From positions 1 through 63,536 of IMG/VR virus record IMGVR_UViG_3300046516_001004: a stretch of DNA of 63,536 bases; one strand, written 5' to 3'. This DNA is from a virus. Below are positions 1-63,536 of this stretch, piece by piece (position 1 is the first letter of the stretch; each line of letters starts with the position of its first letter). The position numbers were made by a program, and so were the translations under genes. The notes beneath the pieces are model-generated. The model was not told where the DNA came from and made no database searches. It saw nothing but the letters and a program-made list of their open reading frames with translations.

Positions 1-127
1 TACGAGTTCGCAAGCTATGTTCCTGCCGGTGGATACATTGCAGAAATCGGAGTGGATCAAGGCCGCAGCGCAAGCCTGCTGCTGGCTGCTTCTGAGAACA
101 CCGGAGCACACGTCTATTTGATCGACA
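1..127. repeat. Terminal overlap, copy 1 (identical to last 127 bases)
   Basis: These bases are identical to the last 127 bases of the window, and the reading frame of the gene spanning the two ends stays open across the join. An exact overlap of odd, k-mer-like length is typical of an assembled circular contig, so I read it as an assembly signature of a circular or circularly permuted genome and not as true terminal repeats. Confidence 0.9.
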
Positions 128-477
128 GCTGGGAAAGCATCCTTATCGATAACTGCTGGAAGGTCAAACGCCTGAAGGAAAAATATAAGGTCGATGGAAT
201 GGTCATGCGCTGGTTTTCCGACGAAGCGGCCGGCGAATTCGAAGATGGCAGTCTGGACATGACGCACATCGACGCCAACCATCACGCACCGCATCCGGAC
301 GACGACTGTCGGCTATGGATGCCGAAGCTGAAACCAGGAGGGGTGGCGTGCTTCCACGATTACTCGGAAGCCAATACCTTTCCGGCGGTCAAAGCGGCCG
401 TCGATAAGTACTGCGCCGGCTGGGAAGATCTTGGCGAGTGGGACTCGCTCGCGATCCGGCGAAAGCCAGGAAGGTAA
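1..477 (+). CDS. Class I SAM-dependent methyltransferase (3' part, gene spans the join)
   Basis: This is the C-terminal 158 residues of a 184-residue protein whose ATG is at 63332. The motif I start of a Rossmann methyltransferase is visible (AEIGVDQGRSASLLL), followed by a THIDANHHAPHPDDD stretch and FHDY near the end, the pattern of the small Methyltransf_24-type enzymes that act on sugars or natural products. It is a clear paralogue of the protein starting at 1002: same length, same N-terminal F-x-Q-x-x-E-F-T, same HDY and C-terminal layout. It overlaps the upstream glycosyltransferase by an ATGA junction. The acceptor is unknown; the gene cluster suggests a glycan. Confidence 0.8.
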   Translation, partial: YEFASYVPAGGYIAEIGVDQGRSASLLLAASENTGAHVYLIDSWESILIDNCWKVKRLKEKYKVDGMVMRWFSDEAAGEFEDGSLDMTHIDANHHAPHPDDDCRLWMPKLKPGGVACFHDYSEANTFPAVKAAVDKYCAGWEDLGEWDSLAIRRKPGR

Positions 478-480
478 AAG

Positions 481-1008
481 ATGAATCACGCAACAAATGA
501 TTTCGTTGGCGCAATGGTCGCGAAGTTTCCAATGGCAGGCCGGGTACTGGAGATCGGCTCACGCGATATCGGAGGCACGCATCGTCACTGGTTTACAGCC
601 GGCGAAGAGGGGACGCGCTACGAGACTTGGCACTCCACAGAACGATTTCCGGAGTTTGTCGGCATCGATCTGGTTGCCGGCAACGCCGTTGACCTAGTCA
701 TGGATTGCCACGAAATGTCATTCGATAACGAATCTTTCGGCGTGGTTCTGAGTACCAGCCAGATGGAGCACGACAGCGATCCATTCCGGTCGATGGTCGA
801 AATTTCCCGCGTGCTGAAAACAGGCGGCTACTTCATTTTCACAGCTCCCAGTTGGCGGGGAGAGGGGCCACATGATCATCACGACTATTGGCGCTTCATG
901 CCGGAAAGTATTCCCGAGTTGTTCAAACGCGCAAACCTGGAAGTGCTCGAATTTATTGATAACGCCGAAAGCAATGACCTGATGGCTTGCGGGAGAAAAC
1001 AATGCTGA
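481..1008 (+). CDS. Class I SAM-dependent methyltransferase (Methyltransf_11 type)
   Basis: The 175-residue protein has motif I as VLEIGSRDIGG, an acidic motif II region FVGIDLVAG, an LSTSQMEHDSDPFRSM motif IV region and KTGGYFIFTAPSW motif V, the classic order for a Methyltransf_11 enzyme. A HDHHDYWRF segment follows, common in sugar-related methyltransferases. It begins three bases after the previous stop, with AGGAAGG close upstream, and overlaps the next gene by seven bases. Substrate cannot be told from sequence. Confidence 0.82.
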   Translation: MNHATNDFVGAMVAKFPMAGRVLEIGSRDIGGTHRHWFTAGEEGTRYETWHSTERFPEFVGIDLVAGNAVDLVMDCHEMSFDNESFGVVLSTSQMEHDSDPFRSMVEISRVLKTGGYFIFTAPSWRGEGPHDHHDYWRFMPESIPELFKRANLEVLEFIDNAESNDLMACGRKQC

Positions 1009-1541
1009 CTTTCGAGCAGGCCTACGAATTTACTAAGACGATCGGATCCCACACGTCTTTCGAGAAGGAAGAGTGTGAGGCCTATTTTCATGTCTTGAAC
1101 CTTCTGCAAAAGCCGGCGTTGATCGTTGAAGTCGGACTGGAGTACGGCCGATCGAGTTCGATCGCGCTGCAGGTGGCACGCGTTCGGGATCTCGACTACG
1201 TGGGGATTGATCCTTTTCCGGTTGAGGAAGTCTGGGAATCCTGGATCGAGAATTTTGCCGGCATGTCCCCGTGCGTCTACAAAGAGAAGAGCACCCGAGT
1301 TAACGGGATTGGCAAGATCAACGCGATCCTAATCGACGGTGAACACTCCTACGAAAGCGTTCTAGCCGACGTGACGCACTTCGAGCCCTGTTACGTCTCT
1401 GGCACCTTCCTGATGTTCCACGACTATCAGCGCGAAAGTCTTCCGGAGGTCACAGAGGCGGTCGACGAATACATGGCCGCGCATCCGGAATGGCTGCCCG
1501 TCAACGTTTTCGGGACTCTTGGGATCTGGAGGAAAAAGTGA
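1002..1541 (+). CDS. Class I SAM-dependent methyltransferase, paralogue of the join-spanning gene
   Basis: I place the start at the ATG behind GGGAGA, giving 179 residues beginning MLTFEQAYEFT. Motif I reads IVEVGLEYGRSSSIAL, and the distal DGEHSY and FHDYQRE elements match the Methyltransf_24 pattern. Alignment by eye with the join-spanning methyltransferase shows colinear motifs over the whole length, so the pair looks like an in-cassette duplication followed by divergence. It overlaps the previous gene by seven bases and the next by a GTGA junction. Confidence 0.8.
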   Translation: MLTFEQAYEFTKTIGSHTSFEKEECEAYFHVLNLLQKPALIVEVGLEYGRSSSIALQVARVRDLDYVGIDPFPVEEVWESWIENFAGMSPCVYKEKSTRVNGIGKINAILIDGEHSYESVLADVTHFEPCYVSGTFLMFHDYQRESLPEVTEAVDEYMAAHPEWLPVNVFGTLGIWRKK

Positions 1542-2179
1542 GCAACGAAAATCAGGGGATGGATCGGAAGGTCTACGACAATTCGCGGGAGCTGGGAGAA
1601 TGGTACGACAGAAAATACATCGAGATGGGCGACGGCTGGAACACGCCAGCTGAGGAAGTCAACCGGCACCTGGATGACATTGGCGTTCCTTTCGACATGT
1701 CGAAGCTGCTGCTGGATGTCGGCTGCGGCGCCGGCCATTTCCTGCAGGAAGCCACGAAGCGCGTTGTCTGCATCGGCGTTGACCTGAGCGCTGTCGGGCT
1801 TCAACATGCAGCGTTAAGGGCACCTAGAGCGCGCTTGCTTCTGGAAGACATGGCGACTCTGGAAAGCACTTCAGACACGGGTCATGATGTGCGGTTCGAT
1901 TACATCGTCAGCATTGGATCACTGGAACACATCGTCGATCTTCCTGCGGCACTCGAAAATATTCGCGCCTTTCTCAAGGACTCAGGCAAGTTCTATTTCT
2001 ACTGTCCCAACGAGCTTTGGATGCACTTCGACCAGCCGAACGAAAAAACAATGACCGACGCTGCCTGGATCCAAACATTCCGATCGCATGGGCTGTTCAC
2101 TCACTGGTACCGGCGCTGGAATGACAATACCGCTTTCTGCGGAGGCCACAGCGAACAGGTTGCGGTGGAAATCGTGTGA
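1538..2179 (+). CDS. Class I SAM-dependent methyltransferase
   Basis: Translation most likely begins at the GTG that overlaps the previous stop (GTGA) behind GGAGGAAA, giving 213 residues. Motif I is LLDVGCGAGHFL, motif II VCIGVDLSAVG, and a DYIVSIGSLEHIVD motif IV is followed by a KDSGKFYFYCPNELW post-motif, all standard for ubiquinone/sugar-type methyltransferases. An ATG-initiated form extending 48 bases upstream is possible but would overlap the neighbour and lacks a ribosome site. Confidence 0.8.
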   Translation: MSNENQGMDRKVYDNSRELGEWYDRKYIEMGDGWNTPAEEVNRHLDDIGVPFDMSKLLLDVGCGAGHFLQEATKRVVCIGVDLSAVGLQHAALRAPRARLLLEDMATLESTSDTGHDVRFDYIVSIGSLEHIVDLPAALENIRAFLKDSGKFYFYCPNELWMHFDQPNEKTMTDAAWIQTFRSHGLFTHWYRRWNDNTAFCGGHSEQVAVEIV

Positions 2180-2430
2180 AGAAGAACATCCCCTGCACCT
2201 GCTGTGGCAGCATTCCGACGAGTTTGGTTCGCGAGCGCATACCGGGATCCCAGGGGAACATGGCCCAGTCGTTCGCCGATGAATACCGGCTCTGTTCCGT
2301 GTGCCTTGAAAGGGTAAGGCGAGCCGGAGCCATCTGTAACGTTGATTCGGAGCGCGGAAGGCATGAAGAGAGATTTACGGTCTACGGGAAAACATTCGCA
2401 TGGTTGAAAACACAGAAGGAATCGAAATGA
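2176..2430 (+). CDS. Small Cys-rich (zinc-ribbon-like) protein
   Basis: The 84-residue product has an N-terminal CTCCG knuckle and a CSVC knuckle around residue 41, consistent with a four-cysteine zinc site. It starts on a GTG overlapping the previous stop and ends in an ATGA overlap with the glycosyltransferase that follows, so it is translationally coupled inside the cassette. Not recognised as a named family. Confidence 0.65.
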   Translation: MKKNIPCTCCGSIPTSLVRERIPGSQGNMAQSFADEYRLCSVCLERVRRAGAICNVDSERGRHEERFTVYGKTFAWLKTQKESK

Positions 2431-3125
2431 AAATGGCGATCGTCACCGCGCACGCCGGCGCCGCTTGTCTGCAGGAATGTATTTTGACCTGGGGAGACAA
2501 CTTGCCGATCTTCCTGATGAACGGAAAGGGCGGGATGCTGCCGGCGTATCAGATGGGCTACTGGCACGCCACCGGCTGGAAAGCGGACCTGATCGCCTTC
2601 ATCCACGATGACGTGAAGATTATGGATCCCGGCTGGCATACGCGCGTGGCGAACCAATTCCAGGATCCCAGCGTTGGCCTTGTCGGCTTCGGCGGAGCAC
2701 TGGGACACGGCTCCGCGGCCATGTACAGTCAGCCTTACCGGTACCAGCTTTTAGCCCGTCACAACTTCATGTCAAATATGAAAGACGCCGAAAATCATGG
2801 CAAGCGGTTCATTGGCGAATGCGATGCTGCCGTGCTCGACGGCTTCGCGATGATCGTGCGCCGGGAAGTTCTTCAGCTGGCCGGCGGCTGGCCGATCGGA
2901 TCGGCGATCGGTTACGTGTGCTACGACTACTGGCTGTCCTGCATAACGCGCCGGCTGGGATACCGGATCCGGCTGGTCGGAATTCCCTGTGAACACTTAG
3001 GAGGGCAGACCTTCGTCAAGCTGGGAGTCGGCAAGGATCCCAAACACTGGGAACAATACATCGCCTCGCACCGGTACATCTACGACGAGTTCCAAGACGT
3101 TCTACCATTCGAGGTTTCACGATGA
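2427..3125 (+). CDS. GT-A glycosyltransferase (StrF/GT2-like)
   Basis: Starting at the ATG in the ATGA junction gives 232 residues. The core shows LIAFIHDDVKIMD, where HDD plays the part of the metal/nucleotide-sugar binding DxD, then GLVGFGGA, DGFAMIVRREV, GGWP and a C-terminal EHLGGQ. This order matches GT2 proteins related to the StrF domain. It should transfer a sugar from a nucleotide donor, in the cytoplasm. A start nine codons upstream exists but would add an uncoupled N-terminus. Confidence 0.78.
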   Translation: MKMAIVTAHAGAACLQECILTWGDNLPIFLMNGKGGMLPAYQMGYWHATGWKADLIAFIHDDVKIMDPGWHTRVANQFQDPSVGLVGFGGALGHGSAAMYSQPYRYQLLARHNFMSNMKDAENHGKRFIGECDAAVLDGFAMIVRREVLQLAGGWPIGSAIGYVCYDYWLSCITRRLGYRIRLVGIPCEHLGGQTFVKLGVGKDPKHWEQYIASHRYIYDEFQDVLPFEVSR

Positions 3126-3664
3126 GCAATGAATTTGTTCCACATGGAACACGCCTCAATATCGGATCCGGCCAGCGCCGCTTTGAAAATGCCGAAGGCT
3201 GGGTAAACGTCGACTGTGTGTCGCGGCCGGGACAGGTTCCGGACCTGATCTGTGACGTGGGCAGCCAACCGCTTCCCTATCCCGACGGCAGCATGGCCGT
3301 TGTCGTCCTTCATCACGTGTACGAGCACTTCGGGCTGGGCGAAGGCCATGCGATGATCCGCGAAATTCAGCGCGTGCTGACTCCCGGCGGCCGGCTGATC
3401 GTCACGGTTCCCGACATGGAAGCGCTTGCCAAACGCTGGCTGTCGGGAGAACTGGCCAATTACAACTACATGGTGAATGTCTACGGCGCCTATCAGGGCG
3501 AGCCCGGCGATCGCCACAAGTGGGGATATTCCCTGCCGGAACTGGCCGCGGATCTGGACCGTGCGGCACTATGGGCGAGGGTTCTCAAGTTCGATTTCCG
3601 CCAGATCTCCGGCGCCGACATTGCGCAGGACTGGTGGATCCTGGGAGTGGAGTGTGTCAAATGA
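3122..3664 (+). CDS. SAM-dependent methyltransferase (COG4627-like)
   Basis: The 180-residue protein opens with LNIGSGQRRFENAEGWVNVDC, the variant motif I of COG4627-type methyltransferases, then PYPDGSMAVVVLHHVYEHFG and LTPGGRLIVTVPD. It lacks extra domains. ATGA overlaps on both sides place it firmly in the same operon as the adjacent glycosyltransferases. Confidence 0.8.
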   Translation: MSNEFVPHGTRLNIGSGQRRFENAEGWVNVDCVSRPGQVPDLICDVGSQPLPYPDGSMAVVVLHHVYEHFGLGEGHAMIREIQRVLTPGGRLIVTVPDMEALAKRWLSGELANYNYMVNVYGAYQGEPGDRHKWGYSLPELAADLDRAALWARVLKFDFRQISGADIAQDWWILGVECVK

Positions 3665-3996
3665 GCGACAAGACGGTCTGCGAGGAATGTGGATACGAAA
3701 TCAACGAACACTATCACTGCCAGAAGGTGACGGCCGAACGGCTTCGGCTGGTCCAGGAAGAGCTTACCAATGCGCGATCGATGGTGGAGACCGGGCATCT
3801 ATACGTCACAGTGCTGGAAGGCGCGTTGGCAAAGATGCTAACGCAATGCGGAGAGCTGTTTGAGGTCTATTTGCCGTTGGTCGAGGAACACATGCCGGAG
3901 TTGAAGCCAACGATGATGAAGGCGATAGCTGATATCAAAAAAGTTGTATCCGACCACGAAGGGGAGAAAGGTCAAAAGAATGAAACTGTCAATTGA
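3661..3996 (+). CDS. Small protein with N-terminal Cys cluster and helical body
   Basis: The likely 111-residue product begins at the ATG of an ATGA junction. Residues 6 to 21 carry CEECGYEINEHYHC, a possible zinc knuckle; the rest is predicted mostly helical with a short coiled-coil-like VTAERLRLVQEEL. It overlaps the following glycosyltransferase by 17 bases. I do not recognise the family. Confidence 0.65.
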   Translation: MSDKTVCEECGYEINEHYHCQKVTAERLRLVQEELTNARSMVETGHLYVTVLEGALAKMLTQCGELFEVYLPLVEEHMPELKPTMMKAIADIKKVVSDHEGEKGQKNETVN

Positions 3997-4708
3997 TTAC
4001 ACGGGAGCCAATCCCGTCGTCCTGCTCTGCCACAACGCGATCGAGCTGACCAAGCAGGCTGTACGGTCGATCCTGGAGCAAGACATTCCCGTCGAGCTAC
4101 ACGTCGTCGATAACCACAGCACAGACGGTACAGCCGAATGGCTGGAAACCTTCGTGCCGAATCTCACCGTGTTCAAGCCGGCGCTGGGAGTTTCGTCCGG
4201 TTGGAATTTCGCACTGACGACAATCTTTCGGCGAAGTGATCATGCGTTGGTGGTGAACAACGACGTGATCCTTCGGCCCGACACCTATCGATCGTTGCTG
4301 GAAGACGGCGGACCGTTCGTCACGGCCGTCAGCGTCAACGATCCCAAGGGCATCGAGGGAGAGTGGCGGAAGGCGCCGCGGCCGCATCCGGACTTCAGCT
4401 GCTTCATGATCCGGAAGGAAGTCTGGGACCAGGTTGGCGGTTTTGACGAATCGATGAAGCTGTACGCCTCTGATGCCGACTATCACATGCGCATGCACCG
4501 GAACCACATCGAGGCCTATACAATCGGGATCCCGTTCTATCACTATGCCAGCGGCACATTGAAAGCGGCCAGTGCCGGCGAGAAAGCCATGATCCAGAGA
4601 CAGGCCGATCTGGACCGTGACCGATTCGAAGCAAAGTGGGGCTGCAAGGTGGGCTCCCCGCAGTACTACCAGATGTTCGGCCATGGAGCACCGGATGAAA
4701 AAGCTTAA
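3980..4708 (+). CDS. Family 2 glycosyltransferase
   Basis: Chosen start is the ATG after GGGGAGAAAGG, giving 242 residues. Features of GT2 enzymes follow in order: VVLLCHNAIELTKQAVRSIL at the N-terminus, ELHVVDNHSTDGT, ALVVNNDVIL (the DxD-like metal site), DFSCFMIRKEVWDQVGGFDE and a late YASDADYHMRMH. This is the Rhamnosyl/GT2 inverting fold. Acceptor unknown; neighbours suggest successive additions to one glycan. Confidence 0.85.
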   Translation: MKLSIDYTGANPVVLLCHNAIELTKQAVRSILEQDIPVELHVVDNHSTDGTAEWLETFVPNLTVFKPALGVSSGWNFALTTIFRRSDHALVVNNDVILRPDTYRSLLEDGGPFVTAVSVNDPKGIEGEWRKAPRPHPDFSCFMIRKEVWDQVGGFDESMKLYASDADYHMRMHRNHIEAYTIGIPFYHYASGTLKAASAGEKAMIQRQADLDRDRFEAKWGCKVGSPQYYQMFGHGAPDEKA

Positions 4709-5162
4709 GAAGAAAGTCACCAAACTTCGGCCACGAAAAAAGGTGAAGCGCAATCCCATGGATCGCGCGTTGGAGATGGCGGAGCACAAACACGAAACCG
4801 CCGTGGTGGAGTGGCAGAAGTGCCTGGGACGGATGCAATTCCTGAAGGAAGAAATTCCGCGACTCGAGGGAATCATTCGCGCGCTGGGCGGAACGCTGGG
4901 CCGGCCGTTTGTTGGGGCTCCGCCAGCTCAGAGCCGGCAGGCTTCAGCGGCTGCGGATGAATTCGATAATGCCGATGTCGTCGATCAAACCGCGGCAATC
5001 GCGGCAAATCCATTGACAGAAAGGGTGGCTACCGGGCCGGTACCTGGGACGGTTATCGTTCCTGCCCACCTGCAGCACATGGTCAAAGAACATCCTTTGG
5101 TTGTGAAGCCGAACATGGGGACACAAGGCCAGATCGCTGACGTCCACTTTCCAGAAGATTGA
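4695..5162 (+). CDS. Hypothetical basic coiled-coil protein
   Basis: About 155 residues. The first 20 are very basic (KKLKKKVTKLRPRKKVKR), then a heptad-like helix around residues 25 to 65, then a low-complexity Ala/Pro-rich tail. GGAG lies six bases before the chosen ATG; a start four codons earlier is also possible. It overlaps the glycosyltransferase end by 14 bases. Function unknown; a nucleic-acid or scaffold role is only a guess. Confidence 0.55.
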   Translation: MKKLKKKVTKLRPRKKVKRNPMDRALEMAEHKHETAVVEWQKCLGRMQFLKEEIPRLEGIIRALGGTLGRPFVGAPPAQSRQASAAADEFDNADVVDQTAAIAANPLTERVATGPVPGTVIVPAHLQHMVKEHPLVVKPNMGTQGQIADVHFPED

Positions 5163-5163
5163 G

Positions 5164-5247
5164 GGTCCGCCGGGAGAACGTCGTCGCAAAGAGGCTGGAT
5201 CCCGGTTATCAGGCGCTTGCTTCGCGCAAGGTATGCGACGGCGGACC
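5164..5247 (+). ncRNA. Candidate structured leader RNA before the GT-B gene
   Basis: A perfect nine-pair stem, GGTCCGCCG with CGGCGGACC, closes this 84-base intergenic segment. Inside it TCGCA pairs with TGCGA, and CTTGC-TTCGC-GCAAG forms a clean hairpin, so three helices nest without conflict. It ends 25 bases before the next start codon. A regulatory leader is inferred; compensatory changes in relatives would be needed to prove it. Confidence 0.4.
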
Positions 5248-5272
5248 ACATTTACCGAATGAAAGGTTTTGA

Positions 5273-6577
5273 ATGAAAACGCCATTACTGATTATCTCCG
5301 ACGCTCCCAGCGCATCGAGTGGACTGGGACGCATCTGCCGCGATCTCGCACTGGGCATTCACAGCACACTGGGCGATCTGTACGACGTCGGCACCTTGGG
5401 TTACGGGGGGAACGGCGATCGTTCGCTACCCTTTCCCCAATATCCGATCGAAGGAATGAGCGACTGGTTCATTCCCACCTTGAAAGACATCTGGTACAAC
5501 TTCGCCGGCGATCGCCGCGGAGCCGTGCTCACTATCTGGGATGCGAGCCGATTGCTATGGTTTGCCCGGCCGGACGAGAAAGTGTTCAGCCGCGATCGAG
5601 AAATCCGGGAATGGCTGCAGAACGCACCGTTTCAGAAATGGGGATATTTCCCCATGGATGCCACCGGTCCACACGGGATGCTTTGCCGGGCGAATATGGA
5701 ATGTCTGTTCGGCTTCGATCGGATCGTCGCCTACAGCGAGTGGGCGAAAGCAATGATCGAGAAAAGCTACAGCGACAACGATTGCCAGCGCCGGCAGCTG
5801 GTGGCGATCCCACACGGGATCCACACCACCGTATTCAATCCTCGTGGGCGCAGCGAAGCCATGGGAGTGTTTGCCAACGATTTGCATTTCCAGGGTCCGC
5901 CGATTCTCGATCACGAAAAGATCGTAGGCATCGTGGCTACAAATCAGTCCCGCAAAGATTACGGTCTGGCGTTTGAAGCGCTGGCCGAAGTGAATAAGGA
6001 AATGGCTGTCCGGATCTTTATTCAGATCGACACACTGGAGCGGCACTGGTCGATTCCTCAGCTGCTGTTCGACTACAACCTGATGCACCGGACGATCCTG
6101 AACACGAACCTGATAAGCGACGATGTCATGGCCAGGATCTACTCGGCCTGCGATCTGACGCTGGGGATCGGAGGAGGGGAGGGTTTCGGCTATCCCATCT
6201 TTGAGAGTCTGGCGTGCGGTACGCCGGTTCTCAGCGGGAATTATGGCGGCCAGGCAGAGCACATGGATGACGATTTTCTGATGCTGCCTGAAATGTTTCG
6301 GATCGAAGGCGCATATAACTGTGTCCGCCCGGTCTACAATTCAGACAAGTGGGCCTTCCGCATTAAGAAGTTTCTGTCCGCGAAGACTCCGCCGGCACGA
6401 TTCAACCAGAAGAAATCGCTACTTCCCGAACGGCTGGACTGGAAAAACCTGTGGCCGGAAGAGTGGGCGAAATGGTTCAGGACACAGCATCAAAGTCTTC
6501 AGGAGACGGCACCGATTCGGGTTCTTGCCAACAGGCCTGCCGATATGGGCATGGTGCCAGAGGTCCGTGGCACGTAG
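5273..6577 (+). CDS. GT-B fold glycosyltransferase (GT4-like)
   Basis: The 434-residue protein has an N-terminal IISDAPSASSGLGRICRDLA glycine-rich loop and a C-terminal GIGGGEGFGYPIFESLACGTPVLSG, the signature donor-binding E-x7-E region of retaining GT4 enzymes. SRKDYGLAFEAL in the middle matches the linker into the second Rossmann domain. It is the last gene of the rightward cassette. Its 3' end overlaps the convergent nuclease gene by 101 bases. Confidence 0.85.
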   Translation: MKTPLLIISDAPSASSGLGRICRDLALGIHSTLGDLYDVGTLGYGGNGDRSLPFPQYPIEGMSDWFIPTLKDIWYNFAGDRRGAVLTIWDASRLLWFARPDEKVFSRDREIREWLQNAPFQKWGYFPMDATGPHGMLCRANMECLFGFDRIVAYSEWAKAMIEKSYSDNDCQRRQLVAIPHGIHTTVFNPRGRSEAMGVFANDLHFQGPPILDHEKIVGIVATNQSRKDYGLAFEALAEVNKEMAVRIFIQIDTLERHWSIPQLLFDYNLMHRTILNTNLISDDVMARIYSACDLTLGIGGGEGFGYPIFESLACGTPVLSGNYGGQAEHMDDDFLMLPEMFRIEGAYNCVRPVYNSDKWAFRIKKFLSAKTPPARFNQKKSLLPERLDWKNLWPEEWAKWFRTQHQSLQETAPIRVLANRPADMGMVPEVRGT

Positions 6578-7400
6578 ATAGCTGCTTGTCGGGAAGCTCG
6601 CGGATCCGCGCAATTGCGTCCAACTTACGCAGGGCGATATCGCGGATCCGCTGGGCTTCACCTTCCTCCGGATACGGGATATCCACCACAAACAACGACT
6701 CCTGCAGCACATCATCTTCGAACATGGCCGCAAGCCAGATCTGCCGATCGATCTCGTCGTGATCCTCGCGCCACATCGGGATCCAGGTTTCCTTGAAACC
6801 ATCGATGGTTCCCCGCGATCGCTTCCGGAAACGGATACTGCTGCGCTGGGGATGGAGCAAAGCCTTCGACCAGTAACCATGCCGGCGGCCGCCATTCATG
6901 ACGCCCAGCTGCGCCACGATCATCTGCATGGGCATTTTCAGCATCGCCACTTCCCCGATCGCATACCAGGACCGGATCTCATGTTCGGCGCGTTCCTTGT
7001 TCCAGGATCCCACGGGAAGGAATCGGCGTAGGTACCGGCCGTGCGGATCCATAAGCGCCGAAGAGTTCCAGTAGGGCGAAATGTTAGGTGGTATTTGACA
7101 GTTTACCGTTCCGGGTTTACGGATCGCGGTGGCGACGATGTCCGCGATCGCGGCATGGTTCATCGCCGATCGGTGAACGTTGATCGCTTCAGCGTCGAGT
7201 CCGCGGTGTGCGGCCAGTTCGATGACGGTTTCTCCGGCCAGCTCGCCATAGTCTTCCCGTTCGGTTTCCAAAAGGGCAGCGACGACGCCACGGCGCACCA
7301 GTTCAGATGCCTGCAGCTTTCTCTTTTCCCAGCTGCGGGACCAGACGCCACGGCGGTTACAGGATTCGAACCCGGTAAGAATGTCAGCGGAGAAAACCAC
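6477..7400 (-). CDS. Cas4/RecB-like PD-(D/E)XK nuclease-fold protein with four Cys
   Basis: The 307-residue protein begins on a GTG overlapping the preceding stop by one base. One Cys near residue 14 (FESCNRR) and three near the C-terminus (C-x6-C-x5-C, followed by W) match the Fe-S cluster layout of Cas4/AddB-type nucleases. The catalytic D and ExK are not obvious to me, so activity is uncertain. It is the last gene of the leftward structural block, an unusual place for a nuclease, and its Cys-rich tail lies in the antisense overlap with the GT-B gene. Confidence 0.5.
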   Translation of the reverse strand: MVFSADILTGFESCNRRGVWSRSWEKRKLQASELVRRGVVAALLETEREDYGELAGETVIELAAHRGLDAEAINVHRSAMNHAAIADIVATAIRKPGTVNCQIPPNISPYWNSSALMDPHGRYLRRFLPVGSWNKERAEHEIRSWYAIGEVAMLKMPMQMIVAQLGVMNGGRRHGYWSKALLHPQRSSIRFRKRSRGTIDGFKETWIPMWREDHDEIDRQIWLAAMFEDDVLQESLFVVDIPYPEEGEAQRIRDIALRKLDAIARIRELPDKQLSTCHGPLAPCPYRQACWQEPESVPSPEDFDAVS

Positions 7401-9760
7401 TACGGCGCCGGATGTCCCAGCGCCTCGAGTGCGTCCCGGCGATTCTTCACGCCGGCGGAACTGTTGGTAGGAACCGCGACGGTTCGATTGACGACTTGGG
7501 TCCGCTGCAGAAAGTTACGGATTGCTCCTGCTGGCTGGACCGCGCGGCCGGCGGCCGACTCCTGATCCAAGATCCCCTGCAGCTGAGTACGCAACGCGCC
7601 TTGAGCGGCCGGCGGCATTTTGTCGATCGCCGCGATATCGGCCACTGTCGGCTTTGCGATCCAGTCGATGATGCCCGGCCGCGTGAGAATGTACGACAGT
7701 CCGTATTTGGCGGCCAATGGCGCCAGGCCCAGAAGCGGATGTCCCAGAAGTACTCCGGCCGGCACTGCGGCAATGTTCGCCGCGTCGTAGTTGGAAATCG
7801 TCATCAGGCTGCGGCCTCTGGCTTCAACACGCTGCCGTTTGTCCGCAACGATTTCCGCGGCCGTGGGCGGCTTCGGACCTTCAACAATCTTGCGAGGGGT
7901 GGTTTCAGCCACCACCGGCTCTGGATTCGGTTCAAGTGTGGCCATTGCCCGAGGTCCGGGAGTCTTCGGCGTCGGCGCCGTCGGCTCCGGTTTCGCCTTG
8001 GGAATCTTCAGCGCCTGAGATTCTTCGAAGTCCGATTTCAGTCGTTTGACACGGTCCACGATCGCACTGACGGTGTCGGCAAATTGCGTCGGAATCGACG
8101 ACAGTTTGTCGAGCCCGACACCGGAAGCTTTTCCTTTGGTGAACGGCTCGGAGTAAAACTCCGGATCCAGAACGCCAACGCGCCTGAATGTCTGGCCAGC
8201 TGCGGTTGTCTTGCCGTACGCATCTTTCCATTTTCGAAAGAAGTCTTCCGCATCCGTGAGCTCCGCTCCCGCTCCGTTGCGTTCGGCGATTTCGGCCTTT
8301 GCCGCGTCGAGTTTTCCCTTCAGATCCTGTAACGCCCGGTAGACGTCGGAAGGTATCTCGCCTTTACCGTCCGCGAGTCTTCGGCTGATTTCGGAGGAAT
8401 AGCCTTTCAGATCCCGAAAGCTGATCGTGTCTCCGCTCACTTCGCCGCCCGTCTGAAGAGCTCCTTGCTTATTGAGCATGTCGTAAAGCGGATCGCCAGG
8501 AGTGCGCATCGCGCCATCGATCATGACGCCTTCCTCTTCTGGTGCTTTGCGAATCAGTTCGTTGAACTGCTTAATGCTTTCGGCGGAACCTTCCAGCAAT
8601 TTCTGTGATTTCTTTGCGGCCTCCGCCATCTGTTCGACGGGGATGCCGGGATCACTGTCGACCTTGTCGTATACCTTCTGGTATTTCACATCCGCTTCGC
8701 CCTTCAACTTATCGTTCAGGTCGACGAGGTCTTGTCCCAGCTGCTGACTTCCTTCGCGGAGATTGCTGTCGAGAGTGGCTGCACGATTTTGTCTGGCCAG
8801 AACATCCTGGTTATGCGCGCGAGTTTCGGCCAATTCTTGCTGGTGAGCCGTTTGTGCTTTCTGGTTTTCCGCGGTGACTTTTGCCTGATTTTGTTCGGTT
8901 GCAATGTCGGCTTCTGTCATGGCCGCTTCGTTTTTCCCGGTGACCTTGGCTTGATTTCTCGCATTTTTTTCCGCCGCATCTGCCAGGGCGGCACGGTTCG
9001 TCTCTCCGACCGCGGTGTCGGACTTGGCCTGTCGGGCGGCCGCGTCGGCCGCCGCGGTGTTGTAGTTTTCTACCATCGGCTGAGTGGTTTTAAACGCGGT
9101 GCTCGACGTCATGTTCTGCGCAAGGTTTCTGGCCTTCGTGCGCAGATCGAGGAGGCTCGATGCTCCTTCGACCAGGTTCGCTCCGCCTTCCACGGCCGGA
9201 ACGGTCTGGGAAAGCATCCCGCCGGATCCGTATGCGGCGCGATCGTAGTCGCCGGTCCGTAGTCCTTCTACGAAATTCACCACCGGTTGCACCGGTGCGG
9301 TGACCGCGCTTTCGACCAGCTGCGCCGCCGGCTTGTAGGATTCCAGGCTGAATGGATTGTCATTGATCGACAGCTGCGCGTTGTAGGCTGCCTTGGCGGC
9401 CTTGAACAGATTGGGAAGCGTGAACGGCTCGAGTACTCCGATCGTCGCTTCTCTGGCTCGAGTCAGCATCGTCGATTGTGGTTGCGCCTCTTCCATCTTC
9501 GATTTCAGAACTGCCTTTTGGCCCTGGATAAACGTCGGCGACGCATTGACCGGAATCTTCTCACGCGCCATCGCGGCCTTCTGAACGTCCGTCAGCACTG
9601 GAGAGGGCGGACCACCAAGCGCCGAAACCACTTTCATTTTTTCTGGTTCTGGCAATCCCCTGAAGTTTTCATCGACCGTGTTCAATACCTTGATTCGCTC
9701 ATCCGGAGCCAGGTTCGCGAAGTTTGGATCCTTCAGGATTGAAGCTGTGTCTTGCGGCAT
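7400..9760 (-). CDS. Large internal virion / ejection-type protein
   Basis: A 786-residue protein of the kind packed inside short-tailed phages. It has a helical N-terminus with a DPNFANLAPDERIKVL segment, a long Ala/Gln/Asn-rich coiled coil around residues 230 to 400, and a hydrophobic stretch near residue 690 (AAVPAGVLLGHPLLGLAPLAA). With the two genes before it, which are also Ala/Gln-rich and helical, it forms the usual three-gene ejection set. No enzymatic domain is visible. Assignment rests on position, composition and length. Confidence 0.5.
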   Translation of the reverse strand: MPQDTASILKDPNFANLAPDERIKVLNTVDENFRGLPEPEKMKVVSALGGPPSPVLTDVQKAAMAREKIPVNASPTFIQGQKAVLKSKMEEAQPQSTMLTRAREATIGVLEPFTLPNLFKAAKAAYNAQLSINDNPFSLESYKPAAQLVESAVTAPVQPVVNFVEGLRTGDYDRAAYGSGGMLSQTVPAVEGGANLVEGASSLLDLRTKARNLAQNMTSSTAFKTTQPMVENYNTAAADAAARQAKSDTAVGETNRAALADAAEKNARNQAKVTGKNEAAMTEADIATEQNQAKVTAENQKAQTAHQQELAETRAHNQDVLARQNRAATLDSNLREGSQQLGQDLVDLNDKLKGEADVKYQKVYDKVDSDPGIPVEQMAEAAKKSQKLLEGSAESIKQFNELIRKAPEEEGVMIDGAMRTPGDPLYDMLNKQGALQTGGEVSGDTISFRDLKGYSSEISRRLADGKGEIPSDVYRALQDLKGKLDAAKAEIAERNGAGAELTDAEDFFRKWKDAYGKTTAAGQTFRRVGVLDPEFYSEPFTKGKASGVGLDKLSSIPTQFADTVSAIVDRVKRLKSDFEESQALKIPKAKPEPTAPTPKTPGPRAMATLEPNPEPVVAETTPRKIVEGPKPPTAAEIVADKRQRVEARGRSLMTISNYDAANIAAVPAGVLLGHPLLGLAPLAAKYGLSYILTRPGIIDWIAKPTVADIAAIDKMPPAAQGALRTQLQGILDQESAAGRAVQPAGAIRNFLQRTQVVNRTVAVPTNSSAGVKNRRDALEALGHPAP

Positions 9761-11304
9761 TAGTGATGTCCGATCGACTTCAGATATTCATCGGCGTTTG
9801 ACGGCTTCTTTCCGCCGGCCGCCGGGCTTGTTGACGAAACAGCGGTCGAAGCTGCCGGCCGCGGATTCAGCGCGTCATGGTAGTCATTCTGAAGTTCATC
9901 CCGATGCTGCTTCAACGTGTCGACCTTCTCCCGCGCCAGCCGAACCATCTGCTGCATCTGATTATCGGTAAGAACGACGCCGGAGAGATATCCGTCAGCG
10001 TCCCACCTTGCCGTGATTCCCGACAGCCATGGGCGCGACGCGACAGCTTCATCGAACGAAGCTCGAGTGATCCGCGCGCCTTTCTGATAACCAAGCGTCA
10101 TTCCGATGTGATTGGCAGCCAGAGAAAGCATCGCCTGCTGATCGCCCTTCATTGCATCGTCCAGGTTTTTATCCATCGTACGCATACGATCGATCGAGTC
10201 CCGGTAGTTTTTGTCCGCGTCGTTAAGATCCTTCTCCGCGATGCCGTATTTCTTTTCAGCAAGGTTGTTGTCGAAGGCTCGCTTTTGACGTTCGTATTCT
10301 GCCGCGATGGTTCTGTTTTGCCGATCTTCGGCTTCCTGGATTTTTTTATTTTCCAGATCAATTTTTCGTTTTTGTTCCGTTTTTACTTGGCCGCTCACGT
10401 CTCCCCAAATTTTCTGGATTTCCGGTGGCGCTGTGGGGATATCGCTTTCCGTATAGACCTTTCCACTGTTGGGATCGGTAACGCTTTGCAGCGCGTCGCT
10501 GAGCGTGTTTGTTTTGATTTCAAGCGGCTTGTGGCCCATCGCTGAATCGGTCATGCCTTCAGCTTCGACAGTTCGCGTCTTGCCGGCTTTATTGACCTGC
10601 GTGATGTACATCTTGCCGTCGGTGCCCTTGAACGCCTGGCCGGCTTGACCTTCCAATTGTTTCCATCCTTCGTCGGGCGAATAGCCTTCTGGCATTGGCA
10701 TTTTTCGGGTATTGCCCTGATCATCAACCTGTTCCTGATACCACTTCCCATCTGCAGCTTTGAAGGGTTTGCCGGCCTCTCCGGTTGCGTCCTTGAATGT
10801 GTCGGCCGTGTGGTATTTTTTCGCGATTTCCTTCATGGCCAGTTCACGCGCTTTATCCATGCCCAATTCGGGATTCGCTTTGTAGTAAACCTGAGTCAGA
10901 TTGGTCACTTCATTAAGGATCGGATTTGCCGGCATCGGCGCCGCGGCCATCGCACCTGCCGGAGTTACCTGCGCGCGCGGATCCTGCTGCGGAGCTCCCG
11001 GCTTGTGGCCCATCATTTTCTGGAGCCGCTGAATCAAGGCCGGGCTTTCATGCGTCTGGAACAGAGCGTTATGGGCATTAACGGCAGTGTTGAGCTGATC
11101 GATCAACGGCTGCGCTTCGGGCGCATCCTTTCCGCCCACCTTTGCGATGTTGTCCGCGATCGATTTGATTTGTAGGGTGAGGTCATCGGCCTGTTTATCG
11201 CGAGCGGCAACCTTTTGCTGCTGGTTGTACCGCATCTGATTCGCGATCGTGTTGAGGCCTTCGCCGAGACCTACGGCAATTCCTTCTGCTGCGCCTTCAG
11301 CCAT
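9760..11304 (-). CDS. Internal virion / ejection-type coiled-coil protein
   Basis: 514 residues starting MAEGAAEGIAVGLGEGLNTI, then long helical segments (residues 290 to 400, rich in Glu, Lys, Gln, Arg) separated by degenerate glycine-rich repeats such as KAADGKWYQEQVDDQGNTRK and KGTDGKMYITQVNKAGKTR, which are related to each other. The next gene starts one base inside its stop. Ejection-protein role is inferred from neighbourhood. Confidence 0.5.
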   Translation of the reverse strand: MAEGAAEGIAVGLGEGLNTIANQMRYNQQQKVAARDKQADDLTLQIKSIADNIAKVGGKDAPEAQPLIDQLNTAVNAHNALFQTHESPALIQRLQKMMGHKPGAPQQDPRAQVTPAGAMAAAPMPANPILNEVTNLTQVYYKANPELGMDKARELAMKEIAKKYHTADTFKDATGEAGKPFKAADGKWYQEQVDDQGNTRKMPMPEGYSPDEGWKQLEGQAGQAFKGTDGKMYITQVNKAGKTRTVEAEGMTDSAMGHKPLEIKTNTLSDALQSVTDPNSGKVYTESDIPTAPPEIQKIWGDVSGQVKTEQKRKIDLENKKIQEAEDRQNRTIAAEYERQKRAFDNNLAEKKYGIAEKDLNDADKNYRDSIDRMRTMDKNLDDAMKGDQQAMLSLAANHIGMTLGYQKGARITRASFDEAVASRPWLSGITARWDADGYLSGVVLTDNQMQQMVRLAREKVDTLKQHRDELQNDYHDALNPRPAASTAVSSTSPAAGGKKPSNADEYLKSIGHH

Positions 11305-11314
11305 GCTTTACTCC

Positions 11315-11932
11315 TCAACCATTGTTGTTCGGACCGGCAGATTTGCCGTAGCTGTCGCCACCGGCGCCGCCGAGTCCGCCAGCCATTCCGGCCGTCGCCA
11401 GATTCAATCCGCCACTGATCAACGTTCCCCACATTTTTGCCGCGCTGGCGTTTTTCTCCTGAACGTCCTTATGCAAAGTGTTGCTGAGATTCGCTTCGGT
11501 ACCGCTGGCCGTGTTCAAGAGGCTACCCATTTCTCCAACCTGGTTTTCGCCAAGAGTCCCAAGGGCGCCGGCCGCATTGGTCTGCGCTTCACCCAAGAGA
11601 GAGGAAATCAATTGTCTCGTGTGTGCTTCGATCTGCTGGTTGTTTCCAACGGCGCCACCACCGCGAGCCGTTCCCATTTGCGCTTGTTCGCGTTTGGCAG
11701 CATCCGCCGAGTCGACTGCAGCATTGGTTCCAGGCGCCACCTTTGTGCGATCGCCGGAAAGCACTCCCTTGAAAAAGCCGGCCGCATCGCCCATGTTGGC
11801 GATTCCCTTTTGCCCGATCTGTTCGGAGTGACCATAGGTCGAGCCGAAGAGATTGCTCATGTTTTGCCATGTGTCACTCTCCTGCTTCTTTTCGCCTGTA
11901 CTGGCACCTTTGAACGAATCGAATATTCCCAT
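11315..11932 (-). CDS. Small ejection-type virion protein
   Basis: 205 residues, Gly/Ala/Asn-rich with a hydrophobic glycine zipper near the C-terminus (LISGGLNLATAGMAGGLGGAGG), a composition common among small membrane-penetrating ejection proteins of podoviruses. It precedes the two larger ejection-type proteins in the transcript, matching the small-medium-large order often seen. Confidence 0.5.
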   Translation of the reverse strand: MGIFDSFKGASTGEKKQESDTWQNMSNLFGSTYGHSEQIGQKGIANMGDAAGFFKGVLSGDRTKVAPGTNAAVDSADAAKREQAQMGTARGGGAVGNNQQIEAHTRQLISSLLGEAQTNAAGALGTLGENQVGEMGSLLNTASGTEANLSNTLHKDVQEKNASAAKMWGTLISGGLNLATAGMAGGLGGAGGDSYGKSAGPNNNG

Positions 11933-11974
11933 GATGGTCTACTCCCTGTGCCCGTCCGTGGGCGCATTATACGG

Positions 11975-12499
11975 CTAAGTAATCAAATAGGTGAACGTGA
12001 GAAACATCGATTGATTGGATGTGTCCACGGCCACCCATTGCATCAAAGCACGATTGCTCCTGGTATCGCCTTGAATCGATGCACTCTGCCCGGCAACAGA
12101 CGGACAAGCGGCCGCACCACAGCACTGTTCCGATTTTGTGAATTTCGACGGAATTGGCAGGCTGATGCCGACTTGCGTTGTGCCGGCGCCGACGGGATCC
12201 ACGTCAACGCGGCCGGACGCCGTCACTACTTTGCCCACCTTCATCCACTGGAACTGGAACGCTTTCGCGCTCACATTCAGCGTGTTGTCGATGTTCGGAA
12301 TATAGGTTCCGGAGTCTCCTCCGGCCGCCGGCGCCGGAGTCGGCGCAGCCGCCGCGGCCGTTGCGGCTTCCATCTTTTCGACTTTGCCTTTCAGGTGGAA
12401 AAGATTGTCGACGATCATCTTTGTCGATTTGTGGATCGACGGATCCACTGTCTGCGGAATGTCGACAGGGTACTGAAGTCCAGGATCCGGACGGCTCAT
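11975..12499 (-). CDS. Tail-associated structural protein, hypothetical
   Basis: 174 residues. A short helical N-terminus (residues 20 to 45) is followed by an Ala/Pro hinge and a beta-rich C-terminal domain with GKVVTASGRVDVDPVGAGTTQVGISLPIPS, resembling small receptor-binding or collar accessory domains. The start overlaps the end of the nozzle-like gene by four bases. Confidence 0.45.
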   Translation of the reverse strand: MSRPDPGLQYPVDIPQTVDPSIHKSTKMIVDNLFHLKGKVEKMEAATAAAAAPTPAPAAGGDSGTYIPNIDNTLNVSAKAFQFQWMKVGKVVTASGRVDVDPVGAGTTQVGISLPIPSKFTKSEQCCGAAACPSVAGQSASIQGDTRSNRALMQWVAVDTSNQSMFLTFTYLIT

Positions 12500-15400
12500 C
12501 CTTCACCTACCCCGAGTGCGGTCTGGACGTCGCGGAAAATCGTGTAATTGTCGCCGCGCTCCCAGGCGCCCACATAAATCTCAGTGTCAATCAGGTAGGG
12601 TTGCCATTCCGCGTCCGCGCATTCGGCGGTGATGAAGTACAGCATTCCCTTGTTCGGCGTCAGCCAGAACAGCGTTTTTCGATAAGCGCCACCGGTCGAT
12701 GGCAATGTGATCACGGCAGGGCTTGTCCCATCGTAAACGGTGATGGTCAGTGTCACCGGCGCCGTTGCCTTGTAAGCAAACAGGATCCGAGGAATGTGTT
12801 TGTATCCGGGAATGTTGAAGCCGGTGCCTTGATTCTTCCAAAGGAAAACCGATAACGGAACGGACTGGAACATCGGCTGCCAGCCACGCAAGAGTGTGGC
12901 GACATTTTGCGTGTCGAAATCATCGGTCCATTCCAGGAGTACTCCCATGTAAGAAAGCTCCAGGCCGATCGGCACATTGGTGTGAATGCGTGCCGTATTT
13001 GTTGGAATATTCACCACGGCTTGAACAGCGGTGCCGTTCGTGAGGATCGTCGCGTTGACGCCGGCGATCGCCGCCGGAATCAGATCCAGGAACTGGTCGT
13101 TGAACAGTTCATTGCCGCGCATGTCTCCGCCGTTGAATTCCTGCGTGGCGACGGCCGCGTCGATCGGCGTGCCGTGATCGTTAGCCAGATCTCGCTGAAC
13201 GTGAATCAGGCCATTGCCGTCCCCCATAACGACGGCTTCGTAAATGGTTCCCGGCGTGAGCAACGGACCAGCCTGCTGTTCTATCGCGTAATGCACCGTG
13301 ATCGGATCCGCGTATTCGTCGACGCACCAGGCCGGATTTGCCGGATCCCGAAGGTCACAGACTAGAGTTCGGGCACGTCCCTCCGAATCACGATAGTCCG
13401 CATACAGATAGAAATTCTTGTAGCAGAGCCGGAAGGCGCTGGCGTATTTGTAATCCGGTGCATAGACGGTTTTGCCGCCGTAGGTGTAGTCCCTGCCCTT
13501 GACGCCCTCGTGCGGAAACAGGTTGTGCAAGTCGCCTGTTGTGAGGCTTTGGCCCAAAGTGCTCCAGATTCCATCCTTGGCCCAGAAGTAGATCTGCTGC
13601 TTGTCGCAGGCGTGCGCGTAAGGCGCGACGAGACCGCGCTTCACCGGCGCTTCGACTGCCTGATATCGATTCCCGCTTCCGAAGTTGGGATACAGCGCCC
13701 ACCAGCGCTCTGTGCTGGCCACCAGTGCCAGTCCGTTGATCACGTCGCCGCCCATGAGTGGTTCGGCCGGCTGGACCAGTTCCTGGTTGTATTTGTCCGG
13801 CGCCGAATCCGGCGTGAAGGACTTGCAGAAATACACGTTGCCCGGCCGTAGCGGATCGCCGCAGCCGAACACCGTTCCCTCCGCATCCGGACCGAACAGG
13901 TAAGGCAGGATCTGTTCGGCCACATTGGGCTCGTTGATATCCAGCGTTTGCGGTGCGGTGTTGCCGGCATTTTCGACAATGCGGAACATGTAGCAGAAAT
14001 AGTGCGCTGCCGGCGGAAACGCCAAGGTAATCAGCGTCGGCCGATTCCACAGCGTGTAGACATTCAATCCGTCGAGCGTCACCAGCGTTCCGGGAAGCCA
14101 CCGGGTAATTGTCGCCGGCGTCGGATCGGTGAACGCGCTGGCCGAATAGTAGGTGACCAGAATGACGGTTCCGATCGTTTGGATTGTGATCGTGATGCCG
14201 CTTCCGCCTCCGCGGATCACATTGTAGGGAAGGTCGATCGACGGCCACGGCTGGAAATTATCGTACTCAATCAGGGATCCACCTTCGGCCGCGGTGTCGA
14301 AGAAATTGTCAGTGAAGGAATCCAAGGCGCCGGTGTTGGGAGTGCTGCCGATGTACCGGAACGAGTTGATCGTGCCACCCTCGCGGAAGACATCCCAGAC
14401 GTTGTCCTGAATATCGGAGTTGGAATCCCGCATGGTGATGTGAACCGACTGCCGGCGCGGCCCCACACCATAGCGCGTGATCGGCGAAGGATTCGATGTG
14501 GCGCCGGTCATCGTGTTTCTCGATCGAACCAGATACCGGTAAGCGGAGCCGGTTTGGCCGACGTCCGGCTGATCGCCGATTCCGACGAAGGTGCCGCCAG
14601 CTCGCACGGTGATTGATCCGGTGCATTCGACCTGGTATCGGAAGCCGTTGGCATCGGTGAGCGTGCGGGTTAGATCGCTTCCCAGGCGTTTAAAAGACGT
14701 GATCGGAACCAGCACCGTCGTGTACATGCTGACAGGCATCAGCGTTGTCGATGTCGGATCTTGCACCAGATCTTCTGGAAACAACTGGAAGAAGAACGCA
14801 TTTTGAGTGAAGTTCACCGTCGAATCGACGTTGAAGATGAACGTCGCCGCCACGAATTTCGTAAGATCGCTGATGAGAATCGACAGCGCCACGTAGTCGT
14901 ATTGCTGTGTGGTGGCGTTGTTTCCCACGCCGATCTGATTGAACGGCCGCGTGCCGCCGTAGTTGAAGTCCTGGTAGCCGATGCCGGTGTTATTGGTCCA
15001 GGTGATGTCGTCGGCAACGATCGTCTGCCCCGTGTTCGCAGCCGTTAGACCGCTCAATGTGATCGCCGGAATTCCCTTCACCGAATCGCCGGAAACATAC
15101 ACTTTGGTCGTGATGACTTCAAAACAGATCGTGCCGGTGGGACCGATCGCAATGTTGAGCACGAAGAGCTTTTCGGTACCGGCCGCTCCGGTGAGCTGGA
15201 CGATCGATCCGCGGCGCAGGCCTGCCAGTGGCGTGTCTGCATTCAGCGACGGCTGGACTCCCGGCGTCTGGAAGTTGTAGGCGACCGGGCCTTGCGTGGG
15301 AACAATCACGCACCGGCCGGTGGTACCGGAAAAGAAAAAGATGTTCTGAATCGTGATCGCCGTTCCGTCGTTCATCGCCGGCAACACGTCTTGAACAGAA

Positions 15401-15933
15401 GCGGGAATCGTCGAATTGATAATCAGCTGCAGGCCCACCTTGTAGCTTTTCGTCGACGTGATTTGGACGCTGGCCCTTTGGTGCGGACTGACCGTGGAAG
15501 CGGCCGGATCCACCAAAACGGCAATGCACGTATCGGTGATCCGGTTGGTATTGCTGGCTCCTCCGGCCGTTCCGCTGTTGGCGTAGTCGCCGGCGCCGCC
15601 AGAAATGTCGGTGTACTCAAATTGGTTCGGACAGGCGTCGGGCGGCTGCTGCTGTTCCTCGATGCCCACTTCGTATTCGGTCACGGCGCCGGTGAGGATG
15701 TCGGGCGCGGAGTATTTCTTATAGTCTTCCTGGCCGGCGATGTACATCCAGCTCTGCGGAGACTGGTTCGGCCGGTAGGGGATCATGCAGGCGCCCTGCG
15801 AGCTGCCCGACAGCTGGCCCACAGAACCACCGCTATCCACCCAGATCTTGTTGGCCGTATCACGCGCGAGGAACCGGGGATTGTCGTCGGTCTCGAGTGT
15901 CGCGTAAGCGCGGATGTCTGTTATTCCTGACAT
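12496..15933 (-). CDS. Tail nozzle-like beta-rich protein (T7 gp12-type role)
   Basis: The 1,145-residue protein is almost entirely beta-strand and turn, with no coiled coil. The stretch NGLALVASTERWWALYPNF, YFWAKDGIWSTLG and later FRLCYKNFYLYADYRD looks like propeller blades reading out values, as in nozzle/tail tubular B proteins. RPNQSPQSWMYIAGQEDYKKYS near residue 55 is also typical. It is the largest gene and lies between fibre and ejection genes as expected for a short-tail nozzle. Enzymatic motifs are absent. Confidence 0.6.
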   Translation of the reverse strand: MSGITDIRAYATLETDDNPRFLARDTANKIWVDSGGSVGQLSGSSQGACMIPYRPNQSPQSWMYIAGQEDYKKYSAPDILTGAVTEYEVGIEEQQQPPDACPNQFEYTDISGGAGDYANSGTAGGASNTNRITDTCIAVLVDPAASTVSPHQRASVQITSTKSYKVGLQLIINSTIPASVQDVLPAMNDGTAITIQNIFFFSGTTGRCVIVPTQGPVAYNFQTPGVQPSLNADTPLAGLRRGSIVQLTGAAGTEKLFVLNIAIGPTGTICFEVITTKVYVSGDSVKGIPAITLSGLTAANTGQTIVADDITWTNNTGIGYQDFNYGGTRPFNQIGVGNNATTQQYDYVALSILISDLTKFVAATFIFNVDSTVNFTQNAFFFQLFPEDLVQDPTSTTLMPVSMYTTVLVPITSFKRLGSDLTRTLTDANGFRYQVECTGSITVRAGGTFVGIGDQPDVGQTGSAYRYLVRSRNTMTGATSNPSPITRYGVGPRRQSVHITMRDSNSDIQDNVWDVFREGGTINSFRYIGSTPNTGALDSFTDNFFDTAAEGGSLIEYDNFQPWPSIDLPYNVIRGGGSGITITIQTIGTVILVTYYSASAFTDPTPATITRWLPGTLVTLDGLNVYTLWNRPTLITLAFPPAAHYFCYMFRIVENAGNTAPQTLDINEPNVAEQILPYLFGPDAEGTVFGCGDPLRPGNVYFCKSFTPDSAPDKYNQELVQPAEPLMGGDVINGLALVASTERWWALYPNFGSGNRYQAVEAPVKRGLVAPYAHACDKQQIYFWAKDGIWSTLGQSLTTGDLHNLFPHEGVKGRDYTYGGKTVYAPDYKYASAFRLCYKNFYLYADYRDSEGRARTLVCDLRDPANPAWCVDEYADPITVHYAIEQQAGPLLTPGTIYEAVVMGDGNGLIHVQRDLANDHGTPIDAAVATQEFNGGDMRGNELFNDQFLDLIPAAIAGVNATILTNGTAVQAVVNIPTNTARIHTNVPIGLELSYMGVLLEWTDDFDTQNVATLLRGWQPMFQSVPLSVFLWKNQGTGFNIPGYKHIPRILFAYKATAPVTLTITVYDGTSPAVITLPSTGGAYRKTLFWLTPNKGMLYFITAECADAEWQPYLIDTEIYVGAWERGDNYTIFRDVQTALGVGEG

Positions 15934-15941
15934 GGTTTAAT

Positions 15942-17231
15942 TTATGGGCACGTATGACAAACGAAATTGTCCCAGGTGTTTGGAGTTCCCGCTGTCGTGG
16001 TATCGAGTGAGATACCGGGCTTTCCGGTTGTGAGCGCATTGACGGTGTCTGTTACCGTCATTTGAAGGACTCCATTTACGTATCCGTTCAAAACCGTGTT
16101 TCCGCCCGATACAGCAAATTCGAGCCTGCAGGTAACCGGAACGGCGCCTGGACAACAAACTGGGCCAAGTGTGATATCGAACTGAGCCAGGATCGTGTGA
16201 AGTCCAGAGAAGTTTTTGATTATTTGGATTCGCTCGACGAAGTTGGGTCCGACGACGGTGATCGTCGGCGTCATGACGTACCAATTGTGGTTCACGCCAC
16301 TGTCGGCTCGAAGAACCATGGGACCACCCCAATCCAGCGAGTTATAGCTAGTCCAGTCACACTGAGCGTAACCGGTGGTGTTGGTGGCCGGAGCGTTGAC
16401 GACTTCCGCCGTGCTGACTGCCGAACCGCTGAACTGGTTACCGATAACCTGTGGCACGACTCCGCTGGTAAACACCGTCACTAACCAGTCGGATCCGAGT
16501 GGACCGTCGGCACGGTTGAAATTGTCGCTGAAGTCGAAGCATCCGGCGCTGATCGTGATCTGGCAAGATTTGCTGTCCGCTGAGCCCAGCGCATCGACGA
16601 CGTGAATGGTGAATGTCGAAACCTGTGGTGTTGTGGCAGTGCCGGTGATGTGTCCACTCGAGTCCATCGAAAGACCGCCGGGCAACGCGCCGGAAGTGAT
16701 TGACCAGACCAGAGTGCCGGTTCCACCGCTGGCCGTCAGCTGTTGATCGTACGCCTGTGAGAATTGGCCGTCGGGCAACGGACAGACACTCGTGATCGCC
16801 ACGGCCGCGGTAATCGTCATGCTGCAGTTCTTCGTCACCGCGGAGCCGTTGACGTCGGATAGATGGATTTGAAATGACGAGGTCTGTCCCGTCGTCGGAG
16901 TTCCAGAGATAGTGCCGTTGGTGGCCAGAGAAAGGCCATTGGGAAGCGATCCTGCCGAAATGGTCCAGGTATAGGGCGGCACGCCACCCAGGACCGTCAA
17001 GACTTCGGTGTAAGGGATTCCGACTTCACCGGAAGGCAGTGGGCATGTGACGGTGATGTCGATTTCGGTCGCAAAGAGAAGGTCGTAGCCCGGCCGGGTT
17101 TGCAGGGACTTCACCGATCGCACGTTCAGGGCATAGGGATATTTGTGCGGTGGCATTTCGTCGGCCGCCGTGTTGGTTTTCATCCCTCCGAAGTTGAACC
17201 GGAAACCGCCTTCTGGTCGCTGGAAACCCAC
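15942..17231 (-). CDS. Virion adhesin with two He_PIG-type Ig-like repeats and a ConA-like end
   Basis: I start it at the GTG overlapping the preceding TAG behind AAGGAGAA, giving 429 residues; the frame is open further upstream but that would cover the whole 68-residue gene. Two tandem repeats of about 80 residues each carry the GGxPPYTWxIxxGxLPxGL...GxIxGTPTT pattern of He_PIG putative Ig domains. The last 190 residues begin FSDNFNRADGPLGSDW, typical of concanavalin-A-like jelly rolls. Likely a surface-exposed binding protein. Confidence 0.7.
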   Translation of the reverse strand: MGFQRPEGGFRFNFGGMKTNTAADEMPPHKYPYALNVRSVKSLQTRPGYDLLFATEIDITVTCPLPSGEVGIPYTEVLTVLGGVPPYTWTISAGSLPNGLSLATNGTISGTPTTGQTSSFQIHLSDVNGSAVTKNCSMTITAAVAITSVCPLPDGQFSQAYDQQLTASGGTGTLVWSITSGALPGGLSMDSSGHITGTATTPQVSTFTIHVVDALGSADSKSCQITISAGCFDFSDNFNRADGPLGSDWLVTVFTSGVVPQVIGNQFSGSAVSTAEVVNAPATNTTGYAQCDWTSYNSLDWGGPMVLRADSGVNHNWYVMTPTITVVGPNFVERIQIIKNFSGLHTILAQFDITLGPVCCPGAVPVTCRLEFAVSGGNTVLNGYVNGVLQMTVTDTVNALTTGKPGISLDTTTAGTPNTWDNFVCHTCP

Positions 17232-17437
17232 TATTCTCCTTTGAGTGCCTTGATCTGTTCGTTGAGGCTTTTGATCTCTTCGCCGGCATCGGCGACAAGC
17301 TTCGCGCCGGCCTGCAGCTGTTCGACGAGTATCGCGTTGGTTTCCGCCAGATCGTCGACTTTCTTTGAGAGTACGGCGACCTGGAGAAGAAAGCTTCCGG
17401 CCAAGTCGGCAATGTAGTGTTCGACCGGTTTTTCCAT
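17231..17437 (-). CDS. Small coiled-coil structural protein
   Basis: 68 residues, nearly one continuous helix with heptad spacing (LSKKVDDLAETNAILVEQLQ). Its ATG overlaps the previous TAA by one base and its TAG overlaps the next GTG, so all three genes are translationally coupled. It may trimerise and join adjacent fibre proteins, which is inference. Confidence 0.6.
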   Translation of the reverse strand: MEKPVEHYIADLAGSFLLQVAVLSKKVDDLAETNAILVEQLQAGAKLVADAGEEIKSLNEQIKALKGE

Positions 17438-18036
17438 TATGCGAAACCTGTGATGATTCCCTTCGAAACGGTGATGGTTTTAACGCCGAAATTTGCGGCC
17501 GTGATGGAAGCATCGATACCCGCGGCGCCGCTCTGAATAGCGAATCCTTTCGCCGCCCAGACGCCGGTATTGTCCAGCGAAGCGTTCAAGGTGACGTTCC
17601 CGTTCGGAATGTTGGTGTAGAACAGAAACGCCGATCCCGGCCGTTGTCCATTCACCACGGCTCCCTGGACGGCGCCCTGAATGGCGCACGTGTCCATGGA
17701 AGTACCGCTGAACGCATCGAAGCGGATATTTCCGATGACATCGGTATCGACGACGTTTGTCCTGGCGGCCTGCGTTCCTCGCGATCGGCGAAAAAGCTGA
17801 AAGCCGTTCGCTGTGCAGCTATCGAAACAGCTGAGCACGAAGGTGTCGGATCCGATGTAGAAATCGGCGCCGGGATTGTTGGTTGTCACGTTCAGCGCCA
17901 TCGACTTTGCCGTGGCCACAACCGCAGCATTGCTGGCGAGCACCTTCCCGGTAGTGTCCGCATATACGGCGATCGCATTTTGAATCGCGCTGGCCGGGCC
18001 TGTCACGAAAGGAAAGTCTGTGTTTACCTGTGTCAC
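17437..18036 (-). CDS. Beta-rich fibre/appendage protein, shared N-terminal peptide
   Basis: 199 residues beginning on GTG. The first nine residues (MTQVNTDFP) are the same as in the neighbouring 139-residue protein, after which the sequences diverge, as for modular appendages docking on one site. The body is rich in small residues and predicted beta, with a DATGK-like turn pattern seen in phage tail fibres. Confidence 0.55.
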   Translation of the reverse strand: MTQVNTDFPFVTGPASAIQNAIAVYADTTGKVLASNAAVVATAKSMALNVTTNNPGADFYIGSDTFVLSCFDSCTANGFQLFRRSRGTQAARTNVVDTDVIGNIRFDAFSGTSMDTCAIQGAVQGAVVNGQRPGSAFLFYTNIPNGNVTLNASLDNTGVWAAKGFAIQSGAAGIDASITAANFGVKTITVSKGIITGFA

Positions 18037-18049
18037 GATTGCGCCTCAG

Positions 18050-18469
18050 TTACTGAGTGATCAATCCGATCCAGCCGTTGATATCGGTGTTGTTGGATCC
18101 CAACACCCAGTTTGCGTTGTAGCGAAGAATCGTCAGCAAATTGCTGCCGGCCGTCGTCGCGATGATGCAGCCTTCCGAGGCGCCACCGCCTGGCGCGCAC
18201 AAGAATGGGAATGCGGATGTTTTCGCAGCCTTCAAACCATTTGGAAGCTTGATCGTGATATTTGCGCCGGCGACGGTTCCCCCGACAGTCGTATTCAGGA
18301 TCCGGAGCCAAATCATTAAAAAGCTTCCGGACTGGATAAACTGATAGGTCACCTGGTCTGCCAGATCGACAGCCCAGGTCATCGACAGTGTTGCGCCGAA
18401 GTTGTTCGCGTCGTAGGGAACATCCGTCGGCGTTCCCAGTACAGGGAAATCCGTATTCACTTGCGTCAT
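18050..18469 (-). CDS. Beta-rich appendage protein, shared N-terminal peptide
   Basis: 139 residues starting MTQVNTDFP, identical to the next gene in the transcript. The remainder (YQFIQSGSFLMIWLRILNTTVGG, KLPNGLKAAKT) is a single beta-sandwich-like unit. Probably a small fibre tip or head-fibre type protein; no family name recognised. Confidence 0.55.
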   Translation of the reverse strand: MTQVNTDFPVLGTPTDVPYDANNFGATLSMTWAVDLADQVTYQFIQSGSFLMIWLRILNTTVGGTVAGANITIKLPNGLKAAKTSAFPFLCAPGGGASEGCIIATTAGSNLLTILRYNANWVLGSNNTDINGWIGLITQ

Positions 18470-18477
18470 GCTGACTC

Positions 18478-18618
18478 CTACTTTTTAAAGCTGGATCCCA
18501 TCGATCGCTTCGGGATTCCCTTTCGTCGCGTGATTCCACGGTTTGCCGGCGCCGCCTTGATCTGCTTGGCCTTCAGATTTCCAAAGAGACTCGAGCCGGG
18601 TTTCGATATTGTTGTCAT
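18478..18618 (-). CDS. Small basic protein
   Basis: 46 residues starting MTTISKPGSSLFG after an AAAGGCGAC site; an in-frame extension of 15 codons upstream lacks a good site. Net charge is strongly positive (RGITRRKGIPKRSMGSSFKK). It lies between larger structural genes, like the other tiny Lys-rich genes in this block, suggesting a minor virion or DNA-binding component. Confidence 0.5.
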   Translation of the reverse strand: MTTISKPGSSLFGNLKAKQIKAAPANRGITRRKGIPKRSMGSSFKK

Positions 18619-18650
18619 GCTGTCGCCTTTATACACGCTGCCCTCCTGAT

Positions 18651-19016
18651 CTACTTCTTGCACGAGACCATCTTTCCGCGAGAGTCCTTCTTCGCCTGCG
18701 CCTTCGTCAGCACCTTCTCGCCGGTGTGCACAAGCGCCATGCCGCCCTTTTTCACTCGGCCGCCCTTCTTAAAGACGAACGGATGCGCTTTCCCTTCAGC
18801 CGCCTGTCGCTCGTGCATCTTCTCCGGCGTGTCGTCCTTCGTTGCGTTCTTCATGTTCAGCCGGTACAGCGCCTGGCGCTTCGAGCCGCTGCTGAAGTCT
18901 TCCGGCTTCGGAATCTTCAGGTCAATCCGATTCTTCTCAATCTCCCGTTCTTCGGGATCGGTGCCCTTGTTGGTTTTGGATTCGGCCTGTTTTGCTTCGA
19001 CTGTCTTGCTATCCAT
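18651..19016 (-). CDS. Lys/Glu-rich hypothetical structural-block protein
   Basis: 121 residues, charged and mostly helical in the first two thirds (EERE, EKNRIDLKIPKPEDF), ending in a basic glycine-containing tail with GGMALVHTGEKVLTKAQAKK, a motif I have seen in phage structural-region proteins. It has GGAGGA upstream. Role unknown. Confidence 0.55.
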   Translation of the reverse strand: MDSKTVEAKQAESKTNKGTDPEEREIEKNRIDLKIPKPEDFSSGSKRQALYRLNMKNATKDDTPEKMHERQAAEGKAHPFVFKKGGRVKKGGMALVHTGEKVLTKAQAKKDSRGKMVSCKK

Positions 19017-19034
19017 GGATCCTCCTCGAAATGA

Positions 19035-20237
19035 TTACGGCAACGTGACCGCGTACATCTTGATGTTCTTAAAATTGGCGATGCAATTGTAGGCGTAAAG
19101 AAACACGTAGGCCTGTTCGACTCCCGTGCCTGCCGGAGCGGGATTCCTGAAAAGCGTGTACTTGTAGACGCCGTCAACGTAGATATCCATGACGGATCCG
19201 ATCGCCACCACCCGCAGCCTATAGTACTGATTCAGGTTGAAAAGGAACGTCAGCCCGGCGGCGCCAGCCGTGGCACCTTGCGGCTGTTCGGTGTAAATGG
19301 TTCCGGTCGATGCTGGTGTCAGCGCTCCGGTGGACCTTAACACCGCCAACATTCCGCCGGCGCCTGTGGATTGAGCATTGAGATTGAAACCGATTCGGTT
19401 ATCAGCCCCGAATCCGCCTGCGGATGACATATTGACGTCGGCCTCAAAGATCAATGCACTTTGAGCAATCCGCGGTGTCCAGTTAAGAAATCTTGTGGTT
19501 GTCGCACCCGTATTCACCTGGAACGCGGAAGAAACAACGGACCACGATCCGCTTGCCTGTGTCCAGTTCGCCAAAGAAATGCCGGGATCGTTGATCACTG
19601 TAGTCCACGCAGTAAACGATCCACCGTCGCGCACCTGCTTCCCACTGCCACCGTTGAAAACGGCCACATTGCCATCGGTAGCGCTTCCAGGACCGCTCAC
19701 AAAAGACGCAAGTCCGGTACCGCCGTCCCGCGTGAAGACCTGGCCATTTCCGCTGGAACTGTCGACAACGATCGCATGCCCGGCAGTGAAAGGCCCAAGC
19801 GGCCGATCAAAACTCTGCGGAGAGAAACCGCTGTCCATGATGATTTTTCCAGTGACACCACTGAACTGCGCAAAATCAAAATGAGTCGCGCCCACCGGGC
19901 CCACCACGTCTCCGACGCCTCCGCCGGCGCCGTTGGTTACATCCGAAATCGTGTAGGGAGTGACGAGTGCTCCGCCGGAAAACACCAGATCATAGCGGCC
20001 GGTGGCTGCATAGAAACCGAATGTTCCGTCCGCATTGCTCGTGAAGGGATTCGCCAAAGGAGTCGGAACGGTGTTGTCGTCAGAGAAGATCGCCGCCAGA
20101 GTCGCCGGCGAAGAGCCATGAGCATAGACAGAGACCAGCGAGCCGGGAAAGGATCCCTGCGCGACGTTGGAAGAGTTCAGCCCACTTGTCGTGATGCGCG
20201 TATTGCCTTGTTCGACCCAGCCCTGAATCTTGTACAT
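19035..20237 (-). CDS. Tail fibre with C-terminal ConA/LamG-like domain
   Basis: 400 residues. The N-terminal 100 residues (YKIQGWVEQGNTRIT, then AIFSDDNTVPTPLANPFTSNADG and GFYAATGRYDLVFSGG) match the common phage fibre anchor in which an input value and default are parsed as beta repeats. Residues 220 to 400 form a jelly-roll-like region with RLRVVAIGSVMDIYVDGV, typical of concanavalin-like lectin domains. A receptor-binding role is likely. Confidence 0.65.
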   Translation of the reverse strand: MYKIQGWVEQGNTRITTSGLNSSNVAQGSFPGSLVSVYAHGSSPATLAAIFSDDNTVPTPLANPFTSNADGTFGFYAATGRYDLVFSGGALVTPYTISDVTNGAGGGVGDVVGPVGATHFDFAQFSGVTGKIIMDSGFSPQSFDRPLGPFTAGHAIVVDSSSGNGQVFTRDGGTGLASFVSGPGSATDGNVAVFNGGSGKQVRDGGSFTAWTTVINDPGISLANWTQASGSWSVVSSAFQVNTGATTTRFLNWTPRIAQSALIFEADVNMSSAGGFGADNRIGFNLNAQSTGAGGMLAVLRSTGALTPASTGTIYTEQPQGATAGAAGLTFLFNLNQYYRLRVVAIGSVMDIYVDGVYKYTLFRNPAPAGTGVEQAYVFLYAYNCIANFKNIKMYAVTLP

Positions 20238-20239
20238 GC

Positions 20240-21595
20240 CTATCCCTTCACCGTTGCCGGATCCGCACCTGCAAATGTCGGATGCAACATGTTATCGGCC
20301 TGCGAGCGGCCGTCTAAAAACTCCAGATATGGAGACATCGCGCCCAGCTTCGAATTGTGCAATGTGCACCGTCGCAGAAAGTTGCCATGCAAAGGGAACG
20401 TTTCCGCGAATTCGGCGCCGCCACACTTGAACATGGCAATGTGCTGGGATTCATCGAGCACGGCCGGGAAGTCGTCGCGGCCGACCTGGAGGAAGTCCGA
20501 ATCGGCCGCCGGCAGAATCATGTTTCGCACCACGTTCGCCGTTATGGAATTCAGTGCCGTCACCGGCGTGGGATTCAAAGCCACCACGTTCAGCCCGGCA
20601 TAGTAGAGATTCAGCGGTATGCCTGGCGCCGCAGCCTGCCAATTGGCATTGTAGTAATCGGCCGCGGTGACCGAAGTTATCGATACAGGCACATTGTTGA
20701 TCCGCGCGCCCAAGAGAGCCGGCGCCGTGCGCAAGCCTGCGAGGCCTTCTTTGTAGCGCATAGCGCAGTACTTTGCACGGTATTGGTCCTGCGCAACGCT
20801 GTCACGTCCCAGAAGCTGCGCCAGAGCTCCCCACTTGGCCACGAAGCACCAGTCGTTCGGAATACGAAGAACGCTCGCAGCCGTCGCCGACAGATCCGAT
20901 CCGGCATTCACGGTCAACAGATCGTACTGGCCTGGCACGATCGGCTGAACGTCGACATCGAAGCCGAGGGGAGGTTCGGTCGATCGACGCCACGTTTGTG
21001 GTATTCCCGGCGCCAGCTGCGGGAAGCCGGCTTCAAACGACTGTTGGGCCCACAGATCCGACGGGACCAGCATGTTTGCCGAATATCCGAAACCCGAAGT
21101 CGGAAGCCAAACCACACGCCGCGCATCCAGCACACGATCGTTCAGGAAAGTACGGCCGGCCAGTGCTGCTACCAGGCTTTCAGTGAGCGTACATCCGGTC
21201 TCGGAAAGCACTTCGTCGCGGGTTTGCTGGAGAGCATTGAGGACATCGGTGAGACTGAATTGCAGCGATCCGGACCAGACCAGCGGATAGGTCGTCGTCA
21301 GCGGTTCCAGGAAGTGATACTCGATCATGTTGATCAAGGTCAGATCGGTTTCATTCAACGGCCGCAGCGTATTGGGGAACAGCGCGAAATTCGTCAAGTC
21401 GTACCAGGTGGCGTTGGCGACGCTGTTGAAGGTGAATTCCTGGCGATAGTAGTTCGCAAACGCGTTGAAACTCTGCAGCGCTTCACTGATGTAGGCGCCC
21501 AGTTCGGTGTCTCCCCAGAACTGTTTGGTCGGATCGGTGAGACGTTGGGCCAGTGCCGTCTTTGCCTGCCCTAAAGTGATGTAGGAATACGCCAT
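20240..21595 (-). CDS. Structural protein of the head-tail/tail region
   Basis: 451 residues starting MAYSYITLGQAKTALAQRL. The helical N-terminus with LGQAKTALAQRLTD...FWGDTELGAYISEALQSFN is the pattern seen in phage head-tail adaptor proteins that open with an array of helices, followed by mixed alpha/beta. It lies downstream of the second adaptor-like protein. Exact position in the virion is not certain. Confidence 0.5.
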   Translation of the reverse strand: MAYSYITLGQAKTALAQRLTDPTKQFWGDTELGAYISEALQSFNAFANYYRQEFTFNSVANATWYDLTNFALFPNTLRPLNETDLTLINMIEYHFLEPLTTTYPLVWSGSLQFSLTDVLNALQQTRDEVLSETGCTLTESLVAALAGRTFLNDRVLDARRVVWLPTSGFGYSANMLVPSDLWAQQSFEAGFPQLAPGIPQTWRRSTEPPLGFDVDVQPIVPGQYDLLTVNAGSDLSATAASVLRIPNDWCFVAKWGALAQLLGRDSVAQDQYRAKYCAMRYKEGLAGLRTAPALLGARINNVPVSITSVTAADYYNANWQAAAPGIPLNLYYAGLNVVALNPTPVTALNSITANVVRNMILPAADSDFLQVGRDDFPAVLDESQHIAMFKCGGAEFAETFPLHGNFLRRCTLHNSKLGAMSPYLEFLDGRSQADNMLHPTFAGADPATVKG

Positions 21596-21644
21596 GGTGT
21601 GCTATGGTTCGCGAGTCGGATGGTTTCTCATTAGTGAAAGCTCG

Positions 21645-21676
21645 TCGGCCGGGATCCCATGCCCGGCCGATTTTTT
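21645..21676 (+). terminator. Forward intrinsic terminator with no forward gene
   Basis: TCGGCCGGG pairs perfectly with CCCGGCCGA around an eight-base loop and is followed directly by six T on the plus strand. On the minus strand, which carries all genes here, the hairpin is not followed by a T-run. It lies just upstream (minus sense) of the 451-residue structural gene. Confidence 0.6.
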
Positions 21677-21700
21677 CCCCGCTACATAACCCCTCCTCAT

Positions 21701-21895
21701 TTATCTGTGCGGAACAGAAACGTTCGAAAGGTAGCCGATCACTCCGAATACCTGCAGAAGCCAGATCACAACGACGATCAACACCACGGCGTTTAAAACC
21801 TGTTTTATCTTCCCGTCCATCGGGATGAAGCTGTTCACCAGCCAGAGAAGAACCCCGACGACAATCAGCGTGATCACGATCGCAAGTAGTGGCAT
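21701..21895 (-). CDS. Two-helix membrane protein (Thivi_2564-like), holin candidate
   Basis: 64 residues with two hydrophobic helices (IVITLIVVGVLLWLV and VLNAVVLIVVVIWLLQVFGV) separated by a short charged turn PMDGKIK. The sequence strongly resembles the small membrane family called Thivi_2564 that recurs in soil bacteria and phages. The size, topology and place beside another membrane-anchored protein fit a holin, but that is inference. Confidence 0.6.
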   Translation of the reverse strand: MPLLAIVITLIVVGVLLWLVNSFIPMDGKIKQVLNAVVLIVVVIWLLQVFGVIGYLSNVSVPHR

Positions 21896-21904
21896 AGTTT
21901 CTCC

Positions 21905-22303
21905 TTAAGCGATTACTCCATTGGTGGGCGGCATCCGATCGCGAATCTTCTGCAGGTTGTCGTTCACACTTTGGAAGATTTCCATGTCCTGTTTCGAGTG
22001 CGCCGCGAATTGTTCGCCCAACGTTTTGATATCAGCCTGCATATTCGAAAAATGAAGCGACAACATGTCCTTGCTCATCGATTCCTGGTGGATTCCCGTG
22101 TTTGCCGAGTGATCAAAATGGCGCTGGTGTAGGCCATCGCACCGAAGAACCTGCGCTTTCCCCTCGACGACGGATGCTTTGAATAGATCCGTCAGAAACG
22201 ACAATTTGTTCCTTGTCGTTGTGAAGAGAGCGACGATGCCCACGATGTTGGTCACCAGCACGATTGAAAAACCGGCGATTTCCAACCCCTGTTCTAAAGT
22301 CAA
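21905..22303 (-). CDS. Membrane-anchored coiled-coil protein
   Basis: 132 residues: an N-terminal transmembrane helix (GFSIVLVTNIVGIVALFTT) and a long soluble helical tail ending in QSVNDNLQKIRDRM. This N-in/C-out layout is shared by i-spanins and by some phage lysis accessories. It is directly upstream of the two-helix protein. A lysis function is possible; no family was recognised. Confidence 0.5.
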   Translation of the reverse strand: MTLEQGLEIAGFSIVLVTNIVGIVALFTTTRNKLSFLTDLFKASVVEGKAQVLRCDGLHQRHFDHSANTGIHQESMSKDMLSLHFSNMQADIKTLGEQFAAHSKQDMEIFQSVNDNLQKIRDRMPPTNGVIA

Positions 22304-22357
22304 TTTTGTCCCTTCCCTGAGTGAGCATCCTGCTGGTTGATTTTCCCAAACTACACA

Positions 22358-22756
22358 CTACCTTGTGACCAAAAGCGTCGTCAGAACGTCGTTGGTCAAC
22401 GTAACCACGCGCGCACGAATAAATTTCGGATAGGTGAATCCGACCGAAGCCCGGCCGGCGTTAAGAGCATTGACTGCCACGATGGTGACGATCGAAATGT
22501 AGGTCGCATCCTGATCGTCTTCCGAAGCCTCGACGTCGATTTCGAATGCTCCTGGAGCTCCAGAAAACAGCACCTGAATGGCCGCACCGAAGAAATAGGA
22601 GACGTGCGGAGTCCGTTCCAGCTGGACTGCGACACTGGCCTGAGTGGCCGTAATTCGCGTGTTCTGCAACAGGTAGGCCTGTTGATTCATGTGAAGCAAT
22701 TTGGCCTGGCCGGCCCCCGGATACAGGCCCGGTATGATAAGCGATGGTGTCGGCAT
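22358..22756 (-). CDS. Small beta-rich virion protein
   Basis: 132 residues, predicted beta barrel or sandwich (AYLLQNTRITATQASVAVQLERT, GAFEIDVEASEDDQDATYISI). It follows an adaptor-like gene in a structural operon, consistent with a decoration or connector component. Nothing in it suggests enzymatic activity. Confidence 0.5.
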   Translation of the reverse strand: MPTPSLIIPGLYPGAGQAKLLHMNQQAYLLQNTRITATQASVAVQLERTPHVSYFFGAAIQVLFSGAPGAFEIDVEASEDDQDATYISIVTIVAVNALNAGRASVGFTYPKFIRARVVTLTNDVLTTLLVTR

Positions 22757-22769
22757 CAGTATTCTCCTT

Positions 22770-23780
22770 CTATCGACCTACGTTCAGGTCACCATTGATT
22801 GTTGCAAACGGCTGTCCCCAATAGCCCAGCGCCGCGCCGCGGAAAAACCTATTGAAGTAGGTCTGCACCATGTCGCGATCGCGATCGGCGACGATCTTCA
22901 GTTCCCGCAGAAATCGCTTGCTCGCCATATCCGCCAGCATCAACCAGTTTGCTCCGGATCCGCGCGCCACGCCGTCGCCCTTCTGCGCTTCCTTCCATTG
23001 ATAGCCGACTTCCTTTGCGCGCCACATGACCAGGTCTTCGGTCAACGGATAGGGAACCGTGTCTGTCGGAAGCGCCAAAAGTGGACCCCGGCGCAGATAG
23101 CTGAAGGTGTAGGGAAGCTCGCTCAATGGATGGCCCCAGAGTTCATACAACATGTTTCCCAGTGTCGCGCTACCGGTTCGCCCGTCGGTTTCGTAAGGGA
23201 CGCAATATCCTGGCTGGTTGAATACGGTCCGCTGCGGATCCCGAAGCGCCAGATCCACCCGGCTCAGCGACCAGAAGTCGATCGGCGCCGCGTTTGTCGT
23301 GTCCCGGATCTCGAGGAACCGTTTGAAATCCGACACCGGTACCGGGAAATAGGCCTGATAGACCATGTAGGTCAAGCCGGCGCCGTCCGGCTCCATCCAC
23401 ACTCGATCGAGCGTGAAGGTATTCACGCCATCAAACGCGATGATGTTGTAGAGCGAGTAGTAGGGACTCCGGATCTGGTACTGCGTCAGAAGCGGCATCG
23501 TGCCGGCAACCTGATAGGCAACCCACAGTGCCGCGGCCGTCGCGTCGCCGACAACCTGGGCAGAGAAGCGCGTCGCGGTGATTGTTCCGGCGCTGGCGGT
23601 ATTGGTCGGAGAGGCGAACTGGAGTCCCGGCGTAAACCAGCCGGCTTCCTTGAATTGGAAGGACCAGATTAACTGATCGTAAACGTGGCCCAGCGCCTCA
23701 TTAATGATCGATTGCGCCTTGGGAAACTCCATTCCTGGAATCTCGCCGGTCAGACCAAACGCCATGTTGGAAAAGGGCAC
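22770..23780 (-). CDS. Head-to-tail adaptor-like structural protein
   Basis: 336 residues opening MPFSNMAFGLTGEIPGMEFPKAQSIINEALGHVYDQ, where helices surround an insertion rich in beta strands, then a helical C-terminus (YPLTEDLVMWRAKEVGYQWKEAQK, MASKRFLRELKIVADRD). This general plan occurs in adaptor proteins between the portal and tail of podoviruses. It lies just after the capsid group and its internal terminator. Confidence 0.5.
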   Translation of the reverse strand: MPFSNMAFGLTGEIPGMEFPKAQSIINEALGHVYDQLIWSFQFKEAGWFTPGLQFASPTNTASAGTITATRFSAQVVGDATAAALWVAYQVAGTMPLLTQYQIRSPYYSLYNIIAFDGVNTFTLDRVWMEPDGAGLTYMVYQAYFPVPVSDFKRFLEIRDTTNAAPIDFWSLSRVDLALRDPQRTVFNQPGYCVPYETDGRTGSATLGNMLYELWGHPLSELPYTFSYLRRGPLLALPTDTVPYPLTEDLVMWRAKEVGYQWKEAQKGDGVARGSGANWLMLADMASKRFLRELKIVADRDRDMVQTYFNRFFRGAALGYWGQPFATINGDLNVGR

Positions 23781-23963
23781 TTACTTCCCGCTCCTCTTTG
23801 CTGCGATCTTTTTCATGTTTTCGGCGAAAACTGCTTTTTTCGCCATGACTCCGCCCTTTTTCTTACCGGCGGAAATCTTCTTTGCCGTGGCCTTGCCGAA
23901 GCTTCCCAGAGTGCCCTTTTCCTTCATCTCTTCGGTCGCTTCCTGGATGAATTTCTTCGCCAT
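23781..23963 (-). CDS. Small Lys-rich virion-region protein
   Basis: 60 residues beginning MAKKFIQEATEEMKEKG behind a perfect AGGAGG. Very basic and helical (KATAKKISAGKKKGG, FAENMKKIAAKR). It is the first gene after the intrinsic terminator. Its stop adjoins the next start. Similar Lys-rich tiny genes sit elsewhere in this block, perhaps DNA-condensing or scaffolding additions. Confidence 0.6.
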   Translation of the reverse strand: MAKKFIQEATEEMKEKGTLGSFGKATAKKISAGKKKGGVMAKKAVFAENMKKIAAKRSGK

Positions 23964-23978
23964 CTTGCCTCCTAAAAC

Positions 23979-24019
23979 GAAAAAAGCGCCCGTCCGATTT
24001 TCGCTGCCGGACGGACGCT
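23979..24019 (-). terminator. Leftward intrinsic terminator after the capsid gene group
   Basis: On the minus strand AGCGTCCGTCCG pairs with CGGACGGGCGCT at 11 of 12 positions around an 11-base loop, followed by a run of T. It lies between the 107-residue gene and the Lys-rich 60-residue gene, so it would lower expression of adaptor and tail genes relative to capsid genes. Confidence 0.65.
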
Positions 24020-24049
24020 CTTTCGAAACCGCTGTATCCGCTTGATTGG

Positions 24050-24373
24050 CTAGTATGTCCCGCCAAATCCACTGACGATGAACGTTTCTGCTGACAGATT
24101 CACGGCGTTTGCCACTTCGGCGTTGGTCGCCACCACATAGTACTTGGCCTTCCAGGTCTGGCGTGGCCCAGCTCCAGAAGGCTGTACCCTCGCGTAGTAG
24201 GTTCCGCTCACCGACTGCGACATGTGCACCGCATCGATGTAGTTCTGGAACTGGGGGACCGTGATCGGATCCCCCGTTGTCTGGCTGTAGGATGTTGGGC
24301 CCACGCCGGATCCCGCAAAGATCTGCCGGCGCCCGACCTTGTCGGGATAGCCTTTGTACATTACAAGGTTCAT
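24050..24373 (-). CDS. Small capsid-region protein, possible decoration protein
   Basis: 107 residues, beta-rich (TYYARVQPSGAGPRQTWKAKYYVVA) with Ala-rich helical end. It directly follows the 199-residue head protein and precedes the terminator, so it is co-transcribed with the major capsid protein at high level, as expected of an abundant capsid accessory. Not recognised by family. Confidence 0.5.
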   Translation of the reverse strand: MNLVMYKGYPDKVGRRQIFAGSGVGPTSYSQTTGDPITVPQFQNYIDAVHMSQSVSGTYYARVQPSGAGPRQTWKAKYYVVATNAEVANAVNLSAETFIVSGFGGTY

Positions 24374-24382
24374 GCGACTCCT

Positions 24383-24982
24383 TTATCCCTGTTGCGCCGG
24401 GAGATCCAGCATCGTCAAGCACAGCGTGTTCGGGCTCGGTGCCGAAAGCGCCACGCCGAGGTTTGCCGGATCGATCGTTTGGGCGGTTGTGTCCTGAACC
24501 ACACCAAGGGTCGTGTAAGTCAGCACGTCGCCGGTCGCCGGTGTCGTTTTGGTCAACGTCGCGCCGCACAGGCAGCTGGCGATTCCCATTTCCTGAACAA
24601 ACCCGAAGTTTCCGGGAGTGATCGCGTTCAGGAACACCACCACGTGGGCGCCGATGATGCCCTTATCGTAGCTGGTGACACGGTTCAGTTGCGGCTGCTG
24701 GCCAGCGCCCATCAAACCGATCGTGCCGGTTTTGACATTGGAGGCTGTCGCGCCCGAGTCGACCTGGATCCGGCGATATCGACCTGCGTGAAGGACTACA
24801 GCCGGCAATGTCGTGTACGACAGCGAGGCCGCTTCCGCTTCGGTCAGATCGAAATAGTCGCCCAGGTTCAGACCACCGGCATAGTAAGCGATGCCGGTGC
24901 GAGGATCGGTAAGGCCCGTCGGAGACGTGTCATTGCAGGCGTTCAGAGCGAGCCAGTTTGGAAGAATCTGTTGAAGTGGCAA
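24383..24982 (-). CDS. Head protein next to the major capsid gene
   Basis: 199 residues, predicted beta-rich with Ala/Thr-rich loops (LTKTTPATGDVLTYTTLGVVQDTTAQTI). Position immediately after the major capsid gene and similar likely expression suggest a cement or decoration protein. Its start is 12 bases after the capsid stop with AAGGAG upstream. Inference from context only. Confidence 0.5.
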   Translation of the reverse strand: MPLQQILPNWLALNACNDTSPTGLTDPRTGIAYYAGGLNLGDYFDLTEAEAASLSYTTLPAVVLHAGRYRRIQVDSGATASNVKTGTIGLMGAGQQPQLNRVTSYDKGIIGAHVVVFLNAITPGNFGFVQEMGIASCLCGATLTKTTPATGDVLTYTTLGVVQDTTAQTIDPANLGVALSAPSPNTLCLTMLDLPAQQG

Positions 24983-24994
24983 TGTCGTTCTCCT

Positions 24995-26224
24995 TTATGC
25001 GCTGAAGCCGTACGCCTGGCAATTGTGACGCGGCATCACGTTGTAAAGATTCGTGCCCAGTCGCATAAACAGGGCGTCCATGCTGACGTTGTTGGGCATC
25101 GGCGAGCGACGCAAACCGTAGTTCCAGCCCTTCTTATTGGTCGGGCGGATCTTGAAGCTTGCCGCCTCGAGGAAGAACAGCACTTCGCCCACGGTGATGG
25201 TTGTGTTCGAAGGGACGTTCGATCCGGTCAAGGAAGCCGCTCCAGTGGCGACGCCGGCAAATGTCGGAGTCAGAAACGAACCGGTCTGTGTCGACTGGCC
25301 TGCGCCATCGACCAAGCTGTTATTCAGTGCAGTGCCGCCTGCAGGTGCCAGCGCAAGGAAGTTGCCGGCCAGAGCGGAAGGCGACAGCGGATCGGCGTAG
25401 ATATCCACGCTGTTGAAGTTCAAGCCGTCCCACTGAATGTCGTGGTTTTTGTTGGACACATCGCGCCGTTGGGCGTCAAGCGCGTTGGCGATCGCGACGA
25501 ATCCGAGAACGTTGGTGATTCCCAGATCCGGCTTTCCGCCAGTTACCGTACATTGAGCCCACATGCGCATCAGCGCATTGAAGTCAATCTGTCCGGTGGC
25601 GCCGGCCGCGGTTCCCAGATAGAGCGGCACGCTATTTAGAGCCTTGCCGATCACACCGTTGCGAGTCGCAGAACCGTACGTGGTGAAGTAGTTTCCATCC
25701 CATGACGGATCCACACCGTTGTTCAACGCCTCAGAGAGTCCGTTGCTGTTGAGGATCCGGTTATCGACAATACCGGTACCAGAAGCCTGCCCGTGACGGA
25801 ATGAATCCATCTCGATCATGGTGTTGATCATTTCCACCATGTTTTCCATCAGGATCTGGTACTGGTTGGCGATCATCGCCGGACCAGAATTGATAACGCC
25901 TCCGGTCCCGGATCCGTCGTCCAGCTCCCAATCGTCCAACGGATTCCAGGACACGTAGGCTTTCGGCACGAATTTCATACCCGTGTTCTGCTGCTGGCGC
26001 GTGACGGTTACCGTCTGGCCGGGAGAAACTGCGGCGCCTTGCGGCCGGCCGTAGATAAACCCTTCCATCATCCCGGAACCGCCCAGGAATGGATCCCAGA
26101 CACCGGCCCTGCGCAACTTCGCCTGAAACGGCGTGTCGACAAACAGGTTCTGAAAGACGACATTCTTCCGGACCGACTCCAGATTCGTTGCGTCTATCTC
26201 GTTATAAAGTGGATCGTTCGGCAT
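24995..26224 (-). CDS. Major capsid protein (HK97-like fold)
   Basis: 409 residues. Features include an extended N-arm (LYNEIDATNLESVRKNVVFQ), MKFVPKAYVSWNPLDDWEL, a long spine-like helix with NQYQILMENMVEMINTMIEMDSF, and a C-terminal RPTNKKGWNYGLRRSPMPNNVSMDALFMR, as found in capsid proteins of phages with a separate scaffold gene. It follows the scaffold with a GGAGAT ribosome site. Length and gene order support the call; the family assignment is by memory, not by search. Confidence 0.8.
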   Translation of the reverse strand: MPNDPLYNEIDATNLESVRKNVVFQNLFVDTPFQAKLRRAGVWDPFLGGSGMMEGFIYGRPQGAAVSPGQTVTVTRQQQNTGMKFVPKAYVSWNPLDDWELDDGSGTGGVINSGPAMIANQYQILMENMVEMINTMIEMDSFRHGQASGTGIVDNRILNSNGLSEALNNGVDPSWDGNYFTTYGSATRNGVIGKALNSVPLYLGTAAGATGQIDFNALMRMWAQCTVTGGKPDLGITNVLGFVAIANALDAQRRDVSNKNHDIQWDGLNFNSVDIYADPLSPSALAGNFLALAPAGGTALNNSLVDGAGQSTQTGSFLTPTFAGVATGAASLTGSNVPSNTTITVGEVLFFLEAASFKIRPTNKKGWNYGLRRSPMPNNVSMDALFMRLGTNLYNVMPRHNCQAYGFSA

Positions 26225-26242
26225 CGTGGATCTCCTTCAGCT

Positions 26243-27094
26243 TTAGTGCACAGCCGCAGCTGCGTTTTCTACCATGTCCTTATGAATGAGCGCTGCTGTT
26301 GCGTTGTGGCGCTCTTCTTTGCTCATCAACAGCGGATCCTTGATCGCTTTGCTGTCAATCCCCTTCCTCAATTCTGAGAAATGAGACTGTTCCCCCGGTC
26401 GTAGATTCGGATTGCTGCCTTGTCGTTCGGCGTGCCATTTATCGCGCTCTGCGATGGTGTCGGCGACAAGTTTGTCGCGCGATTCTTTCTCGCGCGCCGC
26501 AGCGATTTCGGCTTTCTTGCCTTCGAAGTTGTATTTCTTCGCGGCATATTGTCGGAAGTCCAGGCGCTGAGCGCCGGCTTCGTTCACCAGAGTTTCAACA
26601 TCGTCTGGCAGCGGTGTGCCGTACAGGCGGAAGTGCTCGTTCATGACGAAAGTCGCGTTGCTCACCGCGGAAATCGCTTCCGCTTTGGTCATGAAGGCTG
26701 GCGAGCCGGGCACGCCACCGGCGTTTGCGACGTAGGTTCCGTCGGCATTTCGACCAGGTTGGTTGGCCGGAGGAACGTATCCGGGAGCGTCTTTCGGGAT
26801 GAAGCCTGCACCTTTGGCCGATTCGGCCTGAGTTTTGTAGAAGGCGACTTGCGCCTCGAGAGTGGCTTTTTCACTTCCCCAGTCGTTTAACGCTGGGACA
26901 ATTTTGTTTGCGTACAGATCTTTCTGTGCGCGATCGGCCAGTTCGGCCTGGTCGCGTGCTTCGCGCGCGCTTTTTTCCGCCTGTTCGGCCGTGGACAAAA
27001 CCTGCGTGACGCCAGAAATAATTCTCGCGTCGAGCGCGGAAATTTCGGCGTCTGTATAACCGGATGCTTTTAATACTTCTGCGACTGTTGCCAT
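26243..27094 (-). CDS. Capsid scaffold protein
   Basis: 283 residues, highly charged. A helical N-terminus (SGYTDAEISALDARIISGVTQ), a coiled coil of about 40 residues (AEQAEKSAREARDQAELADRAQKD), a Gly/Pro/Asn linker, and a basic-acidic helical C-terminus (KKAEIAAAREKESRDKLV). This composition just upstream of the capsid gene is characteristic of assembly scaffolds. No protease domain is seen. Confidence 0.75.
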   Translation of the reverse strand: MATVAEVLKASGYTDAEISALDARIISGVTQVLSTAEQAEKSAREARDQAELADRAQKDLYANKIVPALNDWGSEKATLEAQVAFYKTQAESAKGAGFIPKDAPGYVPPANQPGRNADGTYVANAGGVPGSPAFMTKAEAISAVSNATFVMNEHFRLYGTPLPDDVETLVNEAGAQRLDFRQYAAKKYNFEGKKAEIAAAREKESRDKLVADTIAERDKWHAERQGSNPNLRPGEQSHFSELRKGIDSKAIKDPLLMSKEERHNATAALIHKDMVENAAAAVH

Positions 27095-27106
27095 GGTGAA
27101 TTCTCC

Positions 27107-27373
27107 TTAGAGGGGTGGACTTTGCTCCGGTCCGGGTTGCGGAGCTTGGGTCAGCATCGCGGTCTGGGCCTCTTGGATACCTTCGGCAGCCTTTTCCATT
27201 CCAGCGGCAACAACGGGATTTTCCATGGAGAGTTTTTTACAAACCTGGAACATCTGCGCGAGCATGATCTGGATGGGATTCGCCGGCGCCTGCGAAGGTG
27301 GCGCTCCCGGCTGAGGCTGTTGAGCCTGCGCGGGTGGCGCTCCCCCCATCGGCGGTGGCGTCGGGGAAGACAC
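27107..27373 (-). CDS. Pro/Gln/Ala-rich small head-region protein
   Basis: 88 residues starting on a GTG that abuts the previous stop. The first 30 residues are Pro/Ala/Gln low complexity (PPPMGGAPPAQAQQPQPGAPP); the rest is a helix (NPIQIMLAQMFQVCKKLSME). Such proteins often sit between portal and scaffold genes in podovirus-like genomes. Function unknown. Confidence 0.6.
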   Translation of the reverse strand: MSSPTPPPMGGAPPAQAQQPQPGAPPSQAPANPIQIMLAQMFQVCKKLSMENPVVAAGMEKAAEGIQEAQTAMLTQAPQPGPEQSPPL

Positions 27374-27484
27374 TTACTTTTTGAATCCTGTGGTGTTCTT
27401 GGCTGCAGCGGCACCCTTGGCAGCTTTCGGCTTGCCAAACTTGCCCATATTCGTTGCTTTTCCGGAAATGATCTTTGTCGCCAT
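27374..27484 (-). CDS. Tiny Lys/Ala-rich protein
   Basis: A 36-residue gene: MATKIISGKATNMGKFGKPK, then an Ala/Lys tract and ending GFKK. It has AGGAG at good spacing, lies 28 bases behind the leftward intrinsic hairpin, and its stop abuts the next GTG. The composition resembles the other tiny Lys-rich genes of this block. Confidence 0.6.
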   Translation of the reverse strand: MATKIISGKATNMGKFGKPKAAKGAAAAKNTTGFKK

Positions 27485-27500
27485 CTTTTCTCCTTGGGAC

Positions 27501-27533
27501 CAAAACAAATGGCCCCGCTAAATGCGAGGCCAT
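27501..27533 (-). terminator. Leftward intrinsic terminator after the portal group
   Basis: In minus sense ATGGCC and GGCCAT close a hairpin that continues with GCG/CGC around ATTTA, and the stem is followed by TTGTTTTGG. The 3-part stem with one mismatch and T-rich tail fits a moderate terminator between the portal transcript and the scaffold-capsid transcript. Confidence 0.55.
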
Positions 27534-27588
27534 CGGTGAGTCCCTTCTAAGGAGACAAGGGGCACGTGGAATCTCGTGACGCAACAAC

Positions 27589-27617
27589 GTTTACGGCAAA
27601 CGGATTCCTGCTGTCAA
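27589..27617 (-). promoter_or_regulatory. Putative promoter for the scaffold-capsid genes
   Basis: In minus sense there is a perfect -35 TTGACA, then 17 bases, then GTAAAC as a weak -10. It lies in a 140-base gap between the small gene after the portal and the tiny Lys-rich gene, upstream of the terminator-like hairpin. Inference only; a 5' end has to be mapped. Confidence 0.4.
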
Positions 27618-27624
27618 TTTAATT

Positions 27625-27858
27625 TTACGTTCGCCTTGAATAAATTCGCGTTTTGTTCTCACGAAGGGACGAAACTTTTGTCTTCCGCGTGAGCATGATA
27701 TTTCGGATGCCACCTTCGACGAAGTGATACGTCAGCTGTCCCGTCATGCGCGTATCGCGCAAGCGCGACAAGATTTCTTCCGCCGGCGTGTTGGCCGGCA
27801 GCGACTGTTCGGTCACGAAGAATTCGTTTGGGCGCGCGATGCTGTCTTCGGCTTTCAC
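27625..27858 (-). CDS. Hypothetical protein after the portal
   Basis: 77 residues; the ATG overlaps the portal stop by ATGA. Mixed alpha/beta (AEEILSRLRDTRMTGQLTYHFVEGGIRNIMLTRKTKVS) with a basic C-terminus. The hydrophobic/charged pattern LTYHFVEGGIRNI looks like one strand-turn-strand unit. Not recognised. Confidence 0.6.
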   Translation of the reverse strand: MKAEDSIARPNEFFVTEQSLPANTPAEEILSRLRDTRMTGQLTYHFVEGGIRNIMLTRKTKVSSLRENKTRIYSRRT

Positions 27859-30032
27859 TTCGACTCCACAATTGTGGTTCTAGGTTTTCCGTCGTGCTTT
27901 CCCTTCATGACGATCTTCGGCGGTTCTTTTCCAGACGGTGGGCGGCCGCCGGCGTGGTGGTTATCCTGGCCGGGCGGTTTCTGCCCTCCGCCCTGTGGTG
28001 GTGCTCCGGATCCGCCTCCGGGACTTTCGGTCCCACCACCGCCATCGCCACCGGCTGAATTATCGGGATTCGTTGGCATCAGTCCCAGGTTGGCTGCAAG
28101 TTCGCGCTCTTGCGCCATCAGAGCGATCTGGATTTTCTTCCAGTTCACCCACTTTTCAAACTCGGTGTCGCCGGGAATATCGCCGAAGTTATCGATCCCG
28201 AGTTTCTTTGCAACCGTGTGGGGACTGATGGGGAAATCGCCGCGGTAGAGCTGTAGATATTTCAGCTGCTCTTGCGCCTGTGTGATTTTCAGCAACGTCG
28301 ACGGAACAGAAATCAGACGCAGGTTTTTCGCAAAGTTTCGCGCGCGCGTCATCTTGTCGTACTTGCTGTCTGTCATGATCGCGACGTCATCGATGATCGT
28401 GAACGGCAGTTCGCCGTTGATATATTCGTCGATGTTGTGCGAAGGAACCATCGATGCCGGATCAAAGTCTTCGATGATCGTGTTGATCCGGTCCGGTCCG
28501 ATGTATTCGATGATCCGCTTGGTGTCCATCCATTGCGGGATCATGAATTTCATCATGTTCGCGATCTTCGCGTTTCCACCTTCCAGGCTCGTGGCAATGC
28601 CCTTTGCGATCGGCCCGACGCTTTCCAGCATTTTGTCGATCGAGTCCGCATCGAGATTCATCTTCGATGCCATCAGGTTTCCCAAATCATTAATGCCCAG
28701 CTGCTCTTCCTCGCAGTGGCGAATGTAATCGAGGAATTTGTAGTTCGTGTCGGTGACCTGGACTTCGTCGGGCAGGAGAGATTGAAACGTATCCTTCGGC
28801 CGGCCGTCTCCGCCCATACGCGTTTTGCGTTCGAACAGGTCGAAGTTTTCCACCTTCGGTCCGCCGGTCGACGTACGATCGTAGCCCATGGGCGGATCGC
28901 CACGCGTGGTCAGAATCTGATCCATCGAACGCTCATGCTTTCGCTTGGTTTGCTCGATCGATCCTACCGATTCCACAAGCGACAATCCGAGTGCTTCCCA
29001 TGGCCAGTCGTCGACGACGTATTGCACCGCCGGCATTTTCCCGTGCCAGTCAAACGCGGGTCCGTCATACATCGGCCGCTTCAGTCCTGGATTCGTGATA
29101 ATGCAGCGCAGGTTCGGGTATACGCGGCAGTCCATCATCGTGGCTTTGCGCATTGTCGGCTGATTGTTTTGAATGCCGCCGAAGATGTCCTGTCCCAGTG
29201 AAGGCACTTTGTAAAACCAGCTGGTGCTGGGATCGCCCATGGGAAGCTCGTGGCCGGTGGTGTTGATTCGCAGATCGCGGATGAAGGTGTACCGTACTTC
29301 GCAATACAGGTTTCCCCAATTGCGCGTCGTGTTGTCCCCGTAACGGAATTTCTCTGCCCAGTCCAGGCGTTTGGCAGTGAGGCGCGAAGGGTATGTGCAT
29401 TGATTCACCGGTACCAGTGAGGCCTGGTACAGCGGGAAACGCGCGTGCGCTTCGGCGATCGGCATGTATTCGTATATGGTGACCGCGTAGGATTCCTGAA
29501 TATCATTGGTCGACGGCACTTGCACGGGAAGCACGTCGAGTAAGCCAAGTGGCTCGAAAATGATCTTGCGTTCGCCATAGCCGTAATCCTCAGTCTTACA
29601 CTTCGGCCACAGGTATCCCACGCCGGTGACCGCGGCCCACTGCAAAGCTTTGCGCAGCGATCGCGGAAATTGCGACTCTGTATAAATGCAGTTCATCAGC
29701 TTGTTGGTGATTTCTGCAAATTGCTTATACTGTGCCGCGTCGGATCCGACCGTTCCGATTTCCCGGACGTCTGAAATCGTTTCCACAAATTTCCGAATGT
29801 TGTATCTCAGAAAATTCGTGTTCATGGTCGAGCGTGCGTTGTCGTTGAAGATCCCATCGAAGATCTTCATGTTCTTGGCGAGATTTTTGTAGGAGGTCTG
29901 GCCGGATATGTATCCTTCGCCTTCCTGGATCGCCTCTTCGACGTAGCCGACGCAGTGCGTCATCGAATCTTCAAACGGTGGCACCTGCCATTTGGTGGTG
30001 GGCGCATCGGAACGGTAAAGTACGACGCTCAT
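27855..30032 (-). CDS. Portal protein
   Basis: 725 residues. Helical N-terminus, then a central part with YLWPKCKTEDYGYGERKIIFEPLG, DIQESYAVTIYEYMPIAEA, a DWPWEALGLSLVESVGSIEQTKRKHERSMDQ segment that fits the wing/stem transition, and a Pro/Gly-rich C-terminal tail (residues 680 to 715, GGGTESPGGGSGAPPQGGG). Length matches podovirus portals. It follows the terminase region and precedes scaffold and capsid genes, the usual order. The last 40 residues are low complexity and Lys-rich. Confidence 0.78.
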   Translation of the reverse strand: MSVVLYRSDAPTTKWQVPPFEDSMTHCVGYVEEAIQEGEGYISGQTSYKNLAKNMKIFDGIFNDNARSTMNTNFLRYNIRKFVETISDVREIGTVGSDAAQYKQFAEITNKLMNCIYTESQFPRSLRKALQWAAVTGVGYLWPKCKTEDYGYGERKIIFEPLGLLDVLPVQVPSTNDIQESYAVTIYEYMPIAEAHARFPLYQASLVPVNQCTYPSRLTAKRLDWAEKFRYGDNTTRNWGNLYCEVRYTFIRDLRINTTGHELPMGDPSTSWFYKVPSLGQDIFGGIQNNQPTMRKATMMDCRVYPNLRCIITNPGLKRPMYDGPAFDWHGKMPAVQYVVDDWPWEALGLSLVESVGSIEQTKRKHERSMDQILTTRGDPPMGYDRTSTGGPKVENFDLFERKTRMGGDGRPKDTFQSLLPDEVQVTDTNYKFLDYIRHCEEEQLGINDLGNLMASKMNLDADSIDKMLESVGPIAKGIATSLEGGNAKIANMMKFMIPQWMDTKRIIEYIGPDRINTIIEDFDPASMVPSHNIDEYINGELPFTIIDDVAIMTDSKYDKMTRARNFAKNLRLISVPSTLLKITQAQEQLKYLQLYRGDFPISPHTVAKKLGIDNFGDIPGDTEFEKWVNWKKIQIALMAQERELAANLGLMPTNPDNSAGGDGGGGTESPGGGSGAPPQGGGQKPPGQDNHHAGGRPPSGKEPPKIVMKGKHDGKPRTTIVESK

Positions 30033-30370
30033 TTTCTGGCCTCAACATCGACGACGAAGGTCCGTCGCGTGTAATAACCACCGGTTGGAGTTCTCAGCGA
30101 CTCGTCGCTGGTTTCGCCTTTATCGTTGATCCATTGGCGCGCGCCGAAAGGAACCTGGATCAAATCCGGGAGTGTGAAGAAGCTTCCGCAGCTGTAGCAT
30201 CCCGGCGGAGTCGGACTCCAGTTCCCCTCGAAAAAGGTTTTGTACCAGATTCCTAGCCGGCCGTCTGGTGCCTTTACCAATACGTTGCCATCGTGGCCGT
30301 CATCGGATAGACGCCCGGTTTTGCATCCTGGACACATCAGCATCGTGCAATCTTCGTAGGTGAAACTCAC
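30029..30370 (-). CDS. Small zinc-ribbon-like protein
   Basis: 113 residues with two CxxC-like pairs: CPGCKTGR near residue 13 and CYSCGSFF near 58, suggesting one structural zinc. It overlaps the portal start by an ATGA junction and is between terminase and portal. Unknown role. Confidence 0.6.
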   Translation of the reverse strand: MSFTYEDCTMLMCPGCKTGRLSDDGHDGNVLVKAPDGRLGIWYKTFFEGNWSPTPPGCYSCGSFFTLPDLIQVPFGARQWINDKGETSDESLRTPTGGYYTRRTFVVDVEARK

Positions 30371-30801
30371 TTGCCGTCCTCAAATCCAACGATGTGCATG
30401 AAGGATTCACGTTTCATTTTTTTGCGAGCTTCGTCGGCGTCGATCTTCTCTAAAGCATGCCGGCAGAATTCTCGATTGATCGGATTGCGCGAGTTCATCA
30501 TTTTGTGAATCAGTTCCTGTCTCACGTATTGACGCACCGGGCCTTCAATGGCTTCGCGCTGCTCATCGGTCATTTCGTTCTCGCGACGTTCCTGGTCGCG
30601 CAGCTTTTTATCCCACTGATCGACTTCATTGGCCGATCGGCAGACGTATTTGACATAGCCAATTTTTGCCCAGGCCGGAGGAATCGGAAATTGTTCGGGG
30701 AATCCGACGATGATGTGTTGGGTCTTGGGATTCTGGTAGAACACGACAGCGATTCGCTTCTGCGCCTGCCGCAGATGTTTTGGTAACCAGAGTTCAGGCA
30801 C
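30367..30801 (-). CDS. Hypothetical helical protein between terminase and portal
   Basis: 144 residues. N-terminal beta part (RIAVVFYQNPKTQHIIVGFPEQFPIP), then a long charged helix (DQWDKKLRDQERRENEMTDEQREAIEG). The pattern FYQNPKT-HIIVGFPEQFPxPxW-IGY recurs in phage genomes next to packaging genes. It is coupled to its neighbours by short overlaps. Confidence 0.6.
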   Translation of the reverse strand: MPELWLPKHLRQAQKRIAVVFYQNPKTQHIIVGFPEQFPIPPAWAKIGYVKYVCRSANEVDQWDKKLRDQERRENEMTDEQREAIEGPVRQYVRQELIHKMMNSRNPINREFCRHALEKIDADEARKKMKRESFMHIVGFEDGK

Positions 30802-30995
30802 TACTCGATTCCCTTCAGCTCACAATGGAACATTGGCTCAGGCGGCCATTTTCGCCCATGCTGATCGACTCCGCAGTCAGCGCAAAGCCAGGCATCATTG
30901 AGCGGGTTTCCGCACTTCAGACATTTGACATCCTGTGGACCATGAAACTTGAAATTTGGCGGCAGCACGAAAAAGACTTCGCCGGCTTCTTTCAT
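30801..30995 (-). CDS. Small zinc-ribbon protein
   Basis: 64 residues with CLKCGNPLNDAWLCADCG, a compact four-cysteine zinc site. It starts directly at the terminase stop. Probably a minor DNA-packaging-region protein; function unknown. Confidence 0.6.
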   Translation of the reverse strand: MKEAGEVFFVLPPNFKFHGPQDVKCLKCGNPLNDAWLCADCGVDQHGRKWPPEPMFHCELKGIE

Positions 30996-33179
30996 TCAAT
31001 CCCCCACGCTCATGGCGGCAATATTCGCATATTCGGCGTTGAAGGCGGGAATGTTTCCCCGCCGGAGCTGATACTTTTTCTCAGAGCGCTCTGCCAAAAC
31101 ATCCATGTGGTGTCGAGTGATGTAAGCCAAAGCGGCAGCCAGCACGCGATCATCGTGCTTCCCGGACTGGTGTTCGATTTTTGTTTTTCCGGCCGCGGTG
31201 ATTTTTCTTTCAAGGTTTTCCAGCTCCTGAATCAGCCACTGGCTGTTTGCTTTATACCAGCCGTTGTTCACCGCGTCGACAAATCGATTCATGATGAAGG
31301 GACGCGACCAGGCGTTGGAATACCATCCCTGTTTGTTGGAATTGGTTTCCTTTACTTTCTTGTCGTCGTAACGAATCATCTCGTGGTGAAACAGAAAGCC
31401 CATCATCTTCAGCTGATGCTGGCAGTCGTCACCCGGCCGCTCGCGTTGCTCAATACAGAATTTCGCGCCGCGTTCATCGCGGCATTTCTGTCCATACCAG
31501 GCGCCCAGAGCCGCAGCGAAGCCTACAGCCTGGGGAGAATTGATTCGCAAGCTGGCCAATTCCGCTACTTGCACGTCTGGGAAGTTTCCTTTCGCGCTCA
31601 GAGTCACATTGATGATCGTGCGATCTTCATCCGGCTTGTTTAAGCCGTCGGCGGTGTCAATTCCGATCGAGTAATCGCGGCCGGCCTTCGGCTCTTCGAA
31701 AACATAAAGTCGATCGAGCGACATGGTCTCTTCGCGCTCCTGTTCCGGAGTCAGCGGCAACAGCGGAACAAGGATCCAGTCGAATTCTTCCTCGCGGTGC
31801 GACGTCCAGTGAATCTCGATGCGCTCCTGGTCGTAATCGACTTCGTTGGGATCCGGTTCGAAGCCGTCATCGATCGACTTTCCGATCACGGCATAGCACT
31901 GATAGGTACGCTGGCGCACGGATCGCTGGATTTCGATCACTTCAGGCGCGAAAATGATGTCGTTTTTGCCTGTCAGCGCTTCGTTATCGTCCGCCGGCAT
32001 TTGAGACGCCCAGGTCCGTTCAGTGTGCTTTTTGACCGCTTCTCTGTAGTTAAATTCCCAAAACCACTGTTGCTGCCGCGGCATTGACCAGTTTGTTCCG
32101 GCCACTTGGGATAAAAACGGAGTGTTGCGAATGTAGAGTTCCATTCGCAGAACGTGTTTTCGGGTTTCCTTCATCGGAGTCCAGTCGTGCGGGATTGGAA
32201 ACTTCTTAATCCAGTCGGCTTCCGGATAAAGATCGGTCGCAAGAGCCCACGGGATGAACAGCGGACAGAAACGCGATTGTCCGATCGGAAAACCTTCCTT
32301 CGACGATCGCCAGAAGTCGGCCTGCCAGCCGGTAGATCCGCCTCCGGTTCCTTCGAACACCTGGAACAGCTTTCGCGAAGAGTGCGTCGCCGGCAACAGG
32401 CCTTCCTCAATTGTTTTTTTCGGATTTGGAATGTCCGCCAGTTCTGAGACGTGAATCAGCGTCGGCGTCCATCCTTGCGCAATGCCGGTAGCCTGCATAC
32501 CGGACTGAATCGAGAGGATTGAATCGTTGGCGAATCCCATTTTCCCGATGCGATCGACGGTTTGCCGCGGCACCGCCCACCACGGACAGCGTTTGTAGCA
32601 GACCTGGATGATGCGGCCGATCAATTCGGATTTGTCCTGCTGAACCGATGCCATGACCGCCTGAGTGTTCGGGATGTACATCATGCGATGGAGAAACAAG
32701 AGCGCGGTCATTGTGGAGATCCCGACCTGGCGCGCCTTCAAAATGAAAATCTCGATCGCCACTTCAAGATCTTCGAAATGGGCCACCAGCGCAAAGAAGA
32801 TTTCCTGCGAAACGCGCGAATTGAATTGGAAAATGTCGCCCTTCTCATCGCAGATGAAGGCGTATCGCGTCAGCCAGTAATGAGCATCGATGCTGCAGAG
32901 GATCTGTTCGTTCTGGATCCACATGCGCAGGGTCTTTTGCTTGTCGTCGGAAAGTCGTTTGGTGAGCCGGACGTAGGAATTTCGGGAATTGCTTTCGATC
33001 GTGGTGATTTTCGCGACGTACTCTTTGAATTCTCGAATCTGATCGATCGTGTGGTAGACCGGCGACCAGCCCAGCGCCTTTTCGTATTTGTCCAGCTTCT
33101 GCTGGATTATTCGTTTGGCGTACACATTTCCCGTTCTCGGAGTCTCTTCATCAGGGGACTGTCCAGACCAGCCCACCAT
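30996..33179 (-). CDS. terL: Terminase large subunit
   Basis: 727 residues. ATPase: Walker A-like LKARQVGISTM, Walker B-like TLIHVSELADIP, and a coupling-type VFEGTGGGSTGW. Nuclease: RDYSIGIDTADG supplies the first metal-binding Asp, and SGKHDDRVLAAALA the last. This motor cuts and packs DNA into the prohead. The start is unclear: the ATG used here overlaps the previous gene by 73 bases and has no ribosome site, whereas a GTG 54 bases downstream has a GGGA site and shorter overlap. Confidence 0.88.
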   Translation of the reverse strand: MVGWSGQSPDEETPRTGNVYAKRIIQQKLDKYEKALGWSPVYHTIDQIREFKEYVAKITTIESNSRNSYVRLTKRLSDDKQKTLRMWIQNEQILCSIDAHYWLTRYAFICDEKGDIFQFNSRVSQEIFFALVAHFEDLEVAIEIFILKARQVGISTMTALLFLHRMMYIPNTQAVMASVQQDKSELIGRIIQVCYKRCPWWAVPRQTVDRIGKMGFANDSILSIQSGMQATGIAQGWTPTLIHVSELADIPNPKKTIEEGLLPATHSSRKLFQVFEGTGGGSTGWQADFWRSSKEGFPIGQSRFCPLFIPWALATDLYPEADWIKKFPIPHDWTPMKETRKHVLRMELYIRNTPFLSQVAGTNWSMPRQQQWFWEFNYREAVKKHTERTWASQMPADDNEALTGKNDIIFAPEVIEIQRSVRQRTYQCYAVIGKSIDDGFEPDPNEVDYDQERIEIHWTSHREEEFDWILVPLLPLTPEQEREETMSLDRLYVFEEPKAGRDYSIGIDTADGLNKPDEDRTIINVTLSAKGNFPDVQVAELASLRINSPQAVGFAAALGAWYGQKCRDERGAKFCIEQRERPGDDCQHQLKMMGFLFHHEMIRYDDKKVKETNSNKQGWYSNAWSRPFIMNRFVDAVNNGWYKANSQWLIQELENLERKITAAGKTKIEHQSGKHDDRVLAAALAYITRHHMDVLAERSEKKYQLRRGNIPAFNAEYANIAAMSVGD

Positions 33180-33364
33180 TGCAAGAACGCTGGCCGAAAG
33201 CGCTCCAACGTGATCCGATCGATTTCTGCCATCATCGAGGAGTACTCATAATGCGAAGGAAGGAAAATCTTTTTCTCACCCGGAACCCACAACAGTTTTT
33301 CCGGATCCAGAGTCAGCGCGGCCGCGGCGCCGGCCAGTATTGAGAAAAATCCTCGTCTATTCAT
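33107..33364 (-). CDS. Small Tat-signal-like protein
   Basis: 85 residues beginning MNRRGFFSILAGAAAALTLDP, a twin-arginine-type signal (RRGFF plus a hydrophobic Ala-rich segment), then KLLWVPGEKKIFLPSHY. Similar short Tat-like proteins occur beside capsid and terminase genes in many soil phages. It overlaps the start of the terminase gene. Whether it is exported is not known. Confidence 0.65.
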   Translation of the reverse strand: MNRRGFFSILAGAAAALTLDPEKLLWVPGEKKIFLPSHYEYSSMMAEIDRITLERFRPAFLQWWAGLDSPLMKRLREREMCTPNE

Positions 33365-33368
33365 TTAT

Positions 33369-40494: not shown

Positions 40495-40578
40495 ATGACA
40501 GAAGTCGAGCTGTTCGCAGTGCCGATGCTGTTGGTGGTAATTGGTGTCTGTTGCGTCTTAATCGCGTTGGGATACTGA
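40495..40578 (+). CDS. Tiny membrane peptide
   Basis: 27 residues behind GGGGGACC: MTEVELFAVPMLLVVIGV then CCVLIALGY, essentially one transmembrane helix. Spacing of about 20 bases to both neighbours and a good ribosome site favour translation, but such a short frame cannot be proved by sequence. Confidence 0.4.
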   Translation: MTEVELFAVPMLLVVIGVCCVLIALGY

Positions 40579-40597
40579 CGACAGGGAAGGGGAAACC

Positions 40598-40951
40598 ATG
40601 AAAGTCGAAGCAATGACGAAAGCCGGGGAAAAAACCATGTTCGCGGAAATGGTCCAAAGCTGTCCGGCTGGTTATGTCCGGGACATTCTGACCGATATGA
40701 AGCTGGAAGTTTTCCGCGCGATTGACTCGGATTTCGGCTTTGTACCGTTCGCAGAATTCGAGCGGATGAAACAAGCGGACCGGGAAGCCATGACGGTCGC
40801 ACAGTCGCAGCTGTCGCAGCTCCGGGACCAGATAGCGAAGCTGGAAGCGGACGTCCGGGACATTGAACGCGCGAAGGAATACGCGTCGCGCGGTCTGGAG
40901 TCCTTCCGGCTGGTCTGTTCCAACTTCCTCAAATGGGATGGTGCAAAGTGA
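40598..40951 (+). CDS. Coiled-coil hypothetical protein
   Basis: 117 residues behind GGGAAGGGGAAACC. The middle is a clear coiled coil (QSQLSQLRDQIAKLEADVRD, ERAKEYASRGLESF). A small helical head precedes it. Coupled to the next gene by GTGA. Confidence 0.6.
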   Translation: MKVEAMTKAGEKTMFAEMVQSCPAGYVRDILTDMKLEVFRAIDSDFGFVPFAEFERMKQADREAMTVAQSQLSQLRDQIAKLEADVRDIERAKEYASRGLESFRLVCSNFLKWDGAK

Positions 40952-41178
40952 GAATCGAGTTTACCTGTCAGTGCACCGATGCGGCTTGCGGATGTGGCCA
41001 TGGCTGGAACGAATGCAAAAACGTTGCCACGCGTGAGCTGTCGACGAATGAAAACCAGTCTTTTTGCATCGTTTGCGAAGTGTCGCAATTGACGCAACAT
41101 CCGGAGCTGTCAGCGAACGAATTCCGGGACATTCCACCGGCCGCCTACGATGAAAGCCGGAGCGAAAAAAATGTCTAA
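40948..41178 (+). CDS. Cys-rich hypothetical protein
   Basis: 76 residues from a GTG overlapping the previous stop. Six Cys in the first half (CQCTDAACGCGHGWNEC) and FCIVCEVSQ later suggest one or two zinc sites. Ends seven bases inside the next gene. Confidence 0.6.
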   Translation: MRIEFTCQCTDAACGCGHGWNECKNVATRELSTNENQSFCIVCEVSQLTQHPELSANEFRDIPPAAYDESRSEKNV

Positions 41179-41416
41179 AGTATTCCCCGGATCCGCCGAT
41201 ACGTTAGACATGGAACGAGACACCTACACCGAACTGGCCCAGGAAACACTTTGCGACTTGTGCGACAGTCCGCGCGCGTTCTATTCGGTCAATATGCTCA
41301 CGGTCTGTTCTGAATGCGTTCTGGAAGCTGTCGACTGTCCCGAAATAGTTCTAAAGTGCGGGGACGATTTTGCCGATACAGAACAGGAAGGGGAAAACGA
41401 ACATGCAAACGCTTAA
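41171..41416 (+). CDS. Cys-rich acidic small protein
   Basis: 81 residues starting MSKVFPGSADTLDMERD after GGAGCG. CDLCDSPRAF and CSECVLEAVDC form a probable zinc ribbon; the tail is very acidic. It ends next to the tRNA-like segment. Confidence 0.55.
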   Translation: MSKVFPGSADTLDMERDTYTELAQETLCDLCDSPRAFYSVNMLTVCSECVLEAVDCPEIVLKCGDDFADTEQEGENEHANA

Positions 41417-41420
41417 CGCC

Positions 41421-41482
41421 GTGATTTGGTTTTAGCACTGGAAAACAGGGGACCGCGGCCGGTTCGATACCGGCTTCCAGCT
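41421..41482 (+). ncRNA. Degenerate tRNA-like segment
   Basis: GTG-N12-CAC with a GG in the loop imitates a D-arm, and GCCGG-TTCGATA-CCGGC is a perfect T-arm. Between them only 19 bases remain, enough for a CTG-GAAAA-CAG mini-stem but not a normal anticodon arm. A CTGGAA/TTCCAG pairing beside the T-arm gives a minihelix alternative. It lies between a gene end and the DUF932 gene, so a relic or regulatory mimic are both possible. Confidence 0.3.
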
Positions 41483-41541
41483 TCCTTCCACGGTCGAAGC
41501 AATTTCGCTTCACAGTCGGAAGGTTTTGAGGATTGAAGAAA

Positions 41542-42684
41542 ATGTTTATCATGTCAACTCACGAACAGTGGAAAACGAGACCAGCCGATCAACGCTTTTG
41601 GTCCTTGCAAGACTTGCACCGCGCGACGCTCGCACATAAGGCAAGTGCCGTCGAAGCTTCTTTGGACATGGCGGACATTCGCGTCGAAGCAATCGACGGG
41701 GATGTTCAAATCTCAGGCCGGACCGGGACGCATGCGGCAATGACTCACTTTGCATTTGGCCAGCTGGCCGCACGTGCGGACGCTCCGGCTTCCTACCTGC
41801 GATCACTTCCCGCGACACTTGCGGTCCAGAATATCAATCACGGCTTGAAAGCAAAAGCCGAAGCCGGACCGGCAAAGTTGTTGCTCCATTCCAATGGCGG
41901 TTACTACGTCCGCGCGATCACTTCCGACAAGTATTCCCGCTTGTGGAATCACACCATTTCCGAAAAGCTTTTGCGTTTAGAGGAAATGGGATGGGAAGTC
42001 GCCCCGGCTTATGTCCCATGGGGATCCGATGCTGCCGACTTCGACACTCGAATAGCGACGCCAGAACAGGCCGCCCTGTCACTGACGATTAAAGCCGGGG
42101 ACCAGATCGCACCGGCTGGTCTTTACGCTTCCTTCGAAGATATGTTTGTGTTTCTGGTCCAAAAAGATCGCGTCATCGATGACGGTTCGGCTTCTGGTCT
42201 CATGCGGGGAATCATCGTTTGGAATTCCGAAGTTGGAAAGTCGACTTTCGGGATGCAATCGTTCTACTTCCGGGGAGTATGCGGAAACCACATTATTTGG
42301 GATGCGGAGGACGTCAAAGAACTGCGCATGCGTCATGTCGGACTGACTGACGACAAAGCATTCCGGGGACTGGAAGTGGAACTGCGCAAGTATGCGAACG
42401 GATCCGCGACGCTCATGGAAGCGAAAATCGAATCCGCGCGCAACTTCCGGTTCAATACTGAGAAACCGGAAGAAATCATCGATTTCGTTTTTGACAAAAA
42501 GATTCTCACGCGTGCCGACGCCAAACGCGCGTTGGAAGCTGTCGTGCCGGACGTCGACGGTCCAGCCAATAGCGCTTGGGGATTTGCGCAAGGTGTGACG
42601 CGTCTTTCGCAGGCGGAGAAAAACGCTGACAAGCGGACCGAACTGGACCGCGCGTCAGGTAAGGTCCTTCAGATCGCGTTCTAA
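41542..42684 (+). CDS. DUF932 (phage/plasmid-like) protein
   Basis: 380 residues from the ATG after GAGGATTGAAG; a second ATG three codons on is possible. ATHFAFGQLAARADAPASYLRSLP, SDKYSRLWNHTISEKLLRL and RGVCGNHIIWDAEDV are hallmark segments of DUF932 (phage/plasmid-like protein TIGR03299 group). The biochemical role of the family is unknown; it is common on plasmids and large phages. Confidence 0.78.
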   Translation: MFIMSTHEQWKTRPADQRFWSLQDLHRATLAHKASAVEASLDMADIRVEAIDGDVQISGRTGTHAAMTHFAFGQLAARADAPASYLRSLPATLAVQNINHGLKAKAEAGPAKLLLHSNGGYYVRAITSDKYSRLWNHTISEKLLRLEEMGWEVAPAYVPWGSDAADFDTRIATPEQAALSLTIKAGDQIAPAGLYASFEDMFVFLVQKDRVIDDGSASGLMRGIIVWNSEVGKSTFGMQSFYFRGVCGNHIIWDAEDVKELRMRHVGLTDDKAFRGLEVELRKYANGSATLMEAKIESARNFRFNTEKPEEIIDFVFDKKILTRADAKRALEAVVPDVDGPANSAWGFAQGVTRLSQAEKNADKRTELDRASGKVLQIAF

Positions 42685-42756
42685 GTTGGGCCCAGGATCC
42701 GGGGACACTCTGTCCCCGGTCCGTTTCAAACCATCGAACCAATAGAAGGGAAAGCT

Positions 42757-42960
42757 ATGCCTAAAAAGCTGACGCGCACCATTTATATCGACGGAAAGCC
42801 GTACACCGAAAAACAGCTTCGCAAGGCTATTAAAGCCGGGGAAACCACGCTCGCAATTGTCGCGATCATGTCCGGCCGAAGTTGGGATGCTGACACACCT
42901 TGCGACATTGCGGCCGTTCTGGAACGTGCCGGTTACACCATCAAAGGGATTGACGATTAG
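42757..42960 (+). CDS. Hypothetical small protein
   Basis: 67 residues behind AGAAGGGAAAGC: KLTRTIYIDGKPYTEKQLRK, then IVAIMSGRSWDADTPCDIAAV. A short sheet-helix unit. Its leader sequence is a variant of the GGAAGGGGAAAC box seen before neighbouring genes. Confidence 0.6.
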   Translation: MPKKLTRTIYIDGKPYTEKQLRKAIKAGETTLAIVAIMSGRSWDADTPCDIAAVLERAGYTIKGIDD

Positions 42961-42972
42961 GAAGGGGAAACT

Positions 42973-43407
42973 ATGAAACTCACCACAGAACAAACGAATG
43001 CAATATTGGCAGGCTTGCGACTTTTGCAAGCGCGAAGGGAAGCGGGGACAGTCCCCCAAGCGGTCCGGGAAATCTTAAACGGGACTGACTCCGATGGCGG
43101 ACCGCTGACTAACAAACAGATTGACGCGCTTTGCGAAGCGATCAACTTCGGGGACTTCGACAGTCCCGAAGTGGATCCCCCGCACGGCTTCGAAGTGTCC
43201 CGGACACATCCGAACAGTGAAAACGATGGGGACCAGATCGTATGCGAAAACGGTCCGGACTGTACCAGTCCCCACTTATGGAGCGTATACCGACGCGTCA
43301 TTGTGGGGAAATCGTCGGACGGTCCGCTAACAGAAGCCGAGTGGATATCAGACCATTCGACCGAACAGTACGCGCGAACAGCTGCGCAGGCTTACGCCAA
43401 ACAGTAA
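42973..43407 (+). CDS. Hypothetical protein
   Basis: 144 residues behind GAAGGGGAAACT. Helical N-terminal half (TTEQTNAILAGLRLLQARRE), then a polar C-terminal part with a CENGPDCTSPHLWSVYRRV. The gene is dense in GGAC/GTCC. Not recognised. Confidence 0.6.
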   Translation: MKLTTEQTNAILAGLRLLQARREAGTVPQAVREILNGTDSDGGPLTNKQIDALCEAINFGDFDSPEVDPPHGFEVSRTHPNSENDGDQIVCENGPDCTSPHLWSVYRRVIVGKSSDGPLTEAEWISDHSTEQYARTAAQAYAKQ

Positions 43408-43457
43408 CAGACCGACCGGGGATCCCCGATCCCCGGCCCAACTTCATGGAGGATATT

Positions 43458-44429
43458 ATGAGCGCTACAATCGATGAAACCACTACGGCCGGGGATCCGG
43501 CCGACGTTCCCCAGGTCCGGGAAAATCAACCGGCCGGACCAAATGTCCGCCGAATTTCAATGGACCGGACTTATAGATTTCCGGCCGGCACTAAGACACC
43601 ATCCGGCGGCCGGCTGCGCGTGCGGCCGGACGGAACTGTCAGCTACCACAATCCGGACTGCATAACCAAATGGAAGCCGGGGAGTAATCCCTTCCGCATG
43701 CCTGCATTGAATCCGCGGACCGATAAAGCCGGACTGACTTTCCAGCGCTTGAAGGAATCGATAGAACAACGCGCAGCACGGCCGCGCGTGAAAAACTTCG
43801 CGCGCTTTGCTGGACGGAATGTTGCCGACGGTTACAGCATCGTTACAACCGACGGGCTGGCAGCTCTATTGATCCGGCGGCCGGTCAAAGATGGAATCTT
43901 TGTGGACTGGCAGGAAGGAACGGCCGGGGAATACTCGAAAGTTTTCGACGACACCTTTAAAGCTGCGCGCGTTGTTTGCACAATCGCGGATCCAGAATTC
44001 CATCTAGCACTGAAACGCGCGGACGTCATGAGCTGCGAGCGCACGCGCAAGGTACGATTGATCGGACTTTCCCACCGGCTGACAATCGCGTCGACCGATC
44101 CGGACTGTGGGACATTCTCCGAAACTCTACCGGTGCAAAGTTCTGAATTCTGGCAAGTCGCGTTTGACTTCCGGCTTCTGGAACCGGTCATAGGTCAATG
44201 GCCGCTTGTGGTTCGCTACGTCGACAAGCTGACGGCCGTCTGTTTCGAACCGGCGGACGGTTCATGGCGCTATGTGGTTATGCCTTACAAAGATGAAACC
44301 ACCGATGAAGCGGCCCAGGCCGAAGCGGCCGACGCTCCGGAAGTTTCCAACGAACCGGACCAGCGGCCGACCGAAATTTCCAACAGCCGAAACCAAAAGA
44401 AACCGATGGAGGGATTATGCGTTTTCTAG
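43458..44429 (+). CDS. Sliding-clamp-like (beta-clamp fold) protein, predicted
   Basis: 323 residues from the ATG after GGAGGATATT; the upstream open frame is not part of it. The body has clamp-type repeats: KVRLIGLSHRLTIASTDPD, FDFRLLEPVIGQWPLVVRYV, KLTAVCFEPADGSWRYVVMP. The latter resembles the C-terminal end of the DnaN subunit, where a Tyr-x-x-x-MP motif closes the third domain. It would encircle DNA and hold polymerase; absence of a polymerase gene suggests use with the host enzyme. Tail carries the SNEPDQ/SNSRNQ repeat boxes. Confidence 0.45.
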   Translation: MSATIDETTTAGDPADVPQVRENQPAGPNVRRISMDRTYRFPAGTKTPSGGRLRVRPDGTVSYHNPDCITKWKPGSNPFRMPALNPRTDKAGLTFQRLKESIEQRAARPRVKNFARFAGRNVADGYSIVTTDGLAALLIRRPVKDGIFVDWQEGTAGEYSKVFDDTFKAARVVCTIADPEFHLALKRADVMSCERTRKVRLIGLSHRLTIASTDPDCGTFSETLPVQSSEFWQVAFDFRLLEPVIGQWPLVVRYVDKLTAVCFEPADGSWRYVVMPYKDETTDEAAQAEAADAPEVSNEPDQRPTEISNSRNQKKPMEGLCVF

Positions 44430-44620
44430 CAATCTCGTACGACACCGACGAACAGCTTGCATATCACGATCACATCGAAGCGGCTGATGAATCCAGCGCT
44501 TTGGAAGCGGTCGGAGAATTGCGGCCGGACTGCCTTCCTGTTTCCGTTTTATCGCGTGACGATTTGATTAACCTTGCGATTGAAATAACCGAACTAGAGA
44601 AAGCGAAGGCGCAATCATGA
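44417..44620 (+). CDS. Hypothetical small protein
   Basis: 67 residues behind GGAGGGATT, overlapping the clamp-like gene end by 13 bases. Beta strand FLAISYDTDEQLAYHDHIEA followed by helices. Coupled to the next gene by ATGA. Confidence 0.6.
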   Translation: MRFLAISYDTDEQLAYHDHIEAADESSALEAVGELRPDCLPVSVLSRDDLINLAIEITELEKAKAQS

Positions 44621-45174
44621 TCACGAAAATGATTGAAATCACTGCGAACGGGAAAACGTCCAACTTCGACGAATTGCTATTGCGCAAACAAGCGCGCGTT
44701 GTCGCGCGGCTGCTTCATAACCAGACAGTGGGGAAACTCTACCGGCTAGGATTTAAAGCCGACGACGTCCAGCAATTGGAAGGATTGTGGAACGGCTTAC
44801 AGTGGATGCTCGACCAGTCCCCCGAACCAGTCCCCAGGCCGCTAACCTGTCCCCAGTGTGGAAGCGCTGACGCGTTTTTCTACGATGGCGCGCTAGGTTA
44901 TGAGGCGATCCGGTGCAATACCTGCAACGAGGAAACAGACTGCAACAATGGAAACCCGCACTGTCAGCGAACAGACCGGACCAGGCCGGCACCGAAGCGG
45001 GAACATAGGGAAACGCTCCGGGAAGATACCGTTTGCAGCTGTGGCAATAACTCGAATGAAGACGGCTTTTTCCCGTGTGACGAACAGGGAAACGAAATCG
45101 AACCGATAGAAGGCGTGTGGAAGCTTCTTTATAAGTGCCAACGATGCGCGAAGCTTTGGACCGGATCCGTATGA
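44617..45174 (+). CDS. Zinc-ribbon protein
   Basis: 185 residues. A helical head of about 70 residues, then three CxxC motifs: CPQCGSADAFF, CNTCNEETDC and CSCGNNS, and a last CQRCAKLW. The spacing suggests two zinc ribbons, as in RNA-polymerase-associated or DNA-binding accessory proteins. Not assignable to a named family. Confidence 0.65.
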   Translation: MITKMIEITANGKTSNFDELLLRKQARVVARLLHNQTVGKLYRLGFKADDVQQLEGLWNGLQWMLDQSPEPVPRPLTCPQCGSADAFFYDGALGYEAIRCNTCNEETDCNNGNPHCQRTDRTRPAPKREHRETLREDTVCSCGNNSNEDGFFPCDEQGNEIEPIEGVWKLLYKCQRCAKLWTGSV

Positions 45175-45192
45175 CAGAGCGGACCAAATGAA

Positions 45193-45267
45193 ATGGTAAC
45201 AGCGCTTTTCACGGCCTGGATTGTCTGGCTGATAGTCCGGCTATTTATTAACCACGATGACGATTGA
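45193..45267 (+). CDS. Tiny membrane peptide
   Basis: 24 residues: MVTALFTAWIVWLIVRLFIN then HDDD, one transmembrane helix with an acidic C-end. It has no ribosome site beyond GCGGACCAAATGAA, a remnant of the TTCCAAC box. Its end overlaps an upstream ATG of the DUF3560 frame. Low confidence. Confidence 0.3.
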   Translation: MVTALFTAWIVWLIVRLFINHDDD

Positions 45268-45301
45268 AAATTCCAACGGACCGAACCAAGGAAGGAACCA
45301 A

Positions 45302-47095
45302 ATGGACACTGAAACAATTTCCAACGGACCAGACCAAGAGACCACCGAACAGCCGGCCGGCGCAAGCTGCTACATGTCGGCGACGTACGATCCCAGCGAC
45401 GACAAAATCAGACTCGAAGCCATGTCGCGACTTACTCCGGAGGAATACGCGCGCGCGAAAGCGGCCGGCTTCCGCTGGGCTCCAATGCAAAAGGTTTTCT
45501 ACACCGTCTGGAATCCAACGGCTGAAGCGCTGGCCATTGAATGGTGCGGAACAATTGAAGACAGCGACAAAACGTTAGTCGATCGCGCTGAGGAACGCGC
45601 GGACCGGTTCGAAACCTATTCCGACAATCGGGCAAAAGACGCGGACCGCGCACAAGCGGCCGTGCACGCGATCGCCGACAACATACCACTTGGCCAACCT
45701 ATCCTTGTCGGCCACCACTCCGAACGCCACGCGCGACGCGACGCGGAGAAAATCGAGAACGGCATGCGTCGAGCCGTGAACATGTGGAAGACGTCCGAAT
45801 ACTGGAAGCAACGCGCAGCCGGCGCACTTCACCATGCGCAATACAAAGAGCTGCCTGGAGTCCGCGCGCGACGCATTAAGGGACTCGAAGCCGACTTGCG
45901 GCGCTACATTGCCAGCTTCACGCCACGCAAGGATTCGACTGTCATCATGCAGCAAGATCATTATGAGCGTTACCCGCTGAACGGTCCCGGCAACAAGGAT
46001 GCACCGGAAGTGCCGCATGTGTTTGTAGGCCCGGCCGGCCGTGGTGGGCATTGGGTGGCGGAGCGACATCTAGCCGGCATTGAACGACGCGCGCGGCCGT
46101 GGATCGAACACATTTCCAACCGGCTGGAATATGAGCACGCGTTATTGGAGGAAGCCGGCGCAACAAACCTGCTGGCCAAAAAGCCGAAGTCAGCGGCCGC
46201 ACAATTGCCGCTTTGCAACTACGACGAACCAAAAGGCGTAGACACTGAGAACAAGTGGAACCGCGGGGAAATGCTCCATTACGCACAGAAGCGGATGACA
46301 CAGGCGGAGTATGCCGCGATCAACCAGGATTACAAGGGAACGCGCGTTATTGACAATTCGCACCGGGTGCGGACCGCAATGGTCGCGCACGGTCTGTATT
46401 ACGTTTTCCTCACAGACTCGAAGGTGCACGAACGGCCGGCGGCCGTGGTTCCACCACCACCGACGCCACGGCCGACGCGGGATCACGTTCCCCAGGAACC
46501 GAAGCCGGCGGATCCGGCGGCCGACACTTTCCGCGCGATGGAGCAATCGCTAAAAGCTGGCGTCAAGGTCATAGCCGTAAATCAGCTGTTCCCCACGCCA
46601 GCGGAGCTGGCCGCGCGTATGGTGGAAATGGCCGACATACAGCCGGAGCACAAGGTATTGGAACCATCCGCCGGCGAAGGTGCGATCGTTCGCGAAATCC
46701 CGCGCGACTGTAGATTAACGGCCGTGGAAATCAACTGGGCGTTGTGCAAGGCGCTAGAGCGTTCATTCCCCGAGGAACAGGGGCCGATCCATCATGCCGA
46801 CTTTCTGGAGCTGGGAACGCTGGTCGGGGATCCGATCCAATACGGGACATTCGACCGCGTGATTATGAATCCGCCGTTTGAGAATGGCGCCGATATAAAG
46901 CACATTGCGCACGCGTTGAAGTTCCTCAAACCAGGCGGCCGGCTTGTTGCGATATGCGCCAACGGTCCGCGCCAACAGGCCGCACTAGCGCCCGTCGCGC
47001 GAAGCTGGGAACCACTGCCGGCCGGCACGTTCGCGGGGACTGGAGTCAGCGCCGCACTGATTGAAATTTCCAACGGGACGGACCAAACGAAATGA
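45302..47095 (+). CDS. DUF3560 domain plus class I methyltransferase fusion
   Basis: 597 residues from the ATG after GGAAGGAACC. Residues 25 to 150 include CYMSATYDPSDDKIRLEAMSR and FRWAPMQKVFYTVWNPTAE, the DUF3560 opening; residues 420 to 590 form a methyltransferase with KVLEPSAGEGAIV (motif I) and FDRVIMNPPFENGADIKH, an NPPF motif of amino/DNA adenine or glutamine methyltransferases. The same combination appears on plasmids and large phages. It could modify DNA or protein; substrate unknown. Confidence 0.72.
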   Translation: MDTETISNGPDQETTEQPAGASCYMSATYDPSDDKIRLEAMSRLTPEEYARAKAAGFRWAPMQKVFYTVWNPTAEALAIEWCGTIEDSDKTLVDRAEERADRFETYSDNRAKDADRAQAAVHAIADNIPLGQPILVGHHSERHARRDAEKIENGMRRAVNMWKTSEYWKQRAAGALHHAQYKELPGVRARRIKGLEADLRRYIASFTPRKDSTVIMQQDHYERYPLNGPGNKDAPEVPHVFVGPAGRGGHWVAERHLAGIERRARPWIEHISNRLEYEHALLEEAGATNLLAKKPKSAAAQLPLCNYDEPKGVDTENKWNRGEMLHYAQKRMTQAEYAAINQDYKGTRVIDNSHRVRTAMVAHGLYYVFLTDSKVHERPAAVVPPPPTPRPTRDHVPQEPKPADPAADTFRAMEQSLKAGVKVIAVNQLFPTPAELAARMVEMADIQPEHKVLEPSAGEGAIVREIPRDCRLTAVEINWALCKALERSFPEEQGPIHHADFLELGTLVGDPIQYGTFDRVIMNPPFENGADIKHIAHALKFLKPGGRLVAICANGPRQQAALAPVARSWEPLPAGTFAGTGVSAALIEISNGTDQTK

Positions 47096-47238
47096 TGACC
47101 GAAGCACAGAAGCGAAAGATCCCGTGCAAAGCTGGCCATTCCAGGCGGACCGCGTTCGCCTACTACAACAGGAAGAGAGGCACGGTCGAGCTACACTGCC
47201 GGCTCTGCCGTTCAGTCCGGCGGACCAAAAGGAATTGA
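47092..47238 (+). CDS. Tiny basic Cys/His protein
   Basis: 48 residues in an ATGA overlap with the DUF3560 gene. CKAGHSRRTAFAYYNRK and LHCRLCRSVRRTKRN give a C-x3-H and C-x2-C pair with a strongly basic surface, like a small zinc finger. It is followed at once by another TTCCAAC box. Confidence 0.45.
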   Translation: MMTEAQKRKIPCKAGHSRRTAFAYYNRKRGTVELHCRLCRSVRRTKRN

Positions 47239-47369
47239 AAATTCCAACGGCCGCGACCAAGTGGTACCTGATACCTAAGTCGCATTGAGGCTTTGCCATG
47301 CCGGCACTACATTGCGCCCATGGCAGCACCAGGCTGCTGATCTTAGCTTTCGGAAGGAAGTGATTTCAC

Positions 47370-47462
47370 ATGGAAGATTTGAATCTTGACCTGATGGAAG
47401 TCGAAGAACTGGAGTCGAAGATTGCTCCAGACAGCGGGATGTGGGACATGGTTGGCGACTAG
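47370..47462 (+). CDS. 30-residue acidic peptide with leader-like sequence
   Basis: MEDLNLDLMEVEELESKIAP, then DSGMWDMVGD, behind GGAAGGAAG and just before the strong terminator. The acidic LEVEELESKIAP element resembles leader or leader-end segments of some ribosomally synthesised modified peptides (for example the daptide-like E-L-E-x-x-x-AP). No modification enzyme is adjacent, so the link is speculative. Its abundant expression would be expected as last gene of the block. Confidence 0.45.
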   Translation: MEDLNLDLMEVEELESKIAPDSGMWDMVGD

Positions 47463-47483
47463 CTGACAGCCTCCCACGCGAGG

Positions 47484-47520
47484 AAAGCCGGGGACCGGAC
47501 GTCCCCGGCTTTCTGTTTCT
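47484..47520 (+). terminator. Strong intrinsic terminator ending the rightward block
   Basis: AAAGCCGGGGAC pairs perfectly with GTCCCCGGCTTT around a five-base loop (CGGAC) and is followed by CTGTTTCT. It separates the rightward genes from the convergent leftward group, whose last stop codon is at its very end. Confidence 0.85.
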
Positions 47521-47986
47521 ACTGGTCGACGACTGGTCCTTCTTCGGATTCGATGTGTGTGGCCAGTGGTAGCGGCGCGGCCGTGACTACGATGGTGATC
47601 ACGTTGCCGGCAATCTCCGAGACACCGGCGGTCAGATCCGCATCGGCGTTTGTCGTATAGAGCGCGGTACCAGGCGCGATTGGAATGACGTCGCAGGTCT
47701 TACCATCTACGGACGGTTCCAGATGAACGACGCCATCCGGCGCCGCTTTGCAAACGATCGGCCCGTCAACTTCGCGATTGATGTGTTCATCGTCGCGCGG
47801 GAAATTCGAAATTGTTCCTTTGTTCTTACCTACAATCAGTTCCATTTTCATCTCCGGGAAGTCTTTGACGCTTCCAGTGCTTTCAATGTGTGTTGCTCTG
47901 TGGCAGTGGCCGAACCACAGAATGAAATGTCCATCCTCGCAGCTAACCGAAATCTCAACGTCCAGCGGCAGCTTTACTCGCATCAC
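47519..47986 (-). CDS. Hypothetical beta-rich protein, exported group
   Basis: 155 residues without a signal: strand-rich, and C-terminal ADADLTAGVSEIAGNVITIVVTAAPLPLATHIE resembles the last strand pair of a bacterial Ig-like domain. It overlaps the preceding gene by four bases and is the last gene of the leftward group. Confidence 0.5.
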   Translation of the reverse strand: MMRVKLPLDVEISVSCEDGHFILWFGHCHRATHIESTGSVKDFPEMKMELIVGKNKGTISNFPRDDEHINREVDGPIVCKAAPDGVVHLEPSVDGKTCDVIPIAPGTALYTTNADADLTAGVSEIAGNVITIVVTAAPLPLATHIESEEGPVVDQ

Positions 47987-48558
47987 TGTGGCGTCTGTTT
48001 TACCACGACCATCGTCGCATCCGTAGGCGATTGTGCGCCGTCGGAGTGTAGCAAAATGGCGCAGAGTACATGCTGGCCGTCCGGGACTGTGGAAGAGTCC
48101 CAGGCGACATTGACGCTCCAGCCAGTACGGTCGGGATTGTAGTCCAGCGACGTGAGTTCGCCGGCATGCTTGTTATCCACGAGAAACTGAATGGCCGACG
48201 CGGTCAAAGCACCGGCAATTTCGGTGTGCGTCCCGGTATCGCCGGCCGGCGCCGGCGTTTCCGCATGCAGCACCACCTTGCCGCTGTACATTCCCGTTAT
48301 GCCCTTGTTCGGTGGAAGCGCCGCAAAGGCCGCGTCCCAGGTGTTGATCCCTTCGCCGACAAACGTCGGATCCGTCCGGCATCCTGGGGACAGGTAGCCG
48401 ATCTGTTTGGTCTCCGAGGTCTTCAGCCATGGATGGATCCGCGCGGTCACCGACTGGTCTCCCCAGAGTTTGTGCGCTTCAGTGGCCGCCTTCGAGTCCG
48501 ACATGGCAGCCCAGGCCAGGATCGGAAACAACAGAATCAGTCCTATCACTTTTCGCAT
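47983..48558 (-). CDS. Predicted exported protein
   Basis: 191 residues with a signal peptide (MRKVIGLILLFPILAWAAM). The mature part has LSPGCRTDPTFVGEGINTWDAAF, and a C-terminal Ig-like-looking segment (WSVNVAWDSSTVPDGQHVLCAILLHSDGA). The C-terminal plan is shared with the 119-residue neighbour (DGLHVMAGTLWYTGG), so the two may be related. Likely periplasmic or surface. Confidence 0.6.
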   Translation of the reverse strand: MRKVIGLILLFPILAWAAMSDSKAATEAHKLWGDQSVTARIHPWLKTSETKQIGYLSPGCRTDPTFVGEGINTWDAAFAALPPNKGITGMYSGKVVLHAETPAPAGDTGTHTEIAGALTASAIQFLVDNKHAGELTSLDYNPDRTGWSVNVAWDSSTVPDGQHVLCAILLHSDGAQSPTDATMVVVKQTPQ

Positions 48559-48588
48559 TTTAGTTTTTCCCTCAGCTGCTCAACTTCA

Positions 48589-48942
48589 CTACGGAAATAC
48601 TTTAATTTCCGGCCGATCAACATCGTCCGGAGTCCGGCCATCTTCCTCTGCGCGTGGCGCCGGCACAGGTTCAGAATCAGCGCCGCTTCCGTACTGTCTA
48701 CGAATGTCGTCGTCGATTTCTGCAAACCCTGTGGCCTTTCGTTTTTCCATTTCGAGCGCTCCGGAGGTTATCAGCTTGCGGATTTCCCAGTCCGTTTCCA
48801 TTCTCCGCAAAGCGGCCAATGCGTGAGCGTGAACGCCTGCGATTCGGAAGGCAATCAATTCCGGATGTAATCTGGCGGCCGTCTCGCACAGGCGTGCAAG
48901 CCGGGACCACTCTGCCGCGGATAGTTTGTTGGCGCGTGGCAT
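48589..48942 (-). CDS. Hypothetical helical protein
   Basis: 117 residues: RANKLSAAEWSRLARLCETAARLHPELIAFR is an amphipathic helix pair; the C-terminal third is disordered and acidic (DGRTPDDVDRPEIKV). It lies in the middle of the leftward group, after the first exported protein. Confidence 0.5.
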   Translation of the reverse strand: MPRANKLSAAEWSRLARLCETAARLHPELIAFRIAGVHAHALAALRRMETDWEIRKLITSGALEMEKRKATGFAEIDDDIRRQYGSGADSEPVPAPRAEEDGRTPDDVDRPEIKVFP

Positions 48943-48945
48943 CGT

Positions 48946-49305
48946 TCATATCCTTGCCAATTTCCCGACAGGCTGCCGGATCCGAATAATCTGTTTGTCG
49001 ATCTGTACGGTTTTCCCGCCCGTATACCACAGCGTGCCGGCCATGACATGCAGGCCGTCTGGTATCAGACGCGAGTCGAATTTTGCTTCGTAGATCCACG
49101 GCTTGGGATCGAGCGCGATTTTGGGCTCGATGAGTTTCCCATCGATGGAAAGTTGAAACGCGATCGGATCGCCCTTCACGTCGCGCGAGTCAATTCGAAC
49201 GGATGCGATCCCTGAGAACACGGGAATCGCCGTCAGCGCCATCATGAATTCCCCGCACACAACAAGCGCGACCAGCACACACACGAGTCGAAGAGAGTTT
49301 CCCAT
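48946..49305 (-). CDS. Predicted exported/membrane-anchored protein
   Basis: 119 residues from the ATG behind GGGGTGG; a longer frame is open but has no site. The hydrophobic start (LRLVCVLVALVVCGEFMMALT) is a signal or anchor. The mature part has FSGIASVRIDSRDVKGDPIAFQLSIDGK and DGLHVMAGTLWYTGGKTVQI, strand-rich like the neighbouring exported protein. Confidence 0.5.
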   Translation of the reverse strand: MGNSLRLVCVLVALVVCGEFMMALTAIPVFSGIASVRIDSRDVKGDPIAFQLSIDGKLIEPKIALDPKPWIYEAKFDSRLIPDGLHVMAGTLWYTGGKTVQIDKQIIRIRQPVGKLARI

Positions 49306-49418
49306 TACCACCCCAGGAACGGCGCCCGGCGCCGCGTGACTGTCCATACGATAGCGAGCGTGCACACGAAGGGAATCATGGCCGCGATTCCCAATTTCCA
49401 TTTGCTGCATCTGACCAT
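49305..49418 (-). CDS. Tiny membrane protein
   Basis: 37 residues: MVRCSKWKLGIAAMIPFVC then TLAIVWTVTRRRAPFLGW, a single transmembrane helix with positive flanks. It starts inside the end of the RuvC-like gene in another frame behind AGGAAAAACC, and its TAA overlaps the next ATG, which supports real translation. Confidence 0.45.
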   Translation of the reverse strand: MVRCSKWKLGIAAMIPFVCTLAIVWTVTRRRAPFLGW

Positions 49419-50035
49419 AAAACCGGTTTTTCCTTCTGCTTTCGTTTCCGTTTCCGTTCTGCAGGATACTTGATCGCCATGAGTGCTTCCCGTTCTGTGT
49501 GGTGGAAGTTCAGGTAGTCACTTTCGGGAAGTTGGAGCGCGTGTCCGATTCTTGCCAGACCAAACGCATCGGCCATGTTGTCGTCGACGATCGGCATCCC
49601 GGAAGCTTGCACTGCCGCGAGCATTTTTACTTTGTCGGCGTTGCCATTGCCAGCGATAAATTTCTTCAGCGACTTCGGCGACACCGTCCGGGGCGCGAGC
49701 TCCTTCGTTCGCAGGAAGTAGCGAATCACGCCACCGAGTTCGACGTTGGCGTCTTTGTACTGCTGATTCGCAGCGTAGGCATAACCTTCGATGACAATGT
49801 GGTGCGCGTGTCGAGCCCATTCCAGGACCGGAAACAGAATGTCTTCGGTTTGCTGCCGCATCGAACCTTCCCCGCGCAGCGCCACCGCGCCGTAATACCG
49901 GAATCCTTCCCACTGGCAAACAAGCCAGTGCTTTCCCGGAAGCTTCAGCTCCGGGAATTCTCCGCCGGCGCCGGGCGTACACAACAGCGCCAGGCCGGTC
50001 TTGCGCGTGCTGAGATCGACTCCCAGGGTGTTCAC
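49376..50035 (-). CDS. RuvC-like Holliday junction resolvase
   Basis: 219 residues from a GTG that overlaps the previous stop. VNTLGVDLSTRKTGLALL carries the first catalytic Asp, HHIVIEGYAYAANQQYKDA the Glu, and DDNMADAFGLARIG the late Asp pair, all in RuvC order. It would resolve four-way junctions or branched packaging substrates. The C-terminal 25 residues are Lys/Arg-rich. A much longer open frame upstream is a shadow. Confidence 0.75.
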   Translation of the reverse strand: MNTLGVDLSTRKTGLALLCTPGAGGEFPELKLPGKHWLVCQWEGFRYYGAVALRGEGSMRQQTEDILFPVLEWARHAHHIVIEGYAYAANQQYKDANVELGGVIRYFLRTKELAPRTVSPKSLKKFIAGNGNADKVKMLAAVQASGMPIVDDNMADAFGLARIGHALQLPESDYLNFHHTEREALMAIKYPAERKRKRKQKEKPVLWSDAANGNWESRP

Positions 50036-50220
50036 TTTTCGCGCCCTCGACGTTTGGAAAACAGAAGCGTCCTGGGATTCAGCGCCGGAGCTCCTTCCTT
50101 CGGCTTGCGGATGCCGGCCAGCTTCGCGTGCTGCTGGTCCGTGAGCCCGTTGATCTTTTCGATGATCCAGTCCGCGACAAAACGATCGCTTTCGGTGACT
50201 CTGAGATTGTCTGGTTTCAT
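50032..50220 (-). CDS. Small hypothetical protein before RuvC
   Basis: 62 residues; N-terminal helix (ESDRFVADWIIEKINGLTDQQHAKLAGIRK) and a basic end. Coupled to both neighbours (GTGA with RuvC, ATGA before). Possibly a replication or resolvase accessory; not recognised. Confidence 0.55.
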   Translation of the reverse strand: MKPDNLRVTESDRFVADWIIEKINGLTDQQHAKLAGIRKPKEGAPALNPRTLLFSKRRGREK

Positions 50221-50645
50221 GGCATTCCCTTCTTTCGCGCAACTTCGGCCAGCATTTCGGCGAATTCCTTCCGCCGGGTCTCAAGATCGGTTTCGTCAAA
50301 GCGCGCGTCTTTGTTGCGGTCTTCCAGCTGTTTTAGTTCCAGTCGACGCTGTTCGGTTAATCTTCGGCTGCTTTCCAAATTGGCCTGCATAGCAAACTCC
50401 CGGATGTGGGCCGGCGTCGGAAACTCTTTCAGAAGCGAAACGGACAGCTCGAATCCAGCGTTGATATCGGCTTCCGAAAGATCCGACAGCGCCAGGACAA
50501 ACATTTCCAGCCGCATCGGAAAGTCATCCATCGTCTTCCCGTACATCGGGAAGATCCCAGTTAAGCGTTGGAGCCAGAACGCTATTAAGCTGGGCTTTGA
50601 GTGCGCGGTTGTTTTTTTCGAAGTCCGTTTCTCGATGTCCGCCAT
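50217..50645 (-). CDS. Helicase-loader-like / replisome accessory protein
   Basis: 142 residues from the ATG after GAGGAAACGG. LIAFWLQRLTGIFPMYGKTMDDFPMRLEMFVLALSDL and LKEFPTPAHIREFAMQANLE follow the plan of G39P/DnaI-type loaders, in which a small helical domain precedes a flexible charged tail. Its location immediately after an O-like initiator is the classic place. The family match is weak. Confidence 0.4.
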   Translation of the reverse strand: MADIEKRTSKKTTAHSKPSLIAFWLQRLTGIFPMYGKTMDDFPMRLEMFVLALSDLSEADINAGFELSVSLLKEFPTPAHIREFAMQANLESSRRLTEQRRLELKQLEDRNKDARFDETDLETRRKEFAEMLAEVARKKGMP

Positions 50646-51324
50646 GTCCGTTTCCTCCGTTTCGGCCAAACGTGATTGAGTTCCGCATCCAGGTCCGCCA
50701 GGTGGCTTCCCAGTCGAGCCGGGTTTCCCCTTTTCCCCGGAAGTGGTCGAGCATTTGTTCGGTCTCTTTTTCCAGGTCGACTTTGACGCCGTTTTTGGCT
50801 GCCCAGTCCCGGTGTTTTTGAGTGATCGGAATTGTGCCCGGCGGTTTTGTTTTGCGATCGGAACGATCGACAATCCCCGTCTTAGGGTTCAATTTGGGTT
50901 CTCTTTTGGGTTCCGTGGGGCACTGTGCCCCTACCTTCGTGTCGTCTATGCCCCTACCCTGGTGTCGCTCTGCCCCTAGAGGCGCTGTGCCCCTAGAGTC
51001 ATCCTGCCCCTGTTGGTAGGGGCTTTCTGCCCCTACTATACCTTCCCGCGTATTCTCTCCTGAGTGGTGTCGCTGTGCCCCTACCTTAAGAGTGTAAAGT
51101 GTGGTGTCAATTCCACGTTTCTGACGGGTGATTAAGAGGAGTTCTTCGAGGATCGTGAGGCTTCGCATGACGGTCCGGCGATCAAGTCCAGTGTCTTGGG
51201 TGATCGAGGTTAGGGACGGGAAGCACTGGTGAAGTTTGTTCGCGCGGTTGGCAAGGATCAACAGGATGTGCTTACAGGTGTGCGGCGCCTTCTGTTTTAT
51301 CGCCCAGTCAATATCCCGATTCAA
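50524..51324 (-). CDS. Replication initiator, lambda O-like with HTH_36 domain
   Basis: 266 residues. A winged helix-turn-helix at residues 15 to 75 (CFPSLTSITQDTGLDRRTVMRSLTILEELLLITRQK) matches HTH_36 replication initiators. The middle holds degenerate VGAQ/VGAE repeats read from the DNA iterons. The C-terminal segment with IPITQKHRDWAAKNGVKVDL and WEATWRTWMRNS is the O-type domain that contacts the helicase loader. It overlaps the loader gene by 122 bases. Confidence 0.65.
   Translation of the reverse strand: MNRDIDWAIKQKAPHTCKHILLILANRANKLHQCFPSLTSITQDTGLDRRTVMRSLTILEELLLITRQKRGIDTTLYTLKVGAQRHHSGENTREGIVGAESPYQQGQDDSRGTAPLGAERHQGRGIDDTKVGAQCPTEPKREPKLNPKTGIVDRSDRKTKPPGTIPITQKHRDWAAKNGVKVDLEKETEQMLDHFRGKGETRLDWEATWRTWMRNSITFGRNGGNGHGGHRETDFEKNNRALKAQLNSVLAPTLNWDLPDVREDDG
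50926..51084. other. Probable replication origin: TGCCCCTA iterons inside the initiator gene
   Basis: TGCCCCTA(C/G) starts at 50926, 50949, 50971, 50988, 51028 and 51076; a seventh copy at 51005 reads TGCCCCTG; and an inverted GGTAGGGGC lies at 51015. Steps are 23, 22, 17, 17, 23 and 48 bases. Origins of lambdoid phages likewise lie within the O gene. Flanking bases on one side are less GC-rich. I take the repeats as initiator binding sites. Confidence 0.65.
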
Positions 51325-51359
51325 ATCATTGCCATCCTGTCATTGCCAGAAAAGGGAAT

Positions 51360-51429
51360 GTGCTGGGGGGACGCGCCCGGCAATGGAAGGCTTCAACCCA
51401 AGAGCGACTTGGATGTTACCCCCCAGCAC
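51360..51429 (-). ncRNA. Candidate structured 5' leader RNA of the initiator operon
   Basis: GTGCTGGGGGG and CCCCCCAGCAC close a 48-base interior as a perfect 11-pair stem. In minus sense the interior contains CCAAG-TCGCT-CTTGG, GAAGCCTTC and GCCGGGC elements. It lies 36 bases upstream of the initiator start. A regulatory leader is possible; an operator would also explain the inverted repeat. Confidence 0.4.
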
Positions 51430-51480
51430 GGCGGATTCTGATTGTTCGGTGCTGAACAGTCAAGATTTATTCACAAATGG

Positions 51481-51909
51481 TCAGTGGATCGTCGGTGAAC
51501 CGGAGCTGCCGTCGATCAATGCCTGTAGTTCGTGAAGAAGATCCGGACCAAGCTTCTTACCCAAGGCGAAGCTGATCCAGGCACCGATGACGGCTTTCCC
51601 CATTTCGTCGTCAGCGTTGCAGAACCGCAAGGCGCCGGCGACATTACAGCCGCAGCACGCAAAACCGGGGAAATCGTCGCCGGGAGGCCGCACCAGCATC
51701 GTGCCCCTGGGAAGTTCGGCAAACAGTGTCGGCCAATTGGCGGCCGCGTGCCAGTCGATGATCATGGCTTCGATCACAGCATCGTGCCGGGACGTCACAA
51801 CGACGTTGCCGTGTGGGTCAATCAGGCTATTGAGCCCGGTTCCCTCTTCTCTCAAGGCCCAGCCACGCATGAGACAGACATGCCAGTTAATCGTGGTTCT
51901 CGGTGTCAC
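51481..51909 (-). CDS. Hypothetical protein next to the regulator
   Basis: 142 residues with several Cys (FACCGCNVAGALRFCNADDE) and His/Trp residues (DWHAAANWPTLFAELPRG). Its ATG overlaps the regulator's stop by four bases. No family recognised. Confidence 0.55.
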   Translation of the reverse strand: MTPRTTINWHVCLMRGWALREEGTGLNSLIDPHGNVVVTSRHDAVIEAMIIDWHAAANWPTLFAELPRGTMLVRPPGDDFPGFACCGCNVAGALRFCNADDEMGKAVIGAWISFALGKKLGPDLLHELQALIDGSSGSPTIH

Positions 51910-52109
51910 TTTGCGGTTACCTTCAGTTTGAGCTTTAGGACAGCCAGAAGCGCTTCGACCGTTGTTAGCGTGGGCTCACGTTCGCCGTTCAGGTTCCGGT
52001 AGAGCGTTGAAAATGCAATGCCGGCGCTGTAGGCAAGTTCCTGAACGGACAGGTCGCGCCGTTCGATTTCCCTCTTAATAGCTTTCATGACGGGCGAAAG
52101 TTCTGACAT
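51906..52109 (-). CDS. XRE-family repressor (second regulator)
   Basis: 67 residues: IKREIERRDLSVQELAYSAGIAFSTLYRNLNGEREPTL is a textbook Cro/CI-type helix-turn-helix. It faces a divergent rightward operon across a 110-base gap with a promoter and inverted repeat, the layout of a phage genetic switch. Confidence 0.78.
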   Translation of the reverse strand: MSELSPVMKAIKREIERRDLSVQELAYSAGIAFSTLYRNLNGEREPTLTTVEALLAVLKLKLKVTAK

Positions 52110-52137
52110 GGTGCCGGATCCTACCCGAAATAAGCTT

Positions 52138-52190
52138 TAGCAACAATGCGAAAGTTTGCTATTGACAGAAATTTCGTCGAAAGCTAGTCT
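52138..52190 (+). promoter_or_regulatory. Rightward promoter with adjacent inverted repeat
   Basis: TTGACA at 52162, a 17-base spacer, and TAGTCT at 52185 form a sigma70-type promoter ending 29 bases before the next start. Upstream, TAGCAA (52138) and TTGCTA (52156) form an inverted repeat that abuts the -35, and TTTCGTCGAAA lies in the spacer. Both are candidate sites for the adjacent repressor. Confidence 0.6.
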
Positions 52191-52219
52191 GCCCTGCGTA
52201 TCAGGCAGGAGAAAAGGCA

Positions 52220-52450
52220 ATGAGCGAAGCGGCAGAGAGCGAACCGGTCCCACCACCAGCGAAGAGCTATCTTGGAGATTCAGTCTATGCGGATTTCGAC
52301 GGGTACCACATCATTCTGACGACGGAGAATGGATACCCGGACGATCCAAGGAACAAGATCGCACTGGAGCCAGAGGTTATGGCTTCCCTGAAAGCATACG
52401 AAAAGCGACTCAACGAATTTAAGGCGGACTTCCACAGGAGAAACGGGTGA
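52220..52450 (+). CDS. First gene of the second rightward block
   Basis: 76 residues behind AGGAGAAAAGG. SYLGDSVYADFDGYHIILTTENGYPDDPRNKIALEPEV is a compact beta unit, known to me from many small phage early proteins (GDSVYA-FDG-I-L-T-NG). Unknown function. Confidence 0.7.
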   Translation: MSEAAESEPVPPPAKSYLGDSVYADFDGYHIILTTENGYPDDPRNKIALEPEVMASLKAYEKRLNEFKADFHRRNG

Positions 52451-52683
52451 GAGATCCCAAGGTTGATCCGCGGCCGGGAGATGAGTTCGTTTGCACGGTG
52501 GTGAAGTGCAAAGTCATCGGCACTGAAATGGACGAGACCGGAATTCACCACGTCGACATTCTGGGCGGCCATGTCACGTTGCCGTACCAGCCAAACTATC
52601 CGGCGAAGTTTACGATCGAGAGATTTAGGGCGTTTGTTGGGCATGACAGCGTTCAAGTGTTTCCAGTCCAGGAGGGGCAATGA
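52447..52683 (+). CDS. Hypothetical small protein
   Basis: 78 residues from a GTGA junction. Beta-rich: DEFVCTVVKCKVIGTEMDETGIHHVDILGGHVTL. Ends in an ATGA overlap with the next gene. No family known to me. Confidence 0.6.
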   Translation: MRDPKVDPRPGDEFVCTVVKCKVIGTEMDETGIHHVDILGGHVTLPYQPNYPAKFTIERFRAFVGHDSVQVFPVQEGQ

Positions 52684-52994
52684 CAGCACAAGAGGTAATC
52701 GATTCACTGACCAAGGCGGAGATCCCGGTACACCTGCATGGAGGGATCCTGCGATACGTGGATGTGGGGATCCGGCCGGGTGGATTCCTTTGCGCCTGTA
52801 TCGCGATGAATGCAGAGGAAGCGCTGAGCCGCGCCGCTGACATCGAGACGTCGATCGCCATTCCGGCGATCACACACTGGTTTCTGTTTGACGCGCCGGT
52901 AGGATGCGCCGGTAGCCGCGGCATTATCGATGAATGGATCGCAACGAAGCGTGGGGACCGCGCGGCTACACGACACGAAATGGGAGAGGAATAA
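52680..52994 (+). CDS. Hypothetical protein
   Basis: 104 residues: AQEVIDSLTKAEIPVHLHGG and ADIETSIAIPAITHWFLFDAPVGCAGSRG. Short Rossmann-like or ferredoxin-like alternations, no motif. Ends one base before the next ATG. Confidence 0.55.
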   Translation: MTAQEVIDSLTKAEIPVHLHGGILRYVDVGIRPGGFLCACIAMNAEEALSRAADIETSIAIPAITHWFLFDAPVGCAGSRGIIDEWIATKRGDRAATRHEMGEE

Positions 52995-52995
52995 G

Positions 52996-53181
52996 ATGGC
53001 AATCAGCCGGGAAGTTGAAATCGATCGTTTGAAACAGAAGATTCTCGACATGGATGACGAGGAGTTTACAGCGTTCCTTGGCTGGGCAATTGCGGCCGGG
53101 GACGTGAAGAAATACATGGCGCTGAAACGCGGCGACAAGCCGCAGCCGGCGCCCACTGACAAGGGAGATCCCAGCAAATGA
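52996..53181 (+). CDS. Hypothetical small helical protein
   Basis: 61 residues behind GGGAGAGGAATAAG. ISREVEIDRLKQKILDMDDEEF is a clear coiled-coil helix. Coupled to the recombination protein by ATGA. Confidence 0.6.
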   Translation: MAISREVEIDRLKQKILDMDDEEFTAFLGWAIAAGDVKKYMALKRGDKPQPAPTDKGDPSK

Positions 53182-54095
53182 AGAGTGAAGAGACTGAAGG
53201 CCGCGCCGTAGAGCCAGAGTTTGTACCGCCCGATACGCAGCTGGCCAGAACGCAAGGTTCAACGATTGAGGATCTGGCACAGACCGAAGAAGGCGTCGAT
53301 ATCATCGAGCGCGGCATTCTCATTATCAAGACGCTGCGCGCCGCATCGATCGCGTTGACACATCCGCAAGACTGGGTGTTGTTCAAGGCAGAGGATCGGA
53401 TTACCGGTTACTGCCAGGATGCCGGCTGCCAGCGCTTCTCCGATCTGTGGGGCATTGAGATCGTCAACCTGGGGACGTGGGAACGTGCCGAAGATCCCGA
53501 CACGAAAGACTTTTCCTACAGCATCACGGCCGACGGCATTTCCAAACGAACCGGCCAGACGGTGACCGGCATTACCGGAGTCCGCTATTCGACCGAAGAC
53601 TTCATCACGCGCCGGAAGCTGGGCCGGCTGCAGATCGACGCCGAAGTGCGCAAGGCCGCACGTGCCAACCTACATGGCAGCATCGTGCGCGAGCTGGCCG
53701 GAATGAAACAGGTACCGGAAGAAGAATTGAATTCGGTGTGGGCGCAGGCACAAATGACCGGCAAGACATCGGCCAAGTGCAACCGCGGCCGCGGATTCGG
53801 TACGCAGGCACAGCGCCTGGGCGCCGACGTCCAGCAATCGGACGATCTGAAACCCGGTGAAGAGCCGTTCTGCCAGCAATGCGATCCGCCGACGAAGATG
53901 AAGTTTGTACCCGGCGGAGTATCGCGCGACAGCCAGCGGCCGTATGACGCGTTTTGGGCCTGTACTGTGAAGGACAGCAAACACAAGGGTCTGAAGCACT
54001 CCGACCACATGAAGGGTGTGGAAGAGAGGCGGAAGGCCGGCGCCGCAGCTGAGGCCGAATCTAAGAAAGGCAGGGAGCCCGGTGCCGAAGGATGA
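53178..54095 (+). CDS. Recombination-associated annealing-like protein, predicted
   Basis: 305 residues. ALTHPQDWVLFKAEDRITGYCQDAGCQRFSDLWGIEI and later VRKAARANLHGSIVRELAGMKQVPEE resemble phage proteins found next to Cas4-type exonucleases that are believed to be Rad52/SAK-like annealers. A Cys pair (CQQC) and Lys-rich tail follow. Its pairing with the exonuclease gene supports a Red-like system. Confidence 0.45.
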   Translation: MKSEETEGRAVEPEFVPPDTQLARTQGSTIEDLAQTEEGVDIIERGILIIKTLRAASIALTHPQDWVLFKAEDRITGYCQDAGCQRFSDLWGIEIVNLGTWERAEDPDTKDFSYSITADGISKRTGQTVTGITGVRYSTEDFITRRKLGRLQIDAEVRKAARANLHGSIVRELAGMKQVPEEELNSVWAQAQMTGKTSAKCNRGRGFGTQAQRLGADVQQSDDLKPGEEPFCQQCDPPTKMKFVPGGVSRDSQRPYDAFWACTVKDSKHKGLKHSDHMKGVEERRKAGAAAEAESKKGREPGAEG

Positions 54096-54336
54096 GGGGG
54101 GATACGCCTTCCCCAAGGCGGACCTGCAGAATCCAAACGGTACGCCGTCAGAATGGCGCGCCGATGGCATGACACTCCGGCAGTGGTACGCGGGACTGGC
54201 AATGCAGGCGTTTCTAACCCGCGTCAGTGAATCGATCGCGGTTCCTTTTATTGCCGGCGCTTCTTTTGAAATTGCCGACGCGATGATCGAGGAAGGAAAA
54301 AAGAATGACGAAGGAACAACACCAAGCCCGACATAA
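54082..54336 (+). CDS. Hypothetical phage protein
   Basis: 84 residues from a GTG after GGGAGCCC. PKDEGGYAFPKADLQ then GMTLRQWYAGLAMQAFLTR matches a common family of short phage proteins (GGYAFP...GMTLRDWFAGQAL). Overlaps the previous gene by 14 bases and the next by 32. Confidence 0.65.
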   Translation: MPKDEGGYAFPKADLQNPNGTPSEWRADGMTLRQWYAGLAMQAFLTRVSESIAVPFIAGASFEIADAMIEEGKKNDEGTTPSPT

Positions 54337-54610
54337 AGAGCTGCACAAGTCGTTTGACGAACTGATCGCGGACTTCATCATGCAGAATCCCGGCCGGCTG
54401 CCCAGCAATACCCCTGTCATGGAGGTCATGAGCTGGTCCTACAGGCAAACGCAGGATCCGACGCCGATGCCAGGCGGTGAACACGATCTGAACGTACAGA
54501 CGGCAGAGCCGGAGAACCTTCAGGACAAGATCTTCGCGCTGGAAAAGCAGGTCCGGGAGCTGGAAGAAGAGCGCAATTCATTTATTGGAGTTATCCATGA
54601 GCACGATTGA
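54305..54610 (+). CDS. Hypothetical phage protein
   Basis: 101 residues: HQARHKELHKSFDELIADFIMQNPGRLPSNTPVMEVMSWSYRQT resembles a widespread phage family, then a coiled-coil C-terminus (ALEKQVRELEEERNSFI). Overlaps the nuclease gene start. Confidence 0.6.
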   Translation: MTKEQHQARHKELHKSFDELIADFIMQNPGRLPSNTPVMEVMSWSYRQTQDPTPMPGGEHDLNVQTAEPENLQDKIFALEKQVRELEEERNSFIGVIHEHD

Positions 54611-55772
54611 GAAACCACTTCCGAAGCCGGAGGAAATGACGCCGGCGGACATGGGCAACGCGATCACGACAGCGTGGGCCAATTTCGTCAATGCAGATTC
54701 CCGGCCGATGGGAAAGCGCGCGAACGTCTATGCGTCGTCCTACCGGGAATGCGATCGCCAGATGGTTCTGGACATGACGCACGGCGACCAGCTGCCGGCA
54801 TTCGATGCCGATACCCTTGCACGCTTCCGCCGTGGGAACGATCGGGAACGCGACATGATGGCGGACCTGAAAAAGATCGGCCGCAATTGTGAACCGTCGT
54901 TCGAAGTCGTCGGCGAACAGGAGCGCTTCGCCCTGAAAGACCAGAAGGGCCGCGACATCATTACCGGCAAGGTAGACGGCCGGCTGCAGTTCCGGGAATT
55001 CAAAAGCCTGAAGTTCCTACATGGCCAACGTAGTATCCCGGTGGAAGCCAAGGCATGGAACGCAAACCTTGTCGCGCGGATCCACACCTTCGAGGATCTG
55101 TTCCTGTCCCGGTGGACGAAGTCCGGCGCCTACCAGCTACTGTCCTATATCTTCGCGATGGATGTGCCGTTGGGATTCCTCGCGCTGGACCGCAGCGGCC
55201 TGCCAGCGTTTGTCCCAGTCGAGCTGTATCCGAATCTCGACAAGATGGAAAAGTTTCTGCAGAAGGCCACCACTGCGATGGATCACAAGGAAGCCGGCAC
55301 GCTTCCCGACTTCATCAAAGACAAAGAGGAGTGCAAGTTCTGTCAGCACTTCGGCCGCAATTGCAACCCACCGATCGACATGGGCGCCGGCGCGCAAGTG
55401 TTCACCGATCCCGATGTCATCGAGAAAGCAGAGCGCCTGGTGGACCTGGAACGGAAGTTGACCGATGAAGAGTGGACCGAATACAACCGGCTGGACAAGT
55501 GGAAGGGCGTGCAATTCCGCGGAGTGGAAACCGGTATCGCCGGCGGCCTGCTGATCAATGGGAAGTGGAAAAAGAAAAAGGAATTGAACGTTCCTGAAGA
55601 CAAGCAGGAAGAGTTCAACAAGAAGACGATCGAATACGAAACGGAGTTGGCGAAGTACACCGTCAGCAATGACAAGGGAAGCTTCCAAGTCAACCTGATG
55701 CGCGTGATCGATCTGAAGCCGGCAGAGCCGAAGCCGGCGGCCGAACCAAAACCGAAAAAGGAGAAAAAGTGA
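54597..55772 (+). CDS. Cas4/RecB-like PD-(D/E)XK exonuclease
   Basis: 391 residues from the ATG after TTGGAG. GKVDGRLQFREFKSLKF gives the catalytic Asp and ExK; SGAYQLLSYIFAMD the conserved QL-Y helix. The Fe-S cluster Cys are YRECDRQ early and CKFCQHFGRNC late. Residues 350 to 391 are a Pro/Lys-rich tail. With the annealing-like partner two genes upstream it should process ends for recombination. Confidence 0.75.
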   Translation: MSTIEKPLPKPEEMTPADMGNAITTAWANFVNADSRPMGKRANVYASSYRECDRQMVLDMTHGDQLPAFDADTLARFRRGNDRERDMMADLKKIGRNCEPSFEVVGEQERFALKDQKGRDIITGKVDGRLQFREFKSLKFLHGQRSIPVEAKAWNANLVARIHTFEDLFLSRWTKSGAYQLLSYIFAMDVPLGFLALDRSGLPAFVPVELYPNLDKMEKFLQKATTAMDHKEAGTLPDFIKDKEECKFCQHFGRNCNPPIDMGAGAQVFTDPDVIEKAERLVDLERKLTDEEWTEYNRLDKWKGVQFRGVETGIAGGLLINGKWKKKKELNVPEDKQEEFNKKTIEYETELAKYTVSNDKGSFQVNLMRVIDLKPAEPKPAAEPKPKKEKK

Positions 55773-55999
55773 ACAAGCTGCTCGACGACAAAAAATTCCT
55801 CAAGGCACTGGACGACTTCGAAAAGAAGCCGAAGACATTGAAGGGAGTGCCGGACGTTTGCGCCACCTATAAGCAGGTGAAGCCGATCCTCGCCGGAGTG
55901 CTGCCGTTTCTGGGATTCATTCCGGGAGTCGGCCCAAGGATCGTCAACGCGATCTCGGCTCTGATGACCGGGCTCGATGCGTTCTGTCCGAAGGTTTGA
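55769..55999 (+). CDS. Small hydrophobic protein after the exonuclease
   Basis: 76 residues from a GTG overlapping the previous stop. Helical N-terminus (KKFLKALDDFEKKPKTLKG) and a glycine-rich hydrophobic segment (ILAGVLPFLGFIPGVGP) that could be membrane-active. It ends just before the structured RNA region. Confidence 0.55.
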   Translation: MNKLLDDKKFLKALDDFEKKPKTLKGVPDVCATYKQVKPILAGVLPFLGFIPGVGPRIVNAISALMTGLDAFCPKV

Positions 56000-56000
56000 T

Positions 56001-56375
56001 ATTGCCCACATAAGCGTGTGGTGATCCAGGCAGCGTGGTCCCGCTGCTACGGGATCCGGAACCTTGAACCTTCCGGATCCCCAAAAGTTTCGTGGTGGTT
56101 GGCTGCGGAAGTAACCGCGAGGGACTCCTCTGGGTGAGGGTGGGGATGGGTTTCAAATACTCCGTCCCGGTCCTATTACGAACCCGGCCACCACGATTTG
56201 AGTTCTCCGCAGGGGATAGCGGGGAAGGCTGGGGGATGTCCCCAGCATAATGAAGGAACGGCCGGCTGCTTCATGAAAACGGGGGCAACCGGCCAATCCT
56301 TCTATTTGAGGCTGGGCGGCTGAAACCTTTGGAGGGCATCAACCGCAAAAGACGACTGCCGCCCAGGAAACCTTG
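56001..56375 (+). ncRNA. Large structured noncoding RNA candidate
   Basis: About 375 bases without a gene but with many strong stems: CCACA/TGTGG, GCAGCG/CGCTGC, an 11-pair GGGATCCGGAA/TTCCGGATCCC, a long-range CGTGGTGG/CCACCACG (56091 with 56188) enclosing GCGG/CCGC and GGGAC/GTCCC, then GCTGGGG/CCCCAGC, GGCCGG/CCGGCC and CTGGGCGGC/GCCGCCCAG. The last nine-pair stem ends just before the ribosome site of the DEDD exonuclease. GAAACCTT(T)GGAG occurs twice, once as that ribosome site. No known class was recognised. Could be a trans-acting RNA or a leader. Confidence 0.6.
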
Positions 56376-56383
56376 GAGCTGCT

Positions 56384-56980
56384 ATGAAATATTGCTATAT
56401 CGATTGCGAGACAACCGGCACGGATCCGCAGAAGCACGGACTGATTCAGATGGCAGGTAAGATCGCCGTCGATGGCAAGATCGTGGAAACCTTCGACATC
56501 AAAGCCAAGCCGTTCCCCGACGACAAGATCGAAGAGGAAGCCATGGAGGTCAACAAGGTCACCAAGGAAATGCTCCGGAACTATCCTACCCCTCGTGAAG
56601 CTTACCGGCAGTTCATGGCGGTCTTAGAACGCAACTGCGACAAGTACCGCCGAACAGACAAATACTTCTTTGTCGGCTACAACGGCGATTTCGACGCGGA
56701 CCACGTTCGCGCTTTCATGCAGAAAAACGGCGACAACTACTTCGGATCGTTCTTCTGGTTTCCGGTCCTGGATGTGGCCAAGCTGGCCGGCGTGCGGCTG
56801 ATGGACCAGCGAGACAAGATGGTGAATTTCCGGCTGATGACTGTCGCTCAATACCTGGGGATCCCGGTCGACGATGAGAAGACGCACGAGGCCATGTACG
56901 ACATCGAACTAACGATGAAGATTTTCGCGAAGCTGACGCGCGACCTTCCCTACCTGAAAGAGAAAGTTGAAGTCGCATGA
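56384..56980 (+). CDS. DEDDh 3'-5' exonuclease (DnaQ/RNase T type)
   Basis: 198 residues. YCYIDCETTGTDP carries the DxE site, NGDFDADHVRAF the second Asp, and EKTHEAMYDIELTMKIF the H-x4-D motif. The protein is a stand-alone exonuclease domain that could proofread, trim or degrade DNA or RNA. Preceded by TTGGAG and the structured RNA. Confidence 0.82.
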   Translation: MKYCYIDCETTGTDPQKHGLIQMAGKIAVDGKIVETFDIKAKPFPDDKIEEEAMEVNKVTKEMLRNYPTPREAYRQFMAVLERNCDKYRRTDKYFFVGYNGDFDADHVRAFMQKNGDNYFGSFFWFPVLDVAKLAGVRLMDQRDKMVNFRLMTVAQYLGIPVDDEKTHEAMYDIELTMKIFAKLTRDLPYLKEKVEVA

Positions 56981-57321
56981 AAAAGAAACAGCCGGCGCCG
57001 ACGTCCGCAACCGGATCCCTGGGCACGGCCGGGAAGCCGACTTACCAGAAGAGCGGTTTCTGTTCCTACTGCCTGTTGTCGCTGGAATCGATACAGCCCG
57101 GCGGTCTGGATCCAAGACACGTCAGCACGAAGGTGGCTTATGGGGAGTGCGTGCAAGCTAAACGCGCCAAAGAAACGGAACTGGCCCATTCCCAGATCCC
57201 TTACAAAGAAGCCACCTGTACGGTGTGTGGCTGCACCGATTCGAAAGCCTGCGTCGGCGGCTGCTGGTGGGAGACGGTCGACCGGGAAGCAGGTACGGGC
57301 GTTTGCTCGAATTGCAAATGA
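56977..57321 (+). CDS. Cys-rich phage protein
   Basis: 114 residues in an ATGA overlap. FCSYCLLSLESIQPG, ATCTVCGCTDSKACVGGCWW and VCSNCK contain nine Cys, giving two probable zinc sites. The C-terminal CTVCGC-D-KAC-GGC-W part is a recurring module in phage genomes (Cys-rich early proteins). Function unknown. Confidence 0.6.
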   Translation: MKKKQPAPTSATGSLGTAGKPTYQKSGFCSYCLLSLESIQPGGLDPRHVSTKVAYGECVQAKRAKETELAHSQIPYKEATCTVCGCTDSKACVGGCWWETVDREAGTGVCSNCK

Positions 57322-57770
57322 GACGAAAAGATCTGTTCATGGGATCCACCGAAGTGGAAGCCAGCCGCACAATCGGGGAAATCACAGCCTACCTTGTCCG
57401 GATGGGAGCCAACCAAATCTCGACACAGTACGACGACAAAACCCGAGAACCGATCGCGCTGTACTTCAGCTTGACGGTTCGCGGGAACATGATCCCGTTC
57501 ACACTGCCGGCGCGCGTCGAGCCGGTTTTCAATATCATCAACGCCGGCAGCCACGGCCGTGACAAGTTCAAGGATATGACGCAAGCCAAGCGCGTCGCGT
57601 GGCGCCAGATCTACCGCTGGATCCAGGCGCAGCTGGCCTTGATCGAAACCGGGATGGTCACCGCCGACGAAGTCCTGATGCCCTACATCCAGGTCGGACC
57701 GAACGAAACCCTTTACCAGCGCGCGGTCACTGGAGGATTCCAGAAGCTGCTCGCTCCACCGACTACATAG
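57318..57770 (+). CDS. Hypothetical conserved phage protein
   Basis: 150 residues from an ATGA junction. EVEASRTIGEITAYLVRMGANQIST, FSLTVRGNMIPFTLPARVEPVF, QAKRVAWRQIYRWIQAQLALIETGM and DEVLMPYIQV form the known pattern of a small phage family of unknown function. Confidence 0.68.
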   Translation: MRRKDLFMGSTEVEASRTIGEITAYLVRMGANQISTQYDDKTREPIALYFSLTVRGNMIPFTLPARVEPVFNIINAGSHGRDKFKDMTQAKRVAWRQIYRWIQAQLALIETGMVTADEVLMPYIQVGPNETLYQRAVTGGFQKLLAPPTT

Positions 57771-57778
57771 GAGAAACG

Positions 57779-58450
57779 ATGTTTCAAACGCCAAATGTTC
57801 CGGCCTTCATGCAGAAAGCCTCTATCGAGGGACGCAAAGACAAAAAGGTGATCCGCTTCACCTTCTACATCACGCCGATCAAACACGCGCTGGCCGCGGA
57901 GATTTCGCCGGCGATGGCCGATCGGCTCTTCAAGTTCGATCCCTCGCAGACTCCGCATCCGGTAACCGAAATGGATTCCCCACACTTCAACCTGGGGAAG
58001 ATCGATCTTCAATTCATGATCCTGAATGGCAGCGACGATCCCAAAATGTCGCAGCACGGCACGATGCTGCAGAGCGCCCAGATATCGCACATCAGCGCGC
58101 GCAAACTGTTCCTTCCCGACAATCCGGATTTCTCGCTGATCTTCCGAGTGGAAGTCCCCTTCGATGACATCGGCTTCGATATGGTCCGGAAGTTCTACGA
58201 TGAAAAGCTGTTCCTCACATTTGAGCCCATGCAGCTGATGTTGGGAGAGAACCAGATTCCGCAGTGCGAGGAATGCGAGAATCCGGCCGTGTGTCGAGAT
58301 TCGATGGGGAACTACTTCTGCGAAGCGGACCGTAAGAAATCGACAGGAGAAGTCACCTACATCGTCCGGCAAGAATCGCCGGCGGAGAAGGAAGCCAGGG
58401 AAGCCGAAGAGCGCAAGGATACCAGTCACATCAACCGTAAGAAGAAATGA
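57779..58450 (+). CDS. Hypothetical phage protein with Cys site
   Basis: 223 residues behind AGGAGAAACG. A beta-rich body and a C-terminal CEECENPAVCRDSMGNYFCEADR zinc site. The central LPDNPDFSLIFRVEVPFDDIG repeats are seen in phage proteins of unknown role. Very charged end (EKEAREAEERKD). Confidence 0.6.
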   Translation: MFQTPNVPAFMQKASIEGRKDKKVIRFTFYITPIKHALAAEISPAMADRLFKFDPSQTPHPVTEMDSPHFNLGKIDLQFMILNGSDDPKMSQHGTMLQSAQISHISARKLFLPDNPDFSLIFRVEVPFDDIGFDMVRKFYDEKLFLTFEPMQLMLGENQIPQCEECENPAVCRDSMGNYFCEADRKKSTGEVTYIVRQESPAEKEAREAEERKDTSHINRKKK

Positions 58451-58638
58451 AACGACAGGACGGCGACGGCTGGAAGATCGTCGTTTTTTCGGCGGACTGT
58501 GATGAAGACGGAAACTGTCCATTTTGCAATATCGATTTTGCGGACTGCGATTGTCCCGGTCCCACGCAAGACGGCTATGAATACAGCGAGAACGATGGAG
58601 TGCTGTTCGCAAGGCCGGTTGAATCCGAGGAGGAGTAA
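58447..58638 (+). CDS. Cys-rich small protein
   Basis: 63 residues: CDEDGNCPFCNIDFADCDC clusters five Cys; remainder acidic. ATGA overlap with the previous gene, one-base overlap with the next. Confidence 0.6.
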   Translation: MKRQDGDGWKIVVFSADCDEDGNCPFCNIDFADCDCPGPTQDGYEYSENDGVLFARPVESEEE

Positions 58639-58853
58639 TGGCAGGACTTCCCAACACACACCAGAGCCTGGTAGCGGCCGGCTACACGTTCAGCTCGAAG
58701 GGACAGTGCCGCAAGTGCCCGGCGCTGATTCAGTGGTACACGACGCCGGCAAAGAAGTGGATGCCGTTCGATATGCCCAACGCGGACGGTGAGTTTGAAA
58801 ACCATTGGGCGACCTGCCCAGCCCGTGAAGCCTTTAAAAAAAAGAAGAAATGA
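58638..58853 (+). CDS. Zinc-knuckle small phage protein
   Basis: 71 residues behind AGGAGG: GQCRKCPALIQWYTTPAKKWMPFD and HWATCP-REAF, a C-x2-C...H-x3-C arrangement I know from small phage proteins. Lys-rich end. Coupled to the next gene. Confidence 0.65.
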   Translation: MAGLPNTHQSLVAAGYTFSSKGQCRKCPALIQWYTTPAKKWMPFDMPNADGEFENHWATCPAREAFKKKKK

Positions 58854-59059
58854 GACTCGATGGACCAATTGACGAAACGATCCGGATCGGAGAAAGACTC
58901 GTTCCGATCATGCCGACAGAAAGAGCCGGCCACGTGTTCGGCCCCGATCGCAAGCCTCATAGGAACCATCCGGCACGCAGGCCCAAACGCGTGCTTTATG
59001 TCCGAGACGACAAGCTGCATAGGATGGCCGACTGGTACCGGCCGAAAGGAAACCAATGA
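58850..59059 (+). CDS. Hypothetical basic small protein
   Basis: 69 residues with an N-terminal IRIGERLVPIMPTERAGHVFG and a basic C-terminus (RKPHRNHPARRPKRVLYV). ATGA overlaps at both ends. Not recognised. Confidence 0.55.
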   Translation: MRLDGPIDETIRIGERLVPIMPTERAGHVFGPDRKPHRNHPARRPKRVLYVRDDKLHRMADWYRPKGNQ

Positions 59060-59742
59060 CCGCGACACTCGAAGAGCTGGCAAGAAAGTACTCATCCGAC
59101 AAGCTGTACTGGCATAGCTACATTCCCATCTATGAATCCCTGTTCCACGGCGGCCACCTATGGAAACCGATGCCAGGCAGCGATGCTCCCGGCGCCGGAC
59201 CGGCGCTGTCGAGTTTTTTCTACTGCCAGATCTGCCGGTACCGGAACGATTCGCCGGAGATTCCGCCGTGCATTAACAAAGGCGTCGAGGTCCGCCGACT
59301 CCTGGAGATCGGTATCGGCTTCAAGGATCTGATGCAACCGTTCCTGCCGGCCGGCGTGGAATATGTCCACGGCTCGAGCCTGAAGATGTGGGAAGAGTTC
59401 TTCCCGGAAGCGGAGATTTTCGCCTGCGATATTCGCGAGGATGCGCTGATCAATGAAGGCCGGATCCGGTCGATGATCTGCGACCAGTCGAGCCCGTTTG
59501 ACCTTGGAATCATGTGTGGGGTCTTTGGACTTATCTATGACGTGATCATCGATGACGGTTCACACCAATACGAACAACAGAGGCTTAGCGCCCGAATGCT
59601 GCTGAAGTATTCAAATCCTTCGCTCTATGTGATCGAAGATGTCTGGGAAGACACCGGGTTACTTTTGGCCCAAGAATTCAACGGTCAGTTGATCCGCGGA
59701 GAGAAGGGACGGGACGACAACATGGTGGTGATCCGAAAATGA
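59056..59742 (+). CDS. SAM-dependent methyltransferase
   Basis: 228 residues. Opening SSDKLYWHSYIPIYESLF is the SDK-x-x-H-x-Y signature of a family of sugar methyltransferases; RRLLEIGIGF is motif I, AEIFACDIREDAL motif II and VIIDDGSHQYEQQ motif IV. It is the first methyltransferase of the glycan cassette. Confidence 0.78.
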   Translation: MTATLEELARKYSSDKLYWHSYIPIYESLFHGGHLWKPMPGSDAPGAGPALSSFFYCQICRYRNDSPEIPPCINKGVEVRRLLEIGIGFKDLMQPFLPAGVEYVHGSSLKMWEEFFPEAEIFACDIREDALINEGRIRSMICDQSSPFDLGIMCGVFGLIYDVIIDDGSHQYEQQRLSARMLLKYSNPSLYVIEDVWEDTGLLLAQEFNGQLIRGEKGRDDNMVVIRK

Positions 59743-59933
59743 TCGACGTATTGAAGCCAAACCCTTCATTGGTTGTAAAGATCGGATCCTTGATCGTGCA
59801 CTACCAGGAAGCGTTAGGCCCAAAGGGACATCCACTCGACTGGGAAGCCATAAAGTCGATCGAGGGTGAGCCCGACGTTCAGGAATGGTTCGCAGAGATG
59901 ACAAAGAAGGGATTTCTACCGGTGAAACGATGA
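59739..59933 (+). CDS. Hypothetical small protein in the glycan cassette
   Basis: 64 residues: LKPNPSLVVKIGSLIVHYQEALG and a helical C-end. ATGA overlaps on both sides. No domain recognised; it may be an accessory or unrelated passenger. Confidence 0.55.
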   Translation: MIDVLKPNPSLVVKIGSLIVHYQEALGPKGHPLDWEAIKSIEGEPDVQEWFAEMTKKGFLPVKR

Positions 59934-60634
59934 ACATCGTACTGATAACCACGGGCAAGCGCCTGGACCTGCTGAAACAGACGCTGCGAAGCCTGCGCGA
60001 CAATGCGGCAAACTTCAGCGCTCACCATCTGACGATCGTACTCGACGACTATCTGATGGTCGACAGGTTCGCCGACGCGCAAACCTTGATCATCAATACA
60101 AAGAGTCAAGGCGCCTCAGCTTGCAGGAACATCGGCGCCGGATCCATTCCGAAGTACCGCCGGCAAGAGCATGTGCTGTTCCTCGATGATGACGTGTACC
60201 TGTGTCCGAAGTGGGACGAGAAGCTATTGGAGTTGGCGGCCGTCTGTCGCGGGGACATCGTTAGCGGCTACTCCCATCCGTTCAACCAGGTGGAACTGTG
60301 CTCACTGATTACCGTTCGCGGCATCGAGCGTGAGTTTTGTTTTGGCCGCCCACTTGTCATTTCGTCCGTCGCGATGATGATGCCTTGGTACGTCTTCGAC
60401 TCAGCTGGTCCATGGAACGAACCCGGAGGCCCCGGCGCTTCAGAAGATTACGCCTTGTGCATGCGCGCCAAAGATATGGGAGTTGGTTTCGCGGTGACTG
60501 ATCCCCAGTGTGTGATCCACACCGGACTGATGAGCACCGCCGGTACTGCGATCGTCGGCTACAAGGAACTGTGCGAGCAAAACGACAAGCTGCTCGACTA
60601 CTGGAACATTCGAGGAAGGGTGACATTTCAATGA
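59930..60634 (+). CDS. GT-A fold glycosyltransferase (GT2-like)
   Basis: 234 residues from an ATGA junction. MNIVLITTGKRLDLLKQTLRSL, then HVLFLDDDVYLCPKWDEKLL (DDD metal site) and FDSAGPWNEPGGPGASEDYALCMRAKDMG, the typical acceptor/donor loop and ED motif of GT2 enzymes. N-terminal strand order matches GT-A folds. Confidence 0.8.
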   Translation: MNIVLITTGKRLDLLKQTLRSLRDNAANFSAHHLTIVLDDYLMVDRFADAQTLIINTKSQGASACRNIGAGSIPKYRRQEHVLFLDDDVYLCPKWDEKLLELAAVCRGDIVSGYSHPFNQVELCSLITVRGIEREFCFGRPLVISSVAMMMPWYVFDSAGPWNEPGGPGASEDYALCMRAKDMGVGFAVTDPQCVIHTGLMSTAGTAIVGYKELCEQNDKLLDYWNIRGRVTFQ

Positions 60635-60822
60635 AAACTAAACTACCGAAAAAGAGCGGCAGGAAGGAAACGGCGGCGCAGTGCCGCGCGCACCGAGACA
60701 AGACGAACATGGCGCCGTTCGTCCTAACGAAAACGTGGCAGGAGATATCCGAGGAAAGCGCAGTCCTTGCCTATTCGACTCAATGGCTGGCCTGCCCCGT
60801 TTGTGGGAGACCTATCGAATGA
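60631..60822 (+). CDS. Small protein with C-terminal zinc knuckle
   Basis: 63 residues: a basic N-terminus (MKTKLPKKSGRKETAAQ), a helical middle, and WLACPVCGRPI at the end. ATGA overlaps at both ends. No family recognised. Confidence 0.5.
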   Translation: MKTKLPKKSGRKETAAQCRAHRDKTNMAPFVLTKTWQEISEESAVLAYSTQWLACPVCGRPIE

Positions 60823-61544
60823 AACTCGCAGTACTGACCTGCGCGGCATTCCCCACTGAAGAGGAAGCACGCCGGAAGCTTTGGATCTTTCTGCGCAGCT
60901 GCCAGAAGTTCAACATCGATCCGATCCTGTACGGGATGGGCACGCCACAGTTCCAGGGTTACAAACGCATGATGCTGGATATGCAACTGGAGGCGCTGAA
61001 AAAGATCGATCGCACCTACACGCATGTTTTGTTTACGGACGGCTGGGACGCGTTCTTTCTTACCGACCTGCAGGAAATCATGTTCAAGTACGAAGCGCTG
61101 GGATGGCCAGAATTCTTGGCTTCCGCCTACATCGGTCTCGGCAATGAATCGGACATGTCGAAATACGAAGGCTGCTTTGACCAAACCAAAACGTACCGCT
61201 ATCCGAACCGCGGAGGCTACATGGCCGAAGTGGACGTCGCGATCGACATGTTCCAGAAGATGGTGGACATGCCACACCAGACCGGGGATGACTGCTTTAA
61301 CTGGTATGAGGGGTGGCGCGAGGGGTGGTTCCGGCCGACGCTAGACAGCAACTGCGAAATCTTCCAAGTGTCGGACGTGAATGCCGGTGTCGAACCGACG
61401 CCGGGTTGTCAAAAGATGCGGCTGATCAACACTGTTTCTAACAGTCGTCCGTGCATCCTTCACTTGTCCGGCGGCTACACTTCCCCGGATACCGGCAAAG
61501 ACGAAGCGCTGAAGCCGTGGGCCCGTGCGCTGGGGATTATATGA
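60819..61544 (+). CDS. PLOD/GT25-like glycosyltransferase
   Basis: 241 residues. YTHVLFTDGWDAFFLTDLQEIM carries a DG-D pattern used as metal-binding site in PLOD-type galactosyl/glucosyltransferase domains; later AEVDVAIDMF, TLDSNCEIFQ and CILHLSGGYT follow the same family. Coupled ATGA at the start and end. Confidence 0.65.
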   Translation: MKLAVLTCAAFPTEEEARRKLWIFLRSCQKFNIDPILYGMGTPQFQGYKRMMLDMQLEALKKIDRTYTHVLFTDGWDAFFLTDLQEIMFKYEALGWPEFLASAYIGLGNESDMSKYEGCFDQTKTYRYPNRGGYMAEVDVAIDMFQKMVDMPHQTGDDCFNWYEGWREGWFRPTLDSNCEIFQVSDVNAGVEPTPGCQKMRLINTVSNSRPCILHLSGGYTSPDTGKDEALKPWARALGII

Positions 61545-61717
61545 AGGGCGACTACACCTGCGAGCACTGCAAGGGAACGTTCAGGTCTGAGCGTCCAGAC
61601 GAAGAGGCGGAAGAGGAATTGAAAGACCTGTTCGGTACCACGCTGGAAGAAACCGAATGCGTGATTCTTTGTGACGACTGCTGGAGAAAGTTGGTGCGAG
61701 TTGAAATTGACAGCTGA
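61541..61717 (+). CDS. Small zinc-ribbon phage protein
   Basis: 58 residues: YTCEHCKGTFRSERPDEEAEEELKDLFG and VILCDDCWRKL, a two-knuckle zinc ribbon with an acidic helix between. I recall many phage homologues. It overlaps the downstream methyltransferase frame. Confidence 0.62.
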   Translation: MKGDYTCEHCKGTFRSERPDEEAEEELKDLFGTTLEETECVILCDDCWRKLVRVEIDS

Positions 61718-62381
61718 AGGGATCGCCGTCATCGAGGGAGACAACTACCTGTCCGCGCAGATCATCGTTGAGAAGCGGCTGGACGTTGCGAAGGATTTCC
61801 TTGAACTGTTCCGGCAGTACATTCCCGAAGGTGGAACGGTAGTCGACGTGGGCGCCAGTCTGGGCGACTACACCGTGACGTTTTCCGAAATGGTCGGACC
61901 GACTGGAAAAGTATGGGCCTTCGAGCCAAACCCGCCGACGTTCGAATGCCTACAACACAACATGCTCAATTTTCTCAAATTTGGAAACGTCGAGATCTAC
62001 GATCGCGGCCTGGGCTCTGCAAATGAGATGTGCGCAACTGTGATTGTCGACACAAACAATATCGGAGCTTCCCGCTTAGTGCGAGATGACAACGGACCTA
62101 TCCGCACCTGGCTTCTCGATTCCTTTTCAGACCAATTCACTCGCCTGGATTTCCTGAAGATCGACGCCGAAGGCTGGGAACCGCTGATACTCGACGGCGC
62201 CTCAGAAACGATTCTGAAGTTCCGGCCGGTCATGCTGATTGAAGTCAACACGTGGCCGCTGGGCAAGATGGATTTCACCGCGGAGTCGGTGTTCTCCAGG
62301 TTGGACCAGCTCAATTACAAGTTCGATCGATTCGACGGCCCGTACGGCGATGTGCTGTGCGTGCCAAAGGAAAAACAATGA
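61671..62381 (+). CDS. FkbM-family methyltransferase
   Basis: Up to 236 residues. VVDVGASLGDYTVTFSEMVG (motif I), VWAFEPNPPTFECLQHNM (motif II) and DFLKIDAEGWEPLILDGA plus LIEVN are FkbM hallmarks. These are O-methyltransferases of sugars or polyketides. The start is uncertain: GTG at this position overlaps the previous gene by 47 bases; TTG codons 30 to 36 bases later are alternatives. Confidence 0.78.
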   Translation: MTTAGESWCELKLTAEGIAVIEGDNYLSAQIIVEKRLDVAKDFLELFRQYIPEGGTVVDVGASLGDYTVTFSEMVGPTGKVWAFEPNPPTFECLQHNMLNFLKFGNVEIYDRGLGSANEMCATVIVDTNNIGASRLVRDDNGPIRTWLLDSFSDQFTRLDFLKIDAEGWEPLILDGASETILKFRPVMLIEVNTWPLGKMDFTAESVFSRLDQLNYKFDRFDGPYGDVLCVPKEKQ

Positions 62382-62530
62382 GTGAGCAAACCCTGAAAGA
62401 AATAGCCGCTGAGTTAAGCCTTACGATGCAATGCAATTGTGATCTGGACAATTGGGAACCGGAGACTTCAACTGGGCATTCGTGGGTCTGTAGGATTCAC
62501 AAGGCCGCGATGGCAAAGGAGAAAGCGTGA
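62378..62530 (+). CDS. Small phage protein with Cys pair
   Basis: 50 residues: LTMQCNCDLDNWEPETSTGHSWVCRIHKAA is a short module I have met in phage genomes, with three Cys and two His that might bind zinc. ATGA overlap with the methyltransferase, GTGA with the next gene. Confidence 0.55.
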   Translation: MSEQTLKEIAAELSLTMQCNCDLDNWEPETSTGHSWVCRIHKAAMAKEKA

Positions 62531-62637
62531 TTCCGACAGTAATGGCATTCCTCCGGCTGCCCCTCGTGCGCTGCGCGGAGTTGGTCATCCTTTGCGTTGC
62601 CGTTGCGGCGCTTTATTCTCTGAGGAAATCAAAATGA
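62527..62637 (+). CDS. Tiny membrane protein
   Basis: 36 residues beginning VIPTVMAFLRLPLVRCAEL and VILCVAVAALYSLRKSK: one transmembrane helix with a basic end. It starts on a GTG overlapping the previous stop and its TGA overlaps the next ATG, so the frame fits the gap exactly. Confidence 0.45.
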   Translation: MIPTVMAFLRLPLVRCAELVILCVAVAALYSLRKSK

Positions 62638-63335
62638 GACTTCTCGTCATCAGTCCCACCGGCCATCCGCCATTTGCAGAACGGATGATTGCCACCGCCA
62701 GACGTGTCGGCATTGAACCGATGCTCTATGGCCTGAACAGCAACCATCCCCACGGCAAGGATTATCAGGGAACGGATATCGTCAACATTCTCACAGAGCG
62801 GACTGACGCGGACTACGTCATGGGGGTCGATGCGCCAGACGTCGCGTTCGTCGGAGGCGAAGAGGAGATCCTAGCAAAGTTGAACACTTTTCATTTCCCG
62901 TTTGTCGTATCGGCCGAACACGATGGAGTCCGCGGTATCGACCGGCTGCAGGAGGAACTTCACCGGCAGTGCATCAACGATGGTGGCTACTTCCCGCAGA
63001 TGAATATTGGCGCCTGGATCGGCCAACGCGAGTATGCACTGAAGTGCTTCAATGAAGCCGAACGGCTCTACAAGGATCGTCCTGAGAATCCCGACTACAA
63101 CTACGACAACCACTTTCAGTATCTGGCCATGATGAAAGCTTGGGGCGGAATGCCGTTCCAGATCGACTGGCATTGCGTAATTTTTCAGTCGATGAACAAG
63201 GCGAACACAAAATGGCTGCCAGAGACCAAGCGGGTCTGGAACCAGTCGACCGGAACGTTCCCACCGGTGATCCACTTCAACGGGGATCCCACGCGAGAGG
63301 CTTATGGCGCAATGGTAAAGGAGATTCTGTCATGA
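62634..63335 (+). CDS. Glycosyltransferase-like protein (PLOD-like, distant)
   Basis: 233 residues. ADYVMGVDAPDVAFVGG and FVVSAEHDGVRGIDRL fill the places of the metal/donor motif of the neighbouring 241-residue glycosyltransferase; FPQMNIGAWIGQREY matches its acceptor loop. Gene order is repeated (glycosyltransferase then methyltransferase). It overlaps the next gene by ATGA. Confidence 0.6.
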   Translation: MRLLVISPTGHPPFAERMIATARRVGIEPMLYGLNSNHPHGKDYQGTDIVNILTERTDADYVMGVDAPDVAFVGGEEEILAKLNTFHFPFVVSAEHDGVRGIDRLQEELHRQCINDGGYFPQMNIGAWIGQREYALKCFNEAERLYKDRPENPDYNYDNHFQYLAMMKAWGGMPFQIDWHCVIFQSMNKANTKWLPETKRVWNQSTGTFPPVIHFNGDPTREAYGAMVKEILS

Positions 63336-63536
63336 AGACGTTCGATCAACTTTGGGAGTTCACCGATAAGATCCCCGGATCCTTCACGCGCCTCAGCGGA
63401 GAGAAGCTGTACGAGTTCGCAAGCTATGTTCCTGCCGGTGGATACATTGCAGAAATCGGAGTGGATCAAGGCCGCAGCGCAAGCCTGCTGCTGGCTGCTT
63501 CTGAGAACACCGGAGCACACGTCTATTTGATCGACA
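63332..63536 (+). CDS. Methyltransferase gene, 5' part, continues at base 1
   Basis: This is the start (MKTFDQLWEFTDKIPGSFTR and on) of the 184-residue methyltransferase that ends at 477. The last 127 bases duplicate the window's beginning; counting them once gives one uninterrupted frame. Confidence 0.75.
   Translation, partial: MKTFDQLWEFTDKIPGSFTRLSGEKLYEFASYVPAGGYIAEIGVDQGRSASLLLAASENTGAHVYLID
63410..63536. repeat. Terminal overlap, copy 2
   Basis: Exact copy of the first 127 bases. See the entry for the first copy. Confidence 0.9.

Follow-up and report, generated by a model that had tools for sequence, protein, structure and literature searches.

The window (the whole 63,536-nucleotide stretch of DNA that was analysed) carries thirteen enzyme genes, six for glycosyltransferases (GTs) and seven for methyltransferases (MTs), in a single plus-strand operon that runs across the circle join. 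On balance, we favour reading this operon as a phage-encoded glycan factory that would make a methylated glycan, with a virion protein as the most likely acceptor. All thirteen genes had been named, at these starts and with this division, in a preliminary description of the DNA.

Operon layout and enzyme families

The window ends carry an exact 127-bp terminal repeat (bases 1–127 repeat the window end), which gives a circle of 63,409 bp. An exact 127-bp overlap is typical of k = 127 assembly. The join-spanning MT gene reads through the join, from 63332 to 477, and encodes 184 amino acids. The cassette and its borders are as follows (coordinates, strand, feature).

57779–58450, +, operon gene of unassigned function, directly 5′ of the cassette; 52–58% in relatives
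58447–58638, +, small Cys-rich protein, 63 amino acids (aa), 5 Cys
58638–58853, +, small protein, 71 aa; 57–63% in relatives
58850–59059, +, small protein, 69 aa, coupled to MT 59056; weak conservation
59056–59742, +, MT, MycE-like, metal-dependent sugar O-methyltransferase type; DDGSH and IEDVW motifs present
59739–59933, +, small protein, 64 aa; 62% in one relative
59930–60634, +, GT, family-2-like, DDD motif; conserved in 4/4 relatives
60631–60822, +, small CxxC protein, 63 aa
60819–61544, +, GT, LH3/PLOD-type; D74, D77 (DxxD) and H215 present; 73–79%, among the best-conserved cassette enzymes
61541–61717, +, small zinc-ribbon-like protein, 58 aa, in a block unique to this genome
61671–62381, +, MT, FkbM-type, unique to this genome; start perhaps TTG near 61703
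62378–62530, +, small Cys protein, 50 aa
62527–62637, +, 36-aa peptide with one hydrophobic stretch; GTGA/ATGA coupled
62634–63335, +, GT, second LH3/PLOD-type, unique to this genome; 19% to 60819; DxxD and His present
63332–63536, +, join MT, 5′ part, Methyltransf_24; continues over the circle join
1–477, +, join MT, 3′ part
481–1008, +, MT, Methyltransf_11 type, unique to this genome
1002–1541, +, MT, Methyltransf_24, rhamnosyl-O-MT/CmcI-like
1538–2179, +, MT, Methyltransf_23/12 type; 68–71% across all relatives
2176–2430, +, small protein, 84 aa, Cys pairs
2427–3125, +, GT, Glyco_tranf_2_5 type, HDD motif; 58–59% across all relatives
3122–3664, +, MT, Methyltransf_11 type, atypical N terminus (LNIGSGQ)
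3661–3996, +, small protein, 111 aa, CxxC
3980–4708, +, GT, family 2; 68–75% in close relatives, about 42–47% in larger and SAG relatives
4695–5162, +, 155-aa protein of unassigned function; 29–36% in all close relatives
5273–6577, +, GT, GT4-type, EGFGYPIFE motif; the wider group's most widely shared cassette gene
6477–7400, −, convergent gene at the late-operon end, cassette boundary; shares 101 bp with the 3′ end of GT 5273

The ATGA and GTGA couplings noticed earlier hold, with 4-bp stop/start overlaps at 17 of the 24 junctions from 57779 to 5273. GT and MT genes account for 13 of the 25 operon genes and for 1 of the 49 other scanned ORFs, some of which may not be genes (Fisher P = 6 × 10−7), and their clustering is therefore not due to chance. 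The operon, with the cassette at its end, also holds nuclease-type genes and lies on the strand opposite to the structural genes. Promoter scans found sites no commoner than in shuffles, and one ORF of this genome has an Acb2/Tad1 hairpin match. Small Cys-pair genes do lie between the enzymes, as the preliminary description had it (58447, 60631, 61541, 62378, 2176 and 3661), but its label of zinc-type found no backing in Pfam, as none of those scanned matched a zinc family at its cut-off.

Eleven of the thirteen enzymes exceed a curated Pfam cut-off; GT 59930 falls below it (20.4 versus 23.3 bits), and MT 59056 has no Pfam hit and matches PHROG 21658 (E = 1.6 × 10−7). The GTs are of GT2 (59930, 2427 and 3980), PLOD (60819 and 62634) and GT4 (5273) type, and the MTs are of the Methyltransf_24 (join and 1002), Methyltransf_11/23 (481, 1538 and 3122), FkbM (61671) and MycE-like (59056) families. 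The join MT is also weakly similar to 6g7d (E = 1 × 10−3). MT 59056 matches MycE-type metal-dependent sugar O-methyltransferases (MycE 3ssm, E = 2.9 × 10−13; TylE-type 8ia9, E = 4.3 × 10−12, over 94 aa) and is predicted to act on a sugar hydroxyl. Its DDGSH and IEDVW motifs, which are retained in the orthologues compared, align to Asp275, His278 and Asp304, the metal and base residues of MycE (PMC9275233); a 44-aa insert with Cys is absent from the orthologues. Both PLOD-type GTs pass the 27-bit cut-off of PF25342 (35.7 bits for 60819 and 29.3 for 62634), and their profile matches R699 (E = 2.6 × 10−11) and LH3 (E = 5 × 10−10) with DxxD and His aligned. D74, D77 and H215 are invariant across eight sequences and align to the metal site of LH3 (PMC6082870). 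The preliminary description would have been refuted had the majority of the enzymes lost their catalytic residues, and this check did not refute it; the MycE-type and PLOD-type active-site motifs are intact.

Rarity, conservation and exchange of the cassette

When seven cassette proteins were compared with 50,697 phage records, three had no match (GTs 5273, 2427 and 59930), three were matched in 2–9 records and FkbM 61671 in 19, all at below 60% identity. These sparse matches, and the three GTs and one O-MT of cluster O mycobacteriophages, fit the earlier remark that few phages carry so many such genes. To our knowledge, glycosylated virions have been reported for few phages.

The operon occupies the same genome position in four related IMG/VR phages. 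A comparison for cassette gain and loss, proposed in the preliminary description, identified a core of nine enzymes that are in the same order in all five phages and a tenth in three of them (two relatives and this genome); 61671, 62634 and 481 occur in this genome only. Shared enzymes have dN/dS values of about 0.09–0.30 where estimable and are, on these estimates, under purifying selection. In two relatives, the structural genes are about 99.9% identical but the cassettes are only about 75–86% identical where alignable, indicating that the cassette has been swapped as a block.

The host of these soil phages is probably a member of the Acidobacteriota. A further relative, L089, lies in a single-amplified genome (SAG) that we left out as host evidence because it is small (about 0.9 Mb) and its 16S yielded no phylum assignment here. 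When 84,980 bacterial and archaeal genomes were scanned by terL alignment, no locus was found; the scan had limited sensitivity, since two MAG/SAG contigs later surfaced through a GT. Similarly, a single-sequence scan of viral_contigs with GT 5273 confirmed nothing and had low sensitivity, as relatives do carry this gene.

The proposed glycan and its likely acceptor

At the family level there is good support for a methylated glycan as the product of the cassette, from the MycE-type residues, the similarity to rhamnosyl-O-MT/CmcI and FkbM enzymes and the DxxD…H pattern of the PLOD-type GTs. We infer the sugar donors, glycan structure, virion acceptor and benefit as follows. The six soluble GTs would use host UDP- or other nucleotide-sugars to build a short glycan, branched or chained, the hydroxyls of which could be capped by up to seven SAM-dependent MTs; the family of MT 59056 suggests, as a guess, methylation of the 2-O type. 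A surface-exposed virion protein (capsid, decoration or tail) would most likely be modified during particle assembly, and the virion might thereby be masked from binding factors of the host or environment, or its adsorption altered. Related phages exchange the cassette as a whole block or in parts, so that phages with otherwise almost the same genome could differ in the glycan that they display.

No genes for nucleotide-sugar synthesis, flippases or DNA hypermodification were recognised in this genome, in line with the earlier proposal of host donors, and UDP-sugars are the donors of the LH3/R699 family (PMC6082870, PMC11838735). A collagen-type acceptor, raised by the LH3 similarity, was rejected: there is no Gly-X-Y run of at least six triplets in six frames and no lysyl hydroxylase or 2OG oxygenase was recognised among the 49 other ORFs, which makes a collagen-like hydroxylysine an unlikely acceptor. 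GTs of the LH3/R699 type glycosylate protein side chains or sugars attached to them, and we file 60819 and 62634, from their sequences, as a related GT domain rather than as collagen-modifying enzymes.

The preliminary description offered either the virion or the host envelope as the site of the glycan. We lean, tentatively, towards the virion. No membrane segments are predicted in the main cassette proteins (top 19-residue hydropathy of 1.73 among those tested), and L089 has GT4, GT2, PLOD-type GT and GT2 genes between terL and portal in its head operon, a location that favours virion proteins as acceptors. Against the virion, the cassette closes a nuclease-holding operon on the strand opposite to the structural genes, unlike in Corndog, and rapid swapping of glycan genes fits host-envelope modification too.

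That the cassette instead remodels host lipopolysaccharide, capsule or exopolysaccharide, excluding other phages or stopping progeny from re-adsorbing to debris, is in our view unlikely, although it is the strongest competitor. Fast allelic turnover beside near-identical structural genes is the pattern of a serotype-type locus, envelope-polysaccharide clusters typically contain GT2/GT4 and FkbM enzymes, and nuclease-type genes share the operon. However, the main cassette proteins include no GtrA flippase, GtrB-type prenyl-phosphate GT or membrane-spanning GT, no lysogeny gene was recognised in the genome, and the terL scan (of limited sensitivity) and the GT homologues in the L089 head operon also speak against an envelope target. 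It is improbable that the cassette serves to synthesise or inactivate a small molecule, or to glycosylate or methylate a host protein for takeover or counter-defence, with no surface glycan. Acceptors cannot be read from sequence, and MycE, CmcI and macrocin O-MTs have antibiotics as substrates, but no scaffold-making genes were recognised in the operon, and six GTs of three families with seven MTs better fit an oligosaccharide. Least probable is that the GTs decorate modified phage DNA bases to counter restriction and that the MTs target DNA or its sugars: phage GTs that hypermodify DNA are a precedent (Pyle 2024, as cited in PMC12619734), 59930 has a marginal, sub-threshold match to a TET-associated GT family (13.2 versus 27.5 bits) and phrog_2675 ‘DNA methyltransferase’ matches the join and 1002 MTs, but that match covers part of a longer profile, both MTs are well above the Methyltransf_24 cut-off, glycosides or proteins are the substrates of the MycE and LH3 types, and no TET/JBP dioxygenase, nucleotide hydroxymethylase or nucleotide kinase was recognised among the 49 other ORFs, most of which match nothing.

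Returning to the virion, we tentatively suggest a broader picture, to which we give somewhat less than even weight: uncultivated soil phages, probably of Acidobacteriota, may carry an exchangeable ‘phage O-antigen’ locus of about 10 kb, with a core of nine to ten enzymes and accessory GTs and MTs, that would put a highly methylated glycan on the virion and be swapped between phages that are otherwise near-identical, giving glycan types. If a conserved operon with as many as thirteen enzymes is replaced in blocks against a background of constant virion genes, the typing of phages by their glycans would become testable. It would also raise the question of what selects such diversity in soil, an environment free of antibodies. 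The cassette is also a source of candidate sugar O-methyltransferases and small LH3-type GTs.

Comparison with known systems

The cassette is most likely a larger version of the four-gene arrangement of some mycobacteriophages. In cluster O mycobacteriophages, genes for one O-MT and three GTs lie next to the head genes, and the capsid and tail tube are modified (PMC11600133, PMC4351075, PMC12363180). Co-located O-MT and GT genes, as here, occur in Corndog (gp35–gp38) and in the other glycosylated mycobacteriophages Che8 and Myrna. The comparison is one of gene content: Corndog has four genes inside the head operon, whereas this phage, of another lineage and host, has thirteen at the end of an opposite-strand operon. 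The head-gene location, absent from this genome, is seen in L089.

Mimivirus R132, a MycE-like MT proposed to methylate a virion-fibril sugar (PMC10117803), and R699, a PLOD-type glucosyltransferase, belong to families that are both represented here. Mimivirus makes its own nucleotide sugars and has collagens and collagen-modifying enzymes (PMC10117803, PMC9546862), none of which was recognised in this genome. The serotype-converting gtr clusters of temperate phages are likewise phage GTs able to alter surface sugars; in contrast to them, the cassette has many MTs and no GtrA/GtrB-type membrane proteins, and no lysogeny genes were recognised. In the distant cultured relative Tunturi_1, neither the corresponding convergent junction nor any other place holds an annotated GT cassette, and none of the cassette proteins has a match there; Tunturi_1 and Tunturi_2, both Tunturiibacter phages, are 63-kb podoviruses with related head genes and a terL that is 31% identical.

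Layout of the operon across the circle join

An operon rich in glycosyltransferases (GT) and methyltransferases (MT), each named here by its gene start, crosses the circle join of this soil phage genome. It is real, apparently intact, maintained and exchangeable, and would build a methylated glycan that we place, with slightly better than even confidence, on the virion. The first 127 bp of the 63,536-base record recur exactly at its end, as is typical of a k=127 assembly overlap, and the genome was therefore taken to be circular with a length of 63,409 bp. All 13 genes named in a preliminary description (six GTs and seven MTs) lie at the starts it gave, and the one it placed across the join (MT-join) is a single continuous 184-aa frame.

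A single packed plus-strand operon runs from 57779 to 5162, followed by a 110-bp gap ahead of GT 5273; up to that gene, 4-bp ATGA or GTGA overlaps occur at 17 of 24 junctions. GT and MT genes account for 13 of 25 genes in the operon versus 1 of 49 scanned ORFs outside it (Fisher P = 6e-7). These 49 ORFs contain no GT match, and their sole MT match is a DUF3560 fusion at 45257. Another of the 49 matches Pfam Acb2_Tad1_hairpin (E = 1.2e-7), an anti-defence family of the nucleotide-sponge type. Individual features are as follows.

45257–47095: DUF3560 joined to a small-methyltransferase-type domain, matching many phage 'DNA methyltransferase' families
62527–62637: peptide of 36 aa, containing a single hydrophobic stretch, that lies between 62378 and GT 62634 and is linked to them by GTGA and ATGA couplings
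6477–6577: 101 bp in which the 3' coding sequence of GT 5273 (+) overlaps that of the convergent gene 6477–7400 (−), an overlap also retained in three close relatives (G002, G003 and G004)

Predicted enzymes and catalytic residues

The predicted cassette enzymes keep their catalytic features. Curated Pfam cut-offs are passed by 11 of the 13. For GT 59930 the support is its conservation and a GT2 match that falls below the cut-off but has a DDD motif; for MT 59056 it is matches to PHROG 21658 and to the sugar O-methyltransferase MycE. MT 59056 aligns with MycE and demethylmacrocin O-methyltransferase across the residues that bind metal or serve as base (IDDGSH, IEDVW); Asp275, His278 and Asp304 are those named for the MycE-type family (PMC9275233). 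The same domain served as the model for mimivirus R132, a proposed methylase of virion-fibril sugar (PMC10117803). MT 59056 (59056–59742) also carries a 44-aa Cys-containing insert, FFYCQICRYRNDSPEIPPC, missing in three aligned orthologues.

MT-join and MT 1002 are Methyltransf_24 proteins with Asp-x-x-His and HDY motifs, the second also above the cut-off for rhamnosyl-O-MT/CmcI. GT 60819 and GT 62634 are distant paralogues (19%) of the PLOD type, the profile of which matches mimivirus R699 (E = 2.6e-11) and human LH3 (E = 5e-10); D74, D77, N130 and H215 are invariant in eight such sequences, phage relatives included. LH3 binds Mn2+ through Asp112, Asp115 and His253 (PMC6082870), and R699 uses UDP-glucose as donor (PMC11838735). 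GT 5273 has the GT4-type motif EGFGYPIFE. Less typical SAM motifs make the predicted activities of MT 3122 and MT 481 the least certain in the cassette.

Conservation and exchange among relatives

A terL search found 24 IMG/VR loci, three with terL 76% identical to that of our phage; a fourth close relative was recovered through GT 60819. In all four, the cassette occupies the equivalent position, where the plus-strand operon meets the convergent late genes. Common to the five phages, in order, are MT 59056, GT 59930, GT 60819, MT 1002, MT 1538, GT 2427, MT 3122, GT 3980 and GT 5273, although the G002 gene in the MT 1002 position is just 35% identical, which leaves orthology there uncertain. 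MT-join occurs in three of the five. One inserted block (MT 61671, GT 62634 and small genes) and a separate insertion, MT 481, are confined among the five to our phage. Pairwise dN/dS of the shared enzymes is about 0.09–0.30, with dS often near saturation. Larger relatives (105–143 kb) have GT 5273 homologues, and some also have GT 3980 and Methyltransf_24 homologues.

G002 and G003 are 99.87% identical over a tract of 39,081 bp, head and tail genes included, and 98.3–99.7% identical over two more tracts of ~5 kb each, whereas their cassettes are just about 75–86% identical where alignable at all. G003 and G004 are near-identical to about GT 59930, divergent from GT 60819 to GT 3980, and near-identical again thereafter. 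Such divergence between otherwise near-identical genomes indicates replacement of the cassette, whole or in part. Variation is not confined to the cassette: its upstream flank differs too, as does the region around G003 64.6 to 1.5 kb. The ends of G002 have a 684-bp redundancy at 94% identity, so a strain mixture in that sample is likely, and the contig may be chimeric.

IMG/VR contig 3300046526_000253 is 100% identical to our phage across the terL, portal and scaffold proteins, and is thus the same phage in another sample. An intein-like insert lies within the large terminase of a relative's contig in a single-cell assembly (L089:2594–5590), and gaps split the terL matches of several larger relatives (L015–L022); together these suggest that terL of this group is interrupted by inteins or introns.

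Acceptor and host

In L089, a GT4, a GT2, a PLOD-type GT and another GT2 are consecutive between terminase and portal. This block among head genes resembles that of the cluster O mycobacteriophage Corndog, in which an O-MT and three GTs lie between portal and protease (PMC4351075), and the capsid and tail tube are reported to be modified. The present cassette is a new and far larger version of such mycobacteriophage GT/O-MT cassettes. The main cassette proteins have no membrane segments, and no flippase or prenyl-phosphate GT was recognized in the cassette. With the L089 placement, this favours a virion protein over the envelope as the predicted acceptor. A collagen-like acceptor is unsupported, as neither a Gly-X-Y protein nor a lysyl hydroxylase was found in the genome.

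Among cultured phages, the nearest relatives (terL 31%) are two podoviruses of Tunturiibacter (Acidobacteriota) that come from Arctic soil, Tunturi_1 and Tunturi_2 (PMC11924767). Tunturi_1 lacks the cassette, which implies gain in the branch of our phage or loss in that of Tunturi. A contig of an Acidobacteria metagenome-assembled genome carries homologues of GT 5273, MT-join and GT 3980 beside related late genes, and the host of our phage is likely to belong to the Acidobacteriota.
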